Below are positions 1 to 30,181 of a DNA stretch of 30,181 nucleotides, piece by piece. A program made the translations under genes and the position numbers. Location: positions 1-30,181 of the IMG/VR virus record IMGVR_UViG_3300022933_000015; one strand, written 5' to 3'. The DNA is from a virus. The notes under the pieces are model-generated. The model searched no databases and was not told the origin of the DNA. It saw only the letters and a program-made list of their open reading frames with translations. Numbering within the stretch: position 1 is the stretch's first letter; every line of letters begins with the position of its first letter.

Positions 1-1
1 C

Positions 2-250
2 AATGAATTAAAATTTTATAAAAATGGTGTGGTTCAAAATAGTGGAACAGCAATTTCACTTGCAAGTGGCTATACATATTTTGTAGGTGCTTCTGTTTAT
101 AATAGTTCAGCAGTAAGTTTTAACTTTGGTTCTCCAGCTTACGCAATCTCATCAGGCAACGCAGATGGTAATGGTTACGGCAATATGGAATTTGAAATTC
201 CAAGTGGATACTTTTGCCTTAACTCAAAAAACCTAGCGGAGTATGGATAA
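2..250 (+). CDS. C-terminal part of a tail fibre-like structural protein (5' end outside window)
   Basis: The reading frame is open from base 2 and ends at TAA 248-250. A GTG at 29 is an internal codon, not a convincing start, because coding sequence (NELKFYKNG...) continues upstream. The visible 82 residues are Gly/Ser/Asn-rich. They include a KFYKNGV strand pattern, a central NFG and an ending of the form PSGYFCLNSKNLAEYG. This resembles the end of SPRY/lectin-like beta-sandwich domains in marine phage tail proteins, a resemblance I infer from pattern only. The stop overlaps the next start by one base (TAATG), so the two are translationally coupled and probably belong to the same tail structure. 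Confidence 0.75.
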   Translation, partial: NELKFYKNGVVQNSGTAISLASGYTYFVGASVYNSSAVSFNFGSPAYAISSGNADGNGYGNMEFEIPSGYFCLNSKNLAEYG

Positions 251-1320
251 TGAGTTATACAAATGGTTTAGACAATCCAGAACTTTTCTTCCAGACAAAG
301 CTCTATACTGGAAATGGAAGTACACAATCTATTACTTTAGATGGTGATACAGATATGCAACCTGATTATGTAATGATAAAGCAAAGATCATCCACTCAAC
401 AATGGAATGGTTATGATGTTATAAGAGGAGTTCAAAAATATTTAGGTTGGAATACAAGTATTCAAGAATATACACAATCAGCAGGATTAACGGCTTTTGG
501 TTCTAATGGATTTACAGTTGGTGGTGATGATATGGTTAATGGAGGTTCATCAACCTATGTTGGTTATTGCTGGAAGGCTGGAACAGCATTTACCAATGAC
601 GCAAGTTCAACAGGAATAGGAACTATTGATAGTACAGGAAGTGTAAATACTGATGCTGGTTTTTCAATCGTTTCTTGGACAGGAGATGGAAATAATGGTG
701 CAACTATTGCTCATGGATTAGGAGTTACTCCAGCGATTGTAATTACCAAACGAAGGAGTGCAGTTGGAGATTGGTTAGTTGGTGGTTCAGCAGTTGATAC
801 TGTTAGAGGAGGTGCTAATAGTTTATTATTGTTAAATACAACTGCTGCTATGGATAGTAATTCAGAAGTATATCAAACATTTTCTTCAACTACTTTTCAA
901 GTTGGTGTAAACGCATATGCTAATACAAGTGGCTCAACAATGATTTCTTACTGCTTCGCAGAAAAACAAGGCTACTCAAAATTTGGAAGCTACACAGGTA
1001 ATGGAAGTACAGATGGAACATTTGTTTACACAGGATTTAAACCAGCTTTTGTTATAGCAAAAGAATCTAGTGAAGCTAGAGATTGGCAACTTTGGGATAA
1101 TAAAAGATTAGGATATAACGCATCAGGTGGAAACAAAAATTTAATTCCAAATAAAACAGATGTAGAAGATACTTATGCAGATATAGATATTTTGAGTAAT
1201 GGTTTTAAATTAAGATCAACTTCTGCTGCACATAATAAGGTTAGTCAAACATACATCTACATGGCTTTCGCTGAAAATCCATTCGTAACATCAACTGGTG
1301 TACCAGCTTGTGCTAGATGA
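250..1320 (+). CDS. Tail fibre-like structural protein with three repeats of a ~95-residue module
   Basis: The 356-residue protein is built from three related modules, roughly residues 18-110, 140-236 and 246-342. Each opens with a [LSY]-T-G-[ND]-G segment, continues with a hydrophobic G-x-x-P-x-[YF]-V-[MI]-x-[KA] strand followed by a Trp, and closes with an aromatic/Cys/Ala strand (VGYCWKAG, ISYCFAE, IYMAFAE). Repeats of this type occur in tail proteins of marine phages (I recall the family as DUF7483); no enzymatic motif is visible. The protein ends in a short VPACAR tail. It is coupled to the upstream partial gene and followed by a 97-bp gap. A host-contacting or tail decoration role is inference. 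Confidence 0.7.
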   Translation: MSYTNGLDNPELFFQTKLYTGNGSTQSITLDGDTDMQPDYVMIKQRSSTQQWNGYDVIRGVQKYLGWNTSIQEYTQSAGLTAFGSNGFTVGGDDMVNGGSSTYVGYCWKAGTAFTNDASSTGIGTIDSTGSVNTDAGFSIVSWTGDGNNGATIAHGLGVTPAIVITKRRSAVGDWLVGGSAVDTVRGGANSLLLLNTTAAMDSNSEVYQTFSSTTFQVGVNAYANTSGSTMISYCFAEKQGYSKFGSYTGNGSTDGTFVYTGFKPAFVIAKESSEARDWQLWDNKRLGYNASGGNKNLIPNKTDVEDTYADIDILSNGFKLRSTSAAHNKVSQTYIYMAFAENPFVTSTGVPACAR

Positions 1321-1417
1321 TTATGTTCGTATTTACTCACATAAACATCAAGAATAAAACAAGGTTTTAAGCAAGATAATCAATTGAAAAACATAATAAA
1401 AGAACTATAAATAAAAC

Positions 1418-1756
1418 ATGGCTAATCTATATAAAAACGCAGGGTTTGCAATAAGCACAACAGATCTTACAACTATCTATACAGTACCTGCTGGAAGAAC
1501 AGCAATTGTTAAGAATATACAAATTAGTAATGAACATGCTTCAAACAATCTTGTAGAAGTATCTGTAACTGATAGTTCAGCTTCAGCTACTTTTGAAGTA
1601 TATCACAAATCTTTATCTTCTGGAGAAACAGTTAATGCTGCATTATCTCCTATTGTTTTAGAGTCAGCAGATATACTTAAAATACAAGTAGGAACAGTAG
1701 ATACCATTGAAGGTATGGTTAGTTACTTAGAAATATTTGACGAAAAGAGTTCATAA
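1418..1756 (+). CDS. Small beta-rich virion protein, unknown function
   Basis: This 112-residue protein alternates hydrophobic and polar residues throughout. It carries a VPAGRTAIVKNIQISN strand-turn-strand segment near residues 24-39, which looks like a jelly-roll type virion decoration or tail accessory protein. It has no signal peptide, TM segment or cysteine. It sits between the fibre-like gene and the GNAT-like gene in the late operon. The first ATG is used; the ribosome site is weak (AT-rich leader). Family assignment is not possible by eye. Confidence 0.65.
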   Translation: MANLYKNAGFAISTTDLTTIYTVPAGRTAIVKNIQISNEHASNNLVEVSVTDSSASATFEVYHKSLSSGETVNAALSPIVLESADILKIQVGTVDTIEGMVSYLEIFDEKSS

Positions 1757-1791
1757 TAATATATTGTTATTAATCATTTTTTAATGTATTT

Positions 1792-2238
1792 ATGGAATTA
1801 GTACGAATACCAATTGAAGAACTTGATAAAGTTTGGTCTTTAGTAGAAAAAGATATAAAAAACGCTTTAGCTTATTCAGGTCAACTTACCGATTCAGATT
1901 TTGTTTACGACCTAGCTAAACAAGGTAAATTTCAAGTTTGGGTTATTTGGGATAAAAACCAAAAAAAAACAAATGATAAATATTTTGGTGTAGTCGTTAC
2001 TGAGTTAATACAAAGAAAACATGGTAAAGTCTGTCATGTCTATATTGTAACTGGAAGGCAAATGTCTAAGTGGCAACATCTCATAAGTAGAGTTGAAGAA
2101 TTTGCTAAAGACGAAGGTTGCAAAATGATGGAACTAATTGCTAGACCAGGTTGGCAAAGAGTCTATAATAATCATGGTTACAAAAGAACCCATGTTGTTT
2201 TAGAAAAACAAATTAAACAAGAGGAGAATAAAATATGA
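1792..2238 (+). CDS. GNAT acetyltransferase-like phage protein
   Basis: The 148-residue protein has the layout of a small GNAT fold: an N-terminal helix pair, a central beta strand (KYFGVVVTEL), and a C-terminal block WQRVYNNHGYKRTHVVLEK around residues 121-139. That block resembles the final 'aYekhGF' strand-helix region of acetyltransferases. The central acetyl-CoA loop (R/Q-x-x-G-x-G/A) is not clearly preserved; VTGRQMSKW at about residues 86-94 sits where it would be. Similar proteins sit among the internal virion genes of marine podoviruses, where their role is unknown. The stop overlaps the next start (ATGA), and a GAGGAG at 2221-2226 serves the downstream gene. Confidence 0.55.
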   Translation: MELVRIPIEELDKVWSLVEKDIKNALAYSGQLTDSDFVYDLAKQGKFQVWVIWDKNQKKTNDKYFGVVVTELIQRKHGKVCHVYIVTGRQMSKWQHLISRVEEFAKDEGCKMMELIARPGWQRVYNNHGYKRTHVVLEKQIKQEENKI

Positions 2239-2936
2239 GTTTTGGAGGAGGATCATCAGGAGGAACTACTACACAACAAGTAACACCTTATGCACCAGCA
2301 GAACCAGCATTAGCTCAGATACTTTCTGAGTCTGGTCAATTATATAATCAAGGTGTAGGTGCAACAGGATATGTAGCTCCCACTCAACAAACTTTAACAG
2401 GTCTTGCTCAACAAGAAGCATTAGGTACTGCATCACAACAACAGTTAGCAGATACTTTATCTGGAAATTATTTAAATCCTTTTTTATCTCCTTTAATGCA
2501 AAAGACAGCTTCAGATATAGCAACAGGAGTTCAATCACAATTTAGTGCAGCAGGAAGAACACCAGGTTCTCCAATGTCACAACAACAAATAGTTTCACAA
2601 GTAGCACAAGCTGCTTTACCTTTAGCCTTTGGTCAGTATGAAACTGAAAGAGGCAGACAATTAGGTATTGCATCTCAAGCTCCTAGTTTAGTTCAAACAG
2701 GATCTCAATTAGAAAACATTCAAAGACAAAGACAACTAGCTCCTACACAAGCATTACAACAATATGCTAACTTTGTTAATCCTATTGCAACTGGATTACC
2801 TACAACAGTAGGATCATCATCAGTACAAGCTAATCCATTCTCAACTGCTATGGGTGGTGCTATGCTTGGATCACAATTCGGTGGAGCAGGTGCATTATTA
2901 GGTGGTGGTTTAGGATTATTAGGAGGACTATTATAA
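2235..2936 (+). CDS. Gln/Gly-rich internal virion or DNA-ejection protein
   Basis: The 233-residue protein has a Gly/Ser-rich start (MSFGGGSSGG), long Gln/Ala-rich helical stretches, and a C-terminal Gly/Leu run at about residues 205-233 that could insert into a membrane. This low-complexity composition is typical of ejection-type proteins that are packaged and injected with the DNA. It is the first of four consecutive genes of that character and has a strong GAGGAG ribosome site. The last codons contain an AGGAGG that is also the ribosome site of the small gene starting at 2936. The function is inferred from composition and position. Confidence 0.6.
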   Translation: MSFGGGSSGGTTTQQVTPYAPAEPALAQILSESGQLYNQGVGATGYVAPTQQTLTGLAQQEALGTASQQQLADTLSGNYLNPFLSPLMQKTASDIATGVQSQFSAAGRTPGSPMSQQQIVSQVAQAALPLAFGQYETERGRQLGIASQAPSLVQTGSQLENIQRQRQLAPTQALQQYANFVNPIATGLPTTVGSSSVQANPFSTAMGGAMLGSQFGGAGALLGGGLGLLGGLL

Positions 2937-3046
2937 TGGATAAAATAAAAAAAGTAATTTACGATATTAAAACAGATATAGATAATAATACATCTAAATA
3001 TATTATTATTCTTGGTATTCTATTTGTAATTTCAATAATTTCATAA
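2936..3046 (+). CDS. 36-residue single-pass membrane peptide
   Basis: ATG at 2936-2938 overlaps the upstream stop (TAATG). It is preceded by AGGAGG at 2921-2926, so translation is well supported despite the small size. The peptide has a charged N-terminal half (MDKIKKVIYDIKTDID) and a hydrophobic C-terminal half rich in Ile/Leu/Val ending in IISIIS-like residues, giving one predicted membrane segment. It lies between two internal virion genes. No family is recognised; a minor virion or lysis-related role are both possible. Confidence 0.6.
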   Translation: MDKIKKVIYDIKTDIDNNTSKYIIILGILFVISIIS

Positions 3047-3055
3047 GGAGTTTAA

Positions 3056-4171
3056 ATGTTATTAGATAAAGACTTCGTTATGCAAGGTGGTGTTAGAAAC
3101 TATCTTGGAGAAACTGAAGAAGTTAATAACGCACCTAAATATTGGCAATCCTCTCCTACAAGTCCAAAAACAGAATTATCTTACATTACTGATCTTGAAA
3201 AAAAATTACTTCTTGATGCTAACTTACATGGTTCATTAAAAGATGGAAAACCTAATAAAGGTGCTTCTGGTCTTTTAAGTTTTGATGGATGGGGTGATGT
3301 ATCTTCTGGTGGTGTTTCAGATACAAGTGGTGGAAATGCAGGTGCTGAAGGTGGTCAAGGTTCAGGAAATAGTGGTGGTAGTACAGGTTATCAAGGTGGT
3401 GGTTCTAGCTATACTACACCGACTCCAGCTTTACCTCCAGGAGTAATTGATAAAGGAAATAATGTTGGTGCTGGTGAAGATATAGATTCTGTTTATACTG
3501 ACGATAGCTTTACAACTGATCCAACAAACAAAAAATCTGTAGGCGATAAAATTATGGATTTTGTAATGGGTGGTGGAGTTACAGGAGCAATATTAAAATC
3601 AATTGGTGGTAAATTAGGAATTGCTAAAGAAAATAAATATGCTGGAATAACTGGTGAAGATGGTTATGGAGAGGGTGATTATATTTCAACGCAAGGTGAT
3701 TGGGCAGAGTCTAAAGGATTTGTAGATAAGGCAGAAGATTATTACGATTTAGATTTAGAAGAACAACAAGATATTGATAAACAAATGTATGATGCTGGAG
3801 TTAGATCACAAGCATTTAATGATTTATATGATGGCGATACTTCTAATATTAATAACTTAACATCTACTGAAAGAGATGCTGTAAATTCTATTATACCAAA
3901 TATGTCTTATGAAGTTGGTGGAACAACTCCTCAAGATTCTATGGTAAATAAATATTTTGCTAATATGAATATGAATCAAGGTTCACCATTAAGTTCTGAT
4001 TTGCAAACTAGCTATAATAATGCTAAGAATAGTGTTAATAGTATATTGGGTATGACACCTACAAATCAACAGTTTGGCTACTCAGCACAACCCTATGGCT
4101 TACTAAGTAGTACAAATATGGCAGACAACCCTTTCAATATACCATACTTACAACAAAGAGGATTAATATAA
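3056..4171 (+). CDS. Putative internal virion protein
   Basis: The 371-residue protein starts 5 bases after an AAGGAG (3045-3050). Residues 10-75 form a conserved-looking block (QGGVRNYLGE, NAPKYWQSSP, ELSYITDLEKKLLLDANLHGSL, GLLSFDGWG). I associate this block with internal virion proteins of marine phages. Residues 80-120 are a Gly/Ser linker, followed by acidic and Asn-rich helical sequence. There is no catalytic motif, signal peptide or TM segment. It is coupled to the next gene by TAATG. The function is inferred from context. Confidence 0.6.
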   Translation: MLLDKDFVMQGGVRNYLGETEEVNNAPKYWQSSPTSPKTELSYITDLEKKLLLDANLHGSLKDGKPNKGASGLLSFDGWGDVSSGGVSDTSGGNAGAEGGQGSGNSGGSTGYQGGGSSYTTPTPALPPGVIDKGNNVGAGEDIDSVYTDDSFTTDPTNKKSVGDKIMDFVMGGGVTGAILKSIGGKLGIAKENKYAGITGEDGYGEGDYISTQGDWAESKGFVDKAEDYYDLDLEEQQDIDKQMYDAGVRSQAFNDLYDGDTSNINNLTSTERDAVNSIIPNMSYEVGGTTPQDSMVNKYFANMNMNQGSPLSSDLQTSYNNAKNSVNSILGMTPTNQQFGYSAQPYGLLSSTNMADNPFNIPYLQQRGLI

Positions 4172-5226
4172 TGGCAAGAGATTACAATTATTTAAGAAAT
4201 AAATATCAACAACTACAAGGTTTATTAAATACACCTATAGGTCAAAGTCAAGGTGGTCTATTAAGTAATATACCTCAAGGTGCTTTATTAGGTTCTGCAA
4301 TATTTGGTCAAGGTGTTCAAGGTAGAGATCCTTTCTCTGCTCTACTACCTGCTGTAGCTCAAACAGCAGAATTGCAAAAATATATGACTCCTCAAAAAAA
4401 AAATAGAAAAATTTTTAAAGGAGCTGATGGTTTTAATTATTATGAAGATACAAAAGAAAGAGTATTACCTGATGTTATAGCTAAATCCTCTCAACCTTTA
4501 ATTTCTATGGAGAGAGAAAAAAAATATGATGAGTTAAGAGGAGAACAAGAAGCTACATCTTATGGAAAAATTCAAGATGCAGCAGAAACTGCACAAGATA
4601 ATATAACTAATTATGAAATGGTTGGTGCTTTAAAACAAAATATTAATACTGGTGCTTTTGGTTCACAATTATTAAATGCTGCTAAATTTGGTAAAAGACT
4701 TGGAGTTAATACAGATTGGATTACAAAAACAGATCCAAATGGAAATGTATCATTAAGAGATGGAATAGCTAATGCTGAAACATTAGAGGTGTTACAAGTT
4801 CAATTTGCTTTGGAAAAAATTCAAAAAACTAAAGGTGCTATTTCAGACACAGAATTTAAAAAATTCTTAGATACTTCTCCTGGTTTATCCATGACTTCAG
4901 ATGGTATTGATACATTAACTGTGGTTAATAAAGCATTAGCAAGAAGGGATATTAAAAAAGCAGAATTAGCTTCTCAATGGGAAGCTGAAAATGGAAGATT
5001 AGGAAATCAAGCTGAAACAGAATATGGTAAAATGAATTTCAAATCTTATATGAATAAATGGGCAAAAGATAACCCTGTTGTTAGTGATGATTTTCTAAAA
5101 AAAATGGATGAAATTTCAAAAAGAGGATCAGAATTATACAGTAAAAATAATGTATTTGAAATTAATGGTGTATTATATAGGGAACTTAGAGATGGTACAA
5201 CTATTAGAGTTAGTGGATTAAAATAA
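4171..5226 (+). CDS. Putative internal virion / ejection protein
   Basis: The 351-residue, mostly helical protein has an N-terminal hydrophobic Gly/Leu stretch (residues 25-65) and a central segment, LEVLQVQFALEKIQKTKGAISDTEFKKF, at about residues 203-230. That segment matches a recurring phage structural pattern (helix, TKGAISD turn, helix). The C-terminus ends in a small beta motif. The gene overlaps both neighbours by one base (TAATG twice), as expected for subunits made together. No enzymatic residues are evident. Confidence 0.6.
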   Translation: MARDYNYLRNKYQQLQGLLNTPIGQSQGGLLSNIPQGALLGSAIFGQGVQGRDPFSALLPAVAQTAELQKYMTPQKKNRKIFKGADGFNYYEDTKERVLPDVIAKSSQPLISMEREKKYDELRGEQEATSYGKIQDAAETAQDNITNYEMVGALKQNINTGAFGSQLLNAAKFGKRLGVNTDWITKTDPNGNVSLRDGIANAETLEVLQVQFALEKIQKTKGAISDTEFKKFLDTSPGLSMTSDGIDTLTVVNKALARRDIKKAELASQWEAENGRLGNQAETEYGKMNFKSYMNKWAKDNPVVSDDFLKKMDEISKRGSELYSKNNVFEINGVLYRELRDGTTIRVSGLK

Positions 5227-7691
5227 TGGAAGTCGTAACTGACAAAAATGTCCTTGATTCTATTAAGAAATTAAAGTTAGAAAAAGAATATAATATTAAA
5301 GAAGGAGATATTGTTAATGATCCTAAAATATTAGATGCTATTAAATTACAAAAAGAAAAAAGATTAAAAAAAGACGAAACACCTAATTTTTTTGAAAAAT
5401 GGGTTTTGGGAGAAGGAAGAACTCAATATCCTGATTTACCAGAAATTGGTCAAGTAGGGATTAAAAAAGCTGATGGTTCTGATGCTGATTTAAAAAACAT
5501 TTTAGGTTCTGTTGCTTTATCAATTACACCTAGTACAGAAGCACAAGTTGATATTATTAAAAAACTAGCTCCTGGAACTATTCCAAGTAAAGACAAATTT
5601 GGAAATATTATTTTATCTTTTCCTAAAGAAGCTGGTGGACAAACTGCCTATTTAAATAAACCAGGTTTTTCAGCAACTGACATAAGTATGATCCCTCAAG
5701 CACTAACATTTATTCCTGGTGCAGGAATGGTTCAAAGACATATTGCAGGTGGTTTAATAAAAAAATCTCTTGCTCAAGGAGCTGCAGCAGGTGGTACTAG
5801 TTTAATTCAAGATGTAGCCGCTACATCAATTGGTTCTGAACAAGGTTTTGAAGGTGGTAAATTTGCAGTAAGTGCAGTAGGTGGAATGGTAGCTGAACCA
5901 ATAGCAAATTTTTTGGGTAAATTTACTGTACCTGTAATTAAGTATGCAGGAAAAAAAATAGGACAAGGTGTAGATAAAATTTTACCTGAAGGTTTAGCAG
6001 CTAGTCAATTTAATATTTTTTCAGGTTCAGGACAATTTTTAAATAGTAAAGGAATTGTTACAGATAAAGCAAAAGATATAGGTAGAAAAGTTGGGGTTGA
6101 TACTAATTTAGTTGATAAAAAAACATTAATTGAATTTGCTCAAGCATTAGAAGATGGTGTTGAACCAGCTATTGCAAAAGAATTGGTTGGTGCAAATCAA
6201 TTTGGTATTTCTTTATGGAAAGCACAAGCTCTAAAAGATAAATCTATGTTAAAACAAATACAATCTATGAGAGATGGAGCTTATGGAACAGAAGGAATAG
6301 AAATAATTGCAAAACAAGATGAAATACAAATTAAGCAATCTTTGAATTATCTAAATAATTTGAGAAAAAAATTATTAACAAATCCAGAAAAAAATTTATC
6401 TACTCAAGGTACTATAGGAACTAATCAAGCATCAGATGAATCTATAGTTTCTCTTACTACTTTAATAAAAGAATTAGAATCAAAACAACAAAATATTATA
6501 GCTAGTAAATATAAAGCTGTTGATTTTGATGGTGTTGTTAAAGCACCTGTAATGAAAAATTTTACAAAAAATATAAAAAATGCTTTAGAGGATTCTGAGT
6601 CTGGTATTGGTGCTATACCAGATGCTAATTATGCTCCTGGTGCAAACAAAGCTTTATTAGCTCTTGATAAATTTTCTAAAAATTTTACTAGGCTTGGTAA
6701 AAATAAAAAAGTTAAAGGTATGACTATTAAAGTAATGGAATCTGAAAGAAAAAGAATAAATAATTTTTTAAGTAATACTAAAGATCCTACTGATAGAAAG
6801 GCTTTAATGGTAATAAAAAGAGAATACGATAAATTTTTTTATGAAACAGTTGAAAAAGGTTTAGCTACTGGTGATGATGGTGTGTTATTAGCTTTAAAGT
6901 CTGCTAGATCAGAATATAAAAAATTAGATGAAATGTTTAATCCTCAAGATATTTTAAAAAAAGGTGGTAGAATAAAAGATAATGGTGGAGCTTTTATGCA
7001 AAATGTTATTAGAGGAGATTATAGTCCTGAAAAAATTGCTAATTGGATTTATGGAAATGGGAGTTTAGGAAAACCATATACAAACCAATCTATTCAGGTT
7101 ATTGAAAGAATTGAAAAAATATTTCCTAAAGGAAGTGAAGGTTGGGATGTATTAAAAGATGGTGCTTTTTTAAGATTAGTAAACAGTAGTTTTAAAAAAT
7201 TAGGAAATAGAGAAATTTTTAGTCCTGAATTATTTGTTAAATCAGTTAATGAATCATTAAATGGAAAAGGTAGATTAATTTCTAATGCTATTTATACAGA
7301 TGCTGAAAAAAAAACTTTAAAAGAATTTTCTAAACAATTAGCAAAAACATTAACTCCAAAAACTTTATTAAATAATTCTAAAACTGCAGCTACACTTGTA
7401 GATTTAATAGGTCAATCTACTATAAGATCAGGTGCTGGAGTTCTTGCTTATAATTTAGGTGGTATTCAAACAATGTTATTTACAAGATTTGGTTTTGATA
7501 ATTTCGCTAAAGCATCTGCAGAAAGTGCAGCAAGAAAAATTTTAATGGATGCTGTTGATATTAATGCAATTCCAAGTGTTACAGGATTTCAAGGAATAAT
7601 AAATTATGGAGTTGAAAATAGACCTTTTATACAAAAAGAAAAAGAATATGAAACTTCTAAAGAAATTTTTAACCTTTTAAATAAGAAATAA
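5226..7691 (+). CDS. Large internal virion / DNA-ejection protein
   Basis: At 821 residues this is the longest protein in the window. It starts with Lys-rich helices (1-80), then an amphipathic and hydrophobic zone at about 150-245 with Gly/Ala-rich segments (GAAAGGTSLIQDVAATSIG, AVGGMVAEPIANFLG). Long Lys-rich helical repeats run to residue 700, and a last hydrophobic zone lies near 725-750. I see no lysozyme or transglycosylase triad. Size, helix content, membrane-active patches and position at the end of the tail operon fit the largest ejection protein of a podovirus. This is inference from context. Confidence 0.6.
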   Translation: MEVVTDKNVLDSIKKLKLEKEYNIKEGDIVNDPKILDAIKLQKEKRLKKDETPNFFEKWVLGEGRTQYPDLPEIGQVGIKKADGSDADLKNILGSVALSITPSTEAQVDIIKKLAPGTIPSKDKFGNIILSFPKEAGGQTAYLNKPGFSATDISMIPQALTFIPGAGMVQRHIAGGLIKKSLAQGAAAGGTSLIQDVAATSIGSEQGFEGGKFAVSAVGGMVAEPIANFLGKFTVPVIKYAGKKIGQGVDKILPEGLAASQFNIFSGSGQFLNSKGIVTDKAKDIGRKVGVDTNLVDKKTLIEFAQALEDGVEPAIAKELVGANQFGISLWKAQALKDKSMLKQIQSMRDGAYGTEGIEIIAKQDEIQIKQSLNYLNNLRKKLLTNPEKNLSTQGTIGTNQASDESIVSLTTLIKELESKQQNIIASKYKAVDFDGVVKAPVMKNFTKNIKNALEDSESGIGAIPDANYAPGANKALLALDKFSKNFTRLGKNKKVKGMTIKVMESERKRINNFLSNTKDPTDRKALMVIKREYDKFFYETVEKGLATGDDGVLLALKSARSEYKKLDEMFNPQDILKKGGRIKDNGGAFMQNVIRGDYSPEKIANWIYGNGSLGKPYTNQSIQVIERIEKIFPKGSEGWDVLKDGAFLRLVNSSFKKLGNREIFSPELFVKSVNESLNGKGRLISNAIYTDAEKKTLKEFSKQLAKTLTPKTLLNNSKTAATLVDLIGQSTIRSGAGVLAYNLGGIQTMLFTRFGFDNFAKASAESAARKILMDAVDINAIPSVTGFQGIINYGVENRPFIQKEKEYETSKEIFNLLNKK

Positions 7692-7695
7692 CATC

Positions 7696-7872
7696 ATGCC
7701 AAGAAAATCTGCAACAGAAGTAAAAATAGATTTTTTAGTAAAAGAGATAAGAGAATTAAGAAACGAAACAGCTTCATTAAGAGCAGACATCAATAAGGGT
7801 AAAGGTGCTATATGGATTTTAATAGCTTTAGCAGGAATAGTAACAAGCGGATATAATTACTTTATAAAGTAA
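7696..7872 (+). CDS. 58-residue coiled-coil plus C-terminal TM protein (holin/XhlA-like)
   Basis: The ATG lies five bases after the ejection protein stop. The protein begins with an amphipathic helix (about residues 8-33, KIDFLVKEIRELRNETASLR), then KGKGAIW and one hydrophobic segment (about 38-55) ending near the C-terminus. This helix-then-TM layout resembles small holin or XhlA-like lysis accessory proteins. It opens the lysis-type gene cluster. The product name is tentative. Confidence 0.6.
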   Translation: MPRKSATEVKIDFLVKEIRELRNETASLRADINKGKGAIWILIALAGIVTSGYNYFIK

Positions 7873-7876
7873 CATC

Positions 7877-8203
7877 TTGAAATCAGATAAACAAATAATC
7901 TCTGACAGACAAAAAAAAACATCAATCAAAGGAACTGTAGGCGAATACGAATCTATTGCTAGACTCACTAAACAAGGATTTTATGTCGCTAAAAGTGTAG
8001 ATCCTGCCTGTCCATTTGACATTGTAATCGTAGATAGAAATGGTAAAATAACATTAATAGACATAAAAACTAATACCTTTAGAAAAAATAAAAAAGGTAA
8101 GAGTCTTAAAGATAAACCTAAAGGCTCATATAAAATTCACAGAAGTCCTACAAAAGAACAAAAAAGGTTAGGCATAAAGTTAATGATGGTAGATTATGAT
8201 TGA
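7877..8203 (+). CDS. PD-(D/E)XK nuclease, Holliday-junction resolvase-like
   Basis: TTG at 7877 is the likely start, just after the previous stop. The 108-residue protein shows the resolvase-type core: KGTVGEYESIARLTKQGF with Glu23/Glu25, FDIVIVD with Asp48, and the IDIKT strand with Asp62-x-Lys64. Arrangement and length match compact archaeal Hjc/Hjr-like and related phage endonucleases that cleave branched DNA or trim DNA during packaging. The gene sits unexpectedly among lysis and virion genes on the late strand. Whether it resolves junctions or is a different PD-(D/E)XK enzyme cannot be told here. Confidence 0.65.
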   Translation: MKSDKQIISDRQKKTSIKGTVGEYESIARLTKQGFYVAKSVDPACPFDIVIVDRNGKITLIDIKTNTFRKNKKGKSLKDKPKGSYKIHRSPTKEQKRLGIKLMMVDYD

Positions 8204-8321
8204 TAAGTTTTTTTTTAGTTTGTTTGGTGCAATAGATTATGTCTTTGAATGGATACATAAAACTTTTAAACCTAACAAAAAATGTAAGTGTTCTATCTGT
8301 ACTTGTAAGGATAAAAAATGA
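8196..8321 (+). CDS. 41-residue peptide with C-terminal cysteine cluster
   Basis: The ATG at 8196 overlaps the end of the nuclease gene, and the stop overlaps the next ATG (ATGA). The N-terminal half is hydrophobic and aromatic (FFFSLFGAIDYVFEWI). The end reads KCKCSICTCKDKK, with four cysteines in eight residues, which could bind metal or form a membrane-anchored redox patch. No family is recognised. The overlaps on both sides are the main support for translation. Confidence 0.5.
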   Translation: MIDKFFFSLFGAIDYVFEWIHKTFKPNKKCKCSICTCKDKK

Positions 8322-8482
8322 GAGATACTAAAATATTAAGTAAGTTTTCTGAAGATAGCCAAAAGAAATGGAAAGAAATGCAACTGTTTATAAATCTTAA
8401 AAAAGAAGTAAATCATGGTGCAAATGGCACTAAAGAATATGTAATTAAAAAAGGTATTAATAAAGGGAAAGTTGCTAAATGA
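8318..8482 (+). CDS. 54-residue basic helical protein, unknown function
   Basis: This short ORF overlaps both neighbours by ATGA junctions (8318-8321 and 8479-8482), which argues for a real gene. The product is Lys-rich and soluble, with a WKEMQLF-type amphipathic helix and a C-terminal KKGINKGKVAK tail. No motif or family is recognised. Confidence 0.5.
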   Translation: MRDTKILSKFSEDSQKKWKEMQLFINLKKEVNHGANGTKEYVIKKGINKGKVAK

Positions 8483-8778
8483 ATTTTGCAGAATTATTTA
8501 AAAAGAACTTTATATTCATACCAGTAGTAGCATCTATAGTGGTTGGGGGTTTTACCTCTGTAAAATATGTATTAAATTTAACAACAACAATTAATCAATC
8601 AGAAGTACAAATTGTTAATCTTGAAAGAGATTTAAAGGTTGCCGAAGATAAAATTACAGAAATGAATACAAGACTATCATCAGCAGAAGCTACATGGCAG
8701 ATGGCAGAAAATTTATATAGAACTCTTGCCGATCAAGTCAGAGAACACTCTTACGATATTAAAGATTTAAACAGGTAA
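8479..8778 (+). CDS. N-terminal TM plus long coiled coil, lysis-type membrane protein
   Basis: The 99-residue protein has one N-terminal membrane segment at about residues 10-32. A continuous heptad-like helix (VQIVNLERDLKVAEDKITEMN...) then runs to the C-terminus. This N-in, C-out single-pass layout is that of an inner-membrane spanin or of holin-like accessory proteins. It lies in the lysis cluster upstream of an exported Cys-containing protein and a 3-TM holin. A spanin role is plausible but no lipoprotein partner with a classical lipobox is visible. Confidence 0.5.
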   Translation: MNFAELFKKNFIFIPVVASIVVGGFTSVKYVLNLTTTINQSEVQIVNLERDLKVAEDKITEMNTRLSSAEATWQMAENLYRTLADQVREHSYDIKDLNR

Positions 8779-8796
8779 TGTATGGAGATTTTCAGG

Positions 8797-9309
8797 ATGA
8801 ATTATTATTTTACAGGTATATTAATTGTCTTAATGTTATTACTTACATTGATAGAACCTGCATATCCTAGAAACGAATATCTTAATGAGTATGGTGTAAG
8901 ATGTGGAGAATTTGAAACTAGAATAGAAGCTGAAGATAGAAATGGTAAATACAATCATTACAATGACAATAATAATTATCGTAATGATGATGATAATTAT
9001 AGACTTAGCTTTACTTACAGAAAATATCTAGGAACAGACTGCAAGACCACTAAAGAAAATGTATCAATTAAACAACAATTAGAATTAATGAAAATGTGTG
9101 GTAGAGTTAATAGTAATCCTAGTTTAGCACACAATCCAAATTTTAAATTATTAGTTTCTAAATGTAGAGGTGTTAGTCCAACAAGTATTGATAATAGACC
9201 AGAAAATTCTGGTAGCTATTGGGATTCAATTAAAGACAATTACAAAAAAAAAAACCCAGACATAACACTTATGGGTGATAAAATTCTAATGCCAACTAAT
9301 GAAAAATAA
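8797..9309 (+). CDS. Exported four-cysteine protein, unknown function
   Basis: An in-frame ATG at 8782 exists, but the ATG at 8797 has GGAG (8784-8787) at good spacing and gives a clean signal peptide (MNYYFTGILIVLMLLLTLIEPAYP), so I use it. The mature part has four cysteines (41, 87, 106 and 128 counted from the upstream ATG), enough for two disulfides. It also has an Asn/Asp/Tyr-rich loop (about 55-75) and a Cys-x20-Cys helical segment. It probably works in the periplasm during late infection. No catalytic motif is seen and the family is not identified. Confidence 0.6.
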   Translation: MNYYFTGILIVLMLLLTLIEPAYPRNEYLNEYGVRCGEFETRIEAEDRNGKYNHYNDNNNYRNDDDNYRLSFTYRKYLGTDCKTTKENVSIKQQLELMKMCGRVNSNPSLAHNPNFKLLVSKCRGVSPTSIDNRPENSGSYWDSIKDNYKKKNPDITLMGDKILMPTNEK

Positions 9310-9490
9310 AAAAATTAATACATGGATATTACCATTATTGGGAACTATTTTACTAGGATTATCAAGTTATGTACTAATGACAATCGTTGAATTACAAGTA
9401 CATTTAGGTATGCTTAGTGAAGAAATCTTGTCTATTGATAAACAGATTGGAAGAATCTATAATCATATGGATAGGCTAACAAGTAAATAG
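9299..9490 (+). CDS. 63-residue single-pass membrane protein with coiled coil
   Basis: The start lies inside the previous gene's last codons. A membrane helix covers about residues 8-28 (WILPLLGTILLGLSSYVLMTIV), followed by a short amphipathic coiled coil to the end. The layout is the same as the 99-residue protein upstream. It belongs to the lysis-type cluster; spanin-like, holin-like or antiholin roles are all possible. Confidence 0.55.
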   Translation: MKNKKINTWILPLLGTILLGLSSYVLMTIVELQVHLGMLSEEILSIDKQIGRIYNHMDRLTSK

Positions 9491-9498
9491 GATTTATT

Positions 9499-9891
9499 AT
9501 GTGGTTAAATATAGCAGCTAAATTAGTTCCTGGAATGATTAAGACTGGTATGTCTATTGCAGCTAATAGAAGAAAAGCAAAAGAGTTAGAATCAATAGCT
9601 GAAATGAATCATGCACAAAAAATGGCAGATGGACAGATAGATTATCAAAAAGCTGTTATGGATAATAATAATCAAGGATGGAAAGATGAACTAGTTTTAG
9701 TAATTGTAGTTCTACCAATAGTTGTTTTAAGTTGGTCAGTATTTAGCGGAGATCCTCAAGCAAAAGAAAAATTAGATTTATTTTTTGAATATTTTAATAA
9801 TTTTCCTGAGTTCTACAAATGGTTAGTGCTAGGAATCTTTGGATCAATTTATGGTCTTAAACCAGGTATGGATTTATTTAAAAAGAAATAA
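9499..9891 (+). CDS. Holin, 3-TM (GTA_holin_3TM-like)
   Basis: The 130-residue protein has an amphipathic N-terminal region, the signature NQGWKDELVLVIVVLPIVVL entering a membrane helix (about residues 58-82), and FPEFYKWLVLGIFGSIYGLKPG forming a second helix before a Lys-rich tail. The pattern W-K-D-E, hydrophobic helix, then [PE]-x-[FW]-Y-K-hydrophobic-G-hydrophobic-G-[LM]-[KR] is that of the 3-TM holin family of gene transfer agents and marine phages. It would form the inner membrane lesion that lets the endolysin out. The M15 peptidase lies 0.6 kb downstream, which supports the role. Confidence 0.75.
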   Translation: MWLNIAAKLVPGMIKTGMSIAANRRKAKELESIAEMNHAQKMADGQIDYQKAVMDNNNQGWKDELVLVIVVLPIVVLSWSVFSGDPQAKEKLDLFFEYFNNFPEFYKWLVLGIFGSIYGLKPGMDLFKKK

Positions 9892-10106
9892 TGTCAGACA
9901 GTTTAGAAATAATAAACGAATATAAGGAACAGGTTAGAATATTAAAGCAAGAGGTAGCAGAGCTTCAAGATTCTTCCAAGTCCAAAGATAGTGCTAATAA
10001 AAGGTGCTTACAAAAACTTGAACATTTATCTAAAGATTTAGAGGATGCTAACAAAACTATTAAGGATTTAAAAGAAACAAATAAAATGATGTATGAACAC
10101 CCATAA
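9891..10106 (+). CDS. 71-residue coiled-coil protein
   Basis: The start overlaps the holin stop (TAATG) and the stop overlaps the next ATG in the same way. The product is almost entirely heptad-patterned helix (EQVRILKQEVAELQ, LEHLSKDLEDANKTIKDLKE), soluble, with one cysteine. It may oligomerise with neighbouring lysis proteins. No family is recognised. Confidence 0.6.
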   Translation: MSDSLEIINEYKEQVRILKQEVAELQDSSKSKDSANKRCLQKLEHLSKDLEDANKTIKDLKETNKMMYEHP

Positions 10107-10318
10107 TGAAATTTATGTTAATACTTACTCTATGCTCATCGCTATATAATTCTTGCATGACACCTATAAAAATTGATAAATTATATCAATCTCATTATAA
10201 TTGTGCATTAGATGGTTATAAAGTGGGTGGTGAAACTGTTAAGAACTTTGGTGAACAAAGAGTAAATGATGAGATGCTTTATGTAAGTTTTGTTTGTAAA
10301 AAAATTGAGCAAACTTAA
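10106..10318 (+). CDS. Small exported cysteine-containing protein
   Basis: A short N-terminal hydrophobic segment (MKFMLILTLCSSLYNS) precedes a mature region with paired cysteines (10 and 17; 33 and 64) and conserved-looking DKLYQSHYNCALDGY and VSFVCKK strands. The residue before either early Cys does not fit a strict lipobox, so lipidation is uncertain. I recall similar tiny proteins in many marine phages but no function. It is coupled to both neighbours by TAATG. Confidence 0.55.
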   Translation: MKFMLILTLCSSLYNSCMTPIKIDKLYQSHYNCALDGYKVGGETVKNFGEQRVNDEMLYVSFVCKKIEQT

Positions 10319-10509
10319 TGTGGTGTGTTATTTGGAAAAATGATAATAATATCTATAGTATGTTTACTAATGTTATCTTTGAATCTGAAAAAAAGGCTAC
10401 AGAATTTAAGATAGCTCAAAAGTCTATGCGTAAAAAACATGATTGCAGAGCAGTTAAATATGATTATAAATATTTTAAAGGAGTAAATGAAAATGAAATT
10501 AACGAATAA
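10318..10509 (+). CDS. 63-residue hypothetical protein
   Basis: The start overlaps the preceding stop by one base, and the gene ends 17 bases inside the start of the peptidase gene. The protein looks like a small alpha/beta domain: CVIWKNDNN, NVIFESEKKATEFKIAQ helix, CRAVKYDYKYF strand. No motif is recognised. An AAAGGAG in its last codons (10477-10483) serves the endolysin gene. Confidence 0.5.
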   Translation: MWCVIWKNDNNIYSMFTNVIFESEKKATEFKIAQKSMRKKHDCRAVKYDYKYFKGVNENEINE

Positions 10510-10927
10510 CTTTAGCTTAGAAGAATTAACTGTATCACAAACAGCATTAAGAAATAATATAGATAATACTCCAAGTAAAGAACATATAGAAAATTTAAAG
10601 TTGTTATGTGAGAACATTCTTCAACCGCTTAGAGAAGATTATAATTTACCTTTAGTAATAAGCTCAGGCTATAGATCAAAAAAATTAGCAGGATTAGTGG
10701 GTTCTAAAATTACCTCACAACATTGTTCTGGTTGTGCAGCAGATTTTACTATTCCAGGTGTTGATAATAAAAAAGTATTTAAACATATAATAGAGAACTT
10801 ACCAATGGATCAAGTAATCTTAGAATATTATACTGAAGAAAATGGTGGATGGATTCATGTTTCTTATGTTCCTAATGGTAGAGGACAAGCATTAACTAAA
10901 GATAAAGAAGGTTACAAGACATGGTAA
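10493..10927 (+). CDS. Peptidase M15-type endolysin (D-Ala-D-Ala carboxypeptidase fold)
   Basis: Of two close ATGs (10487 and 10493) the second has AAGGAG (10478-10483) at better spacing. The protein carries the M15A signature: LVISSGYRS, then SQHCSGCAADF with zinc ligands His77 and Asp84, and GWIHVSY with the third ligand His122 (numbered from 10493). An N-terminal NFSLEELTVSQTA region is typical of this family in phages. It would cleave peptidoglycan peptide crosslinks in the periplasm. It has no signal peptide, so it needs the upstream holin. Length (144 aa) is normal. Confidence 0.85.
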   Translation: MKLTNNFSLEELTVSQTALRNNIDNTPSKEHIENLKLLCENILQPLREDYNLPLVISSGYRSKKLAGLVGSKITSQHCSGCAADFTIPGVDNKKVFKHIIENLPMDQVILEYYTEENGGWIHVSYVPNGRGQALTKDKEGYKTW

Positions 10928-11055
10928 AAAAATTCTTGATTAAAAAAATAGTTAAGTTAAGAATGTTGTATGCCGATTTAAGAGGTCATCATGGTAAAAG
11001 ATGGGACTATGAACCTTCTGATTGGTATATGGGTAAACACAAAAGGAAAAAATGA
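10921..11055 (+). CDS. 44-residue basic peptide
   Basis: The ATG overlaps the endolysin stop region (ATGGTAA), and the stop overlaps the next ATG (ATGA). The product is strongly basic with Trp/Tyr/His residues (RGHHGKRWDYEPSDWYMGKHKRKK). It probably binds nucleic acid or is a small virion component. No family is recognised; evidence is the tight overlap on both sides. Confidence 0.5.
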   Translation: MVKKFLIKKIVKLRMLYADLRGHHGKRWDYEPSDWYMGKHKRKK

Positions 11056-11153
11056 AAAAAAAGAAAAAAGCACCCAAAGGTTATCACTATATGCCTAATG
11101 GAAAGCTAATGAAAAATAGTGCTATGAAAAAAAAGAAAATGAAAAGGTACTAA
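11052..11153 (+). CDS. 33-residue Lys-rich peptide
   Basis: This tiny ORF starts inside the previous stop. It encodes Lys runs at both ends around a core GYHYMPNGKLMKNSAM. Peptides with a K-rich, GYH-MP(N/D)G-MK-(N/D)-S core recur in marine phages as far as I recall. Charge suggests DNA or RNA binding or a packaged peptide. Function unknown. Confidence 0.5.
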   Translation: MKKKKKAPKGYHYMPNGKLMKNSAMKKKKMKRY

Positions 11154-11177
11154 TTAAAAAATTGATGTTTAAGGTGT

Positions 11178-11192
11178 AGTTGCTAGTCAACT
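11178..11192 (+). other. Short hairpin in the leader of the zinc-finger gene
   Basis: AGTTG-ctagt-CAACT forms a five-base stem within a 68-bp non-coding gap. It is followed by a G-rich stretch (gggtatgatggtgggg) before the ATG at 11222. It has no U-tract, so it is not a typical terminator; it could influence expression of the next gene. Confidence 0.3.
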
Positions 11193-11221
11193 GGGTATGA
11201 TGGTGGGGTAACAAAATTTGT

Positions 11222-11410
11222 ATGTCTAAAAAAACTTGGGTAAGAAAAGAAAAAATAGCTGACGTTGGAAAGTGTAGATACTGTAAATCAGATATGATTA
11301 GTACAGATTCTTTTGTAGCTTTTGCTAATCACACTAAAGCTCATTATTTATGTATGAAGAAAGCAGACGAAGATAAGACTTTTGAAAATGAGTCTAAGTT
11401 TGATTGGTAG
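11222..11410 (+). CDS. Small zinc-finger protein
   Basis: The 62-residue protein has Cys18-x2-Cys21 and, twenty residues on, His41-x2-Cys44, with a further His37, so it can bind one zinc. The pattern GKCRYCKSDMISTDSFVAF...H..AHYLC suggests a short treble-clef or ribbon. It is the last plus-strand gene before the convergent junction. The ribosome site is unclear (GTGGGG lies about 15 bases away). Exact function unknown. Confidence 0.6.
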   Translation: MSKKTWVRKEKIADVGKCRYCKSDMISTDSFVAFANHTKAHYLCMKKADEDKTFENESKFDW

Positions 11411-11425
11411 GGGAGTTTCCTCCCC
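11410..11425. terminator. Hairpin at the convergence of late and early arms
   Basis: GGGGAG (11410-11415), loop TTTC, CTCCCC (11420-11425) forms a perfect six-base GC-rich stem that begins on the last base of the zinc-finger gene stop. The leftward operon ends 12 bases further at 11437. Position between converging transcription units fits a terminator. The following AAATTTAATT is a weak U-tract, so intrinsic termination may be inefficient. Confidence 0.55.
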
Positions 11426-11436
11426 CACAAATTTAA

Positions 11437-11673
11437 TTAAAGATACTTTCTATCTCTAATAAACTTTTTTATCTCAGCTAATGATTTAAAATTATTACCA
11501 CAAGAAAAGTAACCTTCAATTATTCTATTACTTAAACCAGGTTCTCTTTTAGACAAACTCCACTCAGCAAGTCTTGGGTAAGTTTTACTATATCTGGCTA
11601 TAAATTTTTCATTACCAAATATAATTGTATATTCATCTTGATTCTTAGATTTAAATGTTAATTTAGTTTTCAT
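11437..11673 (-). CDS. 78-residue hypothetical protein, last gene of the leftward arm
   Basis: The ATG is preceded on the minus strand by AAAGGAAAAA. The protein is basic and mixed alpha/beta, with MKTKLTFKSKNQDEYTIIFG strands, a KFIARYSKTYPRLAEW segment and a C-terminal helix SLAEIKKFIRDRKYL. It has a single cysteine and no metal motif or TM. No family is recognised. It is the distal gene of a two-gene unit with the 57-residue gene at 11723. Confidence 0.55.
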   Translation of the reverse strand: MKTKLTFKSKNQDEYTIIFGNEKFIARYSKTYPRLAEWSLSKREPGLSNRIIEGYFSCGNNFKSLAEIKKFIRDRKYL

Positions 11674-11691
11674 TTTTTCCTTTCTTTTTTT

Positions 11692-11715
11692 AAGGGAGGG
11701 TGCTAACCTCCCCTT
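11692..11715. terminator. GC-rich hairpin between two small leftward genes
   Basis: GGGAGG (11694-11699) pairs with CCTCCC (11707-11712) across a loop of seven bases. It lies just downstream of the 57-residue gene and just upstream of the 78-residue gene on the minus strand. The T-rich run (TTGTTTTATTT) follows on the plus strand, not the minus, so on the leftward transcript it may act as a processing or attenuating hairpin rather than a full terminator. Confidence 0.4.
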
Positions 11716-11722
11716 GTTTTAT

Positions 11723-11896
11723 TTATTCTTGGTCTTGATATTGCTCTTTAAGACCACTTACTTCACACCTTTCAGCTTCAAAAGTTTTAACATTTTCGTA
11801 TCTGTCGCCATTCCACTTTTGAACAATGAAGTAAAATTGCTTGTCTTGTTTATCGTAATTTCCAACAAGTCGTCTGTCTAATTTACTGTTTTTCAT
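11723..11896 (-). CDS. 57-residue hypothetical protein
   Basis: The start ATG (11896) has an excellent GGAGG (11901-11905) upstream on the minus strand. The product reads MKNSKLDRRLVGNYDK...QFYFIVQKWNGDRYENVKTFEAERCEVSGLKEQYQ. This is a compact beta-hairpin plus helix protein with one cysteine. It has its own predicted extended -10 promoter at 11934-11942. Function unknown. Confidence 0.6.
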   Translation of the reverse strand: MKNSKLDRRLVGNYDKQDKQFYFIVQKWNGDRYENVKTFEAERCEVSGLKEQYQDQE

Positions 11897-11909
11897 TTGA
11901 CCTCCTTTC

Positions 11910-11929
11910 TATGAAATAATTTTTTCATA
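11910..11929 (-). promoter_or_regulatory. Perfect 7-bp hairpin in the 5' leader of the 57-residue gene
   Basis: TATGAAA (11910-11916) and TTTCATA (11923-11929) are perfect inverted repeats around a six-base loop. They lie between the predicted -10 box and the GGAGG ribosome site, at or near the 5' end of the transcript. A 5'-terminal stem could stabilise the short mRNA or affect translation. This is inference. Confidence 0.4.
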
Positions 11930-11933
11930 ACCC

Positions 11934-11942
11934 ATTATATCA
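11934..11942 (-). promoter_or_regulatory. Extended -10 promoter for the 57/78-residue gene pair
   Basis: On the minus strand the sequence reads TGATATAAT, a perfect TATAAT with the TGn extension that can replace a -35 box; no good -35 hexamer is present. It sits 38 bases upstream of the 57-residue start. This gives the last two early genes a promoter independent of the long leftward operon, read by host sigma-70-type polymerase. Confidence 0.5.
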
Positions 11943-12062
11943 TATTGAGTTTTACAAAATTTTTAGAAAAAAAACTTTTATTGAATAGTAAACGATTGGA
12001 GTTTTAGGGTAGTTTATTTTAGGTGCGACACTATGAATACTTTTTGGGTTTTTAGGTATTTT

Positions 12063-12701
12063 TTAATATCCCCAAAATTTCTTAGCATTATTTAAATAAT
12101 CTTCGTTAGCATCATTATTCCAAAACATATGTGTAAAGTCTGGTTGGATATAATCTTTAAGAATATTTGGATCATTACTGATCTTCATTAGGTTCTGTCT
12201 TACTTTAGCTCTTTGTATTATTCTAGGTATTCTTTTCTTAATATTTTCTGGTTTAAGTTCATCACAATTATCTGCATGATAAACTCTAAACTCTTTCTCA
12301 TTGACATAACAAAGATAAACAGGAACTTCAAATACCGACCAATAAAAATCAACTTGTAATAAATTATAAGGTGAAGGCTTATCAGGTAACTTACCAGGAA
12401 ACCAAGACCTAGTACCATCTTTCTTGACCATTCCCCTTCTTGGCATTTTACATTTATCTTCAATGATAACTTTATCACCTTTTAAATCTATGTAACCATG
12501 AACAGGAATATTAATTCCATCAAACCATTTAAAGGCTTCTATCTCTGGCTTACAAGATTCCCAACCTGGTATTGTTTGATGAGCCTTATGACAATTAGCA
12601 ATCATTAAAGGTACTATACTTTTATAATGACTTAACTTTTCTTGGTCATCAGGTGTAAGTGCAACTAGCTTATCTAATTTTTCTTGTACAGAAACAAACA
12701 T
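12063..12701 (-). CDS. PD-(D/E)XK exonuclease, catalytic part (RecB/Cas4-like)
   Basis: The 212-residue protein contains the nuclease core: helix with Glu53 (KPEIEAFKWF), VPVHGYIDLKGDKVIIEDKCK giving Asp72 and Glu81-x-Lys83, and YNLLQVDFYW with the downstream Gln116-x3-Tyr120. This fits the family of phage exonucleases that resect DNA ends for annealing-protein recombination. Such enzymes normally begin with a LSPSQL-type helical segment of about 80 residues, which is missing here. A protein matching that segment is encoded separately at 15454-15705. The start overlaps the repressor stop (TAATG), so this half is co-expressed with the XRE regulator. Confidence 0.7.
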   Translation of the reverse strand: MFVSVQEKLDKLVALTPDDQEKLSHYKSIVPLMIANCHKAHQTIPGWESCKPEIEAFKWFDGINIPVHGYIDLKGDKVIIEDKCKMPRRGMVKKDGTRSWFPGKLPDKPSPYNLLQVDFYWSVFEVPVYLCYVNEKEFRVYHADNCDELKPENIKKRIPRIIQRAKVRQNLMKISNDPNILKDYIQPDFTHMFWNNDANEDYLNNAKKFWGY

Positions 12702-13075
12702 TATTTAGCACCTAATGTTTTTTGATGTTCTTGATAAAATTTATCTCTTTCTTTTTCGTAAGCAATATTAAATTCTTCTGCAACTACATCTAGTTCTTTG
12801 TAGTCATCTAAGAAATAACTCATTGGTTTTTTTAAGAACTTACTTATCTTTACCAAATTAATTAATGGTATTCGGTTCTCACCTTTTTCGTATTTACCTA
12901 TTTGTTGATATGTATTTTTTAGAGCTTTAGCAACTTTAGTTAATGGAACAATAGTTTCCTTACCAGTAAACTCATTAACCTTAGTTCTTCTTGCTTGTCT
13001 TAATTTTTTACCTAAATCAATATAGAATTGATTATCTTCCTCAAAGTTCTTCTTAGCTTTATGTGATAGTTTCAT
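12701..13075 (-). CDS. XRE-family (Cro/CI-like) transcriptional regulator
   Basis: The 124-residue protein has a helix-turn-helix of the lambda-repressor type: DLGKKLRQARR, LTKVAKALKNTYQQIGKYEKGENRIPLINLVKISKFLKKPMSYFLDD at about residues 20-92. A short charged C-terminal helix follows, with no peptidase domain. The ribosome site is AAAGGAAGG. It has its own promoter (13098-13126) with a nearby palindrome, which suggests autoregulation. It is co-transcribed and coupled with the exonuclease catalytic half. It could act as a timing regulator rather than a lysogeny repressor, since no integrase is present. Confidence 0.8.
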   Translation of the reverse strand: MKLSHKAKKNFEEDNQFYIDLGKKLRQARRTKVNEFTGKETIVPLTKVAKALKNTYQQIGKYEKGENRIPLINLVKISKFLKKPMSYFLDDYKELDVVAEEFNIAYEKERDKFYQEHQKTLGAK

Positions 13076-13097
13076 TGTGTTCCTTCCTTTAATTTAG

Positions 13098-13126
13098 AGT
13101 ATAGAATCCCTTAAGTGCTTATGCAA
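13098..13126 (-). promoter_or_regulatory. Promoter of the XRE regulator / exonuclease pair
   Basis: On the minus strand TTGCAT (13121-13126) and TATACT (13098-13103) are separated by exactly 17 bases; the -10 matches the consensus at five of six positions. An imperfect dyad (AAGT-gc-TTAT-gc-AACTT, about 13112-13129) covers the -35 region and is a candidate operator. The start codon lies 22 bases downstream of the -10 box. Confidence 0.5.
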
Positions 13127-13133
13127 CTTTTTA

Positions 13134-13155
13134 TATATACTTAATTAAGTATATA
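13134..13155. promoter_or_regulatory. Perfect 22-bp palindrome upstream of the XRE gene
   Basis: TATATACTTAA (13134-13144) is followed directly by its reverse complement TTAAGTATATA (13145-13155). The palindrome begins 7 bases upstream of the -35 box of the XRE promoter and includes the stop codon of the upstream gene. Size and symmetry fit an operator for a dimeric HTH protein; as RNA it could also form a hairpin between the two genes. Confidence 0.5.
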
Positions 13156-13330
13156 AAAATCTAGCATCTTTGTTCTCTGCTTCAACAATTCTTCGGAATA
13201 ATTGATTGTATTCCTTGAATGCTTTTAGAGTATGTACACATTGCCTTCCCTTATCTTTAGCAGCATAAACTTTTTTATGTGCCTTATCTAGCTTATTGTA
13301 CAATCTAGTATTGCTATTTTTTAAGCTCAT
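13145..13330 (-). CDS. 61-residue basic helical protein
   Basis: The frame is open from 13405, but the ATG at 13330 has GAGGAG (13335-13340) four bases upstream and starts within the last codons of the upstream gene, so I choose it. The product is basic and helical (NTRLYNKLDKAHKKVYAAKDKGRQ, LKAFKEYNQLFRRIVEAENKDARFL). It may bind nucleic acid. No family is recognised. Its stop lies in the 22-bp palindrome. Confidence 0.5.
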   Translation of the reverse strand: MSLKNSNTRLYNKLDKAHKKVYAAKDKGRQCVHTLKAFKEYNQLFRRIVEAENKDARFLYT

Positions 13331-13520
13331 CATTCTCCTCACCAATAATTTTAATATTTGCACTAATAAGTTTGTTATCGGTGATATTTGCTTTTGCAAA
13401 CTCACTAGGCATTTTCTGACTATGTGCTTTTTGTGCAGCTTCTTCTACACTAGCACCATCAAAAATTTCTTCAAAATCTACTGCTAATTCTAAACTTGAT
13501 CTTTTTAAAACTTTAACCAT
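13314..13520 (-). CDS. 68-residue hypothetical protein
   Basis: This small acidic/helical protein (MVKVLKRSSLELAVDFEEIF, GASVEEAAQKAHSQKMPSEF, ending EENDELKK) overlaps the LexA-like gene by eight bases upstream and the next gene by 17 downstream. No motif is recognised. The dense overlaps and lack of alternative coding in the region support it. Confidence 0.5.
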   Translation of the reverse strand: MVKVLKRSSLELAVDFEEIFDGASVEEAAQKAHSQKMPSEFAKANITDNKLISANIKIIGEENDELKK

Positions 13521-13746
13521 TTAAAACTATATTTCTGCTATAACCTGAGTATTCTCTTTTAATTTCGTTCCTCTGTTCTAGCTTTTCAATTAGCGAACTG
13601 ATTGAATTTTTACTTTTGTAACCCATTTCATTAGCCATTTCTAAAAATGTTGGCATATATCCATGTTTTGTACTATAATTTTTAAGATATTGCAATAGTC
13701 TGAGCATTTTAGGAGTCATCGGTCTTTTACCTCTTTTCTTGTTCAT
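13513..13746 (-). CDS. LexA-like winged-helix DNA-binding protein
   Basis: The 77-residue protein is essentially the LexA N-terminal domain alone: MTPKMLRLLQYLKNYSTKHGYMPTFLEMANEMGYKSKNSISSLIEKLEQRNEIKR aligns by eye with the LexA pattern (RLL..I..Y....G..PT..EMA...G.KS...I...I..LE..G.I.R). The autocleavage Ser-Lys domain is absent. AAGGAGG precedes the start. It could compete for host SOS operators or regulate phage promoters. Two HTH genes so close together suggest a small regulatory circuit. Confidence 0.75.
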   Translation of the reverse strand: MNKKRGKRPMTPKMLRLLQYLKNYSTKHGYMPTFLEMANEMGYKSKNSISSLIEKLEQRNEIKREYSGYSRNIVLNG

Positions 13747-14026
13747 TTATTACTAACCTCCTTAATAATTCTGCGTAGCCATTGATGTCATCAAAGCTAT
13801 CTTTTTTATAATTTTCTGATTGCATAACTCTCCAAAGTTTTAAAAAAATCATAAAGATACCAAACAATTTTAAAGGTACTTTGACCTCACAATTATTATA
13901 AACTGATAAATATTTTTCTAAAATTCCTGACATAACATAAGAGGTATGGTCAAACTCTCCATAGTCATCTTGCTTTTGTTTTAATAATCTTTCTATCTCA
14001 CTTATAAACTTTACATTATCTGACAT
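13727..14026 (-). CDS. Nucleotide pyrophosphohydrolase-like protein (DUF6378-type)
   Basis: The 99-residue all-helical protein shows IERLLKQKQDDYGEFDHTSYVM near the start and FLKLWRVMQSENYKKDSFDDINGYAELLRRL near the end. The pattern R/K-x-x-x-YG-[DE]-F ... K-x-x-R ... D-x-x-x-D-[IL]-x-GYA is typical of a MazG-related phage family (I recall DUF6378). Conserved acidic residues could bind magnesium and an NTP. A role in nucleotide pool sanitation is inference. AAAGGAAATT provides the ribosome site. Confidence 0.6.
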   Translation of the reverse strand: MSDNVKFISEIERLLKQKQDDYGEFDHTSYVMSGILEKYLSVYNNCEVKVPLKLFGIFMIFLKLWRVMQSENYKKDSFDDINGYAELLRRLVINEQEKR

Positions 14027-14261
14027 AATTTCCTTTTTCGTCTTTGCAGTAATGAGCCATTACATTTTGATTTTTATATTTAGTTAGCACCCAAACCTCT
14101 CCGTTACCTTCTTTGTAATTTGAGTTCTCAACATACTTGACATTTTTTTCATACATTTCATCACAAGTGATAGGTAATAAAGAATATGCAAAAGGTATCT
14201 TCTCATATTTTAAATTACCATCACCTGTGTATATAACTAAAATTAAAAAAACTACTTTCAA
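14016..14261 (-). CDS. Small exported protein, unknown function
   Basis: The start is TTG immediately after the SSB-like gene stop (TAGTTG), with no strong ribosome site, so coupled reinitiation is likely. A very short hydrophobic N-terminus (MKVVFLILVIY) precedes a polar domain with two cysteines (33 and 72) and a GNGEVWVLTKY strand. It looks like a minimal exported or membrane-anchored protein. No family is recognised. Confidence 0.5.
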   Translation of the reverse strand: MKVVFLILVIYTGDGNLKYEKIPFAYSLLPITCDEMYEKNVKYVENSNYKEGNGEVWVLTKYKNQNVMAHYCKDEKGNYVR

Positions 14262-14627
14262 CTAGAAAGGAATTTCTTTGCTTTGAGGTTTAGCTTGTTT
14301 AGGTCTAGGTTCATTCTTGTAACCAGATAAAATATTACCTGATTCATTAATCCAACCAATTAAACCTTTGTGTCCACCAGCTTCAGAGTAATTCATTTCG
14401 CCAGTAAATTTATCATCACCTTTGAATAGAACTCCTACTTGAGCAAACACTTTAACAAACTTAGTATTACCATCTCTTGATGCACCTTTAACACCAAGTA
14501 TTGTACCCTTGTTGCCATTATCTAAATTTACATTTCCTGAGAAATCAATTTTGATGGCTTTTTCATTGTTGGCATCATAAGGAAATAATACCCAATCCTT
14601 TTGCTTACCACTACCATTGTCTGACAT
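14262..14627 (-). CDS. Putative single-stranded DNA-binding protein
   Basis: The ATG at 14627 is chosen because GGAGG lies five bases upstream on the minus strand; an in-frame ATG at 14639 lacks this. The 121-residue protein is beta-rich (KDWVLFPYDAN, KIDFSGNV, KGTILGVKGASRDGNTKFVKVFAQVGVLF, KGLIGWINE) with a disordered basic linker. It ends in SKEIPF, resembling the acidic-Ile-Pro-Phe tip of SSB proteins. It lies directly downstream of the annealing protein gene, the usual partner. The OB-fold is inferred, not shown. Confidence 0.6.
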   Translation of the reverse strand: MSDNGSGKQKDWVLFPYDANNEKAIKIDFSGNVNLDNGNKGTILGVKGASRDGNTKFVKVFAQVGVLFKGDDKFTGEMNYSEAGGHKGLIGWINESGNILSGYKNEPRPKQAKPQSKEIPF

Positions 14628-15204
14628 TTTGTCCTCCATTTTGTTTTATTGATTGTTGTTGTGATTCAAAGTCTTTTTCTATTGAATCATTTTGTTTCTT
14701 CCAATCGGAATACAAAGCTGTCAACTTGGTTTCTGTTGTTTGCTTTTTAATTGTATCTTTAATTGAAACTTGTTGAGTAGATCCCTTTTGATTGTTTAAG
14801 GCATTTACTAATTCTTCTGCACTAGCATATTCAGTTCCTGATAGACCAAAGGCTGCTAAACATCTTCCTAAAGAACTAGAACTACAGTTCTCCATAGCAC
14901 TTGTTTTATTTATAAAGTTAGCATTTCTATGTTCTTCTGCATGACCAACAGCATAAATAGTATCAGAAATATATAGTTCGGTCTTAACCACAACTCTCTC
15001 ATTATCATGGAATAGTATTTCTTCATTAAATCTAGCTTCAGGGAAATATTGTAAAAGATGTCTATGTCTTTCATTAACAGTTGAATATTTTTTACCTTTA
15101 ATATCAACAGTTGGAATTTTATTAGCACTTGTTAAACATTCCTTTCTTCTTTCTTTAAACCCTCCCTTACTTTTTTCTTCTGTCGTCTGTGGCTTTAGTT
15201 TCAT
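14611..15204 (-). CDS. ssDNA-annealing recombination protein (ERF/Rad52-superfamily-like)
   Basis: The 197-residue protein has the arrangement of phage single-strand annealing proteins: VDIKGKKYSTVNERHRHLLQYFPEARF, VVVKTELYI strand, AVGHAEEHR, and the signature SAMENCSSSSLGRCLAAFGLSGTEYASAEELVNAL at about residues 105-139. That signature corresponds to the usual 'S-x-lEnc-x-(T/S)SA-x-GRaLA-x-hG-x-(G)-(E)-xASA-(D/E)E' segment. A Gln/Lys-rich tail follows. It should anneal complementary strands made by the exonuclease. An AAAGGAAAAA ribosome site precedes the start. The exact subfamily is uncertain. Confidence 0.7.
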   Translation of the reverse strand: MKLKPQTTEEKSKGGFKERRKECLTSANKIPTVDIKGKKYSTVNERHRHLLQYFPEARFNEEILFHDNERVVVKTELYISDTIYAVGHAEEHRNANFINKTSAMENCSSSSLGRCLAAFGLSGTEYASAEELVNALNNQKGSTQQVSIKDTIKKQTTETKLTALYSDWKKQNDSIEKDFESQQQSIKQNGGQNVRQW

Positions 15205-15454
15205 TTTTTCCTTTCATTTGTATCTTTTGGTTTTCTTTAATTTGGTCAACATCTTTCTGTGCTTTAGCTTCTAAATAGCTTTTATTCTTAGCAACCATTT
15301 GATCTTTAAGTTCAAGTAAATCTAATTTCTTTTTTAGTTCTGATATTTCGTTATCCCTTAAATGTAATTGCTCAATATGTTTCTTTTCATTTTGTTCATA
15401 AGCTCTAATTTTACTTTGCATCTTTGCAAGTTCCATCATTACCTGGTCTGTCAT
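15167..15454 (-). CDS. 95-residue coiled-coil protein
   Basis: Nearly the whole protein is charged heptad helix (MMELAKMQSKIRAYEQNEKKHIEQLHLRDNEISELKKKLDLLELKDQ), ending in a very Lys-rich tail. The start overlaps the stop of the exonuclease N-half gene (TAATG), and its end overlaps the annealing protein gene by 38 bases. It may bridge components of the recombination set. No family is recognised. Confidence 0.55.
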   Translation of the reverse strand: MTDQVMMELAKMQSKIRAYEQNEKKHIEQLHLRDNEISELKKKLDLLELKDQMVAKNKSYLEAKAQKDVDQIKENQKIQMKGKNETKATDDRRKK

Positions 15455-15705
15455 TATTTTTTCCCTTTCATTACTTCTTCAAATGTTAATTTATGAACAA
15501 TCAAATCTTGAACTGCCTGACCTACTATAGCTCCTATGTCCATGTTAAGATTTCCTAACAAATCTTTTCTTTCTTTAGCAGTTAAAATTACATAATCATT
15601 AAACCATATATCTAAACTTTTATTTAATTGACTTGGACTTAGATGATCTGCTGTAAATGTTCCGCCTTCTTCTTTTCTTGTCCACTCTTTCCCAATTGTT
15701 TTCAT
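15454..15705 (-). CDS. Apparent N-terminal segment of a RecB/Cas4-like exonuclease, as a separate gene
   Basis: The 83-residue protein reads WTRKEEGGTF, DHLSPSQLNKSLDIWFNDYVILTAKERKDL, NLNMDIGAIVGQAVQDLIV, LTFEEVMKGKK. This matches the entry segment of phage PD-(D/E)XK exonucleases: a LS-P/x-S-x-L-N helix, an aromatic helix with W and Y, and an h-x-x-G-x-x-V/F-(G/E)-x-A helix. It stops with no catalytic residues. The catalytic remainder is found at 12063-12701, 2.75 kb downstream in the same arm. AAGGAATAT is its ribosome site. It could also be a relic. Confidence 0.55.
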   Translation of the reverse strand: MKTIGKEWTRKEEGGTFTADHLSPSQLNKSLDIWFNDYVILTAKERKDLLGNLNMDIGAIVGQAVQDLIVHKLTFEEVMKGKK

Positions 15706-15759
15706 ATATTCCTTTTAGTTAATGGAACAAAAATAGTCAATAAATTATACAAATTATAT

Positions 15760-16413
15760 TCAATTTGAGAGTTCATTATCAAATATTATTGTAGCATTAA
15801 AACTAAATGAGATTCTTTCTTTATCTTCATCATCTGTATTATAGGGATAAACAACATGAGATAGTGAGTTTGGGAACAATATCCAATCCCTAACCTCTGG
15901 CATAACTCTATAAGAATTATTATTAAACATATTTTCTGATCCTTCTATAAATTCAACCTGACCTGAAAAATCGTTATGTTCTTTTGCGTTAGTTGTTGAA
16001 ATCATTTTAGGTATTTGTAAATAACCAACGCAGCTTAAATGATAATTACCATGAACATATTCAGTATGGGTATGGCAAGGGTTATAATCTCCAGGTTTTG
16101 ATATTACATACCAAGCAGAATTAATTAGAATAGATTTAATCTTATGTTCTATGTGATTTTTAACATAAGTATTAATAATAGGATCAAAAAACTTTTGTTT
16201 CCATTTAAGCATAATTTCTGGTGAAATTAGATACTCTGAATCTACATGACCGACTAACTTTTTAGACCAATCATGGTTCTTTTGTTTTTCTTTATCTTCT
16301 CTTATTTCTTTTAAATCATTACTAAAATCTTTTATAAGTTCTAATGGCATAACTGCTTTAGCAACTGTTGAGCCAAAAGGTTTAAATAATTTAAAATTTA
16401 TCTTGTCCGACAT
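15760..16413 (-). CDS. Putative 2OG-Fe(II) oxygenase
   Basis: The 217-residue protein has the double-stranded beta-helix pattern of the phage 2OG-Fe(II) oxygenase family: GDYNPCHTHTEYVHG (metal ligands His114 and His116), later DWILFPNSLSHVVYPYN with His186, and DKERISFSFNATI with Arg200 as likely 2-oxoglutarate contact. The substrate is unknown; related phage enzymes are often suspected of hydroxylating proteins or nucleotides. GGAGGAAG precedes the ATG. It overlaps the upstream nuclease-like gene by 23 bases. Confidence 0.7.
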   Translation of the reverse strand: MSDKINFKLFKPFGSTVAKAVMPLELIKDFSNDLKEIREDKEKQKNHDWSKKLVGHVDSEYLISPEIMLKWKQKFFDPIINTYVKNHIEHKIKSILINSAWYVISKPGDYNPCHTHTEYVHGNYHLSCVGYLQIPKMISTTNAKEHNDFSGQVEFIEGSENMFNNNSYRVMPEVRDWILFPNSLSHVVYPYNTDDEDKERISFSFNATIIFDNELSN

Positions 16414-16903
16414 CTTCCTCCAATGGTTTAAGTTCTTTTAATTCAATTTTGTATGCAGCAGGTCTATCTTGGTAGCCAAAATTTGATAGCTTTTCTGGTG
16501 GGAGATCATCATTATAAATAAATGAACCCATAATACTAAAATTAAAATCTTTATCATTATCTTTAATTATCAAAAAATAATTTCCTTTCTTTTCTCCAGG
16601 TCTTATCAATAAAAAATTATATGATTTCTTTTCCTGTGTCCTTATCTCTATATTGTTTTGAAAGTCTGAGTCTGAATAGAATTGGTTATCATCTGAGTAA
16701 GATCCATTATAGAAAGAATTTGTAACTTTAGCATAACAAATTTCTCCTAATGCACCTAAGAATCCATCAAATAATTGATTTTTAATATTTTTATTATAAC
16801 CATATGAAAAACCTTTACCCATTCTAAGATTACCAATAAATCTTTTTTGAGCTGTGTTATAAGCCATTTCAACTTCGTTAGCTTCTAATTTAACTTTTAT
16901 CAT
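16391..16903 (-). CDS. PD-(D/E)XK nuclease-like phage protein, probably degenerate or atypical
   Basis: The 170-residue protein shows a resolvase-like layout: helix with GALGEICYAKV (Glu54), an acidic stretch with Asp80, and NNIEIRTQ where the usual E-x-K is E86-x-R88. Strands YNFLLIRPGEKKGNYFLIIKD and FSIMGSFIYN follow. A widespread phage family has the same 'G-x-x-GE ... D-x-x-x-(x)-EVRT ... irp-x-D' pattern. Replacement of Lys by Arg leaves activity uncertain. AAGGAG lies six bases upstream of the ATG. Confidence 0.5.
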   Translation of the reverse strand: MIKVKLEANEVEMAYNTAQKRFIGNLRMGKGFSYGYNKNIKNQLFDGFLGALGEICYAKVTNSFYNGSYSDDNQFYSDSDFQNNIEIRTQEKKSYNFLLIRPGEKKGNYFLIIKDNDKDFNFSIMGSFIYNDDLPPEKLSNFGYQDRPAAYKIELKELKPLEEDVGQDKF

Positions 16904-17096
16904 TTCTTCTCCTTGTAAATAGAGTTCTCCAAAACCATGAACGCATCATAGATATAACTGTAAAGATAACTGCTATATGGAAGCTCTCTAATATTGTTGG
17001 GTGTAAATCAAAGAATGGAAATATAAACAATTGAATTAATGTAGATAAAATTAATCCACTTCCTACATCAATTATAGTTTCAAATAGATTTCTCAT
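16890..17096 (-). CDS. Two-TM membrane protein (DUF7220-like)
   Basis: The 68-residue protein has two hydrophobic helices (about 12-29 and 38-52) joined by FPFFDLHPT, ending in SMMRSWFWRTLFTRR. The pattern 'hydrophobic helix, QLhhFPhF-x-h-x-x-(S/T), hydrophobic helix, R-(S/x)-(Y/W)-x-x-R-(R/x)-hF' is that of a small membrane family common in marine phages (I recall DUF7220). It sits in the inner membrane; function unknown. Ribosome site GAAAGGATAAAA. Confidence 0.6.
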   Translation of the reverse strand: MRNLFETIIDVGSGLILSTLIQLFIFPFFDLHPTILESFHIAVIFTVISMMRSWFWRTLFTRRRNDKS

Positions 17097-17280
17097 TTTT
17101 ATCCTTTCTTGCTTGATCTAATTGTTTAACCCTTTTTTCATATTCTTCAATGCTTTCACCTGAGAAATATTTAAACCAGCAATTTGCACAGTAATTTTTA
17201 CCTTTTTCTACTATATCGGCATTCATACCGCATTTAATACATTGCCTTACATCACCAAATAAGTTTTTTTTATCCGACAT
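17080..17280 (-). CDS. Zinc-ribbon protein
   Basis: The ATG at 17280 (MSDKKNLFGDV) has AAAGG eight bases upstream and is preferred to an in-frame GTG at 17289. The 66-residue protein has RQCIKCGMNADIV and NYCANCWFKYF, a Cys-x2-Cys ... Cys-x2-Cys zinc ribbon, followed by a charged helix. It may bind DNA, RNA or polymerase. It overlaps the HNH gene end by 11 bases and the two-TM gene start by 17. Confidence 0.6.
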   Translation of the reverse strand: MSDKKNLFGDVRQCIKCGMNADIVEKGKNYCANCWFKYFSGESIEEYEKRVKQLDQARKDKNEKSI

Positions 17281-18214
17281 ATCTAGCACCTTTGCTTAAA
17301 TTTTCAGTTGCCCATAAAGGTTGTAAATTTTTATAATTACAACATTTATATTGGTCATTTACATTTAATAAATTAAAATGTGCCATTGGTTTAATATGGT
17401 CAATGTGCCATTTACCAAAATTTTTCCAATTCATTCCTTGTTTAAATTGTTTTTCTAAATGGTTTTTTAAATATAACCAATCGCAACCTATTAATTTTGA
17501 GGTATTTACTTTTTTCTTTGCTAAACCTCTTTTAATATATTGATAAAATCTTGTTCTTAATCTTGATTTTAAAATAAAAATAGGATCATTTTTTAATCTT
17601 TCTCTTATTAGGTTTCTAGCTCTTTCTTTTATTTCAGGTCTTTGTGAGTATTCTTTAGATTGTTTTTTAATATGATCTTTGTTTTTTAATTTATATGCTT
17701 TCTTTTTAGCTTTTACATAATCTTTTTTATACCATTCTCTTAACCATAATAATCTTCTTTGTTTATTTTTAGGCTTACTTTCATATATTTTTAAATATAA
17801 TTTTTTTTTAATTTTATATGATTCTTTTGATTGAGCTTTTTTAGAATATACCTTTATTTTATCTTTGTTTTTACTTAACCATGCTTTTCTTACATTATTG
17901 TAATGTTCTTTAAATTTAGGATTAGTATTTAATAAATGTTTCTTCCTTATTCTATCTCTTTTTAAAGCCATTTGATGAGAGCAAGATTTAGAACAATACA
18001 GATTTCTAATAATATTAGGTTTTTGAAATTGTTTATTACAAAATTTGCAATTTAATTTAACATTAAAAACTTTTAATGCAGCTCTTTCTCTTTTTCTTTT
18101 GTTTCTATAATCCCTTTGACATCTATAAGAACAATGTTTCGGAATTGAAGTTATATTTTGAAAAGTAAATTTTTTATTACAACTTTTACAAACTAATTTT
18201 TTAATTAGTGGCAT
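17270..18214 (-). CDS. HNH endonuclease with two N-terminal zinc fingers (homing-type)
   Basis: The 314-residue protein has two Cys4 fingers (Cys9, 12, 28, 32; Cys56, 59, 74, 78). A very Lys/Arg-rich helical linker of about 130 residues follows. The HNH-type domain contains GCDWLYLKNHLEKQF, then GKWHIDHIKPM (His270, Asp272, His273) and NYKNLQPLWATENLSKG. This is the architecture of free-standing phage homing endonucleases. Compared with neighbours of 20-70 residues it is large and strikingly AT-rich, and it looks like a recent insert. Confidence 0.8.
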   Translation of the reverse strand: MPLIKKLVCKSCNKKFTFQNITSIPKHCSYRCQRDYRNKRKRERAALKVFNVKLNCKFCNKQFQKPNIIRNLYCSKSCSHQMALKRDRIRKKHLLNTNPKFKEHYNNVRKAWLSKNKDKIKVYSKKAQSKESYKIKKKLYLKIYESKPKNKQRRLLWLREWYKKDYVKAKKKAYKLKNKDHIKKQSKEYSQRPEIKERARNLIRERLKNDPIFILKSRLRTRFYQYIKRGLAKKKVNTSKLIGCDWLYLKNHLEKQFKQGMNWKNFGKWHIDHIKPMAHFNLLNVNDQYKCCNYKNLQPLWATENLSKGARYVG

Positions 18215-18263
18215 AATAAAAAATCCATAGAGCTAACTCTATAGTGATAATTGTTTCAAGCAT
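18201..18263 (-). CDS. Possible 20-residue hydrophobic peptide
   Basis: ATG at 18263 follows AAAGGAAC on the minus strand and encodes MLETIITIELALWIFYYATN, ending inside the start of the HNH gene. It could be a true micro-membrane peptide or the remaining 5' end of a small membrane gene interrupted by the HNH gene. Length makes this weak. Confidence 0.25.
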   Translation of the reverse strand: MLETIITIELALWIFYYATN

Positions 18264-18409
18264 TCTATTTGTTCCTTTCTTTTATGGTTTTTAATTCTAT
18301 TCCAAGTAACACCATTGATAGACCTAGATCCTTCAATAATGTTCTTAAAAGTTTGTATAGCTAATCTTTCTATATTTAGCTTAATTAAGAGTTTGTCTTT
18401 TTCTTTCAT
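18239..18409 (-). CDS. 56-residue basic helical protein
   Basis: This ORF fills the gap between the HNH gene and the 61-residue gene. It starts 29 bases inside the latter (AAATGA junction region). The product is helical and basic (KDKLLIKLNIERLAIQTFKNIIEG, INGVTWNRIKNHKRKEQIECLKQL). The ribosome site is weak. No family is recognised. Confidence 0.4.
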   Translation of the reverse strand: MKEKDKLLIKLNIERLAIQTFKNIIEGSRSINGVTWNRIKNHKRKEQIECLKQLSL

Positions 18410-18566
18410 TTATATTCTTTTTTAATTGGTTTAGTTTCTTGCTCCAAAGCTCTTTCCAACCTTGAGGACAGTTCCATTTCATATATTCTAAATTTTTCAA
18501 TCTCCTTTTATCCCTTGAAGCTATATTAAAATCATAGACTAAAGGCAATCCATATTTATTTCTCAC
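18381..18566 (-). CDS. 61-residue basic hypothetical protein
   Basis: GTG start at 18566 overlaps the upstream stop (TAGTG) and follows a GGGGGG ribosome-site-like run. The protein is Lys/Arg/Trp-rich (YDFNIASRDKRRLKNLEYMKW, CPQGWKELWSKKLNQLKKNINERKR), suggesting nucleic-acid contact. No family is recognised. Confidence 0.5.
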   Translation of the reverse strand: MRNKYGLPLVYDFNIASRDKRRLKNLEYMKWNCPQGWKELWSKKLNQLKKNINERKRQTLN

Positions 18567-18673
18567 TATATCCCCCCTTGTGTTGCTAGTTGATGAAGTA
18601 CCATTAACCCTAAAATTACAAATACACTTACCGCAAATGTGAACCCTAGAACGTAGTATATATATTTTTTCAT
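18566..18673 (-). CDS. 35-residue single-pass membrane peptide
   Basis: ATG with AAAGGGAAC upstream. The peptide has one hydrophobic helix (about residues 5-27, YYVLGFTFAVSVFVILGLMVL) and a short polar tail. Both ends overlap neighbours: the start lies in the upstream stop (CAATGA) and the stop overlaps the downstream GTG (TAGTG). This indicates genuine coupled translation. Function unknown. Confidence 0.5.
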   Translation of the reverse strand: MKKYIYYVLGFTFAVSVFVILGLMVLHQLATQGGI

Positions 18674-18774
18674 TGTTCCCTTTCTTTAAGTTTATTTATT
18701 ATCTTATTAGTGCCTAAAATAACACCATAAACGCAATATAAGCCTATTACAGAGGCTATTATTATAAAAAGCAC
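18670..18774 (-). CDS. 34-residue single-pass membrane peptide
   Basis: GTG start (18774) overlaps the upstream TAG (TAGTG). The peptide has an N-terminal hydrophobic helix (LFIIIASVIGLYCVYGVIL) and a Lys/Glu tail whose codons hold the AAAGGGAA ribosome site of the next gene. This is the same type of micro-membrane protein as its neighbour. Function unknown. Confidence 0.45.
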   Translation of the reverse strand: MLFIIIASVIGLYCVYGVILGTNKIINKLKEREQ

Positions 18775-18950
18775 TATAACAACCCTATTTCTTTTATTTG
18801 ATCGTTATATATACAATTGGCACTTTTGAAACTTTCAACAAAATTAAAAAAATCTAGTAATGAATCAAAAGATTTTTCAAAGTCATGTTTTATAGTTTCT
18901 ATTGTGTCTGTTTTTTTATTCCAGGTCTTATAAGTAATATAATATTTCAT
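18774..18950 (-). CDS. 58-residue acidic hypothetical protein
   Basis: ATG at 18950 has AAAAGGATA upstream. The product (MKYYITYKTWNKKTDTIETIKHDFEKSFDSLLDFFNFVESFKSANC...) looks like a beta strand followed by helices and has one cysteine. Its stop overlaps the next gene's GTG. No family is recognised. Confidence 0.5.
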   Translation of the reverse strand: MKYYITYKTWNKKTDTIETIKHDFEKSFDSLLDFFNFVESFKSANCIYNDQIKEIGLL

Positions 18951-18961
18951 ATTATCCTTTT

Positions 18962-19156
18962 TTAGTTAATAGTGTTGTTAATTGGTTTATGATTATTGAA
19001 AGATAACTCAGCTCTAAATCTTTGAATTTCATCTTTAAAATGAAAACTTTCAATAGTATGCTTTGCAATCTTTCCCTTTTCAAAGAACAACCAACAAGAA
19101 GTTTCCTTTATTGGTTGTCCCATGTCTTTTAATTGATAGTTAGATAATATTTTCAT
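18962..19156 (-). CDS. 64-residue hypothetical protein
   Basis: AGAGGTAAC precedes the ATG. The protein (MKILSNYQLKDMGQPIKETSCWLFFEKGKIAKHTIESFHFKDEIQRFRAEL) has a beta-rich start, one cysteine, and a helical middle. It is the second gene of the leftward arm. No family is recognised. Confidence 0.5.
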   Translation of the reverse strand: MKILSNYQLKDMGQPIKETSCWLFFEKGKIAKHTIESFHFKDEIQRFRAELSFNNHKPINNTIN

Positions 19157-19164
19157 AGTTACCT

Positions 19165-19680
19165 CTATTTTAAGTTATTTTTAATTAAACAAGTATTATA
19201 AGCTCTTGAACCAACTGCAGCTAAATAGCTCTTAGCCTTGTTTTCATTCTGTTTTAACTTCTCTGATTGCTCTGGTGTTGGATTTGTAACAAACTCAACT
19301 TTAACACCTTTCCAAGCATGGTTTTTAGCTTTTAAAAAACAAATAGCCTTTTGGGATAGCTCTGGAAGTTGTTGAACATCTACTGATCTAGTAAACTCAA
19401 CTATATCTTTATCATTTGAATAACCGCTTAAACCTTTCCAAGAAATAAAGTTTTTACCATCTTTAATATCTGAGGTTAAAACTCCCACTTCAGAATATGT
19501 TGAAGTCTTAGCCTTGTTCCACTCTCCAGATTTAGGATTTTTAGTAGATGAAACTAATCTAGTACCTTTTTTGTTAGTCTCTAACCAAAATCTCTTGCTA
19601 GTTTTTTTAAATCCATAAGGGTAATTATCAACCTCTACTGAATTTTTAAAACTGTCTTTGTTATATATATATGTTGTCAT
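19165..19680 (-). CDS. First gene of the leftward arm, 171-residue protein of unknown function
   Basis: The frame is open to 19725, but that upstream ATG would fall inside the promoter itself (-10 box at 19717-19722). The ATG at 19680 has GAAAGGAAAG upstream, so the start is MTTYIYNKDSF. The protein is beta-rich and basic (NYPYGFKKTSKRFWLETNKKGTRLVSSTKN) with a helical C-terminus (TPEQSEKLKQNENKAKSYLAAVGSRAYNTCL). As the first gene behind the strongest promoter in the window, it is probably made at once after infection and may act on the host. Confidence 0.6.
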   Translation of the reverse strand: MTTYIYNKDSFKNSVEVDNYPYGFKKTSKRFWLETNKKGTRLVSSTKNPKSGEWNKAKTSTYSEVGVLTSDIKDGKNFISWKGLSGYSNDKDIVEFTRSVDVQQLPELSQKAICFLKAKNHAWKGVKVEFVTNPTPEQSEKLKQNENKAKSYLAAVGSRAYNTCLIKNNLK

Positions 19681-19716
19681 GTTTTCTTTCCTTTGTTGAT
19701 TTGCTTTCATACTAAA

Positions 19717-19744
19717 CTTATACAAGTTTTGTTCTATATGTCAA
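19717..19744 (-). promoter_or_regulatory. Strong leftward early promoter
   Basis: On the minus strand TTGACA (19739-19744, perfect consensus) and TATAAG (19717-19722, five of six) are separated by 16 bases. The predicted transcript begins near 19710, about 30 bases before the ATG at 19680. This is the best sigma-70-type promoter I see in the window and would drive the long early arm with host RNA polymerase. Confidence 0.7.
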
Positions 19745-19776
19745 ACTATAAAAGCTAAGATTGTATAAATATTTAT

Positions 19777-19793
19777 GTTCGCTAAATGTTCTT
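19777..19793 (-). repeat. 17-bp motif, copy 1 (promoter hub)
   Basis: Read on the minus strand this is AAGAACATTTAGCGAAC. A near copy (15 of 17 identical) lies at 21343-21359 on the plus strand. Here it sits between the leftward and rightward promoters, over the -35 zone of the rightward promoter, so it could be a regulator binding site. Confidence 0.45.
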
Positions 19794-19799
19794 ATTGAT

Positions 19800-19805
19800 T
19801 ATAAT
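19800..19805 (+). promoter_or_regulatory. Rightward promoter (-10 box) for the replication cassette
   Basis: A perfect TATAAT lies 42 bases before the ATG at 19847. No good -35 hexamer is seen 16-18 bases upstream (GTTCGC at 17), where copy 1 of the 17-bp motif lies. The promoter may therefore need an activator. The leader then carries GAAAGGAAGG as ribosome site. Confidence 0.45.
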
Positions 19806-19846
19806 ATGATTAAGTATTAAACAACACCCTGAAAGGAAGGCAAATT

Positions 19847-20233
19847 ATGAGTAAAAAAGGGTTTACAATGATTCCGAACCAATTAATTATTGATGAGGGG
19901 TTGAGCAAGGAGGCAAAAGCATTATTTGTTTATTTGCGGTATTTATCGCCAAATTTTAGGATCTTAAGAAATGCCACATTATTGACAAAATTAGATATGT
20001 GCTTGTCCACACTTCAAAAGGCTAAAAATGAGCTTATGAAAGAGGGTTATTTAGTTATCCACAGAAAGACCTCAGCCAATAAATATGAGCTAAGACTACC
20101 TACTAAACAAGCACCTGATAGAGTACCAAATACTCATATGGGTAAGTACCAAACACTTAGTATTAAGAAGAACAATACTACTCTATATAATAATATACTT
20201 CATAAGAAAGGTTTTAAAGGTTTTAAGAAATGA
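19847..20233 (+). CDS. Winged-helix replication-initiator-like protein
   Basis: The 128-residue protein starts KGFTMIPNQLIIDEGLSKEAKALFVYLRYLSP, continues RNATLLTKLDMCLSTLQKAKNELMKEGYLVIHRK, and then turns basic and disordered. This is the helix-turn-helix with wing found at the N-terminus of phage replication proteins and replisome organisers (L/I-x-x-x-x-LS-x-x-AK-x-h-Y-x-x-L...L..L....Gyh...). No helicase-loader domain follows. As the first rightward gene in a phage with no polymerase here, it probably marks the replication origin for host machinery. Confidence 0.65.
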   Translation: MSKKGFTMIPNQLIIDEGLSKEAKALFVYLRYLSPNFRILRNATLLTKLDMCLSTLQKAKNELMKEGYLVIHRKTSANKYELRLPTKQAPDRVPNTHMGKYQTLSIKKNNTTLYNNILHKKGFKGFKK

Positions 20234-20517
20234 ATGAAGATGAATATTACTATAATAATGAACCTTTACAATTAAGTTATAAGAACACCTATACCGCCGA
20301 TCAGAAAATTGAAATAGTTTTACAGATTGAGAACGATTTCAAGAGTGGAATGCTCACCGCTGAGCAAATGCGTTATATAGTCAACAATCTTAAGTTTGGA
20401 GCTTGGACAGTTCAAAATATTATAGATAAAATGATGTTTAATAATAAGATTAAGATTAATCCTATTACCCTTGATAATAGAACATTTAAAAAAAAACCTA
20501 TGCCTTTTGATTTGTAA
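20230..20517 (+). CDS. 95-residue protein of the replication cassette, unknown function
   Basis: The ATG overlaps the previous stop (ATGA). The acidic N-terminus (MNEDEYYYNNEPLQ) leads to a helical domain (QKIEIVLQIENDFKSGMLTAEQMRYIVNNLKFGAWTVQNIIDKMMF) and a basic tail. Tight coupling to the winged-helix gene suggests a shared replication role, for example as a loader or partner. No family is recognised. Confidence 0.5.
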   Translation: MNEDEYYYNNEPLQLSYKNTYTADQKIEIVLQIENDFKSGMLTAEQMRYIVNNLKFGAWTVQNIIDKMMFNNKIKINPITLDNRTFKKKPMPFDL

Positions 20518-20684
20518 AACACAACATATTGTGTTAAACGAATTATAGACTACTAGCTCCCTTGCGTTAGTCTAAAATAAGTTAATTAACTAGACCTGGT
20601 AATGGCTTTCTTTCCTTTCTTTCTTGCCTTGCCAGGTTGTTAAATAAATAAAAATTATGGCTTTGCTAAAGCAAAGAAATTAAA
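20518..20684 (+). other. Structured non-coding stretch upstream of the small terminase gene
   Basis: Four inverted repeats are packed into 167 bases: AACACAA/TTGTGTT (20518-20524, 20529-20535), TAGACTA/TAGTCTA (20546-20552, 20568-20574), ACCTGG/CCAGGT (20594-20599, 20632-20637) around a pyrimidine tract, and CTTTGC/GCAAAG (20661-20666, 20671-20676). No long ORF is present; an eight-codon ORF (20657-20683) encloses the last stem and stops one base before the terminase ATG. Terminator, origin, packaging site or small RNA are all possible. Confidence 0.5.
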
Positions 20685-21110
20685 ATGGCAGGTAGACCAA
20701 GAAAACTTAACAGAAAATTAGAAGAACAGATCCTTGAATTAATTGCTGATGGTTTAACAATTAGGCAAGTATTTGAAAAACCAGAAATTGAGTACACCTG
20801 GAGCAGCTTTAGAAAAGAGTTAATTAATTCTGCTGAATTAATGGTTAAATATAACCAAGCTAAACAATTAGCAATTGACTTGGAGCTGAGTTCTTTAAAA
20901 GATAAAAGACTTGAGTTAGAAGCTAAAATAGAATCAGGTGAGATTGATGCTAAAGCTGGTCAGAACTTAGTTAATCTATTTAAACTAACTATTGCATCAA
21001 GCCAATGGAGTGCAGGTAAGATTGCACCTAAAAAGTTTGGTAAGGCAGCCGAAACTCTGTCAATTAAATCGGATAATTCGCAACCTTTAACTATTTCATG
21101 GAGTAAATAA
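20685..21110 (+). CDS. terS: Terminase small subunit (TerS)
   Basis: The 141-residue protein begins MAGRPRKLNRKLEEQILELIADGLTIRQVFEKPEIEYTWSSFRK, an HTH-like DNA-recognition segment. A central coiled coil follows, and the sequence FKLTIASSQWSAGKIAPKKFGKAAE at about residues 99-123 matches the conserved '(R/S)-x-W-x-(A/x)-x-K-hxPK-x-(Y/F)G' end of Sf6-type small terminases. It recognises viral DNA and regulates the large subunit. The ribosome site is weak (AAAG), which may point to coupling with the preceding micro-ORF. Confidence 0.8.
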   Translation: MAGRPRKLNRKLEEQILELIADGLTIRQVFEKPEIEYTWSSFRKELINSAELMVKYNQAKQLAIDLELSSLKDKRLELEAKIESGEIDAKAGQNLVNLFKLTIASSQWSAGKIAPKKFGKAAETLSIKSDNSQPLTISWSK

Positions 21111-21168
21111 CTAATTAATGATTAATATTTACTTTGCTAAACCTTCTAGAAGTGTTGATATTGTTAGT

Positions 21169-21190
21169 AGTGTGGTAAAAATAACACACA
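21169..21190. repeat. 22-bp dyad, copy 1
   Basis: AGTGTGGTAAAAATAACACA plus CA: outer arms GTGTG and CACAC around an A-rich centre. Copy 2 at 21223 matches at 18 of 22 positions, 54 bases apart. A half copy (AGTGTTG) lies 18 bases upstream of copy 1, at 21151. Confidence 0.5.
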
Positions 21191-21222
21191 TAAAATGTAA
21201 TTGTTATGTACAAGATTGTAAA

Positions 21223-21244
21223 AGTGTTGCAAAAATATCACACA
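21223..21244. repeat. 22-bp dyad, copy 2
   Basis: AGTGTTGCAAAAATATCACA plus CA: same orientation and layout as copy 1, with GTG and CAC arms kept and the A5 centre conserved. Offset of 54 bases is close to five helical turns, so both sites would face the same side of the DNA. Confidence 0.5.
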
Positions 21245-21342
21245 ATTATTTAAATCGGCTATAATCGTTTATTATCGGAAAATTACTATTGATAGTCATA
21301 AGTTATCGTTTTAAAAGTTGTGGTTGTAATAACTGAATTATG

Positions 21343-21359
21343 AAGAACAAATAGCGAAC
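21343..21359 (+). repeat. 17-bp motif, copy 2
   Basis: AAGAACAAATAGCGAAC, differing at two positions from the motif at 19777-19793 (minus strand). It lies 76 bases upstream of the gene at 21435, in the same distance range as copy 1 from its genes. Confidence 0.45.
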
Positions 21360-21434
21360 ATGGGGGGTTTTAAAAGTGGTATACCCATTTTTTGCGTTAC
21401 CTGTTAAAATAATATTGATACAAGGCATAAACAA

Positions 21435-21620
21435 ATGGATGATACTTTTCTAAAAACAATAATCTTCATTATGAAGGATAAAAAAACAAAGAAACCAATT
21501 GTGATTACACACTTTCAAGGTTTTGAAGATGAGGCTGAAGCTAACGACTTCTCAGAGTTCCTTAGAACACAATTCATTTTGCCAAGCGATTATCCAGATT
21601 CTAATCAAACAATTCATTAA
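21435..21620 (+). CDS. 61-residue hypothetical protein
   Basis: The product (MDDTFLKTIIFIMKDKKTKKPIVITHFQGFEDEAEANDFSEFLRTQFILP) looks like a small alpha/beta domain with a strand-helix-strand start and acidic helix. It lies between terS and the methyltransferase gene. An AAGGGGGG run follows its stop and serves the next gene. No family is recognised. Confidence 0.5.
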   Translation: MDDTFLKTIIFIMKDKKTKKPIVITHFQGFEDEAEANDFSEFLRTQFILPSDYPDSNQTIH

Positions 21621-21632
21621 GGGGGGTTTTGT

Positions 21633-22346
21633 TTGTCAGACCATAAATTAATCTTAGGTGATTGCTTAGACGAACTTCCTAAAATTTTTGATAAAAATAT
21701 TGATTTAGTCCTAACAGATCCACCTTATGGAACAACTCAATGTAAATGGGATTCTATAATTTCATTAGATTTTATTTGGAAAGAATTAAAAAGAATTACA
21801 AAAGAAAATACAGCTATTATTTTTACAGCTTCTCAACCTTTTACCACAACTTTGATTAACAGTAATATTGAAGATTTTAGGTACGATTTAGTTTGGTGTA
21901 AAAATCAAGGTACTAATTTTTATAATGCTAATAGAATGCCTTTAAGATCACATGAAGATATATTGATTTTTTATAAAAAATTACCTACATATAATCCTCA
22001 AAAAACAGATGGAAAACCTTATGAACAAAAAAGAGGAACTCCATCTGAGGTTTATAGAGGTAAAGATTTACATACAACAAAATCTGATGGTAAAAGATTT
22101 CCTTTAAGTTGGAAAATTTTTAAAAAAGATAAAGAAAAACTACACCCTACTCAAAAACCAGTAGCTTTACTTGAATATCTAATAAAAACCTATACTAATG
22201 AGAATGATACTGTATTAGATTTTACAATGGGTTCAGGTTCTACTGGTGTTGCTTGTAAAAACCTTAATAGAAACTTTATAGGTATTGAGAAAGATAATAA
22301 ATATTTTGATATTGCTAAACAAAGAATTGAGGGGGTTTTAATATAA
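21633..22346 (+). CDS. Orphan DNA N6-adenine methyltransferase (beta-type order)
   Basis: TTG at 21633 is the likely start, after GGGGGG. The 237-residue enzyme has motif IV DPPYG (29-33) near the N-terminus, a middle recognition segment, HPTQKP (171-176), and then motif I DFTMGSGSTG (196-205). The order IV-recognition-I defines the beta class, and DPPY indicates adenine N6 methylation. No restriction endonuclease gene adjoins it. It probably protects phage DNA from host restriction or marks it for packaging; the latter is suggested only by its place between the terminase genes. Confidence 0.85.
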   Translation: MSDHKLILGDCLDELPKIFDKNIDLVLTDPPYGTTQCKWDSIISLDFIWKELKRITKENTAIIFTASQPFTTTLINSNIEDFRYDLVWCKNQGTNFYNANRMPLRSHEDILIFYKKLPTYNPQKTDGKPYEQKRGTPSEVYRGKDLHTTKSDGKRFPLSWKIFKKDKEKLHPTQKPVALLEYLIKTYTNENDTVLDFTMGSGSTGVACKNLNRNFIGIEKDNKYFDIAKQRIEGVLI

Positions 22347-22347
22347 T

Positions 22348-23619
22348 ATGAAACAAATTGTAATTCCTTACGCACCAAGAGATATTCAAAATTTTTTGCA
22401 TAAAAAATGCGATAAGAACCGATTTAATGTAGTCATCGTTCACAGGAGAGGAGGCAAAACAGTTTTTGCCATAAACCACCTTATAAAAGCAGCTCTGACA
22501 TCTAATAAACCTTATCCAAGATATGCCTTTATTTCGCCTTACAGATTACAAGGTAAAAGTACCGCTTGGGATTATATGAAACAATTTTCTGCCACAATTC
22601 CAGGAGTTAAGTTTAATGAGTCAGAATTAAGGGTGGACTTTTCTATAAACAATTCAAGAATACAAATTCTAGGTGGTGAGAATAGTGCAGCTATCAGAGG
22701 TCAGTATTTTGATGGTATAGTTTGTGACGAAACACAAAACCTTTCGCCAGACCTCTTTGATACCATTTTAAGACCATGTCTATCGGACAGAAAAGGCTTC
22801 GCTATTTTTATCGGAACTCCGATGGGAAGAAACTGGTTCTACGATTTACATGAGAAAGCTAAAAGTAATAAAGATTGGTTCACCAAAGTATTTAAAGCTA
22901 GTGAAACAAAGATCATAGCTCAAGATGAATTAGATGCTGCTAAACAAACAATGTCGCCTGAAAGTTACGAACAAGAATTTGAATGCTCATTTCAAGCTGG
23001 AATAAGTGGTTCTTACTTTGGAAGTATAATTGAGGAGTTAGAGGAGTCTGGCAATGTTAAGAACTTTGATATAGATGATAGTTTAGATGTTGAAACATGG
23101 TGGGATCTAGGAATGAACGATAGTACAGTAATCACCTTTGCTCAACGAAGGACAAATGGCGAAATTAGAATTATTGATTGCTACGAAAATTCTGGTGAGG
23201 GATTAGAGCATTACATAAATGTCATAGATAGCAAACCTTATAACTATTCAAAGCACATAGCTCCACATGATATTAGAGTTAGAGAGATAGGTACAAATAA
23301 ATCAAGATGGGAAACCGCTAAAGAACTAGGGTTAGAATTTGACATAGCACCCAAACTTAGTGTAGAAGATGGTATTGAGCAAGTAAGACGAATGTTACCA
23401 AAGTGTTTTTTTCATAAAAACAATTGCAATAAGCTAGTAGAAGCATTAAAATCATATTGTAAACGGTGGGATGAAAAAAATAATTGTTTTAGGAATAAAC
23501 CCCTACACAATTGGGCATCACACTTTTGCGATTCGGTAAGGTATGGTGCTGTTACAGAACCACTAGAAACAACGGATTGGGATAAGCCAATAGAAGTAGA
23601 TACAAATTATATAGTTTAA
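22348..23619 (+). CDS. terL: Terminase large subunit (TerL)
   Basis: The 423-residue protein has a Walker A-type segment VIVHRRGGKT (about 29-38) and Walker B GIVCDE (Asp127, Glu128). A coupling segment IGTPMGRNWFYDLH follows. The RNase H-like nuclease domain begins WWDLGMNDSTVITF (Asp253, Asp258), with APHDIR (Asp308) and HNWASHFCDSVRYG (Asp395) as further metal ligands. Length and motif order match phage large terminases of the P22/Sf6 kind. It cuts and translocates DNA into the prohead with TerS and the portal. Confidence 0.9.
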   Translation: MKQIVIPYAPRDIQNFLHKKCDKNRFNVVIVHRRGGKTVFAINHLIKAALTSNKPYPRYAFISPYRLQGKSTAWDYMKQFSATIPGVKFNESELRVDFSINNSRIQILGGENSAAIRGQYFDGIVCDETQNLSPDLFDTILRPCLSDRKGFAIFIGTPMGRNWFYDLHEKAKSNKDWFTKVFKASETKIIAQDELDAAKQTMSPESYEQEFECSFQAGISGSYFGSIIEELEESGNVKNFDIDDSLDVETWWDLGMNDSTVITFAQRRTNGEIRIIDCYENSGEGLEHYINVIDSKPYNYSKHIAPHDIRVREIGTNKSRWETAKELGLEFDIAPKLSVEDGIEQVRRMLPKCFFHKNNCNKLVEALKSYCKRWDEKNNCFRNKPLHNWASHFCDSVRYGAVTEPLETTDWDKPIEVDTNYIV

Positions 23620-23620
23620 T

Positions 23621-25852
23621 ATGGCAAAAAAAAATAAAGAAATACCAAATATAGAATTACAAAGTTTATTATCAAATCAAATACAAAATGCTTTAGGTTA
23701 TTTAGGTGGTCAGTTATCAGACTCCAGAACTAAATCGTTAGAATATTATTTAGGTGATAAACTAGGAACAGAAATAGATGGTCGTAGTCAGGTAGTATCA
23801 ACCGATGTTGCAGATACGATTGAAAGTTTGTTACCAAATTTATTAAGAGTTTTTACAGCATCAGATAAAGTTGTTCATTGTGAACCAATGACAGCTGAAG
23901 ATGTTCCAATGGCAGCACAAGCGACAGCTTATTTAAATCATGTTTTCTATAAAGAGAATGATGGCTTTCAATTATTATATAATTTTTTCAAAGATGCTTT
24001 GATTGAGAAAAATGGTTTCTTAAAAATTTATTGGGATGATTCTGAAAAAGTAGATTACGAAACTTATGAAAATTTATCCATAGTTGAGAAAGAGGCTTTG
24101 CAAGATACTAAGGATGAAATAGAAACTGTTGAAGAAGAAGTATTTGAAGATGAGTCTGCCAAAGAAAAGTTTGAAGAAGTTTTAAAACAATACGAAATGC
24201 AAGGGGTGGATATATCCCAAGTTCAAGTTCCTGATTTTAATTTATATAATTGTAAAATTAAAAGAATTAAAAAAACAGGTAGAGTAAAAATAGAAAGTAT
24301 TCCACCAGAAGAATTTTTAATTGATAGAAGTGCTAAAACAATTGAGGATGCCGATTTTGTTTCTCATAAAGTTTTAATGACAAGATCAGATTTAGTTGCA
24401 ATGGGTTATCCTCAAGATGAGATTGACGAACTACCAAAATCAGATTTAGATATTTACAACGATGAGCAGAATGTAAGATTAACCGATGTGGATGATTATA
24501 ATATTTCATCTGCAACAGATACATCAACAGAAAAAGTTTTAGTATATGAGTCTTATGTAAAATATGATTACGATGAAGATGGTATAGCTGAACTTAGAAA
24601 AATAGTTTCAGCTGGTTCAGATGGTAATCACATATTATCCAATATGCCTTGCGATAGTGTTCCCTTTGTAACGATCACTCCTATTCCGATGCCTCATAGA
24701 TTTTATGGAAGATCAATTGCAGAATTAGTAGAAGATGTTCAGTTAATGAAATCTACTGTGATGCGACAGTTGTTAGACAATATGTATCTAACAAATAATA
24801 ATAGAGTTGCAGTAATGGATGGTATGGTAAATATGGATGATTTACTGACGACTAGACCTGGTGGAATTGTTAGAACTAAACAACCACCGAACCAAGTGAT
24901 GCAACCATTACAAGCTCAACCAATTTCACAACAAGCCTTTCCATTATTATCTTATTTAGATTCAGTTAGAGAAGGTAGAACTGGTGTTTCAAAAGAAGCT
25001 CAAGGTTTAAGTCCTGATACATTAAATGCTAAAACAGCAACTGGTGTAAATGCTTTGATGCAACAAACTCAAATGAGATCAGAATTAATTGCTAGAGTGT
25101 TTGCAGAAACTGGAGTTAAAGATTTATTTAAAAAAATATTTGAACTAATGGTTAAATATCAGGATAAAGAAAAAATTATTATGATGAGTAATCAATATGT
25201 TCCAGTAAGACCTACTGAATGGAAAGATAGATTTAATATTTCAATTGTTGTTGGTCTTGGAACTGGTTCTAAAGAACAACAAACAATTATGCTAAACAGT
25301 ATTTTAGAAAGACAACTACAAGCATTTCAATTACAGGGTGGAAAAGAGATGCCTATGGTTAATCTTAAAAATATGTATAACACTTTGACTAAGATGGTAG
25401 AGAATGCAGGTCTTAAAAATGTAGAAACTTACTTTGTAGATCCTGATGTTGGTAAACAAATGATGCCACCACCTCAACCACCACCACTAACTCCTATTGA
25501 GAAGATAGAATTTACTAGAATAGATGCTGAGAATAAGCGAAAACTTGCAGACCTAGAATTACAAGCTCAAGAATTACAGCAAAAAACTCAAGAAATGCAA
25601 TTGGACTTTGAAGCTAAGATAAAAGAAATGGCTTTAAAATATAATACACAACTTGATACTGCAAAAATTAAAGCAGATGCAGATTTAGATAAGATGATGG
25701 TCGCTGGAGATAACAAAATACTTGAACAGGCGGCAAAATCTACTAATATGTTTGGCGAACAACTACAAGGAATAAATGAAAGCGAAAGACCAGGTGGACA
25801 GGGCGGTGGAGATCAGCCGATCCAACGAAGCCAAGCAGATATTAGAGAGTAA
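23621..25852 (+). CDS. Portal protein (P22-like size class)
   Basis: The 743-residue protein starts one base after the TerL stop. It shows the portal pattern: LLSNQIQNALGYLGGQLSDSRTKSLEYYLGDKLG, VSTDVADTIESLLPNLLRVF, IKRIKKTGRVKIESIPPEEFLIDRSAKTIEDADFVSH, and MPHRFYGRSIAELVEDVQLMKSTVMRQLLDNMYL. A long coiled coil and acidic/Gln-rich tail occupy about residues 610-743. The P22 portal is of similar length (about 725 residues) and also ends in a long helical barrel. It forms the dodecameric DNA entry vertex. Confidence 0.85.
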   Translation: MAKKNKEIPNIELQSLLSNQIQNALGYLGGQLSDSRTKSLEYYLGDKLGTEIDGRSQVVSTDVADTIESLLPNLLRVFTASDKVVHCEPMTAEDVPMAAQATAYLNHVFYKENDGFQLLYNFFKDALIEKNGFLKIYWDDSEKVDYETYENLSIVEKEALQDTKDEIETVEEEVFEDESAKEKFEEVLKQYEMQGVDISQVQVPDFNLYNCKIKRIKKTGRVKIESIPPEEFLIDRSAKTIEDADFVSHKVLMTRSDLVAMGYPQDEIDELPKSDLDIYNDEQNVRLTDVDDYNISSATDTSTEKVLVYESYVKYDYDEDGIAELRKIVSAGSDGNHILSNMPCDSVPFVTITPIPMPHRFYGRSIAELVEDVQLMKSTVMRQLLDNMYLTNNNRVAVMDGMVNMDDLLTTRPGGIVRTKQPPNQVMQPLQAQPISQQAFPLLSYLDSVREGRTGVSKEAQGLSPDTLNAKTATGVNALMQQTQMRSELIARVFAETGVKDLFKKIFELMVKYQDKEKIIMMSNQYVPVRPTEWKDRFNISIVVGLGTGSKEQQTIMLNSILERQLQAFQLQGGKEMPMVNLKNMYNTLTKMVENAGLKNVETYFVDPDVGKQMMPPPQPPPLTPIEKIEFTRIDAENKRKLADLELQAQELQQKTQEMQLDFEAKIKEMALKYNTQLDTAKIKADADLDKMMVAGDNKILEQAAKSTNMFGEQLQGINESERPGGQGGGDQPIQRSQADIRE

Positions 25853-26072
25853 ACTTTTTCAAGAGAGTATGGAAACTCTTAAAAAAATTTATTCTGAGGC
25901 ACTTCTTGAAAAAACAGGTGCTAAAGAGAGTGATACCAGAGAAAAACTTTGGATTGCTTACAATGTTGTTGGAAAAGTAGAGCAACATCTACAAACTGTT
26001 ATTGAAACAGGAAAACTTGCAGCTAAACAGTTGGAAGATTTTAGAAAACAACAAGATAATACAAAATTTTAA
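25776..26072 (+). CDS. Small helical head protein overlapping the portal gene
   Basis: AAGGAATAA precedes the ATG at 25776, so this gene shares 77 bases with the portal gene in another frame. The 98-residue product has NEAKQILESKLFQESMETLKKIYSEALLEKTG, TREKLWIAYNVVGKVEQHLQTVIETGKLAAKQLED. Proteins with the pattern 'A-x-x-(L/I)L-x-x-x-hF-x-(E/D)-x-h ... (R/x)EKLW-x-h-x-x-h-x-x-V-x-x-hL-x-x-hh-x-(T/D)GK' commonly follow portal genes in such phages; the role is unknown. Confidence 0.65.
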   Translation: MKAKDQVDRAVEISRSNEAKQILESKLFQESMETLKKIYSEALLEKTGAKESDTREKLWIAYNVVGKVEQHLQTVIETGKLAAKQLEDFRKQQDNTKF

Positions 26073-26126
26073 CCATCAAGGTTAAAATAAGCCAAGTCTA
26101 ACGACAGCTTAACAATGGAGGACTTA

Positions 26127-27119
26127 ATGTCTGAAACAAACCCCTTACTGAACAATGCTTCAGTACAAGGTGCAGCAAAATCTATTGAAGATTTAATGGA
26201 CACAAAAGGTGTTATCAAAAAATCTCAAGAAGAAGCAGCACCAGTTGAACCAAAAGAAGAAGTTGAAGCGAAAGTGGAAACTGAAACAGAAGAACAACAA
26301 CAACCTGTTGCTCAACCAGAGGAAACAATGGAAGTAGCAGAAGAAGAACAAGCATCACAAGATGAAAATGCGATTGAAGAACAAACAACCGATCTACACC
26401 AGGTTACTGTTAATGGTGAAAAGATTGATGTTGACCTTGAAGAATTAAAAGCAGGTTATCAAAAAGATGCTGACTACAGACGAAAAACTGAGGAGATAGC
26501 AATTGAAAAAAGAGAGCTAAAATCTGAAGAAGATCGTCTTAAAAATCAGTATTCAACTAAGATGGATGATTTAAATTCATTAGTAGTTACTTTAAATGCT
26601 GAGATTAACAACGATATGAATTCTAAGGAGCTTGATGCTCTTTGGGATGAAGATCCAACTGAAGCTGCTAGAGTTGATCGTAAGATTACAAAACGAAAAC
26701 AATCAATTCAACAAGCACAGCAAAAACTGAGAGAACATCAAGAAGCTCAGTTTCAGGAAATATTAAAAAATGAACAAAAAAAACTTCATTTAAAACATCC
26801 TGAAATTGCTGATCCTATTAAGGGTGCAACAGTTAAATCAAATATCATGGGTTATTTAAATTCTAAAGGTTTCACAAATGATGATGTTTCTAGAATTTAT
26901 GATTCAAGATATTTTGATGTGATTATGGATGGTATGAAAGCTAAATCGACTAAACCCAATTTAGTAAGTAAAAAAGTTAAGCCAACTAATGTTGTTAGGT
27001 CAGGTGTTAAAACTACTAAGGAAGATATAAATAGTCAGTCTAGGTTGAAGAAGATTAATGCGTTGAAGAAAAGCGGAAGCACAAAAGATGCAACCGATTT
27101 ACTGATGCGTTATCTATAA
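26127..27119 (+). CDS. Capsid scaffolding protein
   Basis: The ATG at 26127 has GGAGG (26117-26121) at ideal spacing; an in-frame ATG at 26115 overlaps that site and is less likely. The 330-residue protein has a Glu/Gln-rich disordered N-terminus and then QVTVNGEKIDVDLEELKAGYQKDADYRRKTEEIAIEKREL, a pattern typical of phage scaffolds. Long coiled coil and a Lys-rich C-terminus follow, which would contact the capsid protein. It lies directly before the major capsid gene. Confidence 0.8.
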   Translation: MSETNPLLNNASVQGAAKSIEDLMDTKGVIKKSQEEAAPVEPKEEVEAKVETETEEQQQPVAQPEETMEVAEEEQASQDENAIEEQTTDLHQVTVNGEKIDVDLEELKAGYQKDADYRRKTEEIAIEKRELKSEEDRLKNQYSTKMDDLNSLVVTLNAEINNDMNSKELDALWDEDPTEAARVDRKITKRKQSIQQAQQKLREHQEAQFQEILKNEQKKLHLKHPEIADPIKGATVKSNIMGYLNSKGFTNDDVSRIYDSRYFDVIMDGMKAKSTKPNLVSKKVKPTNVVRSGVKTTKEDINSQSRLKKINALKKSGSTKDATDLLMRYL

Positions 27120-27142
27120 ACATAACCTAACGGAGAAAACAA

Positions 27143-28093
27143 ATGGCTAAATACCAAACATATACAACAATAGGTATAAGAGAAGATCTAGCGGACATAA
27201 TTTATTCAATTAGTCCAACAGAAACACCTTTTATGTCTGGATGTGCAAAAACAAAAGCAACAAATACACTACACCAATGGCAAACAGATGCATTAGCTGA
27301 CGTTGCTGCAAATGCTGCGGTTGAAGGTGCTGACATTTCTTATGGAACTATGTCGCCAACTGTACTTGAAACTAACTACACTCAAATTTCTACTAAAGGA
27401 ATTCAAGTTACTGCAACTAACGAAGCTGTAACTTCTGCTGGAAGAAATAATGAGATGGCTTACCAAGTAGCTAAAGCTGCAAAAGAATTAAAAAGAGATA
27501 TGGAAACTGCTCTTTTATCTAATGTCGCTAAAACTGCTGGTAATGCAACAACTGCAAGAAAACTTGGTGGATGTCCAACTTGGTACGAAACTAATGTTGA
27601 TGCAGGTACTAGTGGTTCTGGTGCTGGTAATGGTGCTATAAGAACAGATGGAACTCAAAGAGCTTTTACTGAAGATCAGTTAAAAGGTATTTTAGTTAGC
27701 TGTTACAATGAAGGCGGAAACCCTAACATGATTATGGTAAATGCTTTCAATAAACAGAAACTATCTGGCTTTACAGGCGGTTCTACTAGATTTGATGCTG
27801 CAGAAGATAGAAGATTAATTACTTCTATTGATGTGTACGAATCTGACTTTGGAACTATGCAAGTATCACCAAACAGATTTATCAGAGGTGCTAATGGTAC
27901 TGCTGCTAAAATCGGACAAGATGCTCACATTCTAGATATGGAATACTGGGCAGTTTCTTTCCTTAGAGATTTTGCTCTACAAACACCTGCACAAACTGCA
28001 GATGCTGACCAAAGATTTATGGTTGCTGAGTACACTCTTGAGTCAAGAAATGAAAAAGCAAGTGGTTTAATCACAGATTTAACTACTTCATAA
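27143..28093 (+). CDS. Major capsid protein (SU10/DUF5309-like)
   Basis: The 316-residue protein starts MAKYQTYTTIGIREDLADIIYSISPTETPFMSGCAKTKATNTLHQWQTDAL. It contains the stretches ISTKGIQVTATNEAVTSAGRNNEMAYQVAKAAKELKRDMETALLSN, GNPNMIMVNAFNKQKLSGF and MEYWAVSFLRDFALQ near the end. The pattern 'P-x-(E/D)TPF...(G/T)...(N/H)(T/x)(L/x)-x-x-W-x-x-D-x-L' and 'K-x-h-x-V-(S/T)-x-(T/S)' matches the HK97-fold family known as DUF5309 or SU10 major capsid protein. CGGAGAAAA is the ribosome site. Confidence 0.88.
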   Translation: MAKYQTYTTIGIREDLADIIYSISPTETPFMSGCAKTKATNTLHQWQTDALADVAANAAVEGADISYGTMSPTVLETNYTQISTKGIQVTATNEAVTSAGRNNEMAYQVAKAAKELKRDMETALLSNVAKTAGNATTARKLGGCPTWYETNVDAGTSGSGAGNGAIRTDGTQRAFTEDQLKGILVSCYNEGGNPNMIMVNAFNKQKLSGFTGGSTRFDAAEDRRLITSIDVYESDFGTMQVSPNRFIRGANGTAAKIGQDAHILDMEYWAVSFLRDFALQTPAQTADADQRFMVAEYTLESRNEKASGLITDLTTS

Positions 28094-28103
28094 TAAATAT
28101 AAA

Positions 28104-28129
28104 ATGGTGGGGGAATTATCCCCCATCAT
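28104..28129 (+). terminator. Strong hairpin after the major capsid gene
   Basis: ATGGTGGGGGA (28104-28114), loop ATTA, TCCCCCATCAT (28119-28129): an 11-pair stem with one G-U, followed by TCAATTAACAATTTTG. It probably gives partial termination or 3' protection that raises the amount of capsid message over downstream genes. Confidence 0.65.
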
Positions 28130-28197
28130 TCAATTAACAATTTTGTTTGGTCTTTGAAGTCAATGACGGAACGAAGCAAATAAATAGGATAAAAAAA

Positions 28198-28545
28198 ATG
28201 AGAACATTAAACGATTACTTTATAACAGCTGAAATTGAAGACGTATCAACAACTTCATCAACCTTTGTTGCTATCCCTGATAATGGAAAAGTGGTTAAAA
28301 TTTTAACTGCTTTACAAGGTGCTATTACAGGTGCTAATGCAGCAATCACTTTTGAAATAGGTGGAACTGCTATGACTAACTCAGCGATTACAGTTGCATA
28401 CTCAGGTTCTGCTGCTGGTGATGTAGATACATCTAAGCCAAGTGCTGCTAATAATGTTTTAGAAGGTGGAACTATCGAAATAATTACAGATGGTGGATCA
28501 ACTGGAACTGCAAAACTTCTTGTTACTTTTGTTATAAGAAGATAA
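28198..28545 (+). CDS. Head decoration-like virion protein
   Basis: The ATG at 28198 has ATAGGATAAA upstream; an open frame extends to 28147 but starts only with TTG and no ribosome site. The 115-residue protein is beta-rich (MRTLNDYFITAEIEDVSTTSSTFVAIPDNGKVVKILTALQGAI, GGTIEIITDGGSTGTAKLLVTFVIRR), without Cys or TM. Gene order (capsid, then a small beta protein behind a hairpin) and composition fit a decoration or head-stabilising protein. Two flanking hairpins suggest that it is made in large amount. Confidence 0.65.
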   Translation: MRTLNDYFITAEIEDVSTTSSTFVAIPDNGKVVKILTALQGAITGANAAITFEIGGTAMTNSAITVAYSGSAAGDVDTSKPSAANNVLEGGTIEIITDGGSTGTAKLLVTFVIRR

Positions 28546-28555
28546 TATTAATTAT

Positions 28556-28584
28556 GGGGGATCTTACCTAGCGGTATTTCCCCC
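28556..28584 (+). terminator. GC-rich hairpin after the decoration-like gene
   Basis: GGGGGA (28556-28561) pairs with TCCCCC (28579-28584); within the loop ACC and GGT can add an inner stem. TTTAAAAA follows. Same placement logic as the hairpin after the capsid gene, so the decoration-like gene lies between two RNA hairpins. Confidence 0.55.
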
Positions 28585-28605
28585 TTTAAAAACTAGGAGA
28601 AAAAA

Positions 28606-28890
28606 ATGAGTTTTAATTACGGACTAAGACCTACTACACATCAAGGTAAAACAAGTGGTGGAACATCAGCACAATCTGCTGCATTTGGATCACAAACTGA
28701 ATATGTAAGAATAGCATCAACTGCTGATGTTTATATTTTATTCGGTGCAAACCCAACTGCGGTTGCAACTGCTGGTTCATCAACTATCTTTATACCTGCT
28801 GACCAACCTGAAATTTTTAAAGTTTCACCTGGAGAAAAAGTAGCTTATATAGGTACTGCTGAAATTTCTATTACTGAAATGAGTGCTTAG
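28606..28890 (+). CDS. Small beta-rich virion protein
   Basis: TAGGAGAAAA precedes the ATG. The 94-residue protein (MSFNYGLRPTTHQGKTSGGTSAQSAAFGSQTEYVRIASTADVYILFGANPTAV) has a Ser/Thr/Gly-rich start and alternating strands. It closes with IFIPADQPEIFKVSPGEKVAYIG, a pattern of small phage virion proteins downstream of the capsid. Role unknown. Confidence 0.6.
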   Translation: MSFNYGLRPTTHQGKTSGGTSAQSAAFGSQTEYVRIASTADVYILFGANPTAVATAGSSTIFIPADQPEIFKVSPGEKVAYIGTAEISITEMSA

Positions 28891-29024
28891 TGGCTAAACA
28901 AAAGTTTACTCACTTTGTTCCAAGAGATCAGCCTAAAAAAAGACCAGGTTGTCATAAAAAATCTCAGAACAAATCTGAATGTAGACAAAAAAATCAGAAT
29001 AGATATAAAGGTCAAGGTAGATGA
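28890..29024 (+). CDS. 44-residue basic peptide with KRPGCHKKS core
   Basis: GTG at 28890 overlaps the upstream stop (TAGTG), and its stop overlaps the next ATG (ATGA). The product is Lys/Arg/Gln-rich: FTHFVPRDQPKKRPGCHKKS, NKSEC, ending RYKGQGR. I recall short proteins with a 'P-(K/R)-KRPG-x-HKKS-x-NK' core in the structural region of many marine phages, function unknown. Charge suggests DNA contact inside the head. Confidence 0.6.
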   Translation: MAKQKFTHFVPRDQPKKRPGCHKKSQNKSECRQKNQNRYKGQGR

Positions 29025-29353
29025 AAAAAGATACAGTTATTGATGGTTTAAAAAAAGAAACATTTTCCCTAGATGATATGGAAAATAAAATTGTTGTAAA
29101 TGAAGAAGTTAATATAGATCCTCATCTTAAACATAATAAAACATTACTTAATTTAAATGATGGATATAATAAATCCAGAGATTTAAAAAGAGTAGCTTCT
29201 ATTCCAACTTTAGCTTTAGATGTTTGGGCAAAAGAGTATAGTGGAGATGGTAATTGGTTTGCACTTCCAAAAGAAGTTCAAAGTAAAATATTAAAAACAA
29301 AATTAAACAGTAATGAGTTTAAATATTTTAGAACAGCAGAAGGTAAAATATAA
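29021..29353 (+). CDS. Virion-associated protein upstream of the adaptor gene
   Basis: The 110-residue protein has an acidic, flexible N-terminus and a C-terminal domain KRVASIPTLALDVWAKEYSGDGNWFALPKEVQSKILKTKLNSNEFKYFRTAEGKI. The pattern 'RhAsIP-x-h-x-h-x-(I/V)W-x-(K/E)EY ... L(N)-x-x-(E/D)-(F/Y)-x-(Y/x)(F/L)RT' is common to phage head-tail region proteins. It overlaps the next gene by one base (TAATG). Confidence 0.6.
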   Translation: MKKDTVIDGLKKETFSLDDMENKIVVNEEVNIDPHLKHNKTLLNLNDGYNKSRDLKRVASIPTLALDVWAKEYSGDGNWFALPKEVQSKILKTKLNSNEFKYFRTAEGKI

Positions 29354-30033
29354 TGGCATTAGCAACATATTCAGATTTAAAAACATCAATAGCAAATTGG
29401 TTAAATAGAACTGATCTTACAACTGAGATAGCAGAAGATTTTATTGTTTTAGCTGAAAAAGATTTTAATTCTAAATTAAGAATTGGTAGAATGATAGAAT
29501 CAAATGCTTCATTTACTATTGATTCTGAAACAGAAACTTTACCAACAGGTTTTTTACAAGTTAGAGATTTTTATATTTTAGAAGGTGGAACTAAACATTC
29601 TTTAGAATATATTACACCTGCTCAAATGGATCAAATAAGAGGTAGTTCAACTACTGGAATGCCAAGAACATTTACAATACTTGGTGATAATTTTAGATTT
29701 GCTCCAGTTCCTTCAAGTTCTTACACAGGAGTTATAAATTATTATAAAGAGTTTGATGCTTTATCAGATTCAAATACTTCTAATTATATTTTATCTAATC
29801 ACCCTTCAATTTATTTATATGGTTCTTTATATCATGCTGCTAATTTTTTAGGTGGTATTGAACCAAGACAAGTTCAACAATGGCAACAACAATATGTAAC
29901 ATCTCTTGAAAGACTTGAGAGAAATGACAGAGAAGATCAATATGGAAATGCACCTTTACAACAAAGAGGTGATGTAACTGTTTCAGGTGCGTTTAATGAT
30001 GTATCAAGAATTATTACAAGTAACAACAATTAA
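29353..30033 (+). CDS. Head-tail adaptor protein
   Basis: The 226-residue protein begins MALATYSDLKTSIANWLNRTDLTTEIAEDFIVLAEKDFNSKLRI. It contains LPTGFLQVRDFYILEGG, LEYITPAQMDQIRG, PRTFTILGDNFRFAPVPSSSYTGVINYYKEFDAL and HPSIYLYGSLYHAANFLG. This is the layout of phage adaptor proteins that bind beneath the portal in SU10- and related podovirus-type particles. The order capsid, small head proteins, adaptor, tail hub agrees. Confidence 0.75.
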   Translation: MALATYSDLKTSIANWLNRTDLTTEIAEDFIVLAEKDFNSKLRIGRMIESNASFTIDSETETLPTGFLQVRDFYILEGGTKHSLEYITPAQMDQIRGSSTTGMPRTFTILGDNFRFAPVPSSSYTGVINYYKEFDALSDSNTSNYILSNHPSIYLYGSLYHAANFLGGIEPRQVQQWQQQYVTSLERLERNDREDQYGNAPLQQRGDVTVSGAFNDVSRIITSNNN

Positions 30034-30041
30034 GGAAATTA

Positions 30042-30181
30042 ATGCAAATACCTTTTGGCGAATGGCTACCTGACCAACCAGAACATAATAATCCTGGTGC
30101 TAATGTAGCTAACAATGTTTATTATGCTTTAAATTCTTATAAAAGATTTCCTTCATTAGTTAATTATTCTACAAATACTAT
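30042..30181 (+). CDS. Tail hub / head-tail connector protein, 3' end outside window
   Basis: AAGGAAATTA precedes the ATG; 46 codons are visible. The start QIPFGEWLPDQPEHNNPGANVANNVYYALNSYKRFPSLVNYST follows a pattern seen at the N-terminus of phage tail hub or stabilisation proteins ('PFG-x-W-x-PD-x-P-x-x-x-NPG-x-x-x-AxNV'). The rest lies beyond the right edge. Confidence 0.55.
   Translation, partial: MQIPFGEWLPDQPEHNNPGANVANNVYYALNSYKRFPSLVNYSTNT

Follow-up and report, generated by a model that had tools for sequence, protein, structure and literature searches.

Halves of one phage recombination exonuclease, probably encoded by two distant genes in ocean viruses related to SAR11 phages

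The locus and its distribution

The window analyzed here, a stretch of 30,181 nucleotides from the IMG/VR virus record IMGVR_UViG_3300022933_000015, carries on its minus strand two ORFs encoding proteins of 83 and 212 aa (hereafter N and C; Table 1), separated by 2,752 bp and nine small genes. Both ORFs were found where an earlier note on this DNA had placed them, and the many genes that it saw in the interval, given there as seven or more, are corrected here to nine. The LSPSQLN and GxxVGQxxQ segments that it described could be located in the 83-aa protein, as could D72, E81-x-K83 and Q116-x3-Y120 in the 212-aa protein, where they are kept across relatives.

Table 1. Coordinates of the two halves, of the genes and elements between them, and of the motifs in C
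Feature	Position	Strand	Remarks
N half	15454..15705	-	83 aa; corresponds to the opening helical segment of the exonuclease
95-aa protein, probably coiled-coil	15167..15454	-	start codon overlaps N stop codon
Putative recombination partner (phrog_11717, function unknown)	14611..15204	-	homologue of HTVC028P gp09
125-aa protein	14262..14639	-	at the position of the C72C1 SSB gene; no family match
81-aa protein	14016..14261	-	between the halves, variable
DUF6378 protein	13727..14026	-	homologue of HTVC028P gp12
LexA-type helix-turn-helix protein	13513..13746	-	PF01726, E 1.1e-8
68-aa protein	13314..13520	-	between the halves
Small gene upstream of XRE	13145..13330	-	ORF may begin as far up as 13405
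22-bp perfect palindrome TATATACTTAATTAAGTATATA	13134..13155		possible operator
Promoter-like pair	13098..13127	-	GTTGCAT (13121-13127), 17, TATACT (13098-13103); upstream of XRE-C
XRE-family regulator	12701..13075	-	PF01381, E 2.8e-7; stop codon overlaps C start
C half	12063..12701	-	212 aa; predicted catalytic part and conserved C-terminal tail
D72 of C	12486-12488	-	predicted catalytic Asp
E81 of C	12459-12461	-	Glu of E-x-K
K83 of C	12453-12455	-	Lys of E-x-K
Q116-x3-Y120 of C	12342-12356	-	QhxxY motif

The suggestion that each half has its own start and ribosome site applies to N, for which aaaaggaatatATG is recognizable, but in most relatives, as in the window, the stop codon of XRE overlaps the start codon of C (TAATG), which makes it probable that C is translated by coupling to XRE. 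A separate repressor-linked promoter for C had also been proposed, and the promoter-like pair upstream of XRE-C does keep its position in most relatives, but a generic promoter scan gave no excess over shuffles. The palindrome is present in a form with 11-bp arms in most relatives examined, while the longest arm in 300 shuffles was 9. At the other end of the interval, the 95-aa gene directly follows N in 124 of the 142 split loci with both ORFs complete, and was undetected in the remaining 18. For the putative recombination partner, no link to Erf or Sak was obtained, and its annealing role stays putative.

The same arrangement, with N followed by C on one strand at a distance of 2.5-3.6 kb, is seen at 164 loci in IMG/VR and in a cultured phage, the isolate HTVC106P (where gp12 is N and gp22 is C), and an assembly error could therefore be ruled out as the cause of the split. 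The split is shared by a large group of marine viruses that are relatives of the phages infecting SAR11 bacteria. N accompanies C wherever the flank is long enough, with the sole exception of contig L076, the only one with enough flank to lack N, which was dropped as a plain exception because it bears a complete type-C exonuclease.

Relation to single-chain exonucleases

When profiles were aligned to each other with hhalign, N matched residues 5-67 of the fused relatives (Prob 98.1, E 1.4e-13, 63 columns) and C matched residues 77-268 (Prob 99.9, E 3.4e-36), the two covering successive, non-overlapping parts of a RecB/Cas4/RecE-type PD-(D/E)XK exonuclease of ~270 aa. In each split record searched, a full-length family profile matched exactly twice, once to each half (N always at 2e-7 or better), and it matched once in the fused phage C72C1; N also matches every complete type-A fused protein. 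Judged from these alignments, N and C are homologous to one fused enzyme, far beyond chance. Fused types A, B and C all encode one continuous chain, the fused single-chain relatives adjoin recombination genes, and the split clade is monophyletic.

The earlier note had considered that the 83-aa protein could belong to a different family, or that a complete exonuclease could lie elsewhere. The protein aligns to no other family, and in the split records searched the family profile detected no complete second exonuclease. The PF12705 and YqaJ models likewise revealed none, but they also missed the C72C1 enzyme, which makes the Pfam negative weak and the family profile the sensitive test. Searches of the halves against Pfam and PHROGs gave no match or only sub-threshold ones (none for the 83-aa protein), and sequence searches of the PDB returned nothing meaningful. 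Eight of 28 fused relatives reach PF12705 (best E 1.2e-4), and fused relatives reach phrog_1706 at 5.8e-8. An alignment that included the most distant relatives proved too divergent to be used for scanning the collection.

Active-site motifs, predicted fold and selection

In alignments with fused relatives, D72, E81 and K83 of C are invariant, and so are the Q and Y of its QhxxY motif, which reads Q116-V-D-F-Y120 (the QhxxY, D and E-x-K motifs are defined in PMC6237815). N retains most of the residues that do not vary among the fused relatives, and it preserves their S-P-S-Q, Arg and helix motifs; in 22 split representatives, H21, S23-P24-S25-Q26, W34, Y38, R46 and the motif-Ia helix G58..Q66 are conserved. 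It had been stated that N stops before any catalytic residue, and the carboxylates and the Lys are indeed all in C, but the motif-Ia helix (RecB-type His motif) is in N. The His itself is not present, as Gly62 occupies its position and Gly is found there in 22/22 split representatives. This His is invariant in fused type A, but the position is Gly or Asn in the fused HTVC028P, 034P, 010P and 100P, and the His is also missing from most fused type B and C relatives.

The AlphaFold2 model of C (pLDDT 83) has Cas4 (4ic1) as its best PDB match, and the model of a fused relative (pLDDT 91) best matches RecB-family nucleases; the first-ranked structures for the two models are Cas4, RecB-family and RecE, at modest TM-scores (0.29-0.55), and N and C together are predicted to have the PD-(D/E)XK fold. 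In the fused-relative model, the motif-Ia helix belongs to the part that corresponds to N and the Asp/Glu/Lys site to that of C, and the break point falls in the loop 75-81 between helices, in agreement with the linker suggested in the past. The catalytic core is also predicted for C alone. The C-terminal tail of C is less confident in this model without N than in the fused model, an indirect sign that the chains assemble, although the two models differ in sequences and alignments. C shows no replacement for the missing opening segment, and N shows no added domain.

The dN/dS ratios of N (0.205) and C (0.181) indicate that both halves are under purifying selection. In spite of the distance between the two genes, the N-C partial distance correlation (0.65-0.76) is the highest of all gene pairs in the block, the two halves of C itself correlating at 0.75; because these distances come from one clade and are not independent, the co-variation is indirect evidence.

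Interpretation and comparison with known systems

It is very probable, in our opinion, that N and C derive, each as one half, from a single ancestral phage recombination exonuclease of the RecB/Cas4/RecE-type PD-(D/E)XK kind, whose gene was broken once, with C moved and the chains assembling. That one RecB/Cas4-like phage exonuclease extends across two distant genes had been the main proposal of the earlier note, and is supported by profile-profile alignment, fused relatives, the fused-relative model, synteny and co-variation. The ancestral gene would have broken where a loop links two nuclease-domain helices; the N piece would have stayed at the original place beside the putative recombination partner, and the catalytic piece would have relocated to a site ~2.7 kb downstream, where it follows an XRE regulator that has a promoter-like sequence of its own. 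The gene order of HTVC028P is as in the split viruses, but its fused nuclease sits at the N position, adjoining gp09 (the homologue of the putative partner), which suggests that the C half is probably the piece that moved. Two chains most likely make up the working enzyme. They would fold together into one nuclease in which the metal-binding active site is contributed by C and the helical opening segment, with the S-x-S and Arg motifs and the motif-Ia helix, by N; this nuclease would trim DNA ends for the phage recombination pathway. It is possible that this assembly is controllable through the two transcription units. An obligate two-chain exonuclease gated by separate expression, in which resection starts only when both units are active, appears rather doubtful to us; in such a scheme, C would be translationally coupled to XRE, with its own conserved promoter and palindrome.

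Alternatively, N might lie outside the active enzyme and be kept as a separate regulator of C, either an inhibitor or an adaptor to the partner, bound at the old intramolecular surface. Its place in the operon of the partner gene, apart from C, would agree with such a role, and contact, not catalysis, would suffice for co-variation; we nonetheless find this unlikely, as the S-P-S-Q, Arg and helix motifs of the single-chain enzyme persist in N, which has no added domain, and C has nothing that replaces the lost segment. It is quite unlikely that C has come to work alone as a nuclease and that N is a relic being lost, as the earlier note had also contemplated: C does hold all the acidic and lysine active-site residues, its predicted core survives without N, and N has lost the motif-Ia His, but a dN/dS of about 0.2 and the preservation of N disfavor decay, given that most residues invariant in fused relatives are retained, that N co-varies with C, and that it is present wherever C is and the flank suffices, L076 with its whole exonuclease excepted.

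That the halves are rejoined during infection into one normal chain, by RNA or protein splicing or by DNA excision, is hardly credible. N and C are in N-to-C order on the same strand, and the two copies of a perfect 17-bp direct repeat (12935-12951, 15714-15730) enclose much of the interval. This repeat is present only in the window and the near-identical contig L002, however, and excision across it would not give an in-frame fusion of the halves; as it is not conserved, we discarded it as a site of excision. Furthermore, neither an intron nor any other Rfam family is present in the window, intein parts would not fit into proteins this short, and conserved genes fill the interval. Equally little credit is due to the idea that the 83-aa protein resembles exonuclease N-termini by chance or only through a shared short motif. 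Pairwise identity to the fused relatives is only ~35%, and neither Pfam nor PHROGs matches the protein, but this explanation is already refuted by the E value of 1.4e-13 over 63 columns and by the matches to N in all split records and all complete type-A fused proteins.

These viruses provide a natural, lineage-wide case of a nuclease domain that came apart within the fold itself, where the helical opening segment meets the catalytic core, and that has nevertheless been maintained; two transcription units most likely supply it as two chains. A likely function can be assigned to two "hypothetical" families in HTVC106P and many marine relatives, and, as fused and split homologues both exist, it can be tested directly whether an enzyme gains a control point by being split.

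Among the closest known counterparts are gp12 and gp22 of HTVC106P, the same halves in the same arrangement, which differ from those of the window in sequence alone (66% and 71% identity) and are annotated as "hypothetical protein". The "putative nuclease" of C72C1, HTVC028P, HTVC034P, HTVC010P and HTVC100P is homologous over the full N plus C and adjoins or is near a recombination gene, but it is one ORF of 270-360 aa, with no separate catalytic gene behind a regulator, and the type A enzyme of C72C1 keeps the motif-Ia His. The nuclease domains of RecB/AddA/AdnA, Cas4 and RecE (PDB 9np6, 4ic1, 3h4r), which are the best structural matches of the fused relative, share the D, E-x-K and QhxxY motifs with the window enzyme, but their matched region is one continuous chain, identity is low (12-17%), and the motif-Ia His is absent in the window. 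Phage genes in pieces are already known, namely nrdA of Aeh1, gene 43 of phage 25 and the T4 topoisomerase; the pieces of nrdA and gene 43 were shown to work together, and nrdA and the topoisomerase gene were split by insertion of a homing endonuclease (PMC2988022). The present case appears to be undescribed, as our literature searches did not find a split of this exonuclease. Pfam and PHROGs recognized no homing gene in the interval, although several of its nine genes match no family. As in those examples, one phage enzyme is encoded here by two coding regions; unlike nrdA and the topoisomerase, its halves are separated by nine small genes, and C is placed behind a regulator.

Two genes matching a single exonuclease

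Searched on their own against Pfam and PHROGs, neither the 83-aa protein (N), the opening segment of the exonuclease, nor the 212-aa protein (C), its catalytic part, reached any family. Using tblastn against annotated phages, we found relatives of C in 22 records, and in C72C1 the match to C adjoins the match to N. A single ORF of 270-360 aa, in fact, covers both in phages C72C1, HTVC034P, HTVC028P, HTVC010P and HTVC100P; it is annotated as 'putative nuclease' or hypothetical, and adjoins or sits near a Sak-like, Erf-like or uncharacterised (phrog_11717) gene. N matched all 73 complete IMG/VR proteins of fused type A, one of three single-chain types, over roughly residues 8-67, and C matched them over roughly residues 82-267; profile-profile comparison aligned N to fused residues 5-67 (Prob 98.1, E 1.4e-13) and C to residues 77-268 (Prob 99.9, E 3.4e-36). 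The fused-family profile found exactly two sites, one per half, in the window (a 30,181-bp virus record), in its relative Pelagibacter phage HTVC106P, and in 13 other split records, and a single site in C72C1. Judged from these sequence matches, N and C are parts of one enzyme.

Both halves belong to a compact minus-strand block that runs from a 2OG-Fe(II) oxygenase gene through C, and are spaced by 2,752 bp and nine intervening genes. The oxygenase gene lies immediately upstream of N in most relatives. A small PDDEXK_5-like protein, short of the family cut-off, is separate from the split exonuclease.

Features of the window, with the minus-strand block in the order of its genes
Feature	Position	Strand	Remarks
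2OG-Fe(II) oxygenase	15760-16413	-	PF13759, E 1.1e-15
N	15454-15705	-	83 aa
Probable coiled-coil protein	next after N	-	95 aa
Putative recombination partner	14611-15204	-	phrog_11717
125-aa protein, then 81-aa protein	after putative partner	-	
DUF6378 protein, then LexA-type HTH protein, then two small genes	between 81-aa gene and XRE	-	
XRE regulator	12701-13075	-	
C	12063-12701	-	212 aa
PDDEXK_5-like small protein	7877-8203	+	E 3.7e-4
17-bp direct repeat, first copy	12935-12951		inside XRE gene
17-bp direct repeat, second copy	15714-15730		just upstream of N

Origin and spread of the split

When the fused protein was compared with PDB folds, its top matches were Cas4, AdnA, RecB, RecE and AddA. 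Because these alignments span 190-300 columns within one chain, a single chain is the likely ancestral state. In HTVC028P the fused nuclease is followed by a small gene and by homologues of the putative partner (E 1.4e-20), the DUF6378 protein (6.7e-5) and XRE (1.9e-5), with no C half following the last. This gene order is likely the arrangement that preceded the split, and N would therefore have stayed in place and the catalytic part relocated behind XRE.

In the isolate HTVC106P, N is gp12 and C is gp22, each annotated 'hypothetical protein'. Both halves occur in 164 IMG/VR loci, a count that includes some contigs more than once and corresponds to 100 distinct N+C sequences, with identical order and strand throughout and a gap of 2546-3637 bp (median 2729). 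Gene order is uniform among the 142 loci where both ORFs are complete, except that no coiled-coil gene was detected in 18 of them, and no contig with sufficient flank carried N without C. The split sequences group in our tree as a single clade (support 0.889), alongside fused types A (0.995) and B (0.999). The split is genuine and has become fixed.

Only two contigs with apparently long enough flank, L019 and L076, carry C without N. L019 starts within the coiled-coil gene. L076 lacks N at its usual place and has a complete 310-aa exonuclease on the opposite strand, 71% identical to that of HTVC100P; L076:48-5433 consists of this HTVC100P-like exonuclease and its upstream genes joined to an HTVC106P-like block with C, the junction lying near a PAPS-reductase-like gene common to both phage groups. 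This contig is either a natural recombinant or a chimeric assembly; in the former case, N would have disappeared where a complete exonuclease came in, as a role of N in the exonuclease would predict.

Several other features of these loci are worth recording. A PAPS-reductase-like protein (272-279 aa) is optional cargo next to the N half, after the coiled-coil gene in L019, L053, L078, L086 and L106, as is a 151-aa protein resembling DNA adenine methyltransferase between N and the coiled-coil gene in L075 and L121. The 17-bp repeat, perfect and direct, is confined to the window and the near-identical contig L002. Both halves also occur on L222 (JAQBUY010000090.1), a fragment from this phage group that is recorded as part of a bacterial MAG, probably through binning of phage DNA with that of a bacterium.

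Co-variation and predicted structure

Median pairwise dN/dS was 0.205 for N and 0.181 for C, which indicates that both halves are in use. Amino-acid distances for the block genes were compared by partial correlation, with the other genes held constant. The N-C value was 0.65 over 60 loci and 0.76 over the 32 loci in which the 2OG gene could be included (permutation p about 0.001), ranking top among all gene pairs in 200/200 and 198/200 subsamples, respectively; values were about zero for N versus the putative partner gene and for C versus XRE, its immediate neighbour. Since C, when divided in two, gave 0.75 between its own halves, N and C behave much like parts of one protein, with N tracking columns 1-50 (0.71) and the tail, columns 175-214 (0.64), of the C alignment most. 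The evidence that N and C change together is strong but indirect, within-clade distances not being independent and recombination being a possible contributor.

In an AlphaFold2 model of L200, a fused relative (pLDDT 91, pTM 0.86), the part aligned with N comprises helices 11-14, 18-27, 30-34 and 40-58, the last being the motif-Ia helix, together with a portion of helix 62-74. The part aligned with C starts in loop 75-81; it contains a long helix (82-107), the entire beta sheet and residues D132, E141-x-K143 and Q176-x3-Y180. These boundaries place the break within the nuclease domain, in a loop. Modelled alone, the window's C scores pLDDT 83, with most of its last 25 residues below 50, and in the fused model the region matching this tail reaches about 80-90; that N holds the tail in place is only suggested by this comparison, whose models differ in sequence and alignment. 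Among the RecB-type nuclease motifs described previously (PMC6237815), QhxxY is present as defined there; the His of motif Ia never varies in fused type A and is replaced by Gly in split N. The fused proteins of HTVC028P, 034P, 010P and 100P also have Gly or Asn at this position, so loss of the His is independent of the split.

Expression, proposed function and known split genes

The N gene is preceded by a ribosome site, and a block upstream of the gene is conserved. In the window and most relatives, C starts within the XRE stop codon (TAATG), so that its translation is probably coupled to that of XRE. The position of GTTGCAT-17-TATACT, upstream of the XRE gene, is conserved in most relatives, as is the preceding palindrome, TATATACTTAATTAAGTATATA, with an arm of 11 (longest in 300 shuffles, 9). 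Because a general promoter scan found no excess over shuffles, it is conservation that argues for this promoter-like pair. XRE may repress XRE-C.

The best reading is that N and C would associate into one RecB/Cas4-like exonuclease, which would prepare DNA ends for phage recombination. In exonucleases of this family, an N-terminal S-x-S and Arg region helps bind the DNA end, and such binding may be the role of N. The phrog_11717 protein, conserved and a constant neighbour of the exonuclease or of its N half, had no Erf or Sak match and no detectable tie to known annealing proteins; it is a candidate new recombination partner.

No prior description of this split was found in the literature searched, which included few subscription journals, and the one paper in it that names HTVC106P does not mention an exonuclease. 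What appears new is a recombination exonuclease whose nuclease domain is itself interrupted and whose catalytic half belongs to a transcription unit linked to a regulator, and the fixation of this split throughout a widespread marine lineage. Split phage genes with cooperating products include nrdA of Aeh1 and gene 43 of phage 25, and the products of the split T4 topoisomerase probably cooperate as well (PMC2988022).
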